A DNA stretch of 64,000 nucleotides, taken from assembly GCA_001563335.1 (NCBI GenBank), contig LRSL01000086.1, positions 18,839 to 82,838 of the forward strand, written 5' to 3'. The position numbers and the translations under genes are program-made. Every line of letters starts with the position of its first letter. Positions within the stretch are counted from its first letter, which is position 1. Positions 1 to 64,000 of the stretch are shown piece after piece. This DNA comes from Candidatus Thorarchaeota archaeon SMTZ1-45. GTDB taxonomy: Archaea; Asgardarchaeota; Thorarchaeia; Thorarchaeales; Thorarchaeaceae. The notes beneath the pieces are model-generated. The model saw only the letters and a program-made list of their open reading frames with translations, had not been told where the DNA came from and searched no databases.

Positions 1-582
1 CCAGCAACATATCTGAACTATAAGAGTCCCTTTGAGATGCTAATTGTAACAATTCTATCAGCACGAGCCACAGATGCAGGTGTGAACAAGATCTCTCCAA
101 CACTTTTCAAGAAATATCCCACTCCAGAGAAACTGGCAAAAGTGAATCTTGATGAAATTGGCCAAATCATACGCCCACTTGGAGCCTATAACAAAAAGGC
201 AGGATACATCACTGGAACATCTCGCCTGCTGGTCGAGAAGTTTGATGGCAAGGTCCCTAACACATTGAAGGAACTTATCTCATTCCCAGGTGTGAGTAGA
301 AAGACTGCAAACGTTGTGTTGTCAGTTGTCTTTGGAATCAGCGAGGGAATTGTATTGGATACACATGTCATGCGTGTGACTCTTCGACTCGGTCTAAGTG
401 AGCATGAGAATAAACCAGAAAAAATCGAGAAGGATATGATGGAATTGCTTCCAAACAAGTTCTGGAGCGATTATGCTCGATTAATTGGTGCTCATGGTAG
501 ACAAACTTGCAAGTCAAGACGACCAAATTGCACTTCGTGTACACTCAATAAGCTTTGTCCATCTGCAGAGCTTGGTAAGTGA
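1..582 (+). CDS. nth: Endonuclease III (5'-truncated by window start; frame open to base 1)
   Basis: HhH-GPD region (LISFPGVSRKTANVVLSVVFG, LDTHVMRVTLRLGL) and C-terminal Fe-S motif CKSRRPNCTSCTLNKLC; codons before the Met at 37 remain open. Confidence 0.93.
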   Translation, partial: PATYLNYKSPFEMLIVTILSARATDAGVNKISPTLFKKYPTPEKLAKVNLDEIGQIIRPLGAYNKKAGYITGTSRLLVEKFDGKVPNTLKELISFPGVSRKTANVVLSVVFGISEGIVLDTHVMRVTLRLGLSEHENKPEKIEKDMMELLPNKFWSDYARLIGAHGRQTCKSRRPNCTSCTLNKLCPSAELGK

Positions 583-668
583 TGGGTTGAAGGCGATATC
601 TAGGAAACGACTTATCTAGGTTCCGAATTCACTCAAGTATACATAACTTTGACAGGTGAAGTCATTCA

Positions 669-1964
669 ATGTTAGACATCCGATTCATTCGAGAGAATAT
701 CGACCTGATTCGAGATAACCTAAAGCGTCGGCAGGATGATAGGAAACTGAAGGAGTTTGACCTCCTTCTCAAACTCGATGAGAAAATACGGTGGCTGAAG
801 AGGGACATACAAGACCTCAGAACCCAACGAAACAAAATTTCAAGAGAGATTGGTGAACTGAAGAAATCGGGCGAGGATGACTCAAAGCTTGTTAAAAAAG
901 TAAACAATGTAAATAAGAAAATCAGATCCATTGAAGCTGAAACAAATGAGCTCGAACAGCAGCTCAAACGAATTCAGATGAGTATCCCAAACATCCTTCA
1001 TGAGAGTGTCCCCTATGGTGTTGATGAGGAGGACAATGAAGTTTTAAGAGAGTGGGGTGGTAGACCCGAGTTCGATTTTGAGTATCACAGTCATGTTGAC
1101 TTATTGGAAACATTGGATGTGGGAGACATTCCTAGGGCTGCAAGACTTTCAGGATCAAGGTTCTACTATCTCAAGAATGAACTGGTCTTGCTTGATATCG
1201 CAATGCAGCAAATGGCACTTGAAATGCTTGTTGAGAGAGGATTTAGTCCAATCTATCCTCCTTTCATGATGAAACGTGAACCATATGAGGGTGTAGTAGA
1301 CCTAGCAGATTTTGAGGATGTTATGTATAAGATAGATGGAGAGGATCTCTATCTCATTGCTACATCTGAACACCCGATGGCGGGAATGTACATGGGGGAG
1401 ATATTTGAACCAACAGACCTTCCTCTCAAACTTGCTGGAGTGAGTGCATGTTTCAGAAAAGAGGCTGGTTCACACGGCAAAGATACCAAGGGCATCTTCA
1501 GAGTACATCAGTTTAACAAAGTCGAGCAATTTGTTTTTAGCCTGCCTGAGGATTCATGGAATATCCATGAGGAACTCATCAAGAACGAAGAGGATTATGT
1601 ACAGGCACTGAATCTACCATATCGTGTGGTGAATATCTGCACAGGGGATATGGGTATAGTAGCTGCAAAGAGGATAGATTTAGAATTCTGGTTTCCAGGA
1701 CAACAGATGTACAGAGAGGGGGGCTCATGTAGTAACTGTACAGCCTACCAAGCAACCAGACTCAACATCAAATACCGTCTGAAAAAGGGAGGTACTGAGA
1801 AAGCGTACCTTCACACATTGAACAGCACCATGATGGCGAATCCACGAACAATGGTGGCAATCATTGAAAATTATCAAAAAGAGGATGGAAGTGTAGAAAT
1901 ACCAAAAGCACTACAAAAGTATCTTCCATCAGGAATCAAAGAGATAGTACCTCAGAAGAAATGA
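669..1964 (+). CDS. serS: Serine--tRNA ligase
   Basis: Full-length 431 aa; N-terminal coiled-coil, class II motifs (TSEHPMAGMYMGEIF, CFRKEAGSHGKDTKGIFRVHQFNKVEQF, LNSTMMANPRTMVAIIENYQ). Confidence 0.97.
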   Translation: MLDIRFIRENIDLIRDNLKRRQDDRKLKEFDLLLKLDEKIRWLKRDIQDLRTQRNKISREIGELKKSGEDDSKLVKKVNNVNKKIRSIEAETNELEQQLKRIQMSIPNILHESVPYGVDEEDNEVLREWGGRPEFDFEYHSHVDLLETLDVGDIPRAARLSGSRFYYLKNELVLLDIAMQQMALEMLVERGFSPIYPPFMMKREPYEGVVDLADFEDVMYKIDGEDLYLIATSEHPMAGMYMGEIFEPTDLPLKLAGVSACFRKEAGSHGKDTKGIFRVHQFNKVEQFVFSLPEDSWNIHEELIKNEEDYVQALNLPYRVVNICTGDMGIVAAKRIDLEFWFPGQQMYREGGSCSNCTAYQATRLNIKYRLKKGGTEKAYLHTLNSTMMANPRTMVAIIENYQKEDGSVEIPKALQKYLPSGIKEIVPQKK

Positions 1965-2024
1965 AGTCACGATGCCCATCAAGCTTAATACGGGCTTTCT
2001 TGATGCCAAACTTGGGGAACATCA

Positions 2025-2495
2025 TTGACTACTGTACAGCAAACGTTTGAACAACTGGTCTCCCTTGCAATAAAGAGGGAGGAGGAAGCACACGACTTCT
2101 ACATGAAGGCGTCAGAAGATTCGGAGCTGAAAGCATCAGCAAAATTGCTCAAGGATCTCGCAGGCCAGGAGGTTATTCACAAGAAAAAGTTGCAAGAGGC
2201 ACTCAAGGATGGGGTCTGTGAAACTTTTACTTGCAGTTCTGTTGCAGAAGTGGAGAAGCTAGATTTGGATCGATACCTTGTTGACATTCCACTTCTACCT
2301 TCATCATCACCACAGGATGTTCTGATTGTAGCAATCAAGAGGGAGGCTGCTGCAAACAGCTTCTACAAGGCACTTTCTGAACTAACAGGTAATTCTGCAC
2401 ACAGATCAGTCTTTGAAACTTTGGCAAAAGAAGAAGATACTCATAAGACCAGACTACAGAACATGTATGATGATATATTCCAACCAGACATGTGA
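2025..2495 (+). CDS. Rubrerythrin/ferritin-like diiron domain protein
   Basis: Two four-helix-like halves with EEEAHDFY and EEDTHK motifs; TTG start. Confidence 0.8.
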   Translation: MTTVQQTFEQLVSLAIKREEEAHDFYMKASEDSELKASAKLLKDLAGQEVIHKKKLQEALKDGVCETFTCSSVAEVEKLDLDRYLVDIPLLPSSSPQDVLIVAIKREAAANSFYKALSELTGNSAHRSVFETLAKEEDTHKTRLQNMYDDIFQPDM

Positions 2496-2496
2496 G

Positions 2497-2515
2497 AGGG
2501 CTTTTCTAAAGCCCT
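2497..2515. terminator. Hairpin between convergent genes
   Basis: AGGGCTTT-TCT-AAAGCCCT perfect 8-bp stem between convergent CDS ends. Confidence 0.7.
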
Positions 2516-2530
2516 GTCACATTCTATTTA

Positions 2531-3814
2531 TTATTTCATCATGTGCAATTTTTGTGCAGCTATGAATGTCAGACCACGTTTGGTCAGTTCTTCTGCAGTG
2601 CGGTTTAATGCGTGATGTTTGTCAAGATAGTTCTGAGTTAGTAGAGGCATATGACCTTGTTCTTCTATCTCACTCTTTTGTCGGAAGTAGTCGAGGATGT
2701 CACTGGGATATTCACGGTTTGCATCTATCTCAGGAACACCACCTTCGTGCTTTGCACTGATGTTCTTCACATGGTCTGCAATATCAAGAAGCTCAGGTAG
2801 TCGGTCATATGGTTGTCGAACGATGTTCTTGTAAGTTTCAGTGATGTGGTGTTCCAATCTAACAACATTCTCGAATCCAAAGTCTTCACGGATGTAGGCT
2901 GCAAGTTCAAGGGTTTTGTTGTCAACACTGTTTGAAAGATTGAATCCTATCAGAGGACTTGTACCATCTTCCCTACTGAACAGCTTTGCAGTCATAAGTG
3001 TCCATAGACATGCATATGGGTTATCATTACCTACAAAGACGGATATCTTGAATTCCATATCTATACCAAGCTTGTGCATCATATAGCCTACTAGAATGCT
3101 TCCAAGATTGACGTTGAGCACCTGTTTCACACCATACTTTGTGTAGTAGTTTAGATATTCATCAGCCCACTTCAATGGAAACTTATTTGGCATCCCAACG
3201 CCGCCAAAGTAGCCTGTAATCGTATCGGGACCTCCAAGATGAACGTTTACAGGAGCACCATCTGGACCTGGGTAGGTGCCTTTGGTGTCTAATGTTTCAA
3301 CATACGATGCACCCACAATTTGCATACCTGCTGCAAATGCAATGACTTGGTTATCGGCTGTCTGTTCAGCCATATTCCGAACTCGAATAAATCTACCAGG
3401 CATGAGTTCTTGTTTTTCAATCGATTGCTTGGCTTCTTCAATGAGCCAAGGGAAATACTGGCAAGCACTAATCTCTAAAGTGACCGCAAATCTATCGTCA
3501 AATTTCATATTATTGGCTTTGTTCCCAAGTATTTTGCGTCGGTATTCGGGTATAGAGATGAAAGCACCATCATCGCGTTGTTCCTGTAGCCAAGTGAGAT
3601 CTTTCACATAGGTGGAATCTTTTGTTTCGAGTTGTGCCAAGAGATTCTCAAGTTTTCTCGCCTCCTCTGCTCTCTTGTTTATCTCATGCACACCGCCATA
3701 TTTCTCAATCACATCAATTAGTCCAGTGACAAGAGGATTGTCTTCCTGCATTAGAAAATCGTTGATCTCATTGAGTCGTTTTGGATCAATCATCAAAGCT
3801 GTTCTATCAATCAT
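2531..3814 (-). CDS. Conserved-looking 427-aa protein, function unknown
   Basis: Long ORF, no recognised family motif; GPDGAPVNVHLGGPDTITGYFGGVGMPNKFPLKWADEYL core. Confidence 0.8.
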   Translation of the reverse strand: MIDRTALMIDPKRLNEINDFLMQEDNPLVTGLIDVIEKYGGVHEINKRAEEARKLENLLAQLETKDSTYVKDLTWLQEQRDDGAFISIPEYRRKILGNKANNMKFDDRFAVTLEISACQYFPWLIEEAKQSIEKQELMPGRFIRVRNMAEQTADNQVIAFAAGMQIVGASYVETLDTKGTYPGPDGAPVNVHLGGPDTITGYFGGVGMPNKFPLKWADEYLNYYTKYGVKQVLNVNLGSILVGYMMHKLGIDMEFKISVFVGNDNPYACLWTLMTAKLFSREDGTSPLIGFNLSNSVDNKTLELAAYIREDFGFENVVRLEHHITETYKNIVRQPYDRLPELLDIADHVKNISAKHEGGVPEIDANREYPSDILDYFRQKSEIEEQGHMPLLTQNYLDKHHALNRTAEELTKRGLTFIAAQKLHMMK

Positions 3815-3948
3815 GGCTTACCCATCCAGTAATGATTATTGATTAGTTGAACTTTATTCAAGTTAGGTCCCTATCAGTAGCTCACCCCTAAAAAGGGATT
3901 CTGCATTTTTTGGACGCAATCTTCTCCAGGTATCTAATCAAATATCGT

Positions 3949-4911
3949 CTATTGATAACATCTAATTGGTGCAAGAAGCTTCGGATAGTGGTAATGTAAT
4001 AATCTACGCATCTCAAAGCAGAGATGGCATTCATTAACGAATGTTGAATTTGGTTCTAGCCCATGTTGTAGAGCTAATTGATAGAGACCTATCGGACCAG
4101 TTTCCGCCAATATACGAATGATTGGATGATTGCTGTATGAATAGCTGTTGAGGGAGTCTGAGAGTGAGTTTCTCTTCGCGTTCCCAATGCATATTCCTGG
4201 GCACAGGGTGATATTTCCTTCAAAGTCTATCTCAATCACTTCAGGACTTCGCAAGTCGCCTCCTAGCCAGAAGGGTAGGATGCATTTCCCATGGGGAATT
4301 TCGGGAGACATTTCAGCATAACCGATCAGTGATTTAGCCCCTCTTCCCTCAAAGTCGACTGGATATAATGACTGCTCTATGCCTTCTATGTCTTGCACCT
4401 CTCTAAGAGATGCCTTTGTCAACTGATCATAGGGGTTTTTGGACTCAAGTGACTTCATGTAGTAACTATCCACCCATACCTTCTCAAGACCAAGAAAGAC
4501 TGCCGCTTCGATGCCAAGCTTAACATTTCTGATATCGATATATTGCTGATGAAACCCGTCAACGCTAAAGGTAAGCGTGTTCAGGCCTGCGTCTATAAGC
4601 TCCTTGAGCGTCTTTCTGGCCACATGAGATGTCCTTGCCCAGAACCCATTTGTTATGGATCCTCTTCGTGGAACACCTAAATCTTTCGCGATTGTTAGCA
4701 TTGCCTTCATATCATCTAGGTAGAGAAATGGTTCACCACCATGAAGTGTCAGCCATTCAAATTGTTTATTTTCTGCTAGGTCAGAGAGCCACTGCTCAGC
4801 GTCATCAAGACTGATATGACCTACTTGCTCTGGACCTGCGTTGTACGCACAGTGATCACATTTAGATGGGCATCGGAATGTGATCAAAAGACTAGCTCCA
4901 CGTACCTGCAT
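3949..4911 (-). CDS. Radical SAM protein
   Basis: CPSKCDHC cluster motif, LHGGEPFLY, C-terminal extra Cys (CHLCFE). Confidence 0.88.
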   Translation of the reverse strand: MQVRGASLLITFRCPSKCDHCAYNAGPEQVGHISLDDAEQWLSDLAENKQFEWLTLHGGEPFLYLDDMKAMLTIAKDLGVPRRGSITNGFWARTSHVARKTLKELIDAGLNTLTFSVDGFHQQYIDIRNVKLGIEAAVFLGLEKVWVDSYYMKSLESKNPYDQLTKASLREVQDIEGIEQSLYPVDFEGRGAKSLIGYAEMSPEIPHGKCILPFWLGGDLRSPEVIEIDFEGNITLCPGICIGNAKRNSLSDSLNSYSYSNHPIIRILAETGPIGLYQLALQHGLEPNSTFVNECHLCFEMRRLLHYHYPKLLAPIRCYQ

Positions 4912-4959
4912 CTTCTACCTCCACCCCAACTCCTAATTCTTATAATCGCTCGATAAAAG

Positions 4960-5580
4960 TTAAGTCAAATCCTTAGGTGTTTGGACATCCTCCTCAATCC
5001 ACGAATCTGAAGATTCTGTTTCATAGATGTAATCACGAAGAAAGCCCCTAATGGCAGGACCTACTGTGGCGGTGATGATTGAACCCGCGGTCACCTGTAT
5101 CCAGTTCAATGTAATTAGTTCTGCAAATGCTACTCCTAGTGCCACCAAAAAAGAATAGTCCAAAAGAACAAACAAGAATATCTCACCAATAAAGTAGCCA
5201 AGCATCATCACTAGCGAAGCAACGACCAAACCGACTATGTCCAATTTTGTTAGGCGACTAGTCATCCCAACTTGGCGGCTCGCTAATCCTACAATCATTC
5301 CTTCACACCCTTTTACAACAAACGTAATCGGTGCAAATTGGATATAACCTAAAGTCACATCAGCCACTGCTGAACCAACGCCTCCCGCAAAAAAACCACC
5401 GAGAGGCCCAAGTAGAAGTCCACTCAGCATTACAAGTGCATCGCCAAAATTCAAGAAACCAGTGCTCGTTGGGAACGGAACAACTATTATCATGGTGGCA
5501 GCAGTAGTTAAAGCAGTCAGAATAACCAGAAGCGCCACGAACAGTGTTCTATTTTGTGTTTTGGGTTTGAAGAGCTCCAA
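4960..5580 (-). CDS. ECF transporter S component-like membrane protein
   Basis: Multiple TM segments; FGDALVMLSGLLLGPLGGFFAGGVGSAVADVTLGY typical of ECF S components. Confidence 0.78.
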   Translation of the reverse strand: MELFKPKTQNRTLFVALLVILTALTTAATMIIVVPFPTSTGFLNFGDALVMLSGLLLGPLGGFFAGGVGSAVADVTLGYIQFAPITFVVKGCEGMIVGLASRQVGMTSRLTKLDIVGLVVASLVMMLGYFIGEIFLFVLLDYSFLVALGVAFAELITLNWIQVTAGSIITATVGPAIRGFLRDYIYETESSDSWIEEDVQTPKDLT

Positions 5581-6119
5581 TTATCATCATCCTCTCGAAA
5601 TAAGTACTTGCTGAAGATAATCAAATCCTCGCCATAGTAATGACTTCGCAGGAACCCCTCTTTTCTGTAGCCAAGACTTTGATACAGCTGAATTGCCTCA
5701 GTCATTACCCATGCAGTTACTAAGAAAAGTTTGTGATTCCCATTCTTGATTGCTATAGACTCTAAGGTTTCAAGTAGCTCAGTGCCGATGCCACGACATT
5801 GATACATAGGATGAACTCCAAAAGAACTTACCCGCATACTCTCATGTTCTTCGAAGCCTGTCACAGTTCCAACGACATCATTGCCAATTTCTGCAATGAG
5901 AACTTGAGATGCTGATAGAATGCGATCACGAATTATCCATGGTTTGGAAATAGTTCTATCAACAGCTTTCTTTGGATATCCCCTCGATATGAGAGGATAG
6001 AATGCAGCCTGCATTACTCGATAGATCGCAAGAGCATCCTCTAATGTGGCTTTCCTGATTTTGAATGCGGGCTCTGATTTGATTTGAACTGTGTCACCAA
6101 GATCAATGAAAGACACCAT
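5517..6119 (-). CDS. GNAT N-acetyltransferase
   Basis: VHPMYQCRGIGTELLETLE acetyl-CoA motif, YQSLGYRKEGF. Confidence 0.88.
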   Translation of the reverse strand: MVSFIDLGDTVQIKSEPAFKIRKATLEDALAIYRVMQAAFYPLISRGYPKKAVDRTISKPWIIRDRILSASQVLIAEIGNDVVGTVTGFEEHESMRVSSFGVHPMYQCRGIGTELLETLESIAIKNGNHKLFLVTAWVMTEAIQLYQSLGYRKEGFLRSHYYGEDLIIFSKYLFREDDDNWSSSNPKHKIEHCSWRFWLF

Positions 6120-6171
6120 AGTTGCTATTCTCCAAGTGAGGTTTGCTTACTTCAACAAGTATGGTTTTTGA

Positions 6172-6205
6172 AAAATTATATATAATTTTGAGCCTATATA
6201 TAGGC
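6172..6205. promoter_or_regulatory. Two adjacent perfect palindromes in the thrC-like promoter
   Basis: AAAATTATATATAATTTT (6172-6189) and GCCTATATATAGGC (6192-6205), ending 10 bp before the ATG at 6216. Confidence 0.65.
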
Positions 6206-6215
6206 CAGATATGTA

Positions 6216-7709
6216 ATGTCGTGCCTTTTTTCTTTCAAATGCTCAAGATGTAATCAAACACATGACTCTGACTTGTATGCTCCTAGATGCACGAGTTGTG
6301 GAGGAGTGTTACGTGTAGAGTATGATATTGAATGTGTAAAAGAAAAACTTGGAAAGAACGGGTTTGAGAGAAGGACATCAGGAGTATGGAAGTATCATGA
6401 GTTATTGCCTGTACTGGACAAGACCAATCTTGTATCTCTTGGGGAGGGTGGGACTTACCTACATAGATGTTATGGTCTAGCTGAAAAACTGGGCTTAGAT
6501 GAGTTATACCTGAAAGACGAAACAACTAACCCTACTGGTGCGTTCATAGACAGAGGAACTGCAGTGGAGGTTACTGTAGCAAGACAGAGGGGGTACAATT
6601 CAGTCTGCTGTGGGACTACAGGAAATTTGGCAGTTTCACTCGTTGCATATGCTGCAAGAGCAGGATTGGAAAGTAAGGTGTTCATTGGACAAAAAGGTCA
6701 TGTTGATTCAGGTAAACTCTACCAGATTCTAGCATATGCAGCTCAGGTTGAAATTGTGAGAGATCGAGAAGAAGCTCTATCTCGAGCATGGCAAGAAAGT
6801 AAACAGAGTCACTCTGTTGTGCCCAGCAATCCACACTTTCTTGAGGGGGTTAAGACTACAATCTTGGAAACATGTGAACAGTTGGACTGGGAAACACCAG
6901 ATTGGGTGATAGCGCCGATGGGAAACGGTGGACATATCTCAATGATATGGAAAGGACTTGTTGAACTAAAGGAGCTTGGACTAGTTCCAAAACTGGATGT
7001 TAGGTTAGTAGGAGCACAAGCAAGGGGATGTTCACCGATTGTAGAAGCATTCGAAAAAGGTAGCAAGAAGATAATTCCATCTAGTCATGTTTCAACTGTT
7101 GCCATTGACATTGGTGTCAGAGATCCTTCTTGCGGAAACATGGCTCTCGACTCTTTGGAGCAATCAAAGGGATTGGCTGTATCCGTAACTGATAGGGAGA
7201 TTCTCGAAGCGGTAAAAGACTTGGCTCGATTGGAAGGTGTGTTTGCTGAGCCAGCTTCAGCGACAACAATAGCAGTGCTGCAAAAACTTGTAAATGAGGG
7301 TCGAATTGACAGGGGTGACAGAATTGTCTGTGCTATTACTGGAATGGGGTTAAAATATCCAGAGATAACACGCACATTCGTAAAAGGTAAGAGTACCTTA
7401 GAGTACTTTCTGAGCCACGTGGAGGGGCGTCGTTTTACAACAAAACTTGGTCAAACAAAAGTACGAATATTGCAGATTCTTTCAAGAGGAGAGTCTTATG
7501 GTTATGCAATCTGGAAATCAATGGTAGATGACTACGGTTTTCGAATCAAAATCCCAAGTATCTACCAGCATATCTCTGAACTGAAAAATAGTGGGCTTAT
7601 CGTCCAGACAAGAACCGAGGAAACCTACAGAAAGACTTCCAGAAATTATTATGGTCTGACTGAGAGAGGGCATCTAACACTTGACCAACTTGAGAAACTA
7701 TCAGAATAG
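6216..7709 (+). CDS. thrC: Threonine synthase fused to C-terminal PadR-like winged-helix domain
   Basis: N-terminal zinc ribbon (CSRCNQTHDSDLYAPRCTSC), PLP fold (KDETTNPTGAFIDRGT), C-terminal RILQILSRGESYGYAIWKSMVDDYGFRIKIPSIYQHISELKNSGLI...YYGLTERGHLTLDQLEK. Confidence 0.9.
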   Translation: MSCLFSFKCSRCNQTHDSDLYAPRCTSCGGVLRVEYDIECVKEKLGKNGFERRTSGVWKYHELLPVLDKTNLVSLGEGGTYLHRCYGLAEKLGLDELYLKDETTNPTGAFIDRGTAVEVTVARQRGYNSVCCGTTGNLAVSLVAYAARAGLESKVFIGQKGHVDSGKLYQILAYAAQVEIVRDREEALSRAWQESKQSHSVVPSNPHFLEGVKTTILETCEQLDWETPDWVIAPMGNGGHISMIWKGLVELKELGLVPKLDVRLVGAQARGCSPIVEAFEKGSKKIIPSSHVSTVAIDIGVRDPSCGNMALDSLEQSKGLAVSVTDREILEAVKDLARLEGVFAEPASATTIAVLQKLVNEGRIDRGDRIVCAITGMGLKYPEITRTFVKGKSTLEYFLSHVEGRRFTTKLGQTKVRILQILSRGESYGYAIWKSMVDDYGFRIKIPSIYQHISELKNSGLIVQTRTEETYRKTSRNYYGLTERGHLTLDQLEKLSE

Positions 7710-7834
7710 GATTATTTCTGGAAAGAGTCGCGCAGCGTGGGTGTATAGGAGAAGTGTTTTAACATCTAATACGTTATTAACCTCACAGCGGTTCGAGCAG
7801 TATTGCTGGACTTGGCAGATTGAGGTAGAGAACA

Positions 7835-8215
7835 ATGTCCAAGAAATGGATACAGAGTGATGATTGGAAAACCGAAAAACATGTACCTGTAATTGAAATC
7901 ATGAAGGTTGAGGATGGAAAAGCCTTCGTCAAAGTGTCTGTTGGCAAGGAGATTGCACATCCAAACACAACAGCCCACCATATCAAATGGATGGATCTCT
8001 TTTTCTGGCCAGAAGGAGATAAGTTTCCAGTGGAGATCGGTTACGCAACCTTCGACCATCATGGTGAGTCAGCTCAGGGACCAGACACTAGTGGAATTTA
8101 CAGCGAGCCCGTTACTAAGTTTGTCTTCAAGACTGGCAAACCAGGTACCTTGATGGCTACAGCTTATTGCAACATTCATGGTCTCTGGAAGAGTGAAGCT
8201 GAACTTACACTCTAA
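7835..8215 (+). CDS. Superoxide reductase (neelaredoxin-type, class II desulfoferrodoxin domain)
   Basis: KHVPVIE, HPNTTAHHIKWMDLFF and CNIHGLWKSE iron-centre motifs. Confidence 0.92.
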   Translation: MSKKWIQSDDWKTEKHVPVIEIMKVEDGKAFVKVSVGKEIAHPNTTAHHIKWMDLFFWPEGDKFPVEIGYATFDHHGESAQGPDTSGIYSEPVTKFVFKTGKPGTLMATAYCNIHGLWKSEAELTL

Positions 8216-8240
8216 GACTCAATCATGAGTTTGATTAAAA

Positions 8241-8263
8241 TGGGCCTACCACGGTAGTGCCCA
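8241..8263. terminator. Hairpin between convergent genes
   Basis: TGGGC-CTACC-AC-GGTAG-T-GCCCA stem. Confidence 0.7.
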
Positions 8264-8309
8264 TCATCATTTTCTTCGTTATTTCATTCTTTGAGAGCAT
8301 TGGAGTCAG

Positions 8310-8567
8310 TTATTCGCGGTCCTTGGTTTTTGATGTTTCAGAAAGGACCGCCCGCCATATTGTATGACCATCAGAAAGTCCAGCTGCTGTCATTCTCTTT
8401 CCCAAATGAAGAGCAAAATCGCCTGACTCAAAATCAACAGGTACTGCTTCCCAAGGCATGATAGCAGAGAGTTTGTACTCAGTTCCATCATCTGATGTAA
8501 TGACATATTGGTCCATTGTTCTGGAAACAATCCCTGTGAGTGACACTTCCTTCATTTCGTCATTCAT
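8310..8567 (-). CDS. Small 85-aa protein, unknown
   Basis: Complete ORF, beta-rich possible OB-like segment (VSLTGIVSRTMDQYVITSDDGTEYKLS). Confidence 0.6.
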   Translation of the reverse strand: MNDEMKEVSLTGIVSRTMDQYVITSDDGTEYKLSAIMPWEAVPVDFESGDFALHLGKRMTAAGLSDGHTIWRAVLSETSKTKDRE

Positions 8568-8590
8568 AGGTATTCAATTCCCACTATGAT

Positions 8591-8607
8591 AGTCACATTA
8601 TGTGACT
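8591..8607. promoter_or_regulatory. Operator-like palindrome in divergent promoter region
   Basis: AGTCACAT-T-ATGTGACT, 8-bp perfect arms; a TGTGAC half-site follows at ~8613. Confidence 0.6.
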
Positions 8608-8677
8608 TCGTCCTGTGACCCCTATACGTGGCTTCGGTATATATACTAAATCTGAGCAGTATTTCTTGTGAAATATC

Positions 8678-8782
8678 ATGGCTCTAACAACTAACTCACG
8701 AAATTCATCGGTAATGGAGAAAACCAAGGCTCATGTCATGTCGACTGATGCCTTGACCCATGCATACACCTATCGGAGGTAG
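8678..8782 (+). CDS. Micro-ORF 1 (34 aa): MALTTNSRNSSVMEKTKAHVMSTDALTHAYTYRR
   Basis: Not in the ORF track; TATA-like TATATATACTAAA upstream; C-terminus paralogous to the next micro-ORF. Confidence 0.65.
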   Translation: MALTTNSRNSSVMEKTKAHVMSTDALTHAYTYRR

Positions 8783-8789
8783 ATTCGAG

Positions 8790-8876
8790 ATGGCGTTTGC
8801 TAAGAAACAGAACAAGAGAATCTACAAGAAACAAATCTCGACGGATGCCCTTGCCTATTCATATCTCTACAGGTAG
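8790..8876 (+). CDS. Micro-ORF 2 (28 aa): MAFAKKQNKRIYKKQISTDALAYSYLYR
   Basis: GGAGGT Shine-Dalgarno overlapping the stop of micro-ORF 1; shares STDAL...Y.YR tail. Confidence 0.68.
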   Translation: MAFAKKQNKRIYKKQISTDALAYSYLYR

Positions 8877-8885
8877 TTGGTAATT

Positions 8886-8984
8886 ATGATAAGCGTTTCA
8901 AAGAAATTCTTCAGTTCATACAAGGATAATGCAAAACGTCGTTGTCACACAAAAAATGAAGTGCTTATGATGGAAGTAACATGA
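8886..8984 (+). CDS. Possible micro-ORF 3 (32 aa): MISVSKKFFSSYKDNAKRRCHTKNEVLMMEVT
   Basis: Open frame directly after micro-ORF 2; no shared tail. Confidence 0.3.
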   Translation: MISVSKKFFSSYKDNAKRRCHTKNEVLMMEVT

Positions 8985-8993
8985 GCACTTCAT
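8956..8993 (+). terminator. Hairpin downstream of micro-ORFs
   Basis: ATGAAGTGCT ... AGCACTTCAT 10-bp perfect arms, 18-nt loop. Confidence 0.5.
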
Positions 8994-9020
8994 GTTGATT
9001 TTATCACCAATATAAGTGTC

Positions 9021-9656
9021 CTAATCATCAGATCGTATAATCCATCTGACCAATTCAGCAATCATCTGATTTTCATCCATAAATTGTGCTCTATAGTCTG
9101 AACGTTTGAATGCAAGTAGGACATTCTGCATTCCGGGATCAAAGCCTATGATGCTAACTGCTTTTTCAATCACATTTGGTCTAAATGCGATTGATGTTAG
9201 TAATAAAGAAACTCCAAAAAGACCAATGAGTAGGACGGGCCAAAAGTCAATCGGACGAGCTCTTGAAATCCTATCACCAATTAGAAAGACACTAAAAATT
9301 GCGAAGGCCATGAGCAGACCATCAACAATCAAACAGAGAGATTGGTATCTGTCAGTGCCATCATCAGGATTTGCATGATTCTCGCACACTTGGATTGGCA
9401 GAACTTTCATTTCAGATGGTTTAGAGTCACCTCTAAATCGCGTGTAGGGGCTGTAGACATATTGCCAAGAGCGTCTAAGATATTGTTTTCCAGTTTTTGC
9501 AACCTTCAGACGTACAACCTTGGTGGCCGGTGCGCCGCAAACTGGACATGTTTTAGGAAACCGTGCTTTTAGAAAATCAACTTTGACAAGTGGTTCATCA
9601 AAGTACTCTTTTCTAGGACTCAATCTCTGGGTCTCCATTTTATAGCTCTTAATCAA
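9021..9656 (-). CDS. Membrane protein, unknown, N-terminal CPVCGAP zinc-binding-like motif
   Basis: 211 aa, two TM segments. Confidence 0.65.
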   Translation of the reverse strand: MIKSYKMETQRLSPRKEYFDEPLVKVDFLKARFPKTCPVCGAPATKVVRLKVAKTGKQYLRRSWQYVYSPYTRFRGDSKPSEMKVLPIQVCENHANPDDGTDRYQSLCLIVDGLLMAFAIFSVFLIGDRISRARPIDFWPVLLIGLFGVSLLLTSIAFRPNVIEKAVSIIGFDPGMQNVLLAFKRSDYRAQFMDENQMIAELVRWIIRSDD

Positions 9657-10298
9657 ATGAGTAAAGAGTTTATCGAACAGTGCTTTTTATGGAACATCTT
9701 TATTTTCAATATCCTACAAATGAAGCTCATGTATTATGGCGAGTGTGTGTGTCTCAGAGCACTTGAATTAGAGGACCTCGACGATATTTTGAAGCACTGG
9801 AACAACCTAGAGCTTCGTCAATATCTAAGCAGTCAGACCCCAATGTCCAGACAAGCTGAACGTCAGTGGCTGGAACGCGCGACTACTTTAGATCCTTGGC
9901 GAGATGGAGGAATGACTCTTGCTATTGAGGATAAGAAAACCAAAGAGTTTCTAGGGACTGTTAGTTTATTCACCATTTCCTCACAACACAAAGCAGCAGA
10001 GTTTGGAATTGCAATACATAACCCGGAGAATCTTAGTAAAGGCTATGGTACGGATGCAACTCGTGTTATGCTATGGATAGCTTTCCACATTCTAGGTCTT
10101 AATAGCGTTTTTCTCAGAACTCTGGATAGTAATAAACGTGCACAGAAAGCCTATGAGAAAGCAGGTTTCAAAAATGCAGGAGTGACTAGGCAAGGGGCGT
10201 TTGTCAAAGGAACTTTCCACGACGCCATCATAATGGACATCCTCAAGGAAGAGTTTCTCAAGGTATATCCTCCTGGTACTGAAGTTGGAAAACCCTAA
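9657..10298 (+). CDS. GNAT acetyltransferase, RimJ/RimL type (true start probably 9720, MKLMYYGE)
   Basis: RALELEDLDDILKHWNN, LSKGYGTDATRVML, KAYEKAGF. Confidence 0.88.
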   Translation: MSKEFIEQCFLWNIFIFNILQMKLMYYGECVCLRALELEDLDDILKHWNNLELRQYLSSQTPMSRQAERQWLERATTLDPWRDGGMTLAIEDKKTKEFLGTVSLFTISSQHKAAEFGIAIHNPENLSKGYGTDATRVMLWIAFHILGLNSVFLRTLDSNKRAQKAYEKAGFKNAGVTRQGAFVKGTFHDAIIMDILKEEFLKVYPPGTEVGKP

Positions 10299-10389
10299 TT
10301 TAATCAACTAATGAAACACAACAATCAAAAAGAGGTCGAGACGTCAAGCCGCCTAATAATCTCCACAATTTCAGAAGGAGACAATACTA

Positions 10390-12393
10390 ATGTCTGAGTC
10401 AACCCTCCAAGAACGTTCAATCAATACAATCCGCTTCTTGTCCGCAGATGCTGTTCAAAAGGCTAATTCTGGACACCCTGGAATGCCAATGGGTGCTGCT
10501 GCGATGGCATACGCTCTATGGACTCGACATCTTCGTTTTAACCCAAAAAACCCAGACTGGTGGGACCGTGATCGTTTCATCCTCTCTGGAGGTCATGGGT
10601 CAATGCTACTTTATTCCTTACTATACCTGACCGGTTACGACGTCAGCATGGAGGACATCAAGGATTTCAGACAACTGGGTTGCAAGACTCCAGGGCATCC
10701 AGAGAATTTCTGCACTCCAGGGGTTGAGGTGACCACTGGACCACTTGGCCAAGGATTGGCAAATTCAGTGGGGATGGCAATCGCTGAGGCCCACCTAGCA
10801 GCTGTTTTCAACCGAGCTGGCTACAAGATAATTGACCATTTCATCTATACCATCGTTACTGATGGCGACCTAATGGAGGGGCTCTCATCTGAGGCAGCAT
10901 CTCTTGCAGGACACCTTCGTTTGGGGAAGCTAATCCTTCTGTATGATGACAACCTCATCTCAATTGATGGAAGCACAAATCTTACATTTACTGAGGATAG
11001 AGGAGCGAGATTCGAAGCATTTGGATGGCATGTACAACATGTAAACGATGGTAACGATGTTGATGCTGTGGATAGGGCAATTGAGAGAGCAAAGAATGAT
11101 CCACGTCCATCACTGATACTCTGTAGGACACATATTGGGTATGGATTACCAAACAAACAGGACACAGAGAAAGCACATGGCGAGCCAGCAGGTGAGGAGG
11201 AATTGGCTGGTGCCAAGAGGAAACTTGGTTGGCCACTTGAATCAAAGTTCTATGTTCCTGATGATGTCTTGGAATACTATCGAAATATAGGAGAAGAAGG
11301 CGCAGAAAAAGAGAGAGCATGGAATAAACGATTTGACTCTTATAGCAAGGCATATCCTGAACTAGCAGCTGAACTTGAAAGAAGAATGAAAGGTCAACTC
11401 GTAGAGGGTTGGGATAGCGATTTACCTACTTTTGATGTAGATGATGGCCCTCTTGCAACTCGAGTTGCTTCTGGAAAGGTCATCAATGCCCTCGCACTGA
11501 AGCTTCCAGAGATGATTGGAGGCTCAGCAGATCTGACTCCATCAAACAAGACATGGATTAACAATAGCCCATCATTCCAAGCGGATTCACCAGAGGGCAG
11601 AAATATTCACTATGGTGTCCGTGAGCATACTATGGGTGCAGCTGTTAATGGAATGGCAGCTCATGGAGGAATAATCCCATTCAGTGGAACGTTTCTCATG
11701 TTCTCAGATTACATGCGTCCATCAATCCGATTATCAGCCTTATCCAAACATCGAAGTATCTGGGTTTTTACACATGATAGCATTGGTGTTGGAGAGGATG
11801 GACCTACTCACCAACCAGTAGAGCATCTGGCATCACTAAGAACTATTCCAGGACTTGTTGTGATTCGTCCTGGAGATGCCAATGAAGTGGTGGAAGCTTG
11901 GAGAATATCTATTGAGCGGAGCCAAGGTCCAACCCTTATGGCATTTACACGACAGAATGTTCCTATCCTAAATCGGAATAAATACGCACCAGCAACTGGT
12001 CTGAGAAAGGGGGCATATGTACTTGTAGACCTAGGAAATACACCAGAGATTATTCTTATGGCAACGGGATCTGAGGTTCCATTGATTGTTCAAGCTGGGG
12101 AGGAACTGTACGATGAGGGAATTAGTGTACGACTTGTTTCATTCCCAAGCTGGGAGTTATTTGAGAGTCAGAATAAAGAATATCGTGATTCCGTTCTGTT
12201 ACCCAGTGTAAAGAAAAGACTAGCTGTCGAAGCAGGAGTTTCACAAGGATGGAAAAAATGGGTAGGAGATGATGGAGACATTATATCAGTTGATAAATTC
12301 GGAAAATCAGCTCCTTCAAAGGTGATATTTGAGGCATATGGATTCACAGTAGAGAACATCCTTGATAGAGCGCGAAAACTACTTGAAAAATGA
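10390..12393 (+). CDS. tkt: Transketolase, full-length single polypeptide
   Basis: [67 protein letters not shown]. Confidence 0.97.
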
Positions 12394-12536
12394 TCAAGTC
12401 TTTCAAAGGATTTCAAGTTTTCATAAACCTTTAAACATGAGAATAAGTGTTTATAGGCCTTCTTATTATACCGTTGTCCCTTTTCTGTTCAACACTCCCT
12501 ATAAATACTAAATTCTGGGTATATCTTGGTGATTCA

Positions 12537-13484
12537 GTGAATATCTATCAAAAAACATCACTTGCACTCTTTGCCCTCTTGTTGATAGGGATTGGAGTGC
12601 CACTTGCAGCCGCGCAGAGCACGGGAATTCTATACCAGTATTCCGCTGGCATTGCGTCACTTGAAACAGATGACATCGCTATCAAAGTCACAGGGAATGA
12701 TCAAGCCCCACACTTTCATTGGTGGGACCCTAACAATCCGACTGTAGACTATCATGTCATGTTTGTCAGAATGTTTGAAGCGAATGACACCGATTCAAAC
12801 GGAATCTTTGACAATGGAACTGACATTATGATTGGCGCTCCATTTGTCCTACCTACAACAGGTTGGGGTTTCAGTGACTTTGAAACAGTCGAGGAAGATG
12901 GAAATATTACTGAGGTGCATTTCAACTTCACAACTGAAGCTACCTTTGACCCTCGTCCAGAAGGCACAGGGGTGGACTATGGAAATCTACCAAGTCTACC
13001 AGAGTTCGATTTGGAGATTGAGGTCAGGATACACATGTATCTTGAGAGTCCAGGCGAGTTCAAATTTGACCTTATAGTCGACGGTTGGAGCTGGACCTAT
13101 GAGGACTCTCTCCTAGTTCTCATGTTCACAGTGACTGAGAGTACCCATGGGCAATCTCATGGTGATACTGATCCGTCAGGATTCCATAGAACAGGAACTA
13201 AGTTCCAGTTCGAGAACGGGTACTTCGAGTATAATGAAACCGCTCTTGCAGCCAACAACACACTGCAGGTTAGAGCCAGTTATGGTGACGCTCCAGGAGC
13301 GTATTCAGGGAATGCTGTCTATCTCTCCTTTGAGAACTTTGGTAACGAAACTCTAGAGTACGATCCAATACTTGGTGTTCTTTCCCCCGTACCAGGGCTT
13401 GTCCTTGATCCAATGACTCTTGGACTTGTGGCTGGAGCTGCAGTCATAGTTATCTTGGCTGTTGTTCTAGTCAGGAGAAAGTAG
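12537..13484 (+). CDS. Secreted/membrane-anchored surface protein, unknown
   Basis: GTG start in frame with ORF 12447; signal peptide MNIYQKTSLALFALLLIGIGVPLAAAQ; C-terminal TM LVAGAAVIVILAVVLVRRK; TATA CTATAAATA ~35 bp upstream. Confidence 0.75.
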   Translation: MNIYQKTSLALFALLLIGIGVPLAAAQSTGILYQYSAGIASLETDDIAIKVTGNDQAPHFHWWDPNNPTVDYHVMFVRMFEANDTDSNGIFDNGTDIMIGAPFVLPTTGWGFSDFETVEEDGNITEVHFNFTTEATFDPRPEGTGVDYGNLPSLPEFDLEIEVRIHMYLESPGEFKFDLIVDGWSWTYEDSLLVLMFTVTESTHGQSHGDTDPSGFHRTGTKFQFENGYFEYNETALAANNTLQVRASYGDAPGAYSGNAVYLSFENFGNETLEYDPILGVLSPVPGLVLDPMTLGLVAGAAVIVILAVVLVRRK

Positions 13485-13491
13485 TACATCA

Positions 13492-13540
13492 GAGGAAGCG
13501 GCCAGTCTGCTTCCTCAAACCTCTTTTTGTTGTTTTAATT
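13492..13540 (+). terminator. Intrinsic terminator-like hairpin plus T-rich tract
   Basis: GAGGAAGC-GGCCAGTCT-GCTTCCTC then CTCTTTTTGTTGTTTT. Confidence 0.75.
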
Positions 13541-13551
13541 TCATTGGAAAG

Positions 13552-13854
13552 TTAGTTCTTCCTTTTCAGCTTTAGCAACTTGACCAGCATCACATAGTGC
13601 TTGCGAATTGTCGTTTTAGAAACGCCAATCATGTCAGTCAATGATTATTGAGTGATTGGATCCTAAGTCAGAATTGCAGCAATGTAGATTGCTGCCCCTA
13701 TTATCCCACTAGCATTCAGTTCAGTGAGAATCTCCTTTGTTCTCTCATCATCCAGAATGGTTAAACACCTTATCCGGGTCTGTTCAGGAAGACAAAGTTC
13801 GGTAAGAACTTGCCTCGCTGATTGATTAATTCTTTCAAAGTTAAGTTCAGTCAT
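13552..13854 (-). pseudogene. TFB-like cyclin-repeat fragment with two in-frame stops
   Basis: MTELNFERINQSARQVL...ASGIIGAAIYIAAILT*DPITQ*SLTDMIGVSKTTIRKHYVMLVKLLKLKRKN in one frame (TAG, TAA). Confidence 0.72.
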
Positions 13855-13970
13855 AGATAAACCTCTCAGGTTTAGTATATAATATGCGTGAAAAAACAGG
13901 CTCTAAGCTTGTTATATAAGGCGAAAGATTTCACAGACCGAAAGGCTTAATTAGTTAGGTGCCGAACTAG

Positions 13971-14474
13971 TTGATTAGGGTCCGAACTAATAGGAGGCTG
14001 TCTGTGTTGGATGAACCTGAAATCAGAGAGATGTGTCTGAATCTTCTAGATACTGGGTGGCCAGCGTATCTGACAACAATTGATGATGGGGGATTTCCTC
14101 AAACACGTGCAATGTTCAATCTAAGGAATAAGGAGAGGTTTCCCAAGCTCATACCAATCTTTGATGGACACAGTTCAGACTTTATGATTCTCTTCTCAAC
14201 AAATACATCATCAACAAAGGTAAGAGACATCAGGAGAAACGGTGCTGTTTCAGTTTATTATTGCAATCCTGAGAACTGGTGTGGAGTCATGTTTGGTGGA
14301 AACATTGAGATTGTTCAGGACTCCGAGCTGAAAAAAGCAATTTGGCATGAGGGGTGGGAACGGTATTACGCTGGAGGTTATGATGATCCAGATCATACTC
14401 TTCTAAGACTCATACCCACTACAGCTCGTGGATGGACTGGGAGTTCAACTTTCAAAATTGACTTAGGTGATTAG
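13971..14474 (+). CDS. Pyridoxamine 5'-phosphate oxidase-like FMN-binding split-barrel protein
   Basis: PAYLTTIDDGGFPQTRAMFNLR, SSTKVRDIRRNGAVSVYYCNPENWCGVMFGG. Confidence 0.85.
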   Translation: MIRVRTNRRLSVLDEPEIREMCLNLLDTGWPAYLTTIDDGGFPQTRAMFNLRNKERFPKLIPIFDGHSSDFMILFSTNTSSTKVRDIRRNGAVSVYYCNPENWCGVMFGGNIEIVQDSELKKAIWHEGWERYYAGGYDDPDHTLLRLIPTTARGWTGSSTFKIDLGD

Positions 14475-14476
14475 AA

Positions 14477-14929
14477 ATGATGTCACAACGAGAGGGTGGA
14501 TTCTTAATTACCCAGATTCATCATCTGGGGAGAAGAGTGTTTGCAGAGCTACTGAAAAAACGTGACATTGAGATTAGTCCTGGACAAGGACGGATTCTGT
14601 TTTCACTCTGGAAAAAGGACGAAGTGCCTATCAATGTCCTCGCTAAACGAACTCTTCTGCGAAAGTCAACATTGAGCGAGCTGCTAGATAATCTTGAAGC
14701 TGCAGGACATATCAAGCGTGTTCAGTCAGAGGAGGATAAGAGAAAGACTTTGATTCGATTGACTGAAACATCTAGAAGTCTTGAGAGAATGTACATAGAG
14801 GTCTCCGTCGAAATGACAAATCTGTTCTATAAAGGATTTACACCTGAAGAAATAGACCTGTTTGAGAAGTACCTCCGTAGAGTATTGGATAACTTGGTTG
14901 ATGTGGAGTCAAGTGAGGTTGGAGAATAG
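14477..14929 (+). CDS. MarR-family transcriptional regulator
   Basis: Winged helix: RTLLRKSTLSELLDNLEAAGHIKRVQSEEDKRKTLIRLTE. Confidence 0.87.
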   Translation: MMSQREGGFLITQIHHLGRRVFAELLKKRDIEISPGQGRILFSLWKKDEVPINVLAKRTLLRKSTLSELLDNLEAAGHIKRVQSEEDKRKTLIRLTETSRSLERMYIEVSVEMTNLFYKGFTPEEIDLFEKYLRRVLDNLVDVESSEVGE

Positions 14930-14954
14930 AAAAGGGTCCATTAATGCGATTGAT

Positions 14955-16439
14955 CTAATTGAATCTACGCTTGATGATGAGAATAGACATCACTAGAGCA
15001 AAACCTAAGGTAACACCCATAGTCAAGGAAAGCAGATAGGTATCATTTGATGATTCCCATGGAGTATAGGTGGGGCTTGTTAGATTTGTAGTGATGCTGT
15101 GAGTAGTTGTTGGACCTGTTGGAGAAGTTGTTGTTGAGGTTGCTGTTGAAGAAATTTGAAAATTGATTGGCAACGGAGGTTGAACATCCATGTTTTCTTG
15201 TGTGAATATTTCGGAGGTATAATTGTCCATTACCTCGACAAAAGCACTGATAGTTTCCTTGATTTGACTATCTGAAAGCATCTCAGGCACCGAGGTCATT
15301 AGCTGTTCATATGCATTCACTGTGAAGTCTTCAGCAAAGAACGCAAACTTCTGCACTTCTCTTACGCGTTCGGGAAACAGTAACCACGAAATAGAATTAG
15401 AGTAACGGGCTCTAGCAGATTGGTACTTTTCTTGCGTATGAAGCCAAAGGTCCTCAATACTCTCAGGAATAAATTCAGCATACACCATTGAGGGCACAAA
15501 TACTCCAACAATTGGATTTGAGCCACATGCAGTCCACATACAGTTCAAGATCCCATCATATCTTTCGTCCCCACTCACAGCAACCATTGTAGCTACAGTG
15601 TTAGGATTACATGCTTCACCGTCTATGGAGAAGTTTGCAGTTCCAAGCTCCTTATGGTGCACATAACGTGACACGTTCTGCATTACATGCTTTGGAGAGA
15701 TGTATCCATTCATACTATATACCTCATCAAGCGCATCTAGAAGATACTGGTCTCTGCCATTAGGTCCACTTGCTGCTCCTGGAAAGATACGAGGATGATT
15801 TGCACGGGTGTCATATCCATTTATCACATACTGAACATACGCTTTCGTGTTGCTAATTTCAAAGAAAGCCCCTACCCCAAATCGATCTATAACTCCGACA
15901 CAAGTAGCTATATTTCCAAGAGATGCTCGATAGACAGGACCAATTATAGAGTAGCTGTTATTTAATGCATGAGCTACGTCTGATACTGACTCAAACAGCT
16001 CTAATATTCTTTGATTTAGCAGTACGTTGCCTGTTATTGGTTCTGAACCAGCCAGTGCTGGTAAGTATGTATTCATCACTGCTAGACCTTTCTCATTAAT
16101 TCCCATTGTATTTGTATTTACACCAACGTATGCATAGGTATTTGCAGTTGCAGGAGTATAGACTGGAATATTCATTCGTTCATCAATAAGGTCCCGATTT
16201 TTCATTAAGATTGCACGACCATCTCTTGTGGCATTTCCTGTTACAATCACAGAGCTACATGCCTGATTTTGGTCTTCTGTATAGTTTATTGGGAAACTGG
16301 TTGGTAGTACTGAGTGAGTTTCCTCACAGATCAAATCTTGTTTATAATCGAGTGATATTTCATTGATGCTCGATGTTGAAACTAAAACTATAAACAGTAT
16401 ACAAAGTAGAATGTTTGCGTTTCTTTTATAGCCATTCAT
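14955..16439 (-). CDS. Surface-anchored Ntn-type hydrolase (C45/C69-like)
   Basis: Signal peptide, CSSVIVTGNATRDGRAILMKNRD nucleophile-like region, S/T/P-rich stalk, C-terminal TM plus KRR. Confidence 0.75.
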   Translation of the reverse strand: MNGYKRNANILLCILFIVLVSTSSINEISLDYKQDLICEETHSVLPTSFPINYTEDQNQACSSVIVTGNATRDGRAILMKNRDLIDERMNIPVYTPATANTYAYVGVNTNTMGINEKGLAVMNTYLPALAGSEPITGNVLLNQRILELFESVSDVAHALNNSYSIIGPVYRASLGNIATCVGVIDRFGVGAFFEISNTKAYVQYVINGYDTRANHPRIFPGAASGPNGRDQYLLDALDEVYSMNGYISPKHVMQNVSRYVHHKELGTANFSIDGEACNPNTVATMVAVSGDERYDGILNCMWTACGSNPIVGVFVPSMVYAEFIPESIEDLWLHTQEKYQSARARYSNSISWLLFPERVREVQKFAFFAEDFTVNAYEQLMTSVPEMLSDSQIKETISAFVEVMDNYTSEIFTQENMDVQPPLPINFQISSTATSTTTSPTGPTTTHSITTNLTSPTYTPWESSNDTYLLSLTMGVTLGFALVMSILIIKRRFN

Positions 16440-16548
16440 AGCCCATCAGTTTCCTCATTGCATTATTCACAATTAGAGAATAAAAAAGAGGCTTCTGACG
16501 CAATTTTGACAGCCACTAATAAAAGGAGATGGCATCTTTAATCATATT

Positions 16549-17340
16549 ATGGCATACAATATACGACATCTGACAGATGATTTAGTTGACGATGTGGTTA
16601 ATATTCTTGCTAAGAATTCATTATCAAACATCACGCTGATTGCTGATTGTACTCAACTTAGAGAGTGGTGTGATGTTCGAGTATTGATACACGATGACCA
16701 AATCAATGCGATTTTCTCATTCTACAGTGATTTGGATTTCTTGGCAACAGCGTTTTGGTGCAGAGATGTCGGATCACTGCAAAAATTAATGGCAGATTAT
16801 TCAGAAGAATTGGGAAACAAAGAGTTCATTGCAATCTGCACAAAGGAGCAGCTAGACCAGTTCGAAAAAGTCTGCGTTGTTCTAAAACCAATCAGAGAAA
16901 GGCAAATGATTGCTGACAGAACCACAGAATTGCATTGCGAGTGTAAATCAACACCAATCAGACTATCTATGAAAGATGCTGAGAAGCTCAAAGAATTGTA
17001 TAGACTCAGTGGTACGCCAGCATGGACCCCTAATGCCATGACCTTGGGACCTTTCTACGGGGTTGTAGATGATGATGAAATGATATCAGTTGCTGGCATT
17101 CATTATGTTACTCCCTATGGAGCAGAGATAGGTAATATTGCCACACACCCTAATCACCGACGGAAGGGATTCGCAGCCGCTTGTATCAAGGCAGTTGTCG
17201 AAGAAGTTTTGGAGAATTCCGAATTGGCAATTCTCCATTATTTTGCTGATAATCTTCCAGCTCAGAATTTGTATGAGAGAATGGGATTTAGGTACTCAAA
17301 GGCTGATCCTGTGTACTTTGTTCGAGCTGCCTGCAAGTAA
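16549..17340 (+). CDS. GNAT acetyltransferase
   Basis: IATHPNHRRKGFAAACIKAVVEEV, NLPAQNLYERMGFRY. Confidence 0.87.
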   Translation: MAYNIRHLTDDLVDDVVNILAKNSLSNITLIADCTQLREWCDVRVLIHDDQINAIFSFYSDLDFLATAFWCRDVGSLQKLMADYSEELGNKEFIAICTKEQLDQFEKVCVVLKPIRERQMIADRTTELHCECKSTPIRLSMKDAEKLKELYRLSGTPAWTPNAMTLGPFYGVVDDDEMISVAGIHYVTPYGAEIGNIATHPNHRRKGFAAACIKAVVEEVLENSELAILHYFADNLPAQNLYERMGFRYSKADPVYFVRAACK

Positions 17341-17492
17341 TAATTAGTTAGCATTTGACAATACTCTAAGAGATGGACGAGAGTCTATCTCTTCAGTGAT
17401 AAGATAAAGAGAGTCAAATATAGAAGGGGGGCTTATAGGAATATAAGCAGTTCAACTTGTGAGAGAGAATCCGCCGGTGAGGAGATAATAAG

Positions 17493-20400
17493 TTGAAAGT
17501 TGAGAAACGTGATAAGAGAATAGTGGAGTTCGATGATTCCAAGATTGAGGCGGCTATAACAAAGGCATTTGAATCGATCAATGCGGACACAGGTCCTGTA
17601 CGTGGTCTAACAAAGGAAGTCGTTCAGATAATTCACGAGAAGGAAAGAGATGTCATCCATATTGAGGAGATACAAGACATTGTTGAAGACACTCTGATGC
17701 TCAGAGGTTTCACAGAGATTGCTCGACGCTATATGAAATACCGAGAGAAGCACAATGAGGCTCGGAAGATACTCCAGATGATGGGAGTTGTTGATGACCT
17801 CAAGTTTGGGCCTAATGCAGCAACCGTCCTCTCGAGATATCTTCTGAAGGATGAGGAGGGAAATCCAACAGAAACCCCATCACAGCTCTTTCGTAGAGTT
17901 TCAGGAGCTGTGGCGAGTATCGAAAAGAAGTATGACAAGAATGCTGATGTGAGGGAATATGACGATCTCTTCTATTACATGATGGCAAACCTTGAGTTTC
18001 TACCAAACAGTCCGACTCTCTTCAATGCAGGTACAGAGATAGGCCAGTGCAGTGCCTGTTTTGTACTACCTATTGAGGACAACATGGACTCAATATTTAC
18101 TTCACTCAAACATATGGCTGTGGTTCAGAAATCAGGCGGTGGTACGGGGTTCTCATTTTCAAGATTAAGACCAGTAGGATCAACCGTTGGAACCACTGGG
18201 GGAGTGGCTAGCGGTCCAATCTCTTTCATGAGAGTATACGACACTGCAACAGAGATCATCAAGCAGGGTGGACGTCGCAGAGGAGCAAATATGGCCATAC
18301 TCAGATGCGATCATCCAGACATAATGGAATTTATAGCTTGTAAGTCCGATAAGCAGACCTTTAGAAATTTCAACATCTCGGTTGCATTAACGAGTGAGTT
18401 CATTAATGCCCTACAGGGTGACAAAGAAATCAACCTTGTTGCACCTCATAATGGCGTAAAAATTCAGAGTATACGAGCAAGAGTGATTTTCGACGCGATT
18501 GTATATAATGCATGGAGTACAGGAGATCCAGGAATAGTCTTCATCGACCGTATTAATGATGAACATCCACTAGGTGGCGAGCTGATAGAATCAACAAATC
18601 CATGCGTATCCGGAAATACTATAGTAAGTACAGATGTTGGTCTGTTGAGTATTCAAGATGTACCTGGGGTGATAAAGACTGCAAAGAAACTTGTTTATTG
18701 TCTTAAGACCAAAGAGGGATACCAAGTCAAAGTCACAAATGATCATCGAATACTAACGACAACAGGGTGGAAGCAAGCTGGAGATTTGAGTAAAGGTGAT
18801 TTTATTTGCCTTCAGAGTACAGAAGGAGGATTTGGTAAAACAGGGAATCTTAGAATTGGTCAAATTCTTGGGTGGTATGTTGGTGATGGTTGGAATACAG
18901 GAACTGACCAACGTGCTACTCTTGCTTTCTATGGCGATGATAAAGGTAAGTTAGCTCAGTACTTCTGTGATATTGTAAATGAGGAGCTTGAGTCCGACTT
19001 AGTGGTCATTAAAAGCAAGAATCGTGAGGAAGTTAGATCAAGAAGAATCTTGAATCTAGTTCAAGAGTGGGGGATGGAATCAAAGGAGATATCAAATCCA
19101 ATTCTCTCTTCATCTGCTGATTGCCAAAGAGGTTTCCTACAAGGGTTATTCACTGCAGACGGTTCGATTCAGGGAAAGCCTGAGAAAGGAATCTCAGTGC
19201 GACTATCGCAAAGTAATCTGGACAGTCTTCGTAGTGTACAGATTATGTTGTTGAATTTCGGTATTGCTTCGAAAATCTATGATAATCGTCGACGAGAACA
19301 AATGCGATTATTACCTGATAGTAAAGGGGAACCAAAACACTACAAGACTAAGGCAAATCATGAGCTTGTCATATCAAAGGAGAATATTGTGAAATTCCGT
19401 GATCAAATCGGTTTTCTGTTAGAGTACAAACAGAGTCGTTTAGTCAAAGGTCTTGATTCATTGAGTATCCGTGGGCCATATAAGGAGAATTTTCTGGCTC
19501 GGTTTGAATCACTCACACCTCAATTGGAGGAAGATGTCTTTGACATTGTTGGTACTCCACATTGTGGATTTGTGGGGAATGGGATTGTTGTGCATAATTG
19601 TGGTGAACAACCCCTGATGCCCTATGAGTCATGCGTCTTGGGAAGCATCAACCTCTCACGAATGGTCAAAGATGGAGAGATCGATTGGTCAAGACTTGAA
19701 GAGGTCGTAAAGCTCGCGGTTCGTTTTCTTGATAATATCATCGATTTAAACGTCTATCCAGTGCTTGAGATTGAACAGGTTACCAAAGCCAATAGGAAGA
19801 TTGGTTTAGGCATCATGGGATTTGCTGAGCTTCTTATTAAATTGAGAAATCCCTATGACTCAGAGAAGGGACTAGAAAAAGCCGAAGAGGTGATGTCATT
19901 CATTCGACAAAAGGCTGAGAGAGCATCAAGCGAACTTGCAAAGATTAGAGGTAATTTCGAGAACTTCGCACTCTTGAAAAAGCGTAATAGGTGGAAACGA
20001 AATGCATCTCTGATCACTGTTGCACCAACGGGCAGTATTAGTCTAATCGCACAAACAAGCAGTGGTATTGAACCATTATTTGCAATCGCTCACAGTCGTA
20101 TGCTTGCTGAGGGAATCCATCTGAGTGAAGTGAGTCCGCTATTCGAGAGAGTTGCAGTGGAAAGAGGTTTCTGGAATGACGAAATAGAGCATGAAGTCGC
20201 AAGATCAGGTTCGGTTCAACAAATTGATGGAGTTCCAGATGATATAAAACAGGTCTTCAAGGCAGCACATGAGATAAGTCCAGAATGGCATGTTAGAATG
20301 CAGGCGGCTTTTCAGAAGCATACTGATAATGCTGTAAGTAAAACTGTTAATCTGCCAAACAGTGCCACGACTGAAGATGTTGAGCAAATATTTTTGCTAG

Positions 20401-20498
20401 CTAATCAGTTGGGACTCAAGGGTACAACTGTATTTAGAGATGGATGTCTAGGCGGAGTTCAGGTCTTGTATCCAGGATGTCAAAATTGCGATTCCTAG
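17493..20498 (+). CDS. nrdJ: Adenosylcobalamin-dependent (class II) ribonucleoside-diphosphate reductase containing an intein
   Basis: N-terminal ATP-cone, KSGGGTGFSFSRLRPVGS, NPC...EQPLMPYESCVLGSINL, TVAPTGSISLIAQTSSGIEP. Confidence 0.95.
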   Translation: MKVEKRDKRIVEFDDSKIEAAITKAFESINADTGPVRGLTKEVVQIIHEKERDVIHIEEIQDIVEDTLMLRGFTEIARRYMKYREKHNEARKILQMMGVVDDLKFGPNAATVLSRYLLKDEEGNPTETPSQLFRRVSGAVASIEKKYDKNADVREYDDLFYYMMANLEFLPNSPTLFNAGTEIGQCSACFVLPIEDNMDSIFTSLKHMAVVQKSGGGTGFSFSRLRPVGSTVGTTGGVASGPISFMRVYDTATEIIKQGGRRRGANMAILRCDHPDIMEFIACKSDKQTFRNFNISVALTSEFINALQGDKEINLVAPHNGVKIQSIRARVIFDAIVYNAWSTGDPGIVFIDRINDEHPLGGELIESTNPCVSGNTIVSTDVGLLSIQDVPGVIKTAKKLVYCLKTKEGYQVKVTNDHRILTTTGWKQAGDLSKGDFICLQSTEGGFGKTGNLRIGQILGWYVGDGWNTGTDQRATLAFYGDDKGKLAQYFCDIVNEELESDLVVIKSKNREEVRSRRILNLVQEWGMESKEISNPILSSSADCQRGFLQGLFTADGSIQGKPEKGISVRLSQSNLDSLRSVQIMLLNFGIASKIYDNRRREQMRLLPDSKGEPKHYKTKANHELVISKENIVKFRDQIGFLLEYKQSRLVKGLDSLSIRGPYKENFLARFESLTPQLEEDVFDIVGTPHCGFVGNGIVVHNCGEQPLMPYESCVLGSINLSRMVKDGEIDWSRLEEVVKLAVRFLDNIIDLNVYPVLEIEQVTKANRKIGLGIMGFAELLIKLRNPYDSEKGLEKAEEVMSFIRQKAERASSELAKIRGNFENFALLKKRNRWKRNASLITVAPTGSISLIAQTSSGIEPLFAIAHSRMLAEGIHLSEVSPLFERVAVERGFWNDEIEHEVARSGSVQQIDGVPDDIKQVFKAAHEISPEWHVRMQAAFQKHTDNAVSKTVNLPNSATTEDVEQIFLLANQLGLKGTTVFRDGCLGGVQVLYPGCQNCDS
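18603..19598 (+). mobile_element. Intein (332 aa) with LAGLIDADG-type homing endonuclease motifs
   Basis: N-junction NP|CVSGNTIVST, C-junction GIVVHN|CGEQP; ILGWYVGDGW and FLQGLFTADGSI motifs. Confidence 0.95.
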
Positions 20499-20508
20499 AG
20501 ACCATTGC

Positions 20509-21348
20509 TCAGGTGGACCGCTTGGCTTCTTCATCAATGATGGAACGTCTAGTATTGATCAGCTTGTTATATGTGCTTTTGAGAGCTTTTTCAGCGTCAA
20601 AGAACCATAGTTGTTTTGCTAACAACCATTTGGTCTTTGATTCTCGAAAGCTACGTGACAGTTGTGTATAGTTCGTCTTCAGCTGTCCGATTACTACTGT
20701 AGAGTCCTTGCACCGATCACGAAGAGATCGGATCTTTTCCTCTAATGGAGCTAAGTCCTTAGCGAGTGTTCGCTCAACAGCATCTCTGATATGGCTGTTT
20801 CCGTTCAGGTTGATAATCCTGATACGAGACCAGCGCAACGTATTTCCTCCATTTTCACGAACGAGTCTACTAAACTCGCTAGAGTCGATCAATACTCGTT
20901 CATTTTCAGAACCTAGAATTCTTCTTCGTTCTCTTGACCTGAGTAGTGGGAAGAGAATCACACCTGGCCTGAGGCGGACCCCAGGAGTTTTCCTTATTAG
21001 TCTCTCAACGTATTTTTTCTGTTGTGCAGTTGGATTACTAAAACTGAATGAAACAATCGAATAGACGCGATTTTCATATGATTCCTCCAGCTTCATTCGG
21101 GCTGTCGGTATCTTTCGAGTTTTAATGAATGATGTAACAGGTTGATTTTGAAGAATTGTGTCATGAAGTTCGGAATATCCATGAACAATAAACACACCTT
21201 TCCGGATTCGTTGAACACCTTCTACTGCCGAGAGTTTCCTAGACACACCTTTAGTTCCGTCAGGAGAACCTAATAGAATGATTAATCGAGAATCACCTTT
21301 CAATTCGGAGGCATCTGGGAGGATGCCTTCTACACTGGCTTCGGTCAT
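20509..21348 (-). CDS. Unknown 279-aa protein with C-terminal coiled coil
   Basis: Complete ORF; two ferredoxin-like-looking halves (LIILLGSPDGTKGVSRKLSAVEGVQRIRKGVFIV; VYSIVSFSFSNPTAQQKKYVERLIRKTPGVRLRPGVILFPL). Confidence 0.7.
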   Translation of the reverse strand: MTEASVEGILPDASELKGDSRLIILLGSPDGTKGVSRKLSAVEGVQRIRKGVFIVHGYSELHDTILQNQPVTSFIKTRKIPTARMKLEESYENRVYSIVSFSFSNPTAQQKKYVERLIRKTPGVRLRPGVILFPLLRSRERRRILGSENERVLIDSSEFSRLVRENGGNTLRWSRIRIINLNGNSHIRDAVERTLAKDLAPLEEKIRSLRDRCKDSTVVIGQLKTNYTQLSRSFRESKTKWLLAKQLWFFDAEKALKSTYNKLINTRRSIIDEEAKRST

Positions 21349-21613
21349 TTTCTATAGCACATTTGTCCTTCAAACAACAGCAAAAGGTATTCAAAGGTCA
21401 TTGGTGACACATTTGAGCGACTGCAATAATCGTTAATATCTTTGTCTGGCATGTTTAAATACTTGTATTTTAGTAAATATTTTTGATAACCTTATAAATG
21501 AAATTTAGGACTTTCATAGTAATTTTTTTCAATTTTAAGGGATAAGAAAATGAGTTTCTGTAACTAGAATAACTTTACTCTTTATTCGACACACATTGTT
21601 TGAGGTGACATCT

Positions 21614-21694
21614 ATGCACTTCGATGATGAAGATCTTTGGGATAGTGATGACGACTTCGACGATGACTGGGAAGACGACGACGACGACTGGTAG
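21614..21694 (+). CDS. Hyper-acidic microprotein (26 aa): MHFDDEDLWDSDDDFDDDWEDDDDDW
   Basis: Not in the ORF track; GAGGTGA Shine-Dalgarno-like sequence ~7 bp upstream. Confidence 0.65.
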   Translation: MHFDDEDLWDSDDDFDDDWEDDDDDW

Positions 21695-21766
21695 GTCGAG
21701 GTTGGTTAGTCGGTCTCGATAGAACTCTTCCGGTCCAATCTTATCCCAGACTTGGACGTGAATGCT

Positions 21767-21832
21767 ATGGCTAAAAAGAAACCAGCAGCAAAAAAATCGA
21801 CCAAAACTGAAACTAAGAAAAAGAAGAAGTAA
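21767..21832 (+). CDS. Hyper-basic microprotein (21 aa): MAKKKPAAKKSTKTETKKKKK
   Basis: Not in the ORF track; in-frame GTG at 21758 is an alternative start; immediately followed by terminator. Confidence 0.55.
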   Translation: MAKKKPAAKKSTKTETKKKKK

Positions 21833-21844
21833 CAATATAGGACC

Positions 21845-21883
21845 GGGAGAAGTCTATCAGACTTCCCCGTTCTTCCTTTTTTT
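21845..21883. terminator. Terminator hairpin plus T-tract
   Basis: GGGAGAAGTCT-ATC-AGACTTCCCC then CTTCCTTTTTTT. Confidence 0.75.
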
Positions 21884-21890
21884 ACATCGT

Positions 21891-23846
21891 TTATTTTGCG
21901 TGTTTAATTTCTTCAACAGATTCTGGGTTCACTAGGGATGAGGTATCACCCGGATCTTCTCCCAAATAGGCAGCTCGGATCATTCTCCGCATCACTTTGG
22001 CGTTTCTTGTTTTAGGTAGATCAGAAACAAAAAGAACATCACGAGGAGTAAGTGGTTTACCCATTGCTATAGCCACAGATTGCTTGAGCTCCTCTCTTAG
22101 TTTCTCAGATGGTTCAACTCCAGGATTAAGGACACAAAATACAACAAGTTCATTGAGCTTGATTTTGTGCGGCACGCCTATCGTTGCAGCCTCAGCTACA
22201 GCAGGATTACTCACAAGAACTGACTCAGCCTCTGCAGGTCCAAAGCGCTTGCCTGCCACTTTGATGATATCATCAGACCTACCAAGAATATACCAAAGTC
22301 CATCTGAGTCAATCGCGGCAAAGTCCCCATGGACCCAAGTATTTTTCCAACGAGACCAGTATGTGTTTTCATATCTCTCGGGATTCTTCCAAAATCCACG
22401 GGTCATTCCTATCCAGGGTGATTTGATAACGAGTTCTCCAACTTTATTTCGTACAGGAGTTCCATCCTCATCAAACACGTCTGCGGCAATTCCAGGACAA
22501 GGTCCAGAAAATGCACAAGCCTTCAAGGGCAATAGAGGGTTTCCCATCACAATACCACCTGAGATTTCTGTGCCACCAGAATAGTTGATTATTGGTATTC
22601 TCTTCATCCCTACTTTCTCGAAAAGCCACATCCAAGGATCGGGATTCCATGGTTCGCCAGTGGAGCCAAAGTAACGAAGTGAAGAGAGATTGTGCGGCTT
22701 AATTGGGTCTTCTCCATGGGTCATCAACAATCGAATCAGTGTTGGGGATACTCCAAGTATCGAAACCTTATGTTTCTCAACAATCTCCCAAAGGCGTCCA
22801 GGATGCGGGTAGTCAGGAGCACCATCATAAAGGAAAAAGGTCCCTCCCAGAATCAAAGCCCCAAATACCAGCCAAGGCCCCATCATCCACCCCATGTCAG
22901 TCATCCAGTAAATCAGCTCACCAGGGTGCAAGTCTGTTCCAAAAGCCATGTCTTGAGCTGATTTAATTGGAAATCCACAATGGGTGTGTACTGCTCCTTT
23001 TGCCAGTCCCGTAGTGCCAGAGGTGTAGATAATCATCATAGGCGATTCTGCATCTGTTATCTCTGTACTAGCTGAATCAGATTGGTCAGAAATGAGGTCG
23101 TGCCACCAATAGTCTCGCTTAGGCTTCATTTCAATTGATACTTCAGTCAGATTCAGAACAATCATATGTTCCAATGAGGATATCTTTTCAGCAGCCTCAT
23201 CTGCGATTGGTTTCATGGGAATAGTCTTGCCTCTGCGGATAGCCCCATCAACTGTGAAAATTGCTTTGGCATCAGCATCACCCAATCGGTCGACAATTGC
23301 ATTAACTCCAAATCCTGAGAATAGTGGGAGGATTATGCCGCCAATTTTAGCTATTGCTAGTAGCGCAACTGTAATCTCAGGAATCATTGGCATGTAAATT
23401 CCAATTGAATCGCCTAATCCAAGTCCAAGTTCGCGGAGTGCATTTGCTGTCTTATTCACCTCTCGATACAAATCACCATATGTCATTGAACGAGTTGCAC
23501 CATCTTCGCCCTCCCATATCAGTGCAAGTTGTGTTTCAGTATTTGTGCCCATGTATTTATCTATGCAATTGTGAATAATGTTCAGCTTCCCATTGACACA
23601 CCAACGTGGCCATGCAATACCATTTGAGAGATCCACAACTTGGTCATAAGGTTCATAGAACTCAATATTAAGAAACTTCAGAAGTGCGTCTGTAAACCAT
23701 GCCACATCCTCTGTCGAACGTTGCATGAGTTCATCAAAGTCTTCTATTTCATGCAACTTCATGAATCTCGTGAGGTTGGCCTTTTCTACATGTTCCGATG
23801 TAGGTCGCCAGACGATCTCGCCTCCAAACTCAAAGGTCTCTTTCAA
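21891..23846 (-). CDS. Acyl/acetyl-CoA synthetase (AMP-forming)
   Basis: MIIYTSGTTGLAKGAVHTH, YWMTDMGWMMGPW, WYILGRSDDIIKVAGKRFGPAEAES, KTRNAKVMRRMIR. Confidence 0.94.
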   Translation of the reverse strand: MKETFEFGGEIVWRPTSEHVEKANLTRFMKLHEIEDFDELMQRSTEDVAWFTDALLKFLNIEFYEPYDQVVDLSNGIAWPRWCVNGKLNIIHNCIDKYMGTNTETQLALIWEGEDGATRSMTYGDLYREVNKTANALRELGLGLGDSIGIYMPMIPEITVALLAIAKIGGIILPLFSGFGVNAIVDRLGDADAKAIFTVDGAIRRGKTIPMKPIADEAAEKISSLEHMIVLNLTEVSIEMKPKRDYWWHDLISDQSDSASTEITDAESPMMIIYTSGTTGLAKGAVHTHCGFPIKSAQDMAFGTDLHPGELIYWMTDMGWMMGPWLVFGALILGGTFFLYDGAPDYPHPGRLWEIVEKHKVSILGVSPTLIRLLMTHGEDPIKPHNLSSLRYFGSTGEPWNPDPWMWLFEKVGMKRIPIINYSGGTEISGGIVMGNPLLPLKACAFSGPCPGIAADVFDEDGTPVRNKVGELVIKSPWIGMTRGFWKNPERYENTYWSRWKNTWVHGDFAAIDSDGLWYILGRSDDIIKVAGKRFGPAEAESVLVSNPAVAEAATIGVPHKIKLNELVVFCVLNPGVEPSEKLREELKQSVAIAMGKPLTPRDVLFVSDLPKTRNAKVMRRMIRAAYLGEDPGDTSSLVNPESVEEIKHAK

Positions 23847-24000
23847 TTAATACACTCCTCTTGGTTTGATTCTGCAAGCTGCAACTCTCCCAATATGGAC
23901 ATTCACCTATTTCACGGTAGTGATTTAGAAATAACCAAAGTTAGAGAGAAAAATCGAACTTGTTCACAGCATGTTTCGTGATTTCAAGATTGCAAGACTT

Positions 24001-24102
24001 TTACTTTCTACACCATTTTTCGCACTTGAAAGCTAGTTCTTCTTCGCGATACAACAGATTACATTCTTTGCAAAGAAAAAGACCGTTCACTTTCTTTGTC
24101 AT
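24001..24102 (-). CDS. Cys-rich micro-ORF (33 aa): MTKKVNGLFLCKECNLLYREEELAFKCEKWCRK
   Basis: Not in the ORF track; CxxC...CxxxC zinc-binding-like spacing. Confidence 0.6.
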   Translation of the reverse strand: MTKKVNGLFLCKECNLLYREEELAFKCEKWCRK

Positions 24103-24195
24103 ACGAAAAAGAGTTTCATGATTTCTTTAGTTTGATGGTATGATTATTACTAAGATGGGAAATCTCAAATCATTCTGGTAATTCAATCCTAAAAT

Positions 24196-24540
24196 GTGAT
24201 TGTCATGTCAATTGGGTCATATCCAGATTGTATAACAAAACTGCCAAAAGCTAAGATACCTTTTCCAGGAGTTCAAGCATGGATTTCTCAGGGCAATGAG
24301 TCTCAAGTTGGGTTCTTTGAGATAGAACCAATCGGGGTCGTACCTCCGCATAGTCACAAGGCACAATATGGCTTTGTTATTGAGGGAGAGATGCTACTGA
24401 CAATTGGTGATGTTACCAAACTCTACAAAAAAGGTGATTCATACTATATACCTGAAGGGGTTGTACATTCAGCAGAGTTCAAAACATTTTGTAGAGTAAT
24501 GGATTTCTTTGCTGAACCTAAAAGGTATGAAACTGAATAA
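24196..24540 (+). CDS. Cupin-domain protein
   Basis: GVVPPHSHKAQYGFVIEGEMLLTIGD...KKGDSYYIPEGVVHSAE. Confidence 0.9.
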   Translation: MIVMSIGSYPDCITKLPKAKIPFPGVQAWISQGNESQVGFFEIEPIGVVPPHSHKAQYGFVIEGEMLLTIGDVTKLYKKGDSYYIPEGVVHSAEFKTFCRVMDFFAEPKRYETE

Positions 24541-24640
24541 GCTGACTATTCTTTTTCATCAAATGTTATTCAAAACCTTGGTTATGAAGAAACCTGTTTA
24601 CCACTTCATTTTTTATCTGGTAGCGCAACGATGAGTTTAT

Positions 24641-24679
24641 ATGAATCCTGATTCATTATTAAATTGAATCAATATTCAA
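24641..24679. promoter_or_regulatory. Tandem operator-like palindromes upstream of NifX-like gene
   Basis: ATGAATC-CT-GATTCAT (24641-24656) and TTGAAT-CAAT-ATTCAA (24664-24679). Confidence 0.6.
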
Positions 24680-24682
24680 TAT

Positions 24683-25165
24683 ATGTTGGTGTTAATCATG
24701 ACAAAGATTTGCGTTACTTCATCAGGGACAACATTGGACTCTATGGTTGACCCTCGATTTGGTAGGTGTGCTTACTTCATCATTGCAGATCCTGAAACAT
24801 ATGACTTTGAAGCAGTGCCAAATGAAGCTGCAAGTTTTGCAGGTGGTGCAGGAATCAGGGCGGCTCAGATTGTTGTCGCCAAGAATGTTGAGGCGATCCT
24901 CACAGGTAGTGTTGGCCCTAATGCATTCCCGGCATTACAGGATGCAGGAGTTAGAATACTTGCTGGAGTATCAGGCACTGTAAGGTCCGCAATAGAGAGC
25001 TATAACAAAGATGTATTCCAGGAACTGACAACCCCGGGTCCTTCAAATGTTGGAAGAGGACAGGGGGGTCCTGGTCGTGGACTGGGAATGGGCTATGGAT
25101 ATGGATTGGGAATGGGTCGTGCTGGGGGTGGGCGAGGTCGCCATAGAGGAGGGAGGAATAGGTGA
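24683..25165 (+). CDS. NifX/NafY-type dinitrogenase iron-molybdenum cofactor-binding family protein with Gly-rich tail (possible start 24698)
   Basis: SGTTLDSMVDPRFGRCAYFIIAD; GRGQGGPGRGLGMGYGYGLGMG tail. Confidence 0.88.
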   Translation: MLVLIMTKICVTSSGTTLDSMVDPRFGRCAYFIIADPETYDFEAVPNEAASFAGGAGIRAAQIVVAKNVEAILTGSVGPNAFPALQDAGVRILAGVSGTVRSAIESYNKDVFQELTTPGPSNVGRGQGGPGRGLGMGYGYGLGMGRAGGGRGRHRGGRNR

Positions 25166-25530
25166 CAACTAGAATACTTATCCCTACACATGACATGGAA
25201 GGTACTGAGATTGCGGACCACTTTGGAAGAGCACCCTATTTTGCAGTGATTGATCTAGATGTGAAAGGAAACACAATTGAAATAAGAGTACACCCAAACA
25301 CAGGCGAACATTCAGGCGGAAGAGGACATGCTCATAGCAACGTCCAGAAGTATCAACCTCAAGCTGTAATTGTGTATGGAATGGGACCTCGTGGAATCGT
25401 GAGTTTTCAATCTCAGAATATCGCAGTTCTTAAGGCAAACAGCAGGTTCGTTCATGAGATTGTTCAAGCTTATCAGCGAAACGAGTTAGAAGAACTAACC
25501 GAGGGCTGTGCAGAAGCCCACCACAGATAA
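25162..25530 (+). CDS. NifX/NafY-type protein 2
   Basis: GTEIADHFGRAPYFAVIDLD; overlaps previous CDS by 4 nt. Confidence 0.86.
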   Translation: MTTRILIPTHDMEGTEIADHFGRAPYFAVIDLDVKGNTIEIRVHPNTGEHSGGRGHAHSNVQKYQPQAVIVYGMGPRGIVSFQSQNIAVLKANSRFVHEIVQAYQRNELEELTEGCAEAHHR

Positions 25531-26404
25531 ATTGGGACAAATGGATCATGGGCGTGATTCATTGATTGTCACAATTGCATCAGGAAAGGGTGGTACTGGA
25601 AAGACCACGGTGGCAGTAAATCTTGCTCTTTCATTGAACCATACATACTTGTTTGACTGTGATGTTGAGGAGCCTAATGTTCATACTCTACTTCATCCAA
25701 GAAATGTCACATCTGAAGAGGTGACTGTATTAACTCCTGAAGTAGATCATAATCTGTGTACATTTTGTAGGAAATGTAGCGAATTCTGTCAGTTCAATGC
25801 GATTTTCGTTGGCAAGACCAATGTATTAGTATATGACAAGATATGTCATTCATGTGGAGGTTGTGCTCTCATCTGTCCTGAAAGTGCAATAAGAGAGCGA
25901 GCACGGACTGTAGGATCCATCAAATCAAGTAAAGTAGATGATGTGAGTCTTGTTTACGGAGAGTTGAATATCGGAGAACCTATGGCGGTTCCAGTAATCA
26001 AAGCTGTCAAAGCGCACATTGTGAATAATGCAATCAATATCCTTGATGCACCTCCAGGAACATCATGTACCGTTATTGAAACAGTGCAAGAAAGCGACTA
26101 TGTTGTGTTGGTGACTGAACCAACGCCATTTGGATTACACGACCTTATGATGACCATTGATGTAGTTAATAGAATTGGTGTGCCATACGGTGTTGTAATC
26201 AATAGATCTACCATAGGGAACGATAATACAGCTAAGTTTCTGAAAGAAAAGAGAATTCCAATCCTCATGGAAATCCCTTTTGAGAAGCGTATAGCCAAAC
26301 TCTATTCCAGAGGCATTCCATTCGTCAAGGAACTCACAGAATACCGTGAAAAGTTACAGGAGATGATGAAGTCTATTCAGGAGATTGTGAATAATGACAA
26401 ATGA
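25508..26404 (+). CDS. MinD-family P-loop ATPase with inserted 2x[4Fe-4S] ferredoxin domain (1)
   Basis: SGKGGTGKTTVAVNLA; CTFCRKCSEFC and CHSCGGCALICP. Confidence 0.93.
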   Translation: MQKPTTDKLGQMDHGRDSLIVTIASGKGGTGKTTVAVNLALSLNHTYLFDCDVEEPNVHTLLHPRNVTSEEVTVLTPEVDHNLCTFCRKCSEFCQFNAIFVGKTNVLVYDKICHSCGGCALICPESAIRERARTVGSIKSSKVDDVSLVYGELNIGEPMAVPVIKAVKAHIVNNAINILDAPPGTSCTVIETVQESDYVVLVTEPTPFGLHDLMMTIDVVNRIGVPYGVVINRSTIGNDNTAKFLKEKRIPILMEIPFEKRIAKLYSRGIPFVKELTEYREKLQEMMKSIQEIVNNDK

Positions 26405-27266
26405 GGTGGCGGTTATCAGTGGGAAAGGTGGTACTGGAAAGACCACAATAGCTGCTGCATTTGCTGCAATAGCAAGCAACATAGTGATGGCTGATTGCGA
26501 TGTTGATGCACCTGATTTACACATCCTCCTGCAACCAAATATGGAAAAGACTGAGGAATTCATCAGCTCGAAAATCGCACTCATAGATGAAGGTTCATGC
26601 ACATACTGTAACCTTTGCCAAACACATTGTCGTTTTGATGCAGTTGATCCACCAGATATTAACTCAATATCATGTGAAGGGTGTGGAGTGTGTGAGTATA
26701 TATGTCCGGAGAGAGCCATCATGATGCGTGACAAGGTTTCTGGTCATATTCATGAATCATCGACCCACTTTGGACCCATGGTTCATGCGAAATTATTGCC
26801 AGGGGAGGGCAATTCAGGCAAGCTTGTAACTGAGGTGCGTAAACGTAGTGTAAAGTTTGCAGAAAGGCTTGGAAATGAGATGGTGTTGATTGATGGATCT
26901 CCTGGAATTGGGTGTCCGGTCATTGCTACAGTATCAGGACTGCAATTGGGAATTGTCGTCACTGAGCCAACATTATCAGGCATACATGATTTGAAGAGAG
27001 TATTAGACCTGATGAAACAATTATGGGTCAGACCAGCTATTATCATCAACAAGTACGATATCAATCTTGATAATTCTAGAGTTATTGAGAGATTCTGTCT
27101 AGATAATAGTATTGAGATTCTTGGAAAATTACCCTTCGATACGATAATGACTGAATCCATGATTGAAGGAATGACTCTTCCAGAATACTCTCCTAAACAC
27201 AATCTCGTGAAATCCTTGCAAAGAATGTGGAAAAGGATTGAAAATATGATGAGAATGAATCCCTAG
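26394..27266 (+). CDS. MinD-family P-loop ATPase with inserted ferredoxin domain (2)
   Basis: SGKGGTGKTTIAAAFA; CTYCNLCQTHC and CEGCGVCEYICP. Confidence 0.93.
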   Translation: MTNEVAVISGKGGTGKTTIAAAFAAIASNIVMADCDVDAPDLHILLQPNMEKTEEFISSKIALIDEGSCTYCNLCQTHCRFDAVDPPDINSISCEGCGVCEYICPERAIMMRDKVSGHIHESSTHFGPMVHAKLLPGEGNSGKLVTEVRKRSVKFAERLGNEMVLIDGSPGIGCPVIATVSGLQLGIVVTEPTLSGIHDLKRVLDLMKQLWVRPAIIINKYDINLDNSRVIERFCLDNSIEILGKLPFDTIMTESMIEGMTLPEYSPKHNLVKSLQRMWKRIENMMRMNP

Positions 27267-27276
27267 TGTAGATGTT

Positions 27277-27693
27277 CTAAGGAGAGTCGTATCGTTTCCA
27301 TCGCAACCTAGGAGAACCACAATTTGGACATGCATTTTGTTTGTCCTTCTCCATATCTAATCGATGGCCACAGTCGATACACTGAAGTCCCCCAGAACCA
27401 TCTCCCAACACATAACGACCACCCTCAATTCGTAATACTTGGCCCTCCACTATTCCCTGAGCAATCTTGTTGCGAGCTGATGCCAGTATTCTGTTAAATG
27501 TTGGTTGACTGATTTTCATTATTGTGCATGCTTCTCGTTGATTCATCCCTTCGTAATCAGCAAGACGGACAGCTTCAAACTCGTCAACAGTAAGAAGTAT
27601 TTCGTCAAGATCTTTAGCTGGTATTCCAGCTGGCTTGTAGACGGAAACTGTTGGTTCTCTATGGACAAATCGATGTCTTTTCCGACGAGGCAT
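27277..27693 (-). CDS. DUF134-family HTH protein with C-terminal zinc ribbon
   Basis: DEFEAVRLADYEGMNQREACTIMKISQPTFNRILASARNKIAQGIVEG; CIDCGHRLDMEKDKQNACPNCG. Confidence 0.88.
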   Translation of the reverse strand: MPRRKRHRFVHREPTVSVYKPAGIPAKDLDEILLTVDEFEAVRLADYEGMNQREACTIMKISQPTFNRILASARNKIAQGIVEGQVLRIEGGRYVLGDGSGGLQCIDCGHRLDMEKDKQNACPNCGSPRLRWKRYDSP

Positions 27694-27744
27694 GGTGCAT
27701 TTATCGATTCAAGGCACCAAAAGGATTCCGGTCAATTCGCAAAT

Positions 27745-28491
27745 CTATATAGCCATGCCTCCATCCACCGATAGACAAGTGCCAGTACAGAACTCAGCAG
27801 TGGCTAAATACAGGATTCTCTCTGCAATCTCTTCAGGTCGACCAAAACGTCTGAGCGGTTGGCGCTCAATGAACTCTCTTCTCGCAGCCTCTGAATCAGG
27901 GAATTTTGATAGTCGATCTTTTAGAGAAGGAGTATCAGTTGTGCCTGGACAGATGCAATTGACGCGTATCCTATCATCCATGTAGTCAATAGCTATTGCA
28001 CGGGTGAGAGAAATTAGTGCACCCTTTGATGCTGTGTAGGCGGCTCTATCTTTTGCTCCCATCAAAGCGACTGCAGATGCCACATTGATAATAGTACCTT
28101 CTGTCTTTCTCAAATGAGGGATTGCAAATTTTGATAGAAGATAAACACCTCGAACATTAACTGCCATTGTACGATCCCAGTCCTCTGGACTTGTATTGTC
28201 CACCTTACCTGGAACCACAACTCCTGCATTATTCACCAAGATGTCTAGTTGACCATATCTTTCAATGGTCTCAGACATAATCTACCGATCCATTTCGAGT
28301 TCAGACACATCGCCCTCGATGAATATGGACTCACTACCAAGTGACTGAATCTTCCTAGTAACATTCAATCCAGAATCAGATATGTCTGCAACTACAACAT
28401 TTGCACCATTTTGTGCAAACAAAATAGATGTTGCTTCATCTATACCTGCACCAGCTACTGTTATTATGGTGGTCTTGCCGCTTAACTTCAT
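27745..28491 (-). pseudogene. Short-chain dehydrogenase/reductase broken by an in-frame TAG with damaged Rossmann glycines
   Basis: Same frame either side of TAG at 28282-28284: ...GDVSELEMDR*IMSETIERYGQLDILVNNAG...; TVAGAGID instead of TGxxxGIG. Confidence 0.8.
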
Positions 28492-28549
28492 CTATTACAC
28501 CGCTCCACTAGACAACTCCTCGATTATGAAACTTCACCTATTATAGCGA

Positions 28550-30187
28550 TTGATTTGCTTTGCACTAAGCGAATCTTCATTAGAGAATTACATTGATTCC
28601 GACAACCAATGTCTAAGAAGGGAGATAATCAAGAAATTGACACAAGAGCCCAAACCTCCATTGACATCTGAAGAAACAGATAGGGCTCTTGCTAAAATGG
28701 TGAAGCAAGGAATCGCTGCTCAAGTCAAGACTACCTTTACTGAGAGTGTTTTCCTTGTTGGTTTTGCCCTTCTCTTGCAAGCTCCAAATATAGTGATTGG
28801 CATTTTAGCTGCAATTCCTTCTGTCACTCAGCTACTACAAATTCCATCAATATTTCTCTTGGAGAAATATAGAAACAGGCGACAATTGAATACCTACACG
28901 CAATTAGGTAATCGATTTGGAATCCTTCTCATGGCCTTGATACCATTCATAGCTATTGGTGAGATTGGTTTACTACTCCTTATTGGAGCAATGTTCATCC
29001 AAAGCGTGTTTACAGCCATTGGCTCACCCAGTTGGAACTCTTGGATGCGGGATTTAGTACCTCCTGATCGTCTTGGCAGATTCTTTTCAACAAGAATGGC
29101 ACTAACGGGACTTGTAGCAATAGTTGCTTCTCTCTCTGGAGGTTTCTTCATCAGCAACTGGTTGGCATATATTGACCCAAGCGACATGGTTGGTCAGCTC
29201 TCTACATACTCAGTACTTTTCTTCATTGCATTTCTTTTTGGAATGATGGCAATATATTATACAAGAACCACTCCTGAGCCTCCGATGCATTCCCGACATG
29301 AGGAACTCAGTTTTGCGCAATTACTAGCAGAGCCATTCCAAAATGAGAATTACAGAAATCTGATGATTTTCTCTGCAGTGTGGAGTCTAAGTACCTCTTT
29401 CGCGAGCCCATTCTTCACAGTCTATCTACTTGATGTGAATATACTTGGATTAGAGGTAGTATTTGTTGCAGGTCTCGTAGCTCTTACACAACTAACAAGC
29501 GTAATCTTTCTGAGATTATGGGGACGTCTTGCGGATCGATTCAGTAACAAGTCAATCTTACAAGTAACATTACCTTTCTTCATCATTGGTACATTTCTTT
29601 GGACCTTCAGTTCAATTGCGAGGAATTATGGAGTACTGATTCCATTAATCATTCTAATACACATTTTCAACGGGTTTTCAGCCGCCGGAGTTAATTTGAG
29701 CAGTAATAACATTGGTTTGAAATTAGCACCTCGTGGTGAGTCAGCAACTTATCTTGCAGCAAGAGGATCAATAATCGCAGTGACTGGAGCTATTGCTCCT
29801 GTTATTGCAGGATTACTGGCTGACCTTTTTGCACATCACACAATAGAGTTCTCTCTTTCATGGCTTATTGATGGCGAGTTATTTACTCTCATTCCAGCCT
29901 ATCGTTTGTCTGGTATTGACTTTCTATTCGTCATCTCTTCAATCATTGGGATATATGCAATACATCGGATTGCTCTCGTGAAGGAGGAAGGAGAGGTTGA
30001 GGAAAAGGTTGTCATTGATGCGTTGATTGCAGAAACTAGGAGAAATGTTAGGACTGTTTCAACAGTCGATGGCCTGCGACACACATTCGAGGCCCCACTG
30101 AAGGTCACGAGAAGAGGTAGAAGAAAAAAGAAACCAGCTGATATAGAACCAATTCCTGATGACGATAGCCATGATGAGGGTCAATAG
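28550..30187 (+). CDS. MFS-like multi-pass transporter (start uncertain)
   Basis: ~12 TM segments, LRLWGRLADRFSNKSIL cytoplasmic loop. Confidence 0.8.
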   Translation: MICFALSESSLENYIDSDNQCLRREIIKKLTQEPKPPLTSEETDRALAKMVKQGIAAQVKTTFTESVFLVGFALLLQAPNIVIGILAAIPSVTQLLQIPSIFLLEKYRNRRQLNTYTQLGNRFGILLMALIPFIAIGEIGLLLLIGAMFIQSVFTAIGSPSWNSWMRDLVPPDRLGRFFSTRMALTGLVAIVASLSGGFFISNWLAYIDPSDMVGQLSTYSVLFFIAFLFGMMAIYYTRTTPEPPMHSRHEELSFAQLLAEPFQNENYRNLMIFSAVWSLSTSFASPFFTVYLLDVNILGLEVVFVAGLVALTQLTSVIFLRLWGRLADRFSNKSILQVTLPFFIIGTFLWTFSSIARNYGVLIPLIILIHIFNGFSAAGVNLSSNNIGLKLAPRGESATYLAARGSIIAVTGAIAPVIAGLLADLFAHHTIEFSLSWLIDGELFTLIPAYRLSGIDFLFVISSIIGIYAIHRIALVKEEGEVEEKVVIDALIAETRRNVRTVSTVDGLRHTFEAPLKVTRRGRRKKKPADIEPIPDDDSHDEGQ

Positions 30188-30243
30188 CCATTCTCCAAAT
30201 CGTTCATTCGGTAAATACGTTTATATTCTTCCAAATGTAAATA

Positions 30244-30273
30244 GTATACAATTGTATTCTCTTTGTATACAAT
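30244..30273. promoter_or_regulatory. Two AT-rich palindromes upstream of a micro-ORF
   Basis: ATACAATTGTAT (30246-30257) and TGTATACA (30264-30271). Confidence 0.45.
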
Positions 30274-30303
30274 CTGTAATTAGTACATAGAGGATGTAGA
30301 AAA

Positions 30304-30423
30304 ATGGCTGTAGCGAAACAACCTAAGCAGGAATCAACCGTGATTGCTTCAAGCAATAGGGTGTCAGAATACAAGAAAGTTGTTGAGGACATGCGGATTA
30401 TAGCAAAACACTATGGAAGATAA
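30304..30423 (+). CDS. Micro-ORF (39 aa): MAVAKQPKQESTVIASSNRVSEYKKVVEDMRIIAKHYGR
   Basis: Not in the ORF track; GAGGATG Shine-Dalgarno-like upstream; stop precedes convergent CDS end. Confidence 0.55.
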   Translation: MAVAKQPKQESTVIASSNRVSEYKKVVEDMRIIAKHYGR

Positions 30424-30441
30424 TTGTAGTTAAACTCCAGT

Positions 30442-31575
30442 CTACAAGACAAGTTTAGCCAAGATTGATTCGACCGACTCAATCTTAATTTTAGAGTCTA
30501 TGCTTGCGGCGCCATCACGTAGATTTCTAAGGCAAAAAGGACAAGCTGTAGCAAGAATTGATGCTTCGGTTGCTTTGGCTTCTTGAACCCGATTTGCAGC
30601 AATTGCTATTGAGTCCTCAACCTTTCCAGCACGGAAACCACCTCCAGCTCCACAGCATTTAGCAAACTTTCGATTCCACTCCATTTCGACAAGTCTAACT
30701 CCAGGTATAGATGAGAGCACCTGTCGAGGTGCGTCATAAAGCCCTGAGTGTCTACCGAGATGACAAGGATCATGGTACGTTATAGTAGCATTGAGAGGAC
30801 TAATCTTGAGCCTCTTCTGTTTGATTAGTTCTTGTAATAACTCAATAGTATGTGTAGTCTTGAACCTTGATTCATCATTCATTAAAAGCTTGAAGTCGTT
30901 AGAGAACATTCTATAGCAACCAGCACATGAAACCAGAATTTTGTCTGACTGCATACTCTCAAAGAGTGTGGTAATCCTCTTCGCTTGTTCAAAAGCTTGA
31001 AATTCATCGCCCACACGATATGCAGGAGAGCCACAGCATATCTGTTCATTTGGGATTCTGAAACTTACTCCTGCAGCTCTTAGGATTTTGAGTAAGGAGT
31101 CTATTTCTTCACTTTCTCTGTATATCTGGGTACATCCAAGAAACAAAGTATAATCTGCTGAACTTAGCTTAGATTCAGATAGAGATTGTAAGACCGTATC
31201 GCCCTCAGCTGAATTAGCTGAATAGGGATTGCCACTTTCACGGGTGCTCGTGCTGATTTTTCTGTAACCTTCAGGAGGAGCGACTCCCTGCTTACAGAGA
31301 ACTGCTTTCATCTCATGGATGGCTTCACTCTGATTATACCCACAAGCCACATCACAGAGACCGCAACTTGTGCACGCAAAAACTCGTTCAGCTATGGTTT
31401 CATCTAGTTGGAGTCTTCCCCTGAGTAAATGGTAAAGAATAGTCATCTTTCCCTTTGCTGCATAACTGTCTAATTGCATTTGGCTGTAGGCAGGGCAGTT
31501 TTCACGACAGAATCCACAACGTACATGCATACAAGCACGCGCCCAGTCCTCATATTTTTCGAGCCGGTCTATCAT
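30442..31575 (-). CDS. Fe-S oxidoreductase subunit (GlcF/CCG-domain type)
   Basis: CGFCRENCPAY, CTSCGLCDVACGY, CCGSPAYRVG, CHLGRHSGLYDAPR, CCGAGGGF. Confidence 0.9.
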   Translation of the reverse strand: MIDRLEKYEDWARACMHVRCGFCRENCPAYSQMQLDSYAAKGKMTILYHLLRGRLQLDETIAERVFACTSCGLCDVACGYNQSEAIHEMKAVLCKQGVAPPEGYRKISTSTRESGNPYSANSAEGDTVLQSLSESKLSSADYTLFLGCTQIYRESEEIDSLLKILRAAGVSFRIPNEQICCGSPAYRVGDEFQAFEQAKRITTLFESMQSDKILVSCAGCYRMFSNDFKLLMNDESRFKTTHTIELLQELIKQKRLKISPLNATITYHDPCHLGRHSGLYDAPRQVLSSIPGVRLVEMEWNRKFAKCCGAGGGFRAGKVEDSIAIAANRVQEAKATEASILATACPFCLRNLRDGAASIDSKIKIESVESILAKLVL

Positions 31576-33014
31576 TAACTAAACCCCCTGTTTCCCCGAT
31601 TCAAAATGTTCTTTGGATCTAATAATGATTTCAGGTCCTTGAGAAGGTTCCAAGCAGAACCCAATTGGTCTTGAACCCAAGGTGAAGAACGTAATCCTAG
31701 TCCATTGGCATTTGAAAGACTGCCACCCATCTCTAGAGCTCGGCGATACATTCGCTCTTTAAACTGGAACCACTTGTCAATCTCACTCTTTCTTCGAGTA
31801 TCAACTGGTACGCTGAAATAAATGCAGAATGGAATAGGTCCTCTAGGACCACCAACAACAAACGCTCCAAAATCAATATCGACCCACCCAAACTCTCTTT
31901 TCAATTCATCACAAAAGTCGCTGAATTCTTGGAACTTACTGAGTGGTACACAGGCATCAACCAAATCAGGCTCATATTCAGTATGTGATAGGGCAAAATT
32001 ACTCTGATCAAAGGTGTCTTTTCCAATGTTGATAGAGTTCCACCATGACTGGGTAAGGTCTGAGGGTAGTCTATTTCCACCCTGTTTCTCAGAACATTTT
32101 GTTATGACCTTGAGTGTTGTATCCACCATTTCAGCACTACCAGACGCTCCAAATAGAACAGCCATTGAAATTTTATCAGGAATTGGTGTTTTTGCTCGCT
32201 CCATATATTGAACAAGAGACCTTCGATCAAACATAAAGACTGTTTCAGGCCAACATCCAGATGCATGAGCACTTTTGCAAGCCTCAATGGCTGTGGTTAT
32301 ATTAGAAAACCCGAAGCTTACCCGGTCCCGCATGGGAGGTTTGGGATATACTTTGAGTGTGGCTTCAGTGATGATACCAAAAGTACCTTCTGCACCAAGA
32401 AAGAGATTCAGGAGATTATGGGTTGGTAATGAGAGATAACTCTTACCTCCAATCCTGATTCTTTGGCCATCACTCATAATCACTTCCAATGCAAGAACCT
32501 GGTCGTACACATAACCGTACTTCGCGCCATAGATGCTGATACCCATACAGCTCAATGCTCCACCAATTGTTGAAGAGAGGCTACTCTCAGGATGGTGGGC
32601 AAAAAACACCCCTTTGTCTAGAGCTGCATTGTAAATTGCTTCAATGGTTGTACCTGCTTGAGCTGTGATGGTCAGGTTGTCAGTATCAACCTCTAGAACT
32701 CTATTTAGTCGCTTCATATCAAGTACAATTCCATGCGCGACAGCCAGTGGATTACCAGACATACTAGTTCCCCCACCCCAAGTATAGATTGGCACATTCA
32801 TTTGATTGGCGATTTTTACTACCTCAACAACTTCATCTGAAGTTCCTGGTTTGACAATGATGTCAGGTGTGTAATCGTCCGCAATTCCTTCAATTGAATA
32901 ATCTTTGGAATAGACCAATCTATCACATAACTCGCTACTTACATGTCTGTCGCCAGCTATCTCTATTAGCATCTTCTCAACAAGTGACAAATCTGTCATG
33001 AGTATCAATTCCAT
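31575..33014 (-). CDS. FAD-linked oxidase (GlcD / D-lactate dehydrogenase type)
   Basis: YTWGGGTSMSGNPLAV, AQAGTTIEAIYNAAL, HHPESSLSSTIGGALS, FGIITEATLKV. Confidence 0.92.
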   Translation of the reverse strand: MELILMTDLSLVEKMLIEIAGDRHVSSELCDRLVYSKDYSIEGIADDYTPDIIVKPGTSDEVVEVVKIANQMNVPIYTWGGGTSMSGNPLAVAHGIVLDMKRLNRVLEVDTDNLTITAQAGTTIEAIYNAALDKGVFFAHHPESSLSSTIGGALSCMGISIYGAKYGYVYDQVLALEVIMSDGQRIRIGGKSYLSLPTHNLLNLFLGAEGTFGIITEATLKVYPKPPMRDRVSFGFSNITTAIEACKSAHASGCWPETVFMFDRRSLVQYMERAKTPIPDKISMAVLFGASGSAEMVDTTLKVITKCSEKQGGNRLPSDLTQSWWNSINIGKDTFDQSNFALSHTEYEPDLVDACVPLSKFQEFSDFCDELKREFGWVDIDFGAFVVGGPRGPIPFCIYFSVPVDTRRKSEIDKWFQFKERMYRRALEMGGSLSNANGLGLRSSPWVQDQLGSAWNLLKDLKSLLDPKNILNRGNRGFS

Positions 33015-33209
33015 CGGTGGATGTCATTTCAGGAAGAGAGGGTGAATAATATCTCTACTGTAGGGACCATTATGTATGACTTATTGTATTTCAGCGTATA
33101 AATGACTGTGAAAACACATTTTATAGGACGAGTACATAGCTGAAATATCACTATAAGTGGTGTAACAATTGGTTTGTAGTGACCCCACCTCGGAATTGGA
33201 GAGGATAGT

Positions 33210-34268
33210 ATGGCAGCATCTCGCCGTTGGCAATTCAAGATCTGTCTAATTGGAGATGGCTATGTCGGGAAGACAAGTATTCGTCGAAAGTACCTAGGAC
33301 AGGGATTCAGGTCGAACTATATTCCATCATTGGGTGTTGATTTTGCACAAAAGACAGTAACGTACAATGGGGATGATGTTCGTTTGGTAATCTGGGACAT
33401 AGCTGGGCAACCACAATTCCAGAGCCTACGAAAGCGCTACTACGAGGGGTGTAGTGGTCTGATACTTGCTTATTCTGTGGTGGATAGAGAGTCATTCGAT
33501 AATGCTTCCAAATGGTTGGTCGAGGCGAAGGGATTTATGGAGGATTTTCCTGCTTTGATTATAGTAGGGAACAAAATCGATCTTCGGTCATATCATCCAA
33601 AAGAGAACATAATAACTTATGAAGAAGGTCTTGAGTTCACCAAGAAGTTCAGTGAACGACTAAACACTCCTGCCATCTTTATCGAAACCTCAGCATTGAC
33701 GGGGGAGAATATCGATAGGGCGTTTGACAAACTGACTAGGCTAATGATTAATCCAGAGGATTATCAGACAATTACTACGATGCATGAAGTACGTGTGGGG
33801 ACCGCTGAGCAAAGCCAACCCTCTGCGTCTAGTTCTTTAACGCCTACTATTTCAAGCAGTCAACCTGTTATAGAAATGCCATCTGTTGAAGAGTCAGTAA
33901 TAGCTCAAGAGGATGAGGTTGCACTAACCATGACCCATTTGATCGAGCTCCGCGGAAAGCTGAAGAAGGCTGAAGAAGAGTTCCGTGATTACTCGTTGGA
34001 AGTCGAAACCAAGCTTCTTACACTCAGGAACACTGTTCATGTAAAGAAAATAATGTACGAGCATCTAAGAGAACAGCTAACTCAAACTAGGCAGGAGTGG
34101 GCAGATGCCTATGACCAGCATGTTAAGTTGGACCAAGAGAAGAAACAGGAAATAGAGAAACGATTGGCTCATATTGCTAAGATTAGAGACCAAATCGATG
34201 AGATTGAAACATCAATCAAGAAACAAGTAAGCAAACTGGATTTAGGTAAAAGTATGGACCAATTATAG
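33210..34268 (+). CDS. Ras/Rab-like small GTPase with C-terminal coiled-coil extension
   Basis: G1 GDGYVGKTS, G3 WDIAGQ, G4 NKID, G5 ETSA; ~150-aa charged helical tail. Confidence 0.95.
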   Translation: MAASRRWQFKICLIGDGYVGKTSIRRKYLGQGFRSNYIPSLGVDFAQKTVTYNGDDVRLVIWDIAGQPQFQSLRKRYYEGCSGLILAYSVVDRESFDNASKWLVEAKGFMEDFPALIIVGNKIDLRSYHPKENIITYEEGLEFTKKFSERLNTPAIFIETSALTGENIDRAFDKLTRLMINPEDYQTITTMHEVRVGTAEQSQPSASSSLTPTISSSQPVIEMPSVEESVIAQEDEVALTMTHLIELRGKLKKAEEEFRDYSLEVETKLLTLRNTVHVKKIMYEHLREQLTQTRQEWADAYDQHVKLDQEKKQEIEKRLAHIAKIRDQIDEIETSIKKQVSKLDLGKSMDQL

Positions 34269-34366
34269 TAATTTTTGAATTTCCATGAAGCACAGGTGTA
34301 TGGTTTAAACTGAAAGTACTTTAACCAGAAGACAATGGTTCACGTTATCAAGGACCGTTACTATTC

Positions 34367-35668
34367 TTGTCAGAGAAGCATCACGAACTAATCGATCAGA
34401 AAGTTCGAAATTCAAATCACGAGGGAAATGTCCTCACTGTGCTTAATCTCTCTCTAGTGACATTCCTAGTTCTCCTTGGTCTAAGCATGGTTGCTCCAAT
34501 TCTACCAACCTATGCAGAGAGTTTTCAAGTATCATACACCCTCGTAGGTTTCGTAGTTTCATCCTTTGCTGTAACACGAATGGTTCTCGACATGCCTGCA
34601 GGACTACTCTCAAGAAGATTCGACAAGAAGAAAATAATGATTTCAGGATTGGTACTCATTTCAACTTCATCAATACTTGCTGGTTTTGCCCCCAACTATG
34701 GCACACTTGTAATCGCGCGTATGATAGAAGGCGCAGGCTCAGCGCTATACGTCACTACAGCCACAGTGTTCCTAGCTCAAATATCAGGAGAGGAGAAAAG
34801 GGGGCAGTGGATGAGTTTGTATATGGGCATGTTGCTTCTCGGAGCAATCTTTGGACCAACATTTGGAGGGGTTCTTGCAGACACTTACGATATTCGAGCC
34901 CCCTTCTTTGCTTATGCAATAATTACAGGCCTTGGTGTGTTTCCAACAATAACGCTGCCAAAACTAGCTAATTCTGGGAATGCATCTTCATCTCTTAAGA
35001 GAGGCGAGATCCTAAGAGACATGAGAGAAGTTCTATCCACACCTTCATTTCTTCTAGTGACCTTTGCAGTCTTCACAACATTCTTTCTACGTACAGGAGT
35101 ACGAACTACACTAGTACCGCTATTTGCCGCTAATAATCTGGGTCTTGATTCGGGTGCCATCGGTCTAGTACTTACGATTGGGGGGATAACGACTGCAATT
35201 ACAATCACGCCCATGGGAAGTGTTTCAGACAGAATTGGGAGAAAGATTCCTCTAGCATTATGTCTCGTTTTGACTGCAGCTATCACTCTGGTGATTCCAT
35301 TTTCTACGGATTTGCTAACATTATCAATTTCCCTAGGAATATATGGAGCCGTAATTGGTTTCTCAGGACCCAGCGCGGCTTATGTGACTGATTTATCACC
35401 ACCGGATAAACTAGAAATATCCATGGGACTCTATCGCATGATCAGTGATTTCGGATTCGTTGTTGGACCGCTTCTGCTTGGTTTCATAGCTGACTTGACA
35501 GCTACACCAGTGGGTGGGGAGCCTCATTCTGGACTCATTGGCATGTTTCCCTTCTTGATAGCCTCAATTATTCTCATAGTTGCCTTCTTTGTACTTTTAC
35601 GAGCTGATGATCCAGCAAGAGATAGAAGACAAAATGCCGTACTAAAGAGTGACTTACAACTCATTTGA
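34367..35668 (+). CDS. MFS transporter
   Basis: 12 TM-like segments, GLLSRRFDKKKIM, GSVSDRIGRKIPL. Confidence 0.9.
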   Translation: MSEKHHELIDQKVRNSNHEGNVLTVLNLSLVTFLVLLGLSMVAPILPTYAESFQVSYTLVGFVVSSFAVTRMVLDMPAGLLSRRFDKKKIMISGLVLISTSSILAGFAPNYGTLVIARMIEGAGSALYVTTATVFLAQISGEEKRGQWMSLYMGMLLLGAIFGPTFGGVLADTYDIRAPFFAYAIITGLGVFPTITLPKLANSGNASSSLKRGEILRDMREVLSTPSFLLVTFAVFTTFFLRTGVRTTLVPLFAANNLGLDSGAIGLVLTIGGITTAITITPMGSVSDRIGRKIPLALCLVLTAAITLVIPFSTDLLTLSISLGIYGAVIGFSGPSAAYVTDLSPPDKLEISMGLYRMISDFGFVVGPLLLGFIADLTATPVGGEPHSGLIGMFPFLIASIILIVAFFVLLRADDPARDRRQNAVLKSDLQLI

Positions 35669-35752
35669 ACAGATCAATTTCTATAATTAATTGGATTTAT
35701 CTCAGTTGATAGTGATTCTACTTAGAACTATCCTCTTTTATACACGCGAGCT

Positions 35753-36250
35753 TTGATGAGGGATATGGAGGACTTAGAAATGCATGAGGAGGAACTAAGA
35801 GAACTCATCACAGAAATTCGTGCCGCACGATCAAACCCAAAGAAGCTAAAGACTCTGCTTAACAAGTATGAGAATGAATTTGGAACTCAAGCAGAGAAAC
35901 GAGTTCTGGAGATCATCGCTGAAGATACTGAGAAGTCATGGGTGGGAATTGCTGAGGAAAGAGAGAATAATGACATTCAGGGCATCCTTGATACATTATG
36001 GGAGTCCTTTGAACGAGTGGGAGGAGAGTTCACTGTCAAGAGGACAAAAGATTCAGCACAGATTCACTGTACAAAGTGCCCAATGGCTGACACGTACCTC
36101 AAGATTGGAAAGCCTGAGTATGGATTGATTTTTCATTGCAGTACTGATCCACACATTGTAGCCGGATTCAATCCGAAGATGGAGTTTAGAATCACAAAGA
36201 GGCTCATGACTGGGGATGAGTGTTGCAATCATTATTATCGTTTGAAATGA
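35753..36250 (+). CDS. L-2-amino-thiazoline-4-carboxylate hydrolase-like family protein
   Basis: IHCTKCPMADTYLK...FHCSTDPHIVAGFNPKMEFRITKRLMTGDECCNHYYRLK Cys pattern. Confidence 0.6.
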   Translation: MMRDMEDLEMHEEELRELITEIRAARSNPKKLKTLLNKYENEFGTQAEKRVLEIIAEDTEKSWVGIAEERENNDIQGILDTLWESFERVGGEFTVKRTKDSAQIHCTKCPMADTYLKIGKPEYGLIFHCSTDPHIVAGFNPKMEFRITKRLMTGDECCNHYYRLK

Positions 36251-36334
36251 CATCTCCAAATGTGAAAGTCTGAAGAATGCTAGCAGATGAAAATCCAAAA
36301 ACCTCATTATTGATGAATGTGAATAGTGTAGAAC

Positions 36335-36877
36335 ATGTCATTAGAAGGGTATCCTAATTGGATTCGAGGTATTGATGTATTTATTGGACTCGTTACAATC
36401 ATTGTAGGAGCCTGGATCTTATTAAGTCCAGATCTTGTTGAAGCCACTTTAGTACTCGCGATGGCTATTGGTCTTTTTCTAATCGGTGTGGTAAGATTTG
36501 GGAAAGGTATCACCATGAGTGGCTTGACAATGACAAGCCGTGCCATGAAGATATTGAGTGGTATTGGAGCAATTGTCCTCTCGATTCTTTCTTTTATATT
36601 TAGTAGTTTGACGATAGTAGCCTTGATTTCATTACTAACCTTCGCAATAATGATACTAGGAATTTCAAGGATTGTTGTTGGGTATAATGAGAAGACATTA
36701 TCGGCTTGGGTGAGATGGATGAATATTCTTGGTGGAGGAATTGTATTCTTCTTTGGATTCTTTGCAGCAATTCTTTCAGGTTTAGGATTCTTTACACTTA
36801 GGCTGCTGATATCTTGTGCGTTTATGGTCCTAGGACTTATCCGAATTGCAGCTGCATCGAAAGGGGAGTTGACGTAG
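36335..36877 (+). CDS. DUF308/HdeD-like membrane protein
   Basis: Repeated TM hairpins with GL..IGVVRF motifs. Confidence 0.6.
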   Translation: MSLEGYPNWIRGIDVFIGLVTIIVGAWILLSPDLVEATLVLAMAIGLFLIGVVRFGKGITMSGLTMTSRAMKILSGIGAIVLSILSFIFSSLTIVALISLLTFAIMILGISRIVVGYNEKTLSAWVRWMNILGGGIVFFFGFFAAILSGLGFFTLRLLISCAFMVLGLIRIAAASKGELT

Positions 36878-36901
36878 AAAGAAAAAGAGAGAGAGGATTG
36901 T

Positions 36902-37489
36902 ATGCCAACTAAAGAAAAAGGTGCACGCATTCCACAAAGAAGTGCATATACAGTGAAGAATTTGCTTGGGGATCTCAAGAAACTCAAACTGACACCAAGC
37001 ACACTCTACACTGTCGGAACTGAAATCATCTACTTCGAGTGGACACAAGCTCGTGAAGAATTAGGGGAGCAGGATGAGATTACTATACATCTTGAGGAAC
37101 TTATGAGATTCATGCAAACAGATTATGAAAGACGGCTCTTACAGGGCGAATTAAGACGCGAAAAGGATACTCCTAACGAAGCAATTAACACTTTTCTTAA
37201 AGAAACACCTATTGAGTTTCAGTCTTATGTGCTCAAAAGACCTGGACCTTTTGTACAAGGAGTATTGCAAGCAATGCATACTCAAAGTGAGAGAGAGATA
37301 GCACGTTACAAAAGAACAGAGAACGGAATTCGTAAAGAGTTAGAAGAACATCCAAAAGATCCTGAGTTGTGGAATCATCTTCGTCTTGTGCTTTGGATTA
37401 TTGGTCAATATGATGACGCAAGTGATGCGTATAAACGAGCCAAAATATTCGGATGGGACAAGACTAAGTCAAAGATTGTTGGAATATAG
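36902..37489 (+). CDS. Hypothetical protein with C-terminal TPR-like segment
   Basis: DPELWNHLRLVLWIIGQYDDASDAYKRAKIFG. Confidence 0.65.
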   Translation: MPTKEKGARIPQRSAYTVKNLLGDLKKLKLTPSTLYTVGTEIIYFEWTQAREELGEQDEITIHLEELMRFMQTDYERRLLQGELRREKDTPNEAINTFLKETPIEFQSYVLKRPGPFVQGVLQAMHTQSEREIARYKRTENGIRKELEEHPKDPELWNHLRLVLWIIGQYDDASDAYKRAKIFGWDKTKSKIVGI

Positions 37490-37578
37490 CATTAGCCCTC
37501 TCAAATACCTGATTGGAATCGGTGGGTTTGAATACATCTTATGTTCTTGATATATCTAAACCAGAAGGAGGTTTTTGA

Positions 37579-37995
37579 ATGACATCAAAAGAATTAATGG
37601 AAATGTTGAATCAAGCTATTGCGAGAGAGATACAAGTAAGTATACAATATATGTGGCAGCATGTCAGGATTTATGGATTTGACCATCTAGCAATTGCTGA
37701 AGAGCTGAAGAAAACTGCAATCGCAGAGATGAAACATGCTGAGAGCATTGCAGAGAGAGGTGACTATCTTGGGGGTGTTCCTACCACGACTCCGGCAATA
37801 ATAACAGTTGTAAACAAACCACAAGAAATGATCACTCTTGATATGCATGCAGAGGAGGAGGCTATTGAACTTTACAAGAAGATTATAGAGCGTGCAGATG
37901 AAGAGAAAGACTATGTGACTCGAGAACTTTTTGAGAACATACTCTCAGATGAGGAAGATCATCACAACGTGTTCAGGACTTTACTTGAGAAGTAG
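37579..37995 (+). CDS. Ferritin-like/bacterioferritin-type diiron protein
   Basis: EIQVSIQYMWQH, EMKHAESIAERGDYLGG, DEEDHHNVF. Confidence 0.85.
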   Translation: MTSKELMEMLNQAIAREIQVSIQYMWQHVRIYGFDHLAIAEELKKTAIAEMKHAESIAERGDYLGGVPTTTPAIITVVNKPQEMITLDMHAEEEAIELYKKIIERADEEKDYVTRELFENILSDEEDHHNVFRTLLEK

Positions 37996-38011
37996 AGAGC
38001 TAGAATAACAT

Positions 38012-40522
38012 TCAAAATTCAGCATATCTGTAGAAGACCCACTTGACAAGTTCAGTGGAGATTACATAGAGAATAGCAATTGCTAGAAGAATACCTATGA
38101 CAAACAAAGACAAAGGAGTGAAACTAAGAATCAAAGCAGCAGGTGAATATGGCAAGAAAAGAACAATCAGTAATACTGCAATTGATGAGCCAAAAAGACG
38201 TTTGCTTGGTCTACTCTTCCAGAAGAGTCTTCGTGTCCTGATTACAAGCATTATGAGCAATTCGGTTATAACAGACAGGACAAACCATCCTGTCTGAAAT
38301 AGAGTTTCTGTTGAGTGGAGTAATAGTAGAAAGACTGCGAATGTGAGAAGATCAAATAGTGTGCTCTGCAGACCAAAGGTGGCCATAAACTGCGTTATAA
38401 AGCGTATATTCCATCTTCGTGGTTTGTCTATTAATTCCTCATCCACATCGTCAGTTGAAATTGTAGTCGCAGGAAAGTCTGTTAGCAAGTTGATTGTGAG
38501 TATTTGTTTGGGTAGCAATGGTAAGAATGGTAGGATTAGGGAGGCAAATGCCATGCTAAACATATTACCAAAATTTGCACTTGTTGTGACAAAGATGTAT
38601 TTCATCGTATTGGCAAATGTCTTTCTGCCAGAATCAACACCTTTGATTAATACATCAAGATTCTTCTCAAGGAGAACAATCTCTGCAGCCTGTTTGGCAA
38701 CGTCAACCGCTCCTTCAACGGATATGCCGACATCAGCTGCATGGATTGCAGACGCATCATTTATGCCATCTCCCATGAATCCGACTACATATCCTGATTT
38801 CCTAAGTGAAAGAATTACACGCTCCTTTTGATTCGGTTCCACTTCTGCAAATATGTCTGTTTGACCTGCTTGCACCATTAATGCTTCGTCACTCATTTGA
38901 CGTAATTGTGTTCCTGTAATGATCTTTGGTTGTGCTATACCTATTTGGGTTGCCAGATTCGTGGCGACGAGCTTGTTATCACCGGTTATCATTTTGAACT
39001 GAATCATTCGATCCTGCAGGTTGGCAATTACTCGGTCAATTCCAGGTTTCGGAGGGTCATAAAGTACAATGAAACCCAAGAAGGTCATATCTGATTCGAA
39101 GCTTCGGTCAATCGTTTCTACCAATCCAACATTTCGATAAGCAACCCCTATGGTTCGATAGCCCTGACTGCTGAAATCCGCCAGTTTTGCTAGTATTCTG
39201 CTTTTTGCTTCTTCAACAGACATTGTCACATTTGAATTAATTTGTACTTGAGAGCACACGTCCAGTACATTTTGAACAGCACCTTTTGTAATTAGAATGT
39301 TAACTCCGTCTTCAGCAATCAAGATACTGAGTTTCTTGCGCACGAAATCAAATGGCAATTCGTCAGATTTAGAATAGTTATGAACATCAAAATTGCTGCT
39401 CTTTATTATCGCTTCGTCAATTGGATTAGTATATCCGCTCTGATAGTAGGCATTGAGATAGGCATAGAAACGGACTTGGTCGTTTGGATTCCCCTCAATG
39501 TCCACAGATGAATGAACTACAACCCGTCCTTCTGTTACTGTCCCTGTTTTGTCAGAACACAAGAGATTCATAGATCCAAAGTCCTCGATGGAATTGAGAC
39601 GTTTGACAATTACCTTTTCATTTGCCATCTGCTGTGCACCTTTTGCAAGGTTAATACTTATGACAGCAGGCAGTAGTTGTGGTGTAATACCTACAGCAAG
39701 AGCTAGAGCGAACATCAATGAATCAAATACAGGTCGATTGGAGTAGACATTGAGTGCAAAAATCGCAACTATGAAGATTAGGGTGAGCTCCATTAATAAA
39801 TATCCGAATCTCGTTATCCCCCTCTCGAATTCTGTCACTGGAGGCTTGACTCTTAGCCTTTCTGAAATCTCTCCCAATTGGGTCTGCAATCCAGTAAGGA
39901 CGACTACTGCTTTCCCGGTGCCGCTTACAACACTTGTTCCCATAAACAAAGCATTTTGTCGTAAATCTGACTCTTTCAATTCCTGAGATTGTTGTTTCTT
40001 TTCAGCAGGAAATGTTTCTCCTGTCAAAGCTGCTTCATTCACATAGAAATCCTTAGAGTCCAATATTCTGCAGTCGCCAGGAATGATGTCACCGGCATTA
40101 AGGATTACAATGTCACCTGGAACTATCTGTTCCAGAGGAACTTCGATTTCACCTTGATCTCTTAGAACTGCAACACGAATCTTAATCATTTCAAGGAGCT
40201 TTTCTACAGCATCAGTAGTCGTTTTTTCTTGCCAAAACCCAAGGCTACTACTCAAAACCAAGATGCCCGCAATTATCAGACCGTCAATATTGTCGCTCGT
40301 TGCAAAAGCTAGAATTGAAGAAAATAGAAGAATAAGGATTATTGGACTTTTGAATTGACTAGCAAGTATAGAGAGAGCGTCTGTTCTTTTTTTTGGCTTC
40401 AGCCTGTTAGGTCCATATTTGGCCAGTCTATCTTTTGCCTCTTCTGATGTGAGACCTATGGTAGTTGTACCAAGTTCTTGAATTAAGACATTCAAGTCTT
40501 CAGTCCAGAGGTCAACCCCCAT
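38012..40522 (-). CDS. P-type ATPase, magnesium-translocating (MgtA-like)
   Basis: SDKTGTVTEG, TGETFPAEKK, MITGDN, GFMGDGINDASAIHAADVGISV. Confidence 0.92.
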   Translation of the reverse strand: MGVDLWTEDLNVLIQELGTTTIGLTSEEAKDRLAKYGPNRLKPKKRTDALSILASQFKSPIILILLFSSILAFATSDNIDGLIIAGILVLSSSLGFWQEKTTTDAVEKLLEMIKIRVAVLRDQGEIEVPLEQIVPGDIVILNAGDIIPGDCRILDSKDFYVNEAALTGETFPAEKKQQSQELKESDLRQNALFMGTSVVSGTGKAVVVLTGLQTQLGEISERLRVKPPVTEFERGITRFGYLLMELTLIFIVAIFALNVYSNRPVFDSLMFALALAVGITPQLLPAVISINLAKGAQQMANEKVIVKRLNSIEDFGSMNLLCSDKTGTVTEGRVVVHSSVDIEGNPNDQVRFYAYLNAYYQSGYTNPIDEAIIKSSNFDVHNYSKSDELPFDFVRKKLSILIAEDGVNILITKGAVQNVLDVCSQVQINSNVTMSVEEAKSRILAKLADFSSQGYRTIGVAYRNVGLVETIDRSFESDMTFLGFIVLYDPPKPGIDRVIANLQDRMIQFKMITGDNKLVATNLATQIGIAQPKIITGTQLRQMSDEALMVQAGQTDIFAEVEPNQKERVILSLRKSGYVVGFMGDGINDASAIHAADVGISVEGAVDVAKQAAEIVLLEKNLDVLIKGVDSGRKTFANTMKYIFVTTSANFGNMFSMAFASLILPFLPLLPKQILTINLLTDFPATTISTDDVDEELIDKPRRWNIRFITQFMATFGLQSTLFDLLTFAVFLLLLHSTETLFQTGWFVLSVITELLIMLVIRTRRLFWKSRPSKRLFGSSIAVLLIVLFLPYSPAALILSFTPLSLFVIGILLAIAILYVISTELVKWVFYRYAEF

Positions 40523-40665
40523 TCAGCTCACTCAACAATCTTAAGGCAATCTATCATTTATGCATTAGGATTGTGATAGATAAAAGTAGATTTCTTAAAG
40601 TCATAAGGAGAGAGCTGTCGTTGAGCTCATTTAGCAAGTTTTTCTTTTCAGTTGCAAGACCATAA

Positions 40666-41076
40666 CTATCCGATTCTTTTGCGCACTCGTTCAGCAGCTC
40701 TCGCACGTGTATGTTCAGCCATATATATCATTGAAAACAGAATACCTCCAATCACAAGAAAGAAGGCATCTGGTATTAGGAGGCTTTCCATTGCTAATGT
40801 TATACATATTGGGATAAAATGCAAGAATGCAAGTAGCAGGACAACATAATGATTTTCTAATCTTCCTCCAAATACGCCAATGGCAAGCAAAACTATTAGA
40901 CTGGATAAAGACACGAGAGTTAGAATGATTTGAAGATTGACCAAGATTGCTGTGAATGTAATCTGCTGTATCAAAGTGATTAACCAGTTACCATATATTC
41001 CAATGACGATTCCCTCAAATAACATCAGTTGTTCGTTCCTAGTTACATTTTGATTTGATTGGTCAGATGAGGTCAT
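40666..41076 (-). CDS. Membrane protein, unknown
   Basis: 136 aa, four TM segments. Confidence 0.6.
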   Translation of the reverse strand: MTSSDQSNQNVTRNEQLMLFEGIVIGIYGNWLITLIQQITFTAILVNLQIILTLVSLSSLIVLLAIGVFGGRLENHYVVLLLAFLHFIPICITLAMESLLIPDAFFLVIGGILFSMIYMAEHTRARAAERVRKRIG

Positions 41077-41182
41077 GACGAAGATTTCTCCAAAGAAATC
41101 GGATGGAAAATGAGATTAAATCTTATCCCTCAACCTTACCTAGATTTAGTAATGCTCTCCAAAAGAATCAGGCTGGAAGCCC

Positions 41183-41401
41183 TCATTTCCCATCATCATG
41201 TCGCCAAATCATTATTGCGAGTATGATGAGAATAACACCAGTCATCCAGTGATGATACTGAAATCCAAATAGTGCAATGTGATACTCGCTTAGGTCTGGA
41301 AGAATATGTCCAATTGGAAAACCAAACATCCACAGTTCGTCCGTAAGAAATACAATCCCTACAAGCGTCAGTAGAATTGCGAACATTTTCTTTTTCGACA
41401 T
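41183..41401 (-). CDS. Small membrane protein, unknown
   Basis: 72 aa, two TM segments. Confidence 0.6.
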   Translation of the reverse strand: MSKKKMFAILLTLVGIVFLTDELWMFGFPIGHILPDLSEYHIALFGFQYHHWMTGVILIILAIMIWRHDDGK

Positions 41402-41482
41402 TCTGGTTTCCCAGTACTGTAAATATTTTCGACAGGAACAGATAATGTCGATTATAGGTGTTTTGATATTGCGTTTAAAGGA

Positions 41483-41500
41483 TGTGAATAGTGATTCACA
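41483..41500. promoter_or_regulatory. Operator-like inverted repeat
   Basis: TGTGAAT-AGTG-ATTCACA; core TGAATAGTGATTCA matches 13/14 of TGAATCNNGATTCA. Confidence 0.45.
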
Positions 41501-41674
41501 CTACGAGTAGCATTTAAAGAGATTAAGTGATTATTTAATAAAGAGCTAATAAAACTTGAAAATGACTTAAAATATCTATTATGCCTATTTTCCCCCTTAT
41601 AAGGCAAAAGATTCGTAATACTAATAAGTGGAAAATCCTGTTTTTAATGTTAGAAAGAAGGACGAAAAACACGC

Positions 41675-41760
41675 ATACAGGTCTAATATTCATAGACCGT
41701 CGATGTTCATAGGCGTTCCATTGACGCTAATAATTAATAGTAACGGACCAAGCGCAAATG
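41675..41760 (+). other. Possible structured leader/ncRNA in a 400-bp AT-rich gap
   Basis: GGTCTA-ATATTCA-TAGACC hairpin followed by GCGT-TCCATTG-ACGC. Confidence 0.25.
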
Positions 41761-41801
41761 TCCTGCTTATCAATACCAAAATGCTGAATCCGCTACAATA
41801 G

Positions 41802-42005
41802 GTGATATACATGAAGGAAAAACTGAGAGAGAGGTTACCAATTATCGAGTGGCCTGATATAGAGAGAAGAATGGCAATAATATCACGAATGACGAGTGAA
41901 CCCCCAGCTAAAACACAGAAAAAAGAGAGTCCAGAGCTAGTAGAGAGGACTGATATTCCATCTCCTTTCTCAGGTGAATCTTCAGAGATTGAAAGGAAAA
42001 TCTAG
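41802..42005 (+). CDS. Small 67-aa charged protein upstream of aminomutase
   Basis: MKEKLRERLPIIEWPDIERRMAIISRM...; ends 18 nt before the next CDS. Confidence 0.5.
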   Translation: MIYMKEKLRERLPIIEWPDIERRMAIISRMTSEPPAKTQKKESPELVERTDIPSPFSGESSEIERKI

Positions 42006-42022
42006 GCAAGTGTTGGGATAGT

Positions 42023-43132
42023 ATGAGCTGGGATCTACTTCTAGAAGACAGTATATCAACTGTTGAGGATTTAGCTGATTATTTGCATGTGAACGACAAA
42101 GACAAAGCTGTATTGAAGGAAATCTGTCAGGATCATCCACTAAGGATATCTAAATACTACCTATCTTTGATTGACAAAGAGGATGCTGAAGATCCCATTA
42201 AGAAACTGGCTGTACCTCTAACTCATGAGAGTTATTTGGAGGGGAGCTATGACACGAGCGGTGAAAAGGTAAATACCGTTTTACCCGGATTGCAGCATAA
42301 GTACAAAGAAACTGCTGTAATTCTATCGACAAATGAATGCGCCATGTATTGTCGACATTGTTTTCGAAAGCGATTGGTTGGATTGAATACTGATGAAGTT
42401 GTTCAAGACATTCAAATCGTAGCAGATTACATTGAGAAACATAAAGAGATTAGCAACGTTCTCATCACTGGAGGCGATCCTTTTGTATTGCCAAATGGTC
42501 GCATACAAGAGTTTCTAGAAGTTTTGACAGAAATAGAGCATCTTGATTTTATAAGATTTGGAACAAGAGTTCCTGTCACTTTCCCCCAAAGAATTCTTTC
42601 AGACGAGAATCTAATAGAGATTCTGGAATCCTATTCCAAAAAGAAGAAACATCTGTATATAGTCACTCAGTTCAATCATTCTCGAGAAATAACTAAAGAA
42701 TCAATTGAGGCCTGCAATCGTCTTCAAGATGTAGGAATACTAGTCAGTAATCAGACTGTGCTTTTGAGAGGTGTCAATGATGATTCAGAAACAATGGCAC
42801 AACTACAAAGGGGTCTTGTGCGAATTGGTGTAGTGCCATATTACGTATTTCAATGTCGACCTGTGAAACGGGTGAAAAGGCACTTCCAAGTTCCACTTTA
42901 TGAGGCTTGCAAGATAATGGAAGAAACACATGCCAAGTTAGATGGACATACTAAGAGGTTTCGTTTCATTATGTCACATCCAACTGGGAAGATTGAGATT
43001 CTAGGTATCGATGGAAACCAATTCCTCTTCAAATATCATCAAGCCAAGGATTCCAGAGATTATGGTAAGATTTTCACTAGGAAAGTTGACAAGACATCTG
43101 CTTGGTTAGACGATTTAGAAATTGACACGTGA
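42023..43132 (+). CDS. Radical SAM lysine 2,3-aminomutase family (KamA-like)
   Basis: CAMYCRHCFRKRLVG, LITGGDPFVLPN, PYYVFQCRPVKRVKRHFQVPL. Confidence 0.9.
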   Translation: MSWDLLLEDSISTVEDLADYLHVNDKDKAVLKEICQDHPLRISKYYLSLIDKEDAEDPIKKLAVPLTHESYLEGSYDTSGEKVNTVLPGLQHKYKETAVILSTNECAMYCRHCFRKRLVGLNTDEVVQDIQIVADYIEKHKEISNVLITGGDPFVLPNGRIQEFLEVLTEIEHLDFIRFGTRVPVTFPQRILSDENLIEILESYSKKKKHLYIVTQFNHSREITKESIEACNRLQDVGILVSNQTVLLRGVNDDSETMAQLQRGLVRIGVVPYYVFQCRPVKRVKRHFQVPLYEACKIMEETHAKLDGHTKRFRFIMSHPTGKIEILGIDGNQFLFKYHQAKDSRDYGKIFTRKVDKTSAWLDDLEIDT

Positions 43133-43164
43133 TTAGCACTTTGTGTTTACTATGTTCAACCTGA

Positions 43165-44166
43165 TTAGTGTGTCTTTATATCAAGCTCTCGAACAAGCTC
43201 TTTGTACCTGTTCCGGACAGTAACTTCAGTCACTCCTGCTGCAGATGCAATCTCTCGTTGTGTCACTTTATTATTAGTGAGAATAGATGCGATGTAAAGA
43301 GCTCCAGCAGCTATTCCTCGAGGGTCACGTCCTATGAGTAATCTACCGTGGTCTTTTGCATCCTTTAGCACATCTAAAACAGTTTCTTGCATCACTCCTG
43401 GTAATTCAAGCTCTGTTATTAGCTTTGGAACATAGTTCATTGGATCTGGGATAGGCAATCGCAGTTTGAGTTTCCGTACTAAAAACCGGTAATATCGACC
43501 AATTACTTTCCATTCGATGTGTGTGTGTCGACCAATTTCCTTTAATGATCGGGGGATTTCTCTCAGACGAAATGAAGCATATATTGATGCAGCTGCAAGT
43601 GCATCAATGGACCGACTTCGTACTTTTTTCTTAACTATGAGCCTTCTGTACAACATAGCTGCGAGTTCACTGACACTCTTTTTAAGACCCAGCTGAGAAG
43701 ACAGTCTCTCAATTTCGGACAATGCTCTTGAGAGGTTTGTTTCGGCAGAACTGTGAACTCTACTACGAATCTGCCATTTCCGTAGTCGAGATATTTTGGC
43801 TCTTCTCTCTGATGAAAACCTCTTGCCTGAAGAGTCCTTATTTCTCCAATCTATTATGGTGGATAAGCCTTTATCATGAAACATGAGTTTTACAGGGCTT
43901 CCAGCCCTCGCTCGAGACTTCCTTTCATCAGCTGTGAAAGCTCTCCATTCTGGTCCATTATCGATTCGGCGATCACTTATCACAAGACCACACATAGCAC
44001 AAACTGTTTCTCCGGTCTTTGTTTTTCGAATAGCCTTTTTCGAACCACATTCAGAACATGCATCAGTAGTTGATGTTGTATCAGCTTTGTTCAATCTTCT
44101 GCTAGTTGCATTGGAACCCATTATCGAAATACTACCACCTGCGACGTCGTCTGCCATAACGATCAT
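43165..44166 (-). CDS. tfb: Transcription initiation factor TFB (TFIIB)
   Basis: Zinc ribbon CSECGSKKAIRKTKTGETVCAMCGLVI, two cyclin repeats, GVTEVTVRNRYKELVRELDI. Confidence 0.95.
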   Translation of the reverse strand: MIVMADDVAGGSISIMGSNATSRRLNKADTTSTTDACSECGSKKAIRKTKTGETVCAMCGLVISDRRIDNGPEWRAFTADERKSRARAGSPVKLMFHDKGLSTIIDWRNKDSSGKRFSSERRAKISRLRKWQIRSRVHSSAETNLSRALSEIERLSSQLGLKKSVSELAAMLYRRLIVKKKVRSRSIDALAAASIYASFRLREIPRSLKEIGRHTHIEWKVIGRYYRFLVRKLKLRLPIPDPMNYVPKLITELELPGVMQETVLDVLKDAKDHGRLLIGRDPRGIAAGALYIASILTNNKVTQREIASAAGVTEVTVRNRYKELVRELDIKTH

Positions 44167-44662
44167 ATCTTGAGTTTCGGTCGCGGCTTCTTCTTACAGA
44201 GTAAATAGCCTCACCGGAATCTCCTTTCCTATCATAAGGCTGATAGTAATGTCGTGGTCTTGGGCTTCGATAATCCTTCGTAGACATGTCAACATCATGG
44301 TTGACGTTTTCAATATCGTTCTCAGCTTTTTTGATTTCACTGTGACGACCTATCTTTAACTGCAGATTTCCTCTAAAGAAGCCTGTATACCCATTCTCAA
44401 GTTTATAGGTTGTTCCAATCTCAATTTTCTCTATTTTGTCATTCCATAGTGGAAGTTTTACTATACCAGTTTCATCTCCAACAGTGGCATCAGCGACTCG
44501 ATGAGTTTCAAATGTGCGACGGGATGTTACTTCTCTCACTTCACCTTTTTCTAAAACCTTGAAAATCAAATCCACATGTTTCATTCGTGGTTTTAATTCC
44601 TCAATCTTTATCTCGTTAGAGTCTTTGGTCTTTGTTTCATCATTTTCAATTTCAGAAGTCAT
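44132..44662 (-). CDS. Single-stranded-DNA-binding OB-fold protein (SOSS-B/RPA-like) with Arg-rich tail
   Basis: VADATVGDETGIVKLPLWNDKIEKIEIGTTYKLENGYTGFFRGNLQLKIGRHSEI. Confidence 0.8.
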   Translation of the reverse strand: MTSEIENDETKTKDSNEIKIEELKPRMKHVDLIFKVLEKGEVREVTSRRTFETHRVADATVGDETGIVKLPLWNDKIEKIEIGTTYKLENGYTGFFRGNLQLKIGRHSEIKKAENDIENVNHDVDMSTKDYRSPRPRHYYQPYDRKGDSGEAIYSVRRSRDRNSRYDRYGRRRRRW

Positions 44663-44895
44663 TCAAATCACTTACACCAAATCAAGGGACGTCTAAACTA
44701 CAATCACGAAGTTAATTCCTATGTAATTCGACACGGAAATCATCAAATGCAACGACCCTTCATTATCATTAATTCGCAGATTGCCTTTTTAAATGTCAGC
44801 CTATGTAAAGCACTGATATTGTCATTTTTGAATAAAATGGATTTAATAAATCCAAAAATACTGAAAATAACTCTATTATATCCGAAATATTCATA

Positions 44896-44927
44896 TCTCT
44901 TCTCTACTCGAAACACAAGAGAAGAGA
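44896..44927. repeat. Perfect 10-bp inverted repeat in the gap upstream of the L10e cluster
   Basis: TCTCTTCTCT ... AGAGAAGAGA, 12-nt loop. Confidence 0.6.
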
Positions 44928-45084
44928 AACTCACTAACGAACCCTATGCCATGCACCACTGGACAGGAGATTCAGTATTGTGTAGGAATCAGGCGCAGGT
45001 GTCAAGTTTGTGTGTTGGTAATAAGAACAACCAATGCAAATACTCTAGCCTCATTGGGTTCGAGTAGAATGAAGGTGAAAAATA

Positions 45085-45318
45085 TTGAAGCACACATCAG
45101 GAGAGATTATTGCAGCTCAAATTGCAAACATCCCAAATAGCAATCGTGGTTATGGATATATTACCATTGAAACTCCAAACAAGGAGCATGTTAAACTGAA
45201 AGTTGATGCAATGACCAAATACGATACTGTTGAAAGAGGAGAACATGTGACTATAGAATACGACAATCTAGGGGGCACAGAGATTCTTTCAGCTAAGAAG
45301 ATTCTCAGAAAGACATGA
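45085..45318 (+). CDS. Small beta-rich (OB/TRAM-like) protein, unknown
   Basis: 77 aa; GYGYITIETPNKEHVKLKV...GEHVTIEYDNLGGTEILSAKKI. Confidence 0.65.
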   Translation: MKHTSGEIIAAQIANIPNSNRGYGYITIETPNKEHVKLKVDAMTKYDTVERGEHVTIEYDNLGGTEILSAKKILRKT

Positions 45319-45339
45319 TATTTAGAGGACTCAATAGTT

Positions 45340-45879
45340 ATGGGAAAAAGACCAGGACACTGCTATCGAGATTGTGACAGGCCACCCTACACTCGGAAAA
45401 GGTACATCTATAGAAGACCTACAAATAAGATTACTAGCTTTGATATGGGCAACCCATCAGGTGATTTCAAGGCAAAATTATCTTTGATTGGTCTTGAGAG
45501 ATGCCAAATACGACATCAAGCCCTTGAAGCGGCTCGTATTGCATCAAATCGGCTAATGATGAGGAATGTTGGCAGACAGAATTATCACCTACGAGTTCGT
45601 GTAAAGCCGTTTCATTTCTTGAGAGAGAACAAAATGATTTCAGGTGCTGGAGCAGATCGAATCCAAGATGGAATGCGTTTAGCGTTTGGGAAAGTCATTG
45701 GTATTGCAGCTAGAATCAAACCGAAGCAACCAATAATTTCAATCAGATGTGACAACAAACACATCAAGCAAGCGCAGCAAGCTCTGAAAAGAGCTGCACC
45801 CAAGCTCCCGACCCCATGCAAGATTATTTTTGACAAGATTGATTCCAAATTAAAACAGAGCATGGGATATGGATTTTAG
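45340..45879 (+). CDS. rpl10e: Large ribosomal subunit protein L10e (uL16)
   Basis: CYRDCDRPPYTRKRYIYRRP, RVRVKPFHFLRENKMISGAGADRIQDGMRLAFGK. Confidence 0.96.
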   Translation: MGKRPGHCYRDCDRPPYTRKRYIYRRPTNKITSFDMGNPSGDFKAKLSLIGLERCQIRHQALEAARIASNRLMMRNVGRQNYHLRVRVKPFHFLRENKMISGAGADRIQDGMRLAFGKVIGIAARIKPKQPIISIRCDNKHIKQAQQALKRAAPKLPTPCKIIFDKIDSKLKQSMGYGF

Positions 45880-46080
45880 GGGTCTGGGTTTATAGGCCTG
45901 TGTTTCTTTCGAGAAGATATGATATGAAGTATAGAAGATCTTTATGGTTTGTTCGATTAATTGCAGGCAACTCTAAGGGAGAAAATATAGTCATTTTCTC
46001 AATCCTCTTCCTAGGAGGATAATCTATCAAATCTTGAATCTAGCTGAGTATTTGACACGAGTGTCCTGAGTGCATCTCTG

Positions 46081-47067
46081 TCAATTTTTAACTACATGGA
46101 CAATTCCATTAAGATGAATTAACTTAGCATGATTCCTACGTTCCAAGATTCTAAGAAGGTCATGGCTCTCAGCTAAAGCTAAGAGAAGCGAATTAGAATC
46201 ATAATCACCATAGATGATTCTTGAGATATCATAGACTGTTTGCGGGGTGTCTGTTAGTGAGTCAGAAGTCTTCTGGAGTTTGTCGTCATATTCAGTCCGT
46301 AGTACTTGAATTCTAGATTTGATGTCAAGAATTGGTTCTCTGTGGCCAGGTAGTGCAATATAGCTGTTTCTGGAAGCGATTCGATTCAAAGAATCGAGGT
46401 AGGTGATTATGCCTATTTTTTCTGACCTTTCGAATGATATGCTTGGGTTTGAACTGATATCTCCTAGAATGAAATCTCCACTAAAGATAACTTGTTTTTC
46501 GTCGCATACATAACATGTCGACCCAGACGAGTGTCCGGGCACCCAGACTGCAGAAATATCACCAATACCGGTTTTAAAAGTAGCACCATCATTGAAACTG
46601 ATAGCTGTTGGAACAGACTCTACAAGTGATTTGAAATACTCAATGAGACCTTTTGGTGGCAGTATCGGGCGTTCAGTCTGTGGAACTCCAGAGGATGTAA
46701 TTAGATCCGTGTAGAACTCCATGTAGAGTTCTGCATACCTATCATAGTTTACTACTGCTGTGGCGTCCTTCTGATGAATCCATACCTTTGTAGGATTGTC
46801 ATGGGCATGTGCTCGTTCTCTAACAAATTGCGCAGCCAATCCAATGTGATCAATATGACCATGAGTCAGGAGAATCTGCTCAATGTCTGACATAGAATAT
46901 GACCTTTCTTGGAGCTCTTTCTGGATTATTTCTAAACTCTTGGTAGTCTTTGGACCTGTATCAATCAGAGTGAGTGGAGAGCTTTCTATAAGGTAACAAT
47001 TAACACTACCAACAGGAAATGGAGTCGGCACCTCGATTCTAGATACTCCATCGATTAGATTCTTCAT
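46081..47067 (-). CDS. Metallo-beta-lactamase-fold hydrolase
   Basis: LLTHGHIDHIGLAAQF, VPGHSSGSTCYVCDEKQVIFSGDFILGD. Confidence 0.92.
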   Translation of the reverse strand: MKNLIDGVSRIEVPTPFPVGSVNCYLIESSPLTLIDTGPKTTKSLEIIQKELQERSYSMSDIEQILLTHGHIDHIGLAAQFVRERAHAHDNPTKVWIHQKDATAVVNYDRYAELYMEFYTDLITSSGVPQTERPILPPKGLIEYFKSLVESVPTAISFNDGATFKTGIGDISAVWVPGHSSGSTCYVCDEKQVIFSGDFILGDISSNPSISFERSEKIGIITYLDSLNRIASRNSYIALPGHREPILDIKSRIQVLRTEYDDKLQKTSDSLTDTPQTVYDISRIIYGDYDSNSLLLALAESHDLLRILERRNHAKLIHLNGIVHVVKN

Positions 47068-47175
47068 GAGTGATTAGACCAATTGAGGTATTGCCTATAT
47101 TGTCAATATAAAGAAGGTCATCCAAACAAAAAGTCGTTTCAAAATAAATGGACATCTAGATTGTGCCATATTCAG

Positions 47176-47245
47176 TAATGAAAAGGGTGCTCAACAATAT
47201 CAAGGCAGGGTTGCTTGACGCTTTCTCAACGTTTAAGACTGTCAG
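47176..47245 (+). repeat. Dispersed ~80-bp element, diverged copy l
   Basis: aatgaaaagggtgctcaacaatatcaaggcagggttgcttgac...; only 5' half convincing. Confidence 0.35.
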
Positions 47246-47270
47246 ATGAAGCTTGAGTGTGAATTGAAAA

Positions 47271-48080
47271 ATGAGTATTAACAGTTCAAAATTTGACAAA
47301 ATCAGGAATATGTTAAATGGAAAGAGAGTTCTTGTGGCATTCAGTGGAGGTGTGGATAGTACTGTGCTTGCGCACATAGCAAAAGAGACTGCTGTTGACA
47401 CGAGACTGCTGACCATCGATAGCATTACATTTCCTCGGTCAGAATTGAATGCGGCTGTAAGTATAGCAGCAGAGCTAGGTATTGAACTACAAATCATCCA
47501 AGTTGATGAACTCTCGAACAAAGATTTGGTCAGGAATCCTGTTGACAGATGTTATCATTGTAAGAAAGAGTTGTCTTCTGTCTGGTTGAAAGCTGCAGAA
47601 GACATAGGCATGGATTTAGTTGTTGAAGGGACCAATGCTAGCGAGATGGATGGACATCGTCCTGGTGTAAAAGCGCTTGAGGAATCTGGAGTGATGTCAC
47701 CATTTAGAGATGCAGGCGTCACAAAAGATGAAATTCGAACTTATGCTAGAGAGGTGGGACTCTCAGTTGCTGACAGACCTTCTATGGCTTGTCTCTCAAG
47801 TAGATTTCCATATGGCACTGAAATTACTGAAGATCGCGTGAGGATAATAGATATAGTGGAGAGAGAAATCAAAGAAACCTTTGGTATTGAATGCGTTCGT
47901 GCAAGATTTCATGGTGATCTGGTTAGAGTTGAGGTAGGGAGAGAAGAGAGAAAGAAGTTACTTGATGAAAGCAAACTTGATGAATTACATGAACTAGCGA
48001 AAAAGGCAGGGTTCAAGTATGTCACTCTTGATGCTTTTGGATATAGAACTGGTGCCATGAATGAAACTCTTGAGTCCTAA
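47271..48080 (+). CDS. larE: ATP-dependent sacrificial sulfur transferase LarE
   Basis: VAFSGGVDSTVLAH, NPVDRCYHCKKEL, EGTNASEMDGHRPGVKA, SMACLSSRFPYGTEIT. Confidence 0.93.
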   Translation: MSINSSKFDKIRNMLNGKRVLVAFSGGVDSTVLAHIAKETAVDTRLLTIDSITFPRSELNAAVSIAAELGIELQIIQVDELSNKDLVRNPVDRCYHCKKELSSVWLKAAEDIGMDLVVEGTNASEMDGHRPGVKALEESGVMSPFRDAGVTKDEIRTYAREVGLSVADRPSMACLSSRFPYGTEITEDRVRIIDIVEREIKETFGIECVRARFHGDLVRVEVGREERKKLLDESKLDELHELAKKAGFKYVTLDAFGYRTGAMNETLES

Positions 48081-48213
48081 TGAGTTTTCAACTGTTTCAT
48101 ATAGTCTAAGTGAAAGAGTCTACGAATTTATCCTTCACCAAGACCTTTATTAATTATAGTTAAGATAATTATAGGAAGATGCGTTTACACGTAATGAAAA
48201 TAGGTGATGGGAC

Positions 48214-48615
48214 TTGACTGAAAACCTGAAGATATCTGAAACCATCCAAGCAAAGCCAGAGGACATTTACAATGCTTGGTTAGATGGCGAGAAGCATAGT
48301 GAGATGACTGGGAGCAAAGCAATAGTGGAACTGAAAGTCAATGGAATGTTTACTGCATGGGATGGATATATTGAAGGGAAAACAATTGAAATGAGCCCCC
48401 ATCAAAGAATTGTACAGAAATGGCGTACAACTGATTTTCCGTCTGACAGTCCCGACTCGAAACTTGAAATCATTTTGAAAAGGGTGGAAAAAGGAACAAG
48501 AATAACTTTGGTCCATTCAGAAATTCCCGAGGGCCAGGCTGATGAATATAGAAAAGGTTGGCAGGAATTCTATTTCGACCCAATGAAAAGATATTTCGAA
48601 ATAAAATCAGATTGA
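48214..48615 (+). CDS. SRPBCC/AHSA1-like protein
   Basis: SETIQAKPEDIYNAWLDGEKHSEMTG...RIVQKWRTTDFP. Confidence 0.85.
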   Translation: MTENLKISETIQAKPEDIYNAWLDGEKHSEMTGSKAIVELKVNGMFTAWDGYIEGKTIEMSPHQRIVQKWRTTDFPSDSPDSKLEIILKRVEKGTRITLVHSEIPEGQADEYRKGWQEFYFDPMKRYFEIKSD

Positions 48616-48790
48616 AAGCCTGGTATTTGCGTTGACTTGCCGTTATTAATACAGAATTTTTCATCAGTCTAAGACTTTGTTTTGGAAGTGACCAGGGTCT
48701 ATACCAGCGAGTGTAGAGAGAATGAATCTTGTCAAGGGTCGTGACAATAATAGAAGTAACCTATCTAACTCCATTTCTTTTTGATTGTCA

Positions 48791-49726
48791 CTATTCATCA
48801 TCTATCGACTCCAATTCCTCTGCTTTTTTGATAGCAGTATCAGCGAGAATGAAAGCAAAGGGAGCAGTGAAGATTGAAACCATTAACAATGCGACACTTA
48901 TACCTGATAACCAAGGTATCTCCCCAGATGCAACTAGGATTAGGAATATACCTAGAGTAGACACTGAAACTACAGCAAATACTGAGAACGCTAAGAAATT
49001 CCCTCTATTTGGGGATCGCATGAGAAACCAGCTGTCGGAGATGAGAAGGAGAACAGAGAGCCCAAGATTGTATTTCCGTGCAATCTTTACCAAATTGTTC
49101 GCTGAACTCGCTGTTAACATCAAAGTGAGTATGAAGACGGTTATTGTCAAGACGGAAATAAATTGATTTTGTCCAAGCGTGAGTAATATAAAAATGAAAC
49201 TGAAAAGCACAAGCATAATTCCAAAACCAAATCCAACCTGCATTTTGAACAGATGTATCTCCTCTTTGGGTGTCATAGTCATGGCGGCAGACAGGACACC
49301 ATATCGATCCACTTGACGCTCCTCTCTGACTTGATCGAGTAGAATCAATGCCTTCTTGCCAAGGGCGGTTATCCTGTACTCACCATTGACAGTTTCTATC
49401 AGACCTACTTCTGCGAGCTCTTTGAGATGATAGTTGAACGTACCACTCTCAAGAGATGGGTCAAGACCCAAGACATGCATTAGTTGTGTATAAGAGGCAC
49501 TACCTCTTTTTGAAATGAGCTGAATGATCTCTCTTCTAGTGGAATTCGAGAGTGCCTTTAACACTCCTTCGTGATATTCTCTTGATGACTTCAATAGTAT
49601 CACGTAGTGTTTTGTTTCGAACTTATTTAAGCCATTTTCACGAAATTTTTCGACAATATCTCTGTCAGTTTGTTGAATAATTTCGACATGTTTTATGATG
49701 TTTTTTAAAATGACAAGGCTGCTCAA
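48791..49726 (-). CDS. Winged-helix (ArsR-like) regulator fused to TM domain
   Basis: LKALSNSTRREIIQLISKRGSASYTQLMHVLGL..YHLKELAEVGLIETVNGEYRIT then four TM segments. Confidence 0.82.
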   Translation of the reverse strand: MSSLVILKNIIKHVEIIQQTDRDIVEKFRENGLNKFETKHYVILLKSSREYHEGVLKALSNSTRREIIQLISKRGSASYTQLMHVLGLDPSLESGTFNYHLKELAEVGLIETVNGEYRITALGKKALILLDQVREERQVDRYGVLSAAMTMTPKEEIHLFKMQVGFGFGIMLVLFSFIFILLTLGQNQFISVLTITVFILTLMLTASSANNLVKIARKYNLGLSVLLLISDSWFLMRSPNRGNFLAFSVFAVVSVSTLGIFLILVASGEIPWLSGISVALLMVSIFTAPFAFILADTAIKKAEELESIDDE

Positions 49727-49793
49727 CAGTGTGATTTTGTTAGGTTTCCCATGTAAATGATCCTACTGCCTTTTTCTTCATATCAATCTGATG

Positions 49794-50270
49794 TTAAATC
49801 TCCTTCTCCATCCAGATATTAAAACCCCATGGGTTTGGAATTGAGCTGGTCTGTGTATATCCTCGATTCTTGTAGAATCTGATTGCCCATGTAGCATTAC
49901 AGTCCGTTACCAGTCGTATTTTCTTCAACCCCATATCTCTTGCTACAGCTTCTATATGAGAAACCAGAGCTGTACCGATTCCTTGTTTCTGATGATTTGG
50001 TAATACATAGACCCAGCGGATTCGACCAGTTTCTGCGGCTTCAACGCTCAATGCAGCTACTGCTATAATGCTTCCCTCATATCTGTGTATATAGAAAGTC
50101 ATATTCTCTAAACTTTCTTCATACTCTTTGAGTGTGATAATTGGTTCTCTGAAATACTGCTTTGGAATTATTCGACCAAACGCATCACGATTGGATGAGT
50201 TGATGACATTGATTATTTCTTGAGCATCCTTCAGTTTCGATTTTTCAATAAGAGATTCTGCATCTTTCAA
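49794..50270 (-). CDS. GNAT acetyltransferase
   Basis: VYVLPNHQKQGIGTALVSHIEAVA, FYKNRGYTQT. Confidence 0.9.
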   Translation of the reverse strand: MKDAESLIEKSKLKDAQEIINVINSSNRDAFGRIIPKQYFREPIITLKEYEESLENMTFYIHRYEGSIIAVAALSVEAAETGRIRWVYVLPNHQKQGIGTALVSHIEAVARDMGLKKIRLVTDCNATWAIRFYKNRGYTQTSSIPNPWGFNIWMEKEI

Positions 50271-50451
50271 ACTACATCATGTATCATTAATGTTAAGGAA
50301 CAATATGAATAATGAGCACTATTCCTAGTTAGCAACCTGAAAGTGTGTTTGATAATCTAGGCTAAGCTAAGTTTCTTCATTATGACTGGAGCGCCTGGTT
50401 GACTAAAACCAGTTTCCAGTTCATTTAGTAGGCTGTCAGGCAGCTTAGTTC

Positions 50452-51207
50452 CTACTGAGAGAGATATTGATCCAAATTGCCTTTCCAATTCTTATGTTCG
50501 TGTTCTGGTAACTCCTGAACTCTGCATAACGGTCTGGCGATGATTTCTCGAATCTCGAAGGACTTGAAGAAATTCATTGTGTATGTTGGTCGAACACATA
50601 GAGCTGTATCGAGCCCCTTGAATGTACCAGCACATGAAATAACATCCTCACCCTCTCTAACTTCTCCAGAGTCCACTGCGATGATTGCTGCCTCAATAGC
50701 AATTTTAGTTCCTGCGCCAAACACCTCGAGTGTCTTATCAATAATCGCCTCAGGTGTAGGGGCGTTCCAGTCTAAGGATCTTGATGGTGGCGCGAAAGGT
50801 CTTGTGCTCTGAACTATCTTGACACCATTACTGATCAAAGTCTCTCGAGTCTCGGAGTATTCAGAACGACTAAGGCCTATTGGTATTCTTCCTTTTGGAC
50901 CCCAGGTCGATGCAGGGTAGTGAGTAACAACAATCAAAACAATATCCAGATCCTTGAAGACATCAAGAACTCTCAAAGCGCTTCGGCCAGTTTCAGAAGC
51001 AACTATTACTTTGGTCAGCCCAAGCGCCTTGCAGCGGTTTCTTGCTGCTAACAATGTCTTTTCAGTATTTATCTCACCACAGTACTGGAAATATAATGTT
51101 GGGCGCTCTACATCACCCATTCGTCTATCATCTCCCTGAAACGTATGGTGCCTTTTGCCTATGAAGATGTGGTCCTTAGAAACAGATATGATAGACAGTA
51201 GTTCCAA
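50452..51207 (-). CDS. Stand-alone pyruvate-kinase C-terminal (alpha/beta)-like domain protein
   Basis: NTEKTLLAARNRCKALGLTKVIVASETGRSALRVLDVFKDLDIVLIVVTHYPASTWGPKGRIP. Confidence 0.75.
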   Translation of the reverse strand: MELLSIISVSKDHIFIGKRHHTFQGDDRRMGDVERPTLYFQYCGEINTEKTLLAARNRCKALGLTKVIVASETGRSALRVLDVFKDLDIVLIVVTHYPASTWGPKGRIPIGLSRSEYSETRETLISNGVKIVQSTRPFAPPSRSLDWNAPTPEAIIDKTLEVFGAGTKIAIEAAIIAVDSGEVREGEDVISCAGTFKGLDTALCVRPTYTMNFFKSFEIREIIARPLCRVQELPEHEHKNWKGNLDQYLSQ

Positions 51208-51228
51208 TACTCTAACACACCGAGAGAA

Positions 51229-51729
51229 GTGAATAATATAGATGATTGCTGTATTATGATATATGTGATAATAATGACTTCAGAAAATCATTCGGAAAAG
51301 GAGTCGATTCTAAGACTTCGTGATAATTGGGAGGAGGCTGTCGCTTTTAGGGTTACAATTATAGATGATGGGAATTGCCGCGCAAATCACAAAGTTGGCC
51401 AAAAGTTTGAATTTAGCTGGAAATCTCCAGAGGGTATTTGCACAGAGAGCCTTGTTGGAATGTATCCCATATTACATTCCATGCGAGTATTTGGTGATAT
51501 GAGGGAATTAGGTAGTTCTGAGCGTAATGTGAGGGTGTATAATTGCCCATCTCGAGAGATCAAATTCAAGATCAAGGCCCTCTACAAATGTAACATATGC
51601 GGAAGTCAGTTACAGGTTAACCAAGATGGAGTTCAATCACTACAACTGCAGTGTACAAAGCCAGAATTTCCCCTACGTGTATGTGAAAGCTGTTATTCCA
51701 ATTATAAAGAGAAGAGAATCGAGTGGTAG
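51229..51729 (+). CDS. TIGR04076-like small protein with C-terminal Cys motifs (probable start 51274)
   Basis: VTIIDDGNCRANHKVGQKFEFSWKSPEGICTESLVGMYPILHSM; CNICGS...CESC. Confidence 0.6.
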   Translation: MNNIDDCCIMIYVIIMTSENHSEKESILRLRDNWEEAVAFRVTIIDDGNCRANHKVGQKFEFSWKSPEGICTESLVGMYPILHSMRVFGDMRELGSSERNVRVYNCPSREIKFKIKALYKCNICGSQLQVNQDGVQSLQLQCTKPEFPLRVCESCYSNYKEKRIEW

Positions 51730-51877
51730 TATCAATAGCAGTATGATTATCTAAAAACAAATAGGGCGTTCAAGAGAACACTACTAAGGCAAAGCCCCTG
51801 TTCTACAAATCCGATCAATCTTACATATTGTAACTATTAGGTTAATCGTGGTATGTTTTTGTCGCACCACATATTTT

Positions 51878-51899
51878 ATAATGAATCTTGATTCATTAT
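51878..51899. promoter_or_regulatory. Perfect palindromic operator upstream of Mrp/NBP35 gene
   Basis: ATAATGAATC-TT-GATTCATTAT, 10-bp perfect arms. Confidence 0.68.
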
Positions 51900-51947
51900 T
51901 TATTGCCGTTGTTGGGATTTCAATCTCAAAATAACATTTGAGAGAAG

Positions 51948-52805
51948 GTGTTCAAGACGTCAAAAGTTGTTTCTAAAGTAAGTGAGATGGTTCCGCCTGA
52001 AGTAAAAGAGAATATGAGAGATGTGAAACACAAAATCGTTGTACTCTCTGGCAAAGGTGGTGTAGGTAAGACCACAGTCGCAACTAACATGGCAATGTTA
52101 TTTGCAAAGAGGGGACTCAAGTCTGGAATCCTCGATGTCGATATATATGGACCAAATGTGCCTAAACTCTTAGGTCTCGAGGGTGAACACCCACACGCAG
52201 AACACCAAAAGCTATTGCCAGTTGAGGGACCACTGGGTCTCAAAGTGATGAGTATGGGTTTTCTTCTTCGAAACAGTGATGATGCTATTGCTTGGAGAGG
52301 TCCATTAGTGGGAAAGGCTATTCAGCAATTCCTAAGTGACGTCAAATGGGGCGAGCTGGATGTGATCGTTGTTGACCTACCACCAGGCACAGGAGATGAG
52401 ATTCTGAGCATTCTCCAGTCAATTCCTGAGATTGATGGTGTCATTATTGTATCAACTCCTCAAGAGGTCGCTGTATTGGATGCACGTCGAGCAATTCGAC
52501 TTGTAGAGAAGATGGGAGTACGGATTCTTGGTATTATAGAGAACATGAGTGAGTTTGTATGTCCACACTGTGGTAAGTCGTACAATCTTTTTGGAGAAGG
52601 TGTGACTCAGAAAGCCGCCAACGAGTTTGGAATTAGGCACCTCGGCTCCTTACCACTAGATCCAAGAATCATCAGCCTCTCTGATAGGGGAACTCCTTTT
52701 GTCGTGGAAGACCCAGAATCCAAAGCTGCCAAAGCATTTGGAGTGGTCGTTGATCAGCTCAGTAAGACAATCGGCATCAAAAAGAATCAGGGTGAGAAAA
52801 AATGA
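51948..52805 (+). CDS. Mrp/NBP35 family P-loop Fe-S carrier ATPase
   Basis: LSGKGGVGKTTVATNMAMLFA, DVDIYGPNVPKLLGL, CPHCGKSYNLFG. Confidence 0.95.
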   Translation: MFKTSKVVSKVSEMVPPEVKENMRDVKHKIVVLSGKGGVGKTTVATNMAMLFAKRGLKSGILDVDIYGPNVPKLLGLEGEHPHAEHQKLLPVEGPLGLKVMSMGFLLRNSDDAIAWRGPLVGKAIQQFLSDVKWGELDVIVVDLPPGTGDEILSILQSIPEIDGVIIVSTPQEVAVLDARRAIRLVEKMGVRILGIIENMSEFVCPHCGKSYNLFGEGVTQKAANEFGIRHLGSLPLDPRIISLSDRGTPFVVEDPESKAAKAFGVVVDQLSKTIGIKKNQGEKK

Positions 52806-53089
52806 GAGGTGGATATGGACGGTCAGGCAGTAGAGGTCGTTGGCCAGGAAATGGTCCATTCCAGGACCTACCACCATGGGAGAGACCTGGTTGGCTCTAT
52901 GGACGTGGATCTTGTTGGTATATGGGATATCGTCCCGGTATTGACTATACAGTTCAGCCATTTTCAGTAGCCAACAATCTTCAATCTTTGCAGAGCCAAA
53001 AAAAACTGCTTGAAGAACAAATCAGAAGTCTTCAGGATAGACTAAAGAATATTGAGAAACATCTGTCAGAGATTCAAAAACAGGAGTAG
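52802..53089 (+). CDS. DUF5320-like small protein
   Basis: Gly/Trp/Pro-rich N-terminus, C-terminal coiled coil; ATGA overlap with Mrp. Confidence 0.75.
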   Translation: MRGGYGRSGSRGRWPGNGPFQDLPPWERPGWLYGRGSCWYMGYRPGIDYTVQPFSVANNLQSLQSQKKLLEEQIRSLQDRLKNIEKHLSEIQKQE

Positions 53090-53136
53090 ATTATCTACAG
53101 GTGTGAATAACGAGTGGTACTAATGGTACCGAAACG

Positions 53137-54147
53137 ATGTGTATAACTATGACATACACATATGGCCCAGTGGCATCATGGCGCTATGGACGCTCTTTGG
53201 GAATTGATGTAACGACTCGTCCAAAGAAGTGCACCTTCAACTGCATCTATTGTCAATTGGGCTCAACGATAGAACATGTAGTTTCACCAGATGATATTCT
53301 AGATAAATTGCCATCTTCTCAGGATATCCTCAAAGAGGTCTATAGTGTTTTAAGACGGTTAGATTTGAACTCCATCGATGCTGTAACATTCTCTGGAGCA
53401 GGAGAACCCACTCTAAACTTGGAAATTGGTGTGTTAGCAGATGCAATAAAAAGAGAGATTCAGAGTTTACCTCTTGTACTTCTGACAAATGCATCACTTC
53501 TCCAAACCCCTGAGGTGAGAAAGAACCTTACTGGATTTGATATTATTTCTGCCAAGATGGATGCAGGTGATGATAGAACCTTCAGACTCATCAATCATCC
53601 AGCACGGGGTATTTTCACATTGGATGACATTATTGATGGCATTAAGAAACTACATAAACAGATGTATGGCACTCTGGCTCTAGAGGTCATGCTTCTAAAA
53701 GGACCACAGGGATTGACGAATGCAGAAGGACAAGCTAGAGGAGCACTCATTGAGAGGATTCTTGAGATCACACCTGATGTTGTACAGATCTACACTCCTT
53801 GGCGTCCCTCTGCAGTTGAGGGCATTCAACCACTCTCAGTCAACATTCTACACGAGTTTGGGCAGGAGCTTGGTGAGTATCTTGGCATGGATAAAATATG
53901 GGTTTATGGTTACCATGATGCCCGAAACAAACCCGTGAGATGGAAAAATCATAATAAAATTGAGAATGAGATCATTGATCTACTCAGACGCAGACCATGC
54001 AGAATTTCGGATGTCATAGTTTCCATGGGAATAAAGACAGCACTCGCGAAACACATCCTAAACAGCCTTCTCAAAAGTGGAGAGGTATCGATACAGAAGA
54101 TAGAGAATGAATCCTTCTACAGAATCGTTAATTATCCAGAGGTTTGA
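53137..54147 (+). CDS. Radical SAM protein with C-terminal winged-helix-like segment
   Basis: RPKKCTFNCIYCQLG, FSGAGEPTLNLE; tail IIDLLRRRPCRISDVIVSMGIKTALAKHILNSLLKSGEV. Confidence 0.9.
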   Translation: MCITMTYTYGPVASWRYGRSLGIDVTTRPKKCTFNCIYCQLGSTIEHVVSPDDILDKLPSSQDILKEVYSVLRRLDLNSIDAVTFSGAGEPTLNLEIGVLADAIKREIQSLPLVLLTNASLLQTPEVRKNLTGFDIISAKMDAGDDRTFRLINHPARGIFTLDDIIDGIKKLHKQMYGTLALEVMLLKGPQGLTNAEGQARGALIERILEITPDVVQIYTPWRPSAVEGIQPLSVNILHEFGQELGEYLGMDKIWVYGYHDARNKPVRWKNHNKIENEIIDLLRRRPCRISDVIVSMGIKTALAKHILNSLLKSGEVSIQKIENESFYRIVNYPEV

Positions 54148-54193
54148 ATAGAGGAATTCAACATTGTCATGAGTCCCTCTCAGAGGAATTGAA

Positions 54194-54276
54194 ATGTAAA
54201 ATGAAAAGGGTGTCCAATACTGTAAGGAATGGAAGATTGCCTTACTCATCCAACATTATCAACCTATACTTTTTGC
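54194..54276 (+). repeat. Dispersed ~80-bp element, diverged copy i
   Basis: atgaaaagggtgtccaatactgtaaggaatggaagattgccttactcatcc... alignable to consensus. Confidence 0.45.
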
Positions 54277-54387
54277 CCATCATAGTAGCATCTAAGATAG
54301 ACTACAAACCGTTTTTCTTGATGAGCTTTAATGAAGCACATTCATAATGTGTTGTAATAATACAGATTGTTATGGTCATGTGAAACT

Positions 54388-54897
54388 TTACTTGGTAGAT
54401 AGTTTTTCTAAATCTTCGAGAATGGCCTCAAGATCTTCTTCATGCTCAACTTCATCTGCAAGAATCTCTAGAACCATCTTATGAGTGATTGGATCTTTTC
54501 CCTCAGTCATCTCGACCAATTTGTTATATACTACTATGGCACATTGTTCCCCCTTGATGTTCTGGACTAATAACGCACGAACCGATGGATCTGATGGCGT
54601 TTCATATCCACAGTTTGTTTCTTTATACCAATCCTCCGGTTTAATCAAAGGAGTTCCACCCAACTGAATCATTCTCTCTACCAGCATCCCAGCATGTCGA
54701 AGCTCATCACCAGCATGTTCCATTAGTTCTGCCTCTAAGAGACCTCTCATTGGTCCGACAACTATCTGCGCTCCAATCCAATATTGATAATATGCCAACC
54801 ATTCATCTGCAAATGCTTTATTGAGTAGCTTTAGTAGTTCATCGACATCAAGTTTGGCTTTGACTATTTCCGTTCCTTTACTTCCCATTATGATCAC
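54388..54897 (-). CDS. Ferritin-like (Dps/bacterioferritin-type) protein
   Basis: AFADEWLAYYQYWIGAQ, ELMEHAGDELRHAGMLVERMIQLGG, DEVEHEEDLE. Confidence 0.9.
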   Translation of the reverse strand: MIIMGSKGTEIVKAKLDVDELLKLLNKAFADEWLAYYQYWIGAQIVVGPMRGLLEAELMEHAGDELRHAGMLVERMIQLGGTPLIKPEDWYKETNCGYETPSDPSVRALLVQNIKGEQCAIVVYNKLVEMTEGKDPITHKMVLEILADEVEHEEDLEAILEDLEKLSTK

Positions 54898-54937
54898 CCT
54901 GTATTATGAATTCGGAGCATGTTCAACTATGAGAAAT

Positions 54938-54951
54938 TGAATCATGATTCG
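54938..54951. promoter_or_regulatory. Operator-like palindrome upstream of ferritin-like gene
   Basis: TGAATCATGATTCG, 13/14 match to TGAATCNNGATTCA. Confidence 0.5.
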
Positions 54952-55036
54952 CTTCATAACGTTGAGTCGTGGGTAATATTAGACTTTCGCTTTAGAATGG
55001 CAGAATTTCTATCCCCTGCGTGCAATGTTTACTACT

Positions 55037-55120
55037 ATGTTGAAAGGGATGTTCAATACTACCGAGAGAAGATTAGTTCCCTGATTACCTGACTTTCTCG
55101 TAAACCTGCACCTTTCTCTT
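55037..55120 (+). repeat. Dispersed ~80-bp element, diverged copy j
   Basis: gttgaaagggatgttcaatactaccgagagaagattagttccctg... Confidence 0.35.
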
Positions 55121-55198
55121 TCTGAAGACAGAGCAAGCTGTATTGATTATTTAAGATGATAGAAAACGCAAGAGGTGTTACTGAGGGGATATTGCTCA

Positions 55199-55702
55199 TT
55201 AATCATGATCATTTTCAAAACGATCATCAGCTTTGAATGAGTGGTCTTTTCTAATTGGGGACATTCCAAGCCAGCCTGATGTTGCTAGAGGTCTATTATC
55301 AAACTCTGGAACAAAGGGTTTGATATCAAGTAGTGGTGTTTCATCAAGCATGTCAACTCCTTTAATATATAGACGTGTTCCCTCAATGCTGACTAGTTTT
55401 ACAATAGAAATTCCAATAGGATTGGGGCGTGATGGGGCTCTTATGGCAAATATGCCATGCGAGTCGGTATCAAGGTATGGTTTCATTTGCATCTTGGGGG
55501 CTTTAGCCTTATGAAACCAATACAGGAGAATGATGTGTGAAAACCCATCCAGAGACTTGAGACCATCACGGAATTCTTCGAATACCTCAACATACCCGAG
55601 AGCATCAGACTTGCTCGATTGAATTGGAGTGGCTTTGCTCGATTTGAAAGGAGTTCTGATAGTTCCGATGGATTGTATCTTGAACTCTTGTGGTTTACTC
55701 AT
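55199..55702 (-). CDS. tRNA (t6A37) N6-methyltransferase TrmO family
   Basis: SIGTIRTPF, FSHIILLYWFHKA, FAIRAPSRPNPIGISIVKL, LLDIKPFVPEFD. Confidence 0.92.
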   Translation of the reverse strand: MSKPQEFKIQSIGTIRTPFKSSKATPIQSSKSDALGYVEVFEEFRDGLKSLDGFSHIILLYWFHKAKAPKMQMKPYLDTDSHGIFAIRAPSRPNPIGISIVKLVSIEGTRLYIKGVDMLDETPLLDIKPFVPEFDNRPLATSGWLGMSPIRKDHSFKADDRFENDHD

Positions 55703-55853
55703 GGTAGATTGAATAACTACATTATCAGATATCTGTTATTGGAGATACTCACCGTTACAACTAAACTACTGGAACTACTCAAACAGGAAGCTAAGCAACT
55801 GGATTAAACATAACGTTAGTATTGACTTGTTCTCGTTTGTAAGTAATTTATCA

Positions 55854-55930
55854 AAATGAAAAGTGTACTCAACAACGTCAGAAAGGGAAAGTTCCCTGTT
55901 CACTCGACCCCGTCAGCCTCTACTTCAAAC
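55854..55930 (+). repeat. Dispersed ~80-bp structured element, copy g
   Basis: aaaatgaaaagtgtactcaacaacgtcagaaagggaaagttccctgttcactcgaccccgtcagcctctacttc. Confidence 0.85.
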
Positions 55931-55951
55931 ATTGTATGAAGAATATGTAAA

Positions 55952-56785
55952 TTACGAGTTGTCAGAATCAACATCCCTATCGAAGGGATGCGAGCGAGCT
56001 AAAATACGTTCAAAATGTCTACGACTATCTTCTACTACTGAACTTGAGGTTTCAAGTGTAAAAAGCCCGAACTCTCCTGCAGGTGTGAATAGGCTAGTTA
56101 TTGCTATATTATCATCAAGAAGTGCTCCATCTCGTATGAGTTCTGGCTCAAGCTCATCTATGGTCACGTAACGTACTGAGATTCCAGCCTCGCTCTGCTC
56201 TCTGATTGTATTGGTAAGTGGGAATTCATCTCTCAGAAAATCCTTGTCTTTTAAAATGAAGATTCGGATAATCTTTAGTCCCTTCCTAGCTGTTCTAAGA
56301 TTAGTTTCCTGCCAGAGATGATGATCACCAGTTGACCATTTGTACGGATCCATGACAATATCTGTAGCGAGAACAGTCTTCTGAACAGTGTCAAATATCT
56401 GTCCTGCTCTCACATAGGCCTCTTCGCGTGGAATACTGATTCGACCTCTCCTGAGATCCTTAATCATCTCTCCGAACTTAAGTAGTCCTCGTTGTGCTTC
56501 TTGAATGTGAAGTGGACTTCCGTTTCTCATAATAAGGTCATATTCAGCGACCACCTCTCTTAGAGGCTTATGCGTGGCACTGACCTCAGAGATTGATAGT
56601 GTGTCAGCGATGACTTTTGTTGAGTGTGAAAGCTGAATTTGTGTTTCTATTGTCAGCGCAACTAGCTCAATTACCAATGCTACCAAAACGGAGGAGAGAA
56701 CATCTGTGGTGGCTAACCAAACGACGAAGCTCGCAATAATGGCTATCATGAGTCCCAATAGTTTCTCTGGAATTCGGATGCTCAT
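55952..56785 (-). CDS. Membrane-anchored protein, unknown C-terminal domain
   Basis: Two N-terminal TM helices, soluble 200-aa domain. Confidence 0.7.
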   Translation of the reverse strand: MSIRIPEKLLGLMIAIIASFVVWLATTDVLSSVLVALVIELVALTIETQIQLSHSTKVIADTLSISEVSATHKPLREVVAEYDLIMRNGSPLHIQEAQRGLLKFGEMIKDLRRGRISIPREEAYVRAGQIFDTVQKTVLATDIVMDPYKWSTGDHHLWQETNLRTARKGLKIIRIFILKDKDFLRDEFPLTNTIREQSEAGISVRYVTIDELEPELIRDGALLDDNIAITSLFTPAGEFGLFTLETSSSVVEDSRRHFERILARSHPFDRDVDSDNS

Positions 56786-56888
56786 TGTAAATCAACTCAC
56801 TCTTTGACCCCTGATGATAATTAGATATGGGTTGGATTTGTGTCTACTTGTGGATAAATTCGATTCTAAATAGCAAATGCACAAAAAC

Positions 56889-56966
56889 ACAAGAAAAAAG
56901 GTGCTCAATAGTGTCAGAAGAGGAGAGTTCCCTGTTCACCCGACCCCGTCGGTTTCTGCCCTTACC
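56889..56966 (+). repeat. Dispersed ~80-bp structured element, copy e
   Basis: acaagaaaaaaggtgctcaatagtgtcagaagaggagagttccctgttcacccgaccccgtcggtttctgcccttac. Confidence 0.85.
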
Positions 56967-56993
56967 AGTTTAGAACTGATAAAGCTCGACTTT

Positions 56994-57563
56994 TTAGGAC
57001 GCATTACAAATCTTGTTAGCTAGTTCACGAACCTCGGCAACTAGTCTAGTATTCTTTTCGGCATCCCCTATGTCATTTGCAGTTCCATGAACAATCCCCA
57101 AAGTTTCCCCTTTCATATAGCGTATAAGATGTTTGATAGAATTTATCGCATGTTGAACTCCGGATTCTTTAACATTAGTATCTCCGTAAACAAAGAGAAC
57201 AGCAAATCGTTTTCCATCTAACTTGTGACCGCCTTTAACATGCAATGCTACTAATCTGTCAATGAATAATTTCAGTTGACCAGAATAATTGAACCAGTAT
57301 ATTGGTGATGCAAAAATGATGGTGTCAGCTTCGATAATTTTCGGGTAAATCTCATTCATATCATCGTCATCTTGAACGCATCTTAGAGGAAAACCTTCGT
57401 AGCACCAGAAACAACCTCGGCAGTGTTTAATGTTGAGTTCATGAAGATGAAGAATTCTTGATTCCATCCCTTTCTTTTCTAGTATATCATTCATCTGGTT
57501 AATTAAGTAACGAGTATTGCCCTTTCTTCTTGCGCTACCGTTCAGAATCAGAATTTTACTCAT
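56994..57563 (-). CDS. Flavodoxin-like/NADPH-dependent FMN reductase (iron-sulfur flavoprotein type)
   Basis: ILNGSARRKGNTRYLI, CRGCFWCYEGFPLRC, IIFASPIYWFNYSGQLKLFIDR. Confidence 0.92.
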   Translation of the reverse strand: MSKILILNGSARRKGNTRYLINQMNDILEKKGMESRILHLHELNIKHCRGCFWCYEGFPLRCVQDDDDMNEIYPKIIEADTIIFASPIYWFNYSGQLKLFIDRLVALHVKGGHKLDGKRFAVLFVYGDTNVKESGVQHAINSIKHLIRYMKGETLGIVHGTANDIGDAEKNTRLVAEVRELANKICNAS

Positions 57564-57618
57564 GATAAGACCAGGTTGATTGGTAAGTAATAAGCATGTA
57601 GTTCAACGAAAACGATGT

Positions 57619-57698
57619 AGAAGAGAAAGAGTGGATCAACAGGTTAGGAAGGGGATAGTTCCCTGTTCATCCCCACTCAATTAGCCTCTACTTCTTAG
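57619..57698 (+). repeat. Dispersed ~80-bp structured element, copy f
   Basis: agaagagaaagagtggatcaacaggttaggaaggggatagttccctgttcatccccactcaattagcctctacttcttaga. Confidence 0.8.
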
Positions 57699-57766
57699 AA
57701 CAATGAATTAGGCGATTTTCAACCAAGTTTTGGTATGGGTACTTGAAACTGCATCAAGCATAAGGT

Positions 57767-57790
57767 TAGTACTGTCTTAAGACAGTACTA
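57767..57790. repeat. 24-bp perfect palindrome
   Basis: TAGTACTGTCTTAAGACAGTACTA. Confidence 0.95.
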
Positions 57791-57821
57791 GATAATCAGG
57801 AATAGAGAAGGAAAAAGATGC

Positions 57822-57896
57822 AATATAGAGAAGGTGCTCAATAATGCAATATGCGTAATCCTCCAAATACCCTACAACCAACCTCTACTTCTCACT
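57822..57896 (+). repeat. Dispersed ~80-bp element, diverged copy h
   Basis: tatagagaaggtgctcaataatgc...accaacctctacttctcactac; both ends conserved, centre lost. Confidence 0.5.
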
Positions 57897-58045
57897 ACAT
57901 GGGCGCCATAGCTTTTTCTCAGTCCAAACATCAAAGCTCAAGTGACTCGGGACCCTGTTGCTCAATGCATATCCAAAATCTAATGTGGGACAGAGGCATC
58001 TGATTGTGGTAAATGAGTAGATACACGCTCCAGTGAGGAATTAAT

Positions 58046-59014
58046 TTGAACTGGGAATCCTTACTGCACAAGAATCTCTTGCAATGGCTGTTAGATGGAG
58101 AGCCTTGGGTTATCTATCGGACTTTGACATGGCTACTAGATAAGCCGGAGAATGATGATTCAGTATTAGAAGCAAAAAGGATGGTTCCCAAGCATCCAAT
58201 GATAGAAGGCATCTTCGCAGGCTTGAATGCGAACGGATACTGGGGGAAACCGGAGGATATACATACCTGGTGGCCCAAGAAATTCACCACATTCTGGCTG
58301 CTACCAGTCCTCGCAGATTTCGGTCTAACGATAGATGATAAGAGAATCGCGAAAGCTTGTGAATATGTGTTCACTACACAGCTTCAATCTGGTGCTTTTG
58401 GATGGTCTCCACCAACAAAACCCGGAGAGTGTCATACTGCAATACTTGTCGAAGCAATGGCAAAGCTTGGTCTTTTGCATGACTCAAGAGTACAGAGTGC
58501 CTACAGATGGCTCGTCAAGAAACAGCGCCTAGATGGCGGATTCTGGTGCAAGAACACTGGTCTGATAGGGAAACCAAGAGAGAAAGAGCCAAGCTGTGCT
58601 TTTGCAACTATGTTCGTGCTTGGAGCAATGGCTCAGAATCCTAGGTTAAAAGAGAGTATAGCTGCGAAGAGGGGGATCAGGTTCCTGTTTAAATGCTGGA
58701 GAAATCGTGGGAAAATGAAATATGCTGGCCATGACAGTGAGATTGGACATGGTTGGGAGAAGTTGAAATATCCGTTTACAGAATATCGTATTCTGAAGTT
58801 CCTTGAAGTTCTGTCGCAGTTTAAGCATTCAAAGCAAGAGCTTCTTAGATCTGGACTGGTTGACCTACTACTCAAGAAACGTGACAACGATGGACGGTTC
58901 ACACCCGAGTCAATCCATAGAGCTTGGTCTGATTGGGACTTTGGACAGAAACAGAAACCGTCGAGATGGATTACTCTTTGCGCTTTGCGGATTATGAAGA
59001 GTGCAATTGAGTAG
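58046..59014 (+). CDS. Alpha/alpha-toroid (prenyltransferase/squalene-oxidase repeat) protein
   Basis: ACEYVFTTQLQSGAFGW, AYRWLVKKQRLDGGFWC, LLLKKRDNDGRFTPES. Confidence 0.85.
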   Translation: MNWESLLHKNLLQWLLDGEPWVIYRTLTWLLDKPENDDSVLEAKRMVPKHPMIEGIFAGLNANGYWGKPEDIHTWWPKKFTTFWLLPVLADFGLTIDDKRIAKACEYVFTTQLQSGAFGWSPPTKPGECHTAILVEAMAKLGLLHDSRVQSAYRWLVKKQRLDGGFWCKNTGLIGKPREKEPSCAFATMFVLGAMAQNPRLKESIAAKRGIRFLFKCWRNRGKMKYAGHDSEIGHGWEKLKYPFTEYRILKFLEVLSQFKHSKQELLRSGLVDLLLKKRDNDGRFTPESIHRAWSDWDFGQKQKPSRWITLCALRIMKSAIE

Positions 59015-59101
59015 AAAGATCTTTAATTGAATTCAAGTGTACAGCAAGTCAACATACTGTATTCTTTCACTATGGATATCCTATGTCATGTTTATATATT
59101 G

Positions 59102-59182
59102 CAAAAGAGAAAGGGTGCTCAACAGTGTCAGAAACGGGAAAGTTTCCTGTTCACCGCCCACGTCACCCTTTACTTCTCTTTA
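59102..59182 (+). repeat. Dispersed ~80-bp structured element, copy d
   Basis: aaaagagaaagggtgctcaacagtgtcagaaacgggaaagtttcctgttcaccgcccacgtcaccctttacttctctttac. Confidence 0.85.
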
Positions 59183-59679
59183 CAATCAATCAATTCATTT
59201 TTCCCACGCTTCTTTCATTATAAGATTTCTTTTCAGAAACTCCTTCATCAAGTCTTCTGGAACTTTGCTCATTCTGCATGAGAAATTGGTACAGATTTTG
59301 CATGTACCTCCTCTGAGCATCTTGTCAAAGGAAACAGCTAACATAAAGAAAATTCATGCACGCGCATTATTAGCTCATACAGCAGAGGCACTATTTGTTT
59401 CTGTAATATTCTCATAAATATACTACAAGAAGTTCAATTATTCTGGTCCGCTCATAACAGCAATATTGATAGTAACCACGGTAATCTTGCTTGACTTTTC
59501 CTGACCGCTACAATAATCCTTCAAGACTATGCTGTGTTCAACAATCCTGTTGGAACTTGGATCCCATTCGCCCTGATCTTCATAGCTACTATGATAGTTA
59601 GAATTTATTTGAATAGGAGTGTATAGTATCTCTAGTTTGGAGTGAGTTTCTTCGATTACACAGAGATGAATTTTATAAA

Positions 59680-59745
59680 ATGAAGAAAGTGTTAAAAATG
59701 TCAGAAAAGCTAATTCCTATTTCGCCCAATTCTATAAGGTCCTAA
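59680..59745 (+). repeat. Dispersed ~80-bp element, very diverged copy k
   Basis: atgaagaaagtgttaaaaatgtcagaaaagctaattcctatttcgccc. Confidence 0.25.
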
Positions 59746-59764
59746 TATTAGTAGTCATCGTGAG

Positions 59765-61210
59765 GTGATTGGGATGAAAAGCTTTCTTATTTTTCCTGCT
59801 CCAGATGTCATAAACCTTAGATATTCTACTCCAACATTAAGTCCTCCACTTGGTCTTCTCTATATCGCCTCTTCGTTACGCGAAGCTGGAGTCGAAGTCA
59901 GACTTGTTGACCAGTTGGGAGAAAAGATACCTGATGAAAAGATACTGAGGAGAGTAGAAAGATACTCTCCAGATGTAGTTGGTTTGTCATTGATGTCATG
60001 GCAGGCAAAAAAAGCTGCAAAACTGGCGGCTATGATTAAAGAGAAACTTCCTGACACTCATATAGTATTTGGAGGCGTGCATGCATCAATCAACGCCGAA
60101 CGAATGATGAAAAAATACATCCAAATCGATTCAACTATTGAGGGAGAGGGCGAGCTATCTATGGTCGAGCTTTTCAAAGCTCTAGAACACGGGAATTCTA
60201 TTCAAACAGTATCTGGTATCTATTACCGTGAGAACGGGAAAGTGAAGAGAGGTGCCTCTAGACGTCTTATAACCGATCTCGATTCTTTGCCACCACCTGC
60301 AATGGACTTGGTTAAGAAGGAATGGTATGGTCAATTAGAAGGATTGAAGTTACCATCGATGGTGTCTATGGTGTCTTCTAGAGGTTGTCCTTTCTCATGT
60401 AATTTCTGTTGCTGTAGTCAATTCGCAGGTAGGAAGTGGCGTTCACGGAGTCCTGAGAATGTGGTGGATGAGATTGAGGACCTATTAGCAGCAGGATATG
60501 AGACCATTTTCTTTGTTGATGATTGTTTTACCCTAAATAAGAAGCGTATATTGCGGATTAGTGAGCTAATTAAAAGGCGGAAACTCGAATTCAATTGGCT
60601 TTGTGAGGGAAGAGTTGACCAAATTGATTATCAAATGACTAGATCTATGGTCACGAGTGGTTGCAAGCTCATCTACCTTGGAATAGAGAGTGCAAATCAA
60701 AGGATACTTGATTTTTACAAGAAGAAGATAACTCCTCAAATGAGTATTCAAGCAGTAAAGACCTCTCGTAAGGCAGGCTTAGATATCATTCTTGGTACAT
60801 TCATCATTGGAGCACTTGGTGAAACAAGGAGCGAAATTCAAAATACTATCGATTTCACAATGAAACTCGATATTGATTTTCCTCAACTGAATATATTGGG
60901 AGCAATGCCGGGGACTGACATTTGGAATCAGCTAGTGAATCAAAAGTATATAGATCCTGAGGTGTATTGGGAAACAGGGGTCCTCGTTCCAGATATCTAT
61001 CCCAATTCGGTGAAGACCGATATTCTAGAAAGATGGATTACTGAAGTCTATGAGAAGTTTGTTCATAGAAAAAAATACCTACTGAAACAGATACTTATGA
61101 CGCTGAAGAGCAAGTATAGGATGCAACTTTTATTGAGAAATATGAGTCATGCGGGTAATATCTTAGATTATGTGAAAGGAAAAGCTGATGTCAATGGAGA
61201 AAAACACTAG
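59765..61210 (+). CDS. B12-binding-domain radical SAM protein
   Basis: N-terminal cobalamin-like fold (SPPLGLLYIASSLREAGVEVRLVDQ), CPFSCNFCCCSQFAGRKWRSRSPENVVDEI. Confidence 0.93.
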   Translation: MIGMKSFLIFPAPDVINLRYSTPTLSPPLGLLYIASSLREAGVEVRLVDQLGEKIPDEKILRRVERYSPDVVGLSLMSWQAKKAAKLAAMIKEKLPDTHIVFGGVHASINAERMMKKYIQIDSTIEGEGELSMVELFKALEHGNSIQTVSGIYYRENGKVKRGASRRLITDLDSLPPPAMDLVKKEWYGQLEGLKLPSMVSMVSSRGCPFSCNFCCCSQFAGRKWRSRSPENVVDEIEDLLAAGYETIFFVDDCFTLNKKRILRISELIKRRKLEFNWLCEGRVDQIDYQMTRSMVTSGCKLIYLGIESANQRILDFYKKKITPQMSIQAVKTSRKAGLDIILGTFIIGALGETRSEIQNTIDFTMKLDIDFPQLNILGAMPGTDIWNQLVNQKYIDPEVYWETGVLVPDIYPNSVKTDILERWITEVYEKFVHRKKYLLKQILMTLKSKYRMQLLLRNMSHAGNILDYVKGKADVNGEKH

Positions 61211-61217
61211 AGTATTG

Positions 61218-61299
61218 CAAGGGAAAAAGGATGCCTAACAGTGCGTGGAACTGGAAAGTTCTCTGTTCATCCGACACTATCAGCCTCTGCTTCTTACTA
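61218..61299 (+). repeat. Dispersed ~80-bp structured element, copy c
   Basis: aagggaaaaaggatgcctaacagtgcgtggaactggaaagttctctgttcatccgacactatcagcctctgcttcttac. Confidence 0.85.
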
Positions 61300-61336
61300 A
61301 TTTGAGAACTGGTTGTATTTATCTTGGACCATTTAA

Positions 61337-61957
61337 TTGCAAGTAAGGGGCGTTTCAAAAGTGTCATATTATCAAGATGTGAAGGACCCAAACATTCCAG
61401 TTGAAGTTGTTAAAGCCAGATTGGAAAATATCTGTGCGATTCTTGATATCAATCCACCAGAAACAATTGTCTATGAGGAATCATGGGGGTCTTTTCAGAG
61501 GCCTCGATTGCTAGATGATGGTAGAACGATCATTCTTTTTAAAAGCCAGGACGATTCTGTCCTAAACTGGCAGATATGTAATCTCTATCATACCTTGGCA
61601 AGTAGGAAATCTCCTAGATGGATTGTTCGCCATGTATTCTCCTTCATGCTTCTTCCAGTCATCTTTGTGACAATCAATGTGTTTGCTTTGATCTATCTTG
61701 AGGTTGGATCTTTTGACATAGGTTTATCTCTCACAGTTTTTCTTCTTCAGTTTCCATTTGCTGCATTTAGTTGGTATTGGAAAAAAGGACTTGAAGACGA
61801 CATAATACTATGGAGAAGCAGTATGAAACAAGCAGGGCTATGGCCTGATAATATTGGAAACCATTACAACAAGTTGCTCAAGAGAATTCCATATGCAATG
61901 ATACTATTTTTCATATTTTTCGCATTGTTATTTGGTTGGATGATAGTAACGAGTTAG
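61337..61957 (+). CDS. Membrane protein, unknown
   Basis: 206 aa, three TM-like segments. Confidence 0.65.
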   Translation: MQVRGVSKVSYYQDVKDPNIPVEVVKARLENICAILDINPPETIVYEESWGSFQRPRLLDDGRTIILFKSQDDSVLNWQICNLYHTLASRKSPRWIVRHVFSFMLLPVIFVTINVFALIYLEVGSFDIGLSLTVFLLQFPFAAFSWYWKKGLEDDIILWRSSMKQAGLWPDNIGNHYNKLLKRIPYAMILFFIFFALLFGWMIVTS

Positions 61958-61975
61958 AAAATGAGTCTAAAATGC

Positions 61976-62055
61976 AAAAGAGAAGGGGTGCTCAACAGTG
62001 AGCAGCTCGGGAAAGGTCCCTGTTCAACCGACCCTGTCAGCCTCTACTTCTTACA
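61976..62055 (+). repeat. Dispersed ~80-bp structured element, copy b
   Basis: aaaagagaaggggtgctcaacagtgagcagctcgggaaaggtccctgttcaaccgaccctgtcagcctctacttcttac. Confidence 0.88.
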
Positions 62056-62093
62056 CATCCATGAGTTCTATTCCTACATCTATGTCCTTTTCC

Positions 62094-62597
62094 TTATTCT
62101 AGTTCAGAGAGGACTCTGGAATACAACGCAGCTGACATGTGAAAGGTGGTTTCTTCAACAAGAGAACGAACTTTGGCGTGTGATTCCTTCTTCGATAGTA
62201 TTCCTTTCTTTGTGGCAGAAAGAATGATTCCGATAGTTCCTGTCATCCTGAGTCCAAGAGTTCTAGCTACGTCTCTTGCAGCTAGATCGTCAATGACTAT
62301 TACAGAATCTGATTTTTGCTTCTTGATATGATAAGCGAGTACAAGTGCATCTACCTCCCCTTGATGGAGTCCCATTTCATTAAGCTTGCCTGCGAGTGGG
62401 CTTTCTGGCACCTCTGACACAGTCAACCAGTCCGAGAAAGCACTTTGCAGAGTCGCATATTCTGATTCTGATGTATCAAGAACCTCCACCTTGACAGTAC
62501 CAACAGTGAAAACCTGGTCGAACAGTCGTTGTAATAGGTCAAGAAGTCCTAGTTTTCCTAAATAGATGAGAGGCGATGAGTTGACGATTGCAATCAA
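62094..62597 (-). CDS. DUF3368-type PIN-like toxin
   Basis: IVNSSPLIYLGKLGLLDLL, LHQGEVDALVLAYHIK, VIDDLAARDVARTLGLRMTGTIGIIL. Confidence 0.9.
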   Translation of the reverse strand: MIAIVNSSPLIYLGKLGLLDLLQRLFDQVFTVGTVKVEVLDTSESEYATLQSAFSDWLTVSEVPESPLAGKLNEMGLHQGEVDALVLAYHIKKQKSDSVIVIDDLAARDVARTLGLRMTGTIGIILSATKKGILSKKESHAKVRSLVEETTFHMSAALYSRVLSELE

Positions 62598-62598
62598 T

Positions 62599-62913
62599 TC
62601 ATATGCCCTCTACGAAGGTCAAGTCCTCTGTAAGCGTTTGTTCATCATACATGGTCACTTTGCGTTCAGCTAGTTCTCTCATCATTGCTCTTAGTGGTAT
62701 TTCAGCAATAGATGCTGCCTTCCAGATACTGAGCCGTCTAGCTTCAACTTCCTCAGAAAGATAATCGAGAAGATCGGCTGAAAGAGACCTATCGATGAGC
62801 TGTCTCACATACGATGATTTGTCAACTATCTTTCTTTTCTCCATCAAGAAAGTAAGGCGTTTTTCCAGCTCCTTATCCATTCTCACTGAGAGTACATCGC
62901 CCATTCCTATCAT
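62599..62913 (-). CDS. UPF0175/CopG-type antitoxin
   Basis: LSVRMDKELEKRLTFL...SLWKAA-type helix SIWKAASIAEIPLRAMMRELAERKV; abuts toxin gene. Confidence 0.87.
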   Translation of the reverse strand: MIGMGDVLSVRMDKELEKRLTFLMEKRKIVDKSSYVRQLIDRSLSADLLDYLSEEVEARRLSIWKAASIAEIPLRAMMRELAERKVTMYDEQTLTEDLTFVEGI

Positions 62914-62987
62914 GTATACTATGTATGACAGAGTATATGAAGTTATCCATTTTTATCTTTTAGTTCATCAAGTGGAATAAAGTCCTC

Positions 62988-63140
62988 TTATTCAAGAATC
63001 TGTTTCTGACGTTTGATGAACTCAATCTGTTCGTGTCTTCTGATTAGACGGAGGAGTGTATCGCTGAAATTCTCACCTGGTAATCGTGCTTCCTCCAAGC
63101 AATTGTAGGCTTCCTCAGTTATCCTAATCTTTTTGGTCAA
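62988..63140 (-). CDS. VapB-like antitoxin (50 aa, TTG start), no adjacent VapC
   Basis: Not in the ORF track; MTKKIRITEEAYNCLEEARLPGENFSDTLLRLIRRHEQIEFIKRQKQILE. Confidence 0.75.
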   Translation of the reverse strand: MTKKIRITEEAYNCLEEARLPGENFSDTLLRLIRRHEQIEFIKRQKQILE

Positions 63141-63217
63141 TTTGCTTTCCCAGATTTCACTACACTCTGTCGAATATAAAGCTGAAAGAAACTAATACTA
63201 GGGGATTGAATGATGTT

Positions 63218-63298
63218 AAAGAGAAAGGGTGCCCAACAGTGAGCGGCTAGGGAAAGGTCCCGTTAGCCAACCCCGCCCGATAGCCTTGTACTTCGTGT
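63218..63298 (+). repeat. Dispersed ~80-bp structured element, copy a
   Basis: aaagagaaagggtgcccaacagtgagcggctagggaaaggtcccgttagccaaccccgcccgatagccttgtacttc. Confidence 0.85.
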
Positions 63299-63353
63299 CC
63301 GTCTTAGATATTCGATGTTATAATCTGAGAACTCAAGCGAATCATCAATACAG

Positions 63354-63962
63354 TCAGTTACGAGAGTTTACATCCTCGACACACGTTTTGATGAGTAAAT
63401 ATCGGGGTACGTTTTTCATGTAGTCGCGGTACAGGTCACCATATTGTTTCAGGCAAGCTTGTTCCTCCGCTAGAACTCTAGACCTACCAAATAAGGAGGC
63501 TAGTATCTGAAGGAATATTACAAACAGTGATCCTACAGCAATACCAATCCCACTACCTGCAATGAATAACATGAGAATCTGAGGATGGCGCGATACTCTA
63601 TAGAGTCCTCTGGAAACTGGTTGATTGAGTGGAGTGTTCTTGAAGTTGAATAGAGCGATGATGAAACCAATCAGACCAAAAAAGAAGAGAACAATTCCGG
63701 GAATGAAAAAAAGGGAATCAACTTTGAGTGGAGAAAGGACTACTAGAATCATATAGACTACGAGCATAAGTTTCTCGGTCACATAGAAAGCTCGATGTTT
63801 TCTACTCCAGCTAGACCTGTTGTACTCGTAGAGCCTTTTCACTACATGTTTGGGGAAAGTGAGAAGTAAGACACCATATGTTAGGTACAATACAAGAAAG
63901 AGGATCCATCCATTGAACCATCCAATTTCAAGTGCAGGGAAGAACTCCATGTCACCAATCAT
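63354..63962 (-). CDS. Isoprenylcysteine carboxyl methyltransferase/PEMT-like membrane protein
   Basis: LNQPVSRGLYRVSRHPQIL, EEQACLKQYGDLYRDYMKNVPRYL. Confidence 0.85.
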   Translation of the reverse strand: MIGDMEFFPALEIGWFNGWILFLVLYLTYGVLLLTFPKHVVKRLYEYNRSSWSRKHRAFYVTEKLMLVVYMILVVLSPLKVDSLFFIPGIVLFFFGLIGFIIALFNFKNTPLNQPVSRGLYRVSRHPQILMLFIAGSGIGIAVGSLFVIFLQILASLFGRSRVLAEEQACLKQYGDLYRDYMKNVPRYLLIKTCVEDVNSRN

Positions 63963-64000
63963 GCCACATCATTCATCAATACAAAGATAATGTATGGATA

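Follow-up and report, generated by a model that had tools for sequence, protein, structure and literature searches.

The window analysed here is a stretch of 64,000 nucleotides from contig LRSL01000086.1 of Candidatus Thorarchaeota archaeon SMTZ1-45 (assembly G000). An initial annotation of it had reported a repeat family with a copy at 61218-61299, and both the copy and the family proved to be real. The copies of the window were aligned and then modelled without any assumed structure (models R1 and R2). Eight strong copies were located with the sequence-only covariance model between 54198 and 63297, all on the + strand and with E values from 1e-16 to 1e-23; decayed or weaker copies, + in every case, begin at 57822, 55041, 51754, 49707 and 47177. 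The covariance model gave no further strong copy in the rest of the 3.54 Mb assembly (119 contigs), and there was no Rfam match anywhere in the window. Nearly each intergenic gap from 54 kb to the contig end contains one copy, and taking strong and decayed copies together there is roughly one per gap over 47-64 kb. The genes in between (payloads) lie on either strand and are mostly present as a single gene or a toxin-antitoxin pair per unit. Repeats and payloads are listed below.

46081..47067, −, payload, metallo-beta-lactamase fold (Pfam PF00753); between repeats in G009 and G006 with equal relative orientation
47177..47210, +, left half of a decayed repeat copy (R2 21.9 bits, E 5.6e-5)
49707..49735, +, possible left half of a decayed repeat copy (R2 14.7 bits, E 0.01)
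51754..51820, +, possible repeat copy, very decayed (R2 15.5 bits, E 0.005)
51948-52805, +, payload, Mrp-type P-loop NTPase (Pfam)
53137-54147, +, payload, radical SAM protein (Pfam)
54198..54278, +, diverged repeat copy (R1 60.7 bits, R2 42.2 bits)
54388..54897, −, payload, ferritin-like (Pfam PF00210)
55041..55119, +, decayed repeat copy with the type-D right end TCTTTCTGAAGACAGAGCAAGCTG (R2 30.3 bits, E 1.3e-7)
55199..55702, −, payload, TrmO-like (Pfam PF01980); in the arrays of G003, G014 and G040
55853..55930, +, repeat copy (R1 70.2 bits)
55952..56785, −, payload, DUF6879 (Pfam PF21806); in the array of G034 (another genus)
56890..56964, +, repeat copy (R1 64.9 bits)
56994..57563, −, payload, NADPH-dependent FMN reductase (Pfam PF03358)
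57620..57697, +, repeat copy (R1 63.8 bits)
57822..57896, +, weak decayed repeat copy (R2 22.9 bits, E 2.7e-5)
58046..59014, +, payload, prenyltransferase/squalene-cyclase-like toroid (Pfam PF13243); 77% in the array of G036 (another genus)
59103..59181, +, repeat copy (R1 72.5 bits) that folds end to end (z -3.4)
59765..61210, +, payload, B12-binding radical SAM (Pfam); 80-82% in G009 and G008, between repeats
61220..61299, +, repeat copy of the initial annotation (R1 71.1 bits, R2 54.2 bits)
61337..61957, +, payload, membrane protein with no Pfam match
61976..62056, +, repeat copy (R1 77.1 bits, R2 74.1 bits)
62094..62913, −, payload pair, DUF3368 PIN-like toxin and UPF0175 antitoxin (Pfam)
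63218..63299, +, repeat copy nearest the contig end, type B core GGCTA-GGGA-AAGG-TCCC-GT-TAGCC (R1 57.0 bits, R2 55.9 bits)
63354..63962, −, payload, PEMT/ICMT-like methyltransferase (Pfam PF04191), 38 bp from the contig end

The stop codon of the B12-binding radical SAM gene is 10 bp upstream of the repeat copy at 61220. Several of these payloads were found again in other arrays: the FMN reductase has proteins 87-89% identical in the arrays of G034 (another genus) and G006, and the Mrp-type NTPase and the neighbouring radical SAM gene (51948..54147) occur together between repeats of G003 with their orientation kept. The DUF3368/UPF0175 pair is also present in the arrays of G007, G008, G012 and G022, so that toxin and antitoxin move as a single payload in at least five genomes. 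Considering that the genes left of 54 kb (metallo-beta-lactamase, GNAT, pyruvate-kinase-like, Mrp and the first radical SAM) occur in arrays elsewhere too, the array of the window probably starts near 46 kb. The assembly carries 25 Ras-family GTPase genes, and its neighbours in the phylum carry 13 to 73; together with the unlinked 16S, these numbers would be in keeping with Asgard archaea.

The initial annotation had interpreted the repeat as a folded hairpin supported by compensatory base changes. The strings on which this was based are in the sequence: GGATG/CATCC and GAACT-GGAA-AGTTC in the 61.2 kb copy, GGTG/CACC in other copies and GGCTA...TAGCC in the 63.2 kb copy. The pairs of the described fold were scored against a null in which the 3′ letters were redistributed at random, and changes on both sides were no commoner than in the shuffles. 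In the eight copies of the window, 2 pairs had changed on both sides against 0.8 in the shuffled sets (95 of 500 shuffles were as high), and among 68 copies from many genomes there were 5 such pairs against 5.4 (364 of 500 shuffles as high). The hairpin thus fails the covariation test that had been set for it. Its pairing level, 78-84%, was above the 33-62% of slid controls, as is expected from conserved sequence alone. With RNAalifold the covariation term of the eight copies was a penalty of +1.1 kcal/mol, and folding of single copies on both strands was not clearly better than shuffles except for that at 59103 (z about -3.4 on both). Across an alignment of 77 copies, subfamily structure dominated the mutual information, and AACAG/CTGTT showed no Watson-Crick signal.

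A free-standing structured RNA, a terminator or a MITE placed between genes, as the hairpin would imply, is very improbable in view of these results. The copies are intergenic and one of them folds end to end (z -3.4), but hairpin covariation stays at shuffle level, the copies do not depend on gene orientation, and each genome has one array, on a fixed strand and anchored at 16S. A MITE or an IS200/IS605-like element was rejected in view of the single array per genome and the lack of a Y1 transposase in 10 array genomes.

That anchor at 16S became visible by comparison with relatives. The repeat was found in 43 of the 47 genomes, and in all 13 genera, of this Asgard family; outside the family no genome among 149 matched the first model. 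In all examined genomes of the family whose 16S flank is readable and uncut, the repeat is located about 20-140 bp beyond the 16S 3′ end, on the strand opposite to 16S. This adjacency was seen in about 15 or more genomes (G002, G007, G008, G009, G010, G014, G015, G018, G019, G025, G030, G033, G034, G035 and G040). In contig L049 of G002 a distance of 20 bp separates the 16S 3′ end from the start of the last copy, which is on the other strand, and the single-contig genome G034 likewise has the repeat beside 16S, which is partly masked. Since the opposite-strand copy lies directly past the 16S 3′ end, reading it in the direction of 16S gives the predicted 3′ trailer of pre-16S rRNA, and the repeat as modelled is its reverse complement.

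The 16S leader holds sequence complementary to this trailer, and weak opposite-strand matches of the model upstream of 16S correspond to the leader. When the leaders of 11 genomes were co-folded with their own trailers the mean gain was -31.0 kcal/mol, while shuffled trailers gave -4.5 (sd 2.9) kcal/mol and the trailers of other genomes -23.0. Cutting at a bulge-helix-bulge followed by ligation is established for pre-16S processing in other archaea (PMC7714728, PMC12918454). The pairing of leader and trailer is, as predicted from these sequences, the archaeal pre-16S processing stem, which looks intermolecular and of which the repeat supplies one half. It would be the copy adjacent to 16S that forms, with the leader, the stem of the EndA/RtcB pathway (PMC7714728, PMC12918454). 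The known processing stems are single, whereas the arrays hold numerous copies of the trailer half, alternating with genes. Beside 16S the trailers are of several types, which differ even within one genus, and the leaders are conserved.

The main pairing partner of the repeat is therefore the 16S leader, outside the repeat itself. The idea that RNA shape constrains the repeat was right in kind and misplaced as to the partner; in the same way, the purine-rich head and pyrimidine-rich tail do belong to a stem, but with the 16S leader as the other strand of the putative processing stem. By the sequence model the copies of the window are homologous to those of the relatives; the ones at 63218, 61976 and 55853 still pair well with the leader of a relative and the remaining ones do not. 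The best of them is 63218..63299 (gain -24.8 kcal/mol, z -9.4, leader of G002); the values were -19.1 kcal/mol and z -6.5 for 61976..62056 and -18.3 kcal/mol and z -8.5 for 55853..55930, and the copy at 61220..61299 was at shuffle level (z -0.1). The three that pair best include the two closest to the end of the contig. Only 38 bp follow the last gene of the contig, which ends before any 16S, and no 16S rRNA gene was found in assembly G000; from the arrangement in relatives, we infer that 16S lies just past the end of the contig.

The arrays were compared mostly in fragmented metagenome assemblies, among which G034 and G036 are single contigs. An array is formed by units of a payload gene and a trailer copy that run away from 16S, and one of its ends stops at 16S. 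Copies of the same contig agreed in strand in 157 of 157 cases on about 40 contigs. After turning the contigs to the orientation of the repeat, homologous blocks of at least 300 bp were on the same strand in 281 cases and on the opposite strand in 1, a count that takes in 16S and its flanking regions. Between genomes, the blocks that arrays have in common mostly comprise one payload, with edges in or beside repeats, and their order differs. The window genes had 33 protein matches in other arrays, and 31 of these had the same orientation relative to the repeat. All 31 matches with at least 50% identity keep it, despite other gene orders and other genera, and the two exceptions are distant paralogues, 27-29% identical. 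Some repeats are chimeric, with crossovers at varying positions within the repeat. A search of open-access papers brought up no account of 16S-trailer arrays. A search for viral carriers yielded 18 exact 16-19-mer matches in IMG/VR, all of them weak by the model, which were read as chance.

A CALIN is by definition devoid of the integron integrase. Like integrons and CALINs (PMC9668308), the arrays are directional, made of single-gene cassettes that each have a structured repeat, with accessory genes, toxin-antitoxin pairs and shuffling of payloads between relatives. Integrons are reported to be enriched in Asgard archaea (PMC9668308), and a canonical integron or CALIN as reported there, with the repeat as attC site, would fit the architecture and the kinds of payload; the string GCTCAAC also matches RYYYAAC. 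Nevertheless, we hold this reading to be most unlikely. The 3′ end of the repeat has no GTTRRRY partner, most genomes have no match to the integrase family, and the 16S trailer accounts for the repeat base for base. Unlike integrons, the arrays have a repeat that is not attC and no integron integrase was found; their genes often oppose the array direction, and the anchor is 16S rRNA instead of intI-attI.

Inside the arrays there are traces of 16S itself. Internal units carry remnants of the 16S 3′ region on their 16S-proximal side, with a maximum reach of 43 nt from the 16S end. Five remnants end exactly at 43 nt (L044, L047, L052 and two in L054; groups g1, g8 and g10), at GTCGTAA|CAAGG, which we take to be about E. 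coli position 1493. Others end at about -36, and across lineages the ends are at -43, about -36, -22 and -14. Three of the five exact-end remnants have a flank of 70 nt in common and may derive from one inherited event. Many type A and C units are without 16S sequence and have their right edge in the hairpin CCATCTGAGATGG, which lies between the trailer core and 16S. In the window, the copy at 56890..56964 keeps in its right flank ACCAGTTTAGAACTGATAAAGC, the 16S-adjacent hairpin of related units (compared with L052:12931). By comparison, then, an intact 16S stands at the end of the array and internal units have at most 43 nt of 16S plus a trailer. In 6 of 8 genomes copies score lower with the repeat model the farther they lie from 16S; the exceptions are G007 and G018.

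Some other features of these 16S regions were noted. The string AGGAGGTGATTGATGG of internal units was considered as a Shine-Dalgarno sequence with a start codon, and is actually the 3′ terminus of 16S carrying a short insertion; genuine 16S genes have this insertion too. At several positions the 16S genes of the family contain short insertions (about 27-35 nt), one of them exactly at GTCGTAA|CAAGG in the decoding site, so that one position of insertion coincides with remnant ends in the arrays. In the 3′ region they were seen in L056:5821-5849, L057, L061, L093, L094, L096, L121, L129, L136 and L138; others are near 1358 (L055/L057), 1311 (L136), 659 and 874 (L140) and 874 (L139), and the 16S of L140 has one insertion of about 850 nt. 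The short insertions are likely bulge-helix-bulge mini-introns. A longer trailer type with an extra domain containing GCAATCGTCAGGTTGCCCCGACGCC is present in L093, L094, L096, L099 and L105, and as internal copies in L055 and L057. Finally, a DUF1801/YdeI-type payload (called on L047) occurs in two genera (L044:387, L047:9352 and L052:12866); its conserved flank of about 70 nt directly abuts 16S position 1460, and this flank is a good candidate for mapping the terminus of a payload.

Taking into account trailer identity, adjacency to 16S, orientation, shared and shuffled payloads and 16S remnants, all of them obtained by comparison, we consider it probable that the array arose by serial capture of genes beside the 3′ end of 16S, in which every insert supplied a trailer to replace the previous one. 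Genes would join singly, immediately past the 16S 3′ end, and the incoming payload would supply a new trailer and sometimes also the last 14-43 nt of 16S. The functional copy would be the one whose trailer RNA pairs with the 16S leader in the stem that releases pre-16S rRNA; as a new trailer comes with each payload, rRNA maturation would survive and the old trailer and payload would be shifted outward. Repeated rounds would give a directional array in which older trailers decay and payloads circulate among relatives. In this reading, payloads would enter as trailer-bearing units and the newest unit would be the one nearest 16S. The lack of 16S on the contig of the window and the weak decay gradient, absent in G007 and G018, stand against serial capture.

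How the units are joined divides our judgement. We see about an even chance that the joining step is ordinary recombination at 16S/trailer sequence, homologous or micro-homologous, with selection acting as a filter. An insertion between 16S and its trailer would be lethal unless it brought a correctly oriented trailer, and from the lethality of trailer-less inserts the single direction, the single trailer per unit and the swapped trailers would all follow. General recombination is favoured by the varied crossover points and by recombinase families missing from most array genomes. PF00589, PF00239 and PF01797 had no match in G000, the closed G034, G010, G002, G005, G015 and G025; of 20 genomes that have arrays or belong to the family, 13 were without a PF00589 match, and its matches elsewhere were not on array contigs. 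The Y1 transposase was found in 0 of 10 array genomes. Tyrosine and serine recombinases were absent near the arrays and from most genomes, and there was no integrase among the scanned payloads.

That remnants stay within the last 43 nt seems more restricted than random joining would allow, unless duplications of greater length were lost again. A site-specific system similar to that of integrons, with circular single-gene cassettes, the trailer as attachment site and an enzyme that is unrecognised or supplied in trans by a mobile element, is a possibility to which we give about one chance in three. It would explain the strict orientation, the one gene or toxin-antitoxin pair per unit, the payload kinds like those of integron cassettes, the identical end of five remnants in g1, g8 and g10 and the many right edges inside one trailer hairpin, CCATCTGAGATGG. 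It is harder to reconcile with the absence of tyrosine recombinase, serine recombinase and Y1 transposase families from most array genomes, the closed one included, with crossovers whose position within the repeat varies and with remnant ends that vary by lineage; moreover, three of the five exact ends may count as a single inherited event given their common flank of 70 nt. The identity of the repeat with the 16S trailer holds under either mechanism of joining.

Integrative elements and genomic islands at tRNA genes restore the 3′ end of the gene, and tandem accretion occurs. The arrays resemble them in that an essential RNA gene receives insertions at its 3′ end, in the replacement end that is carried in, in the direct repeats that remain and in the directional stacking; insertion at the 3′ end of an RNA gene with its restoration was found in the arrays by comparison. 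They differ in having the 16S rRNA gene as target, a repeat that consists mainly of non-mature trailer, and units of single genes with no integrase.

The 12 kb downstream of 16S was also surveyed in 20 other Asgard genomes. Three of them, G152 (f23, L179), G130 (f3, L181) and G056 (f11, L180), have a second copy of their own trailer 2-6 kb downstream on the same strand, with genes in between. These duplicated trailers are unrelated to the repeat of the window, and they keep the 16S end in G152 (22 nt) and G130 (14 nt). They belong to three other families, and the phenomenon is therefore independent of the sequence of the window repeat. The matches of AT-rich f2 trailers (L174, L177 and L178) were read as low complexity.

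In most Asgard lineages 16S is separate from 23S, and the account of this in PMC8997704 puts forward, where it treats the subject, no mechanism of unlinking. Insertion past the 16S 3′ end could be a source of it. A dedicated capture system at the 16S 3′ end, in which an unrecognised enzyme would join cassettes carrying a 16S end and a trailer, and whose accumulation would have separated 16S from 23S, is a tentative proposal that we consider rather unlikely. Arrays of this kind would account for the frequent assembly breaks near 16S in such genomes. If the serial-capture reading is right, 16S, which among marker genes is conserved most and used most, would be a site of horizontal gene capture in the closest archaeal relatives of eukaryotes, and pre-16S trailers, but not leaders, would be predicted to be exchanged between species. 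Serial capture would also offer a definite reason why 16S and 23S are unlinked in Asgard archaea, and a way for an essential rRNA gene to take repeated insertions without breaking.
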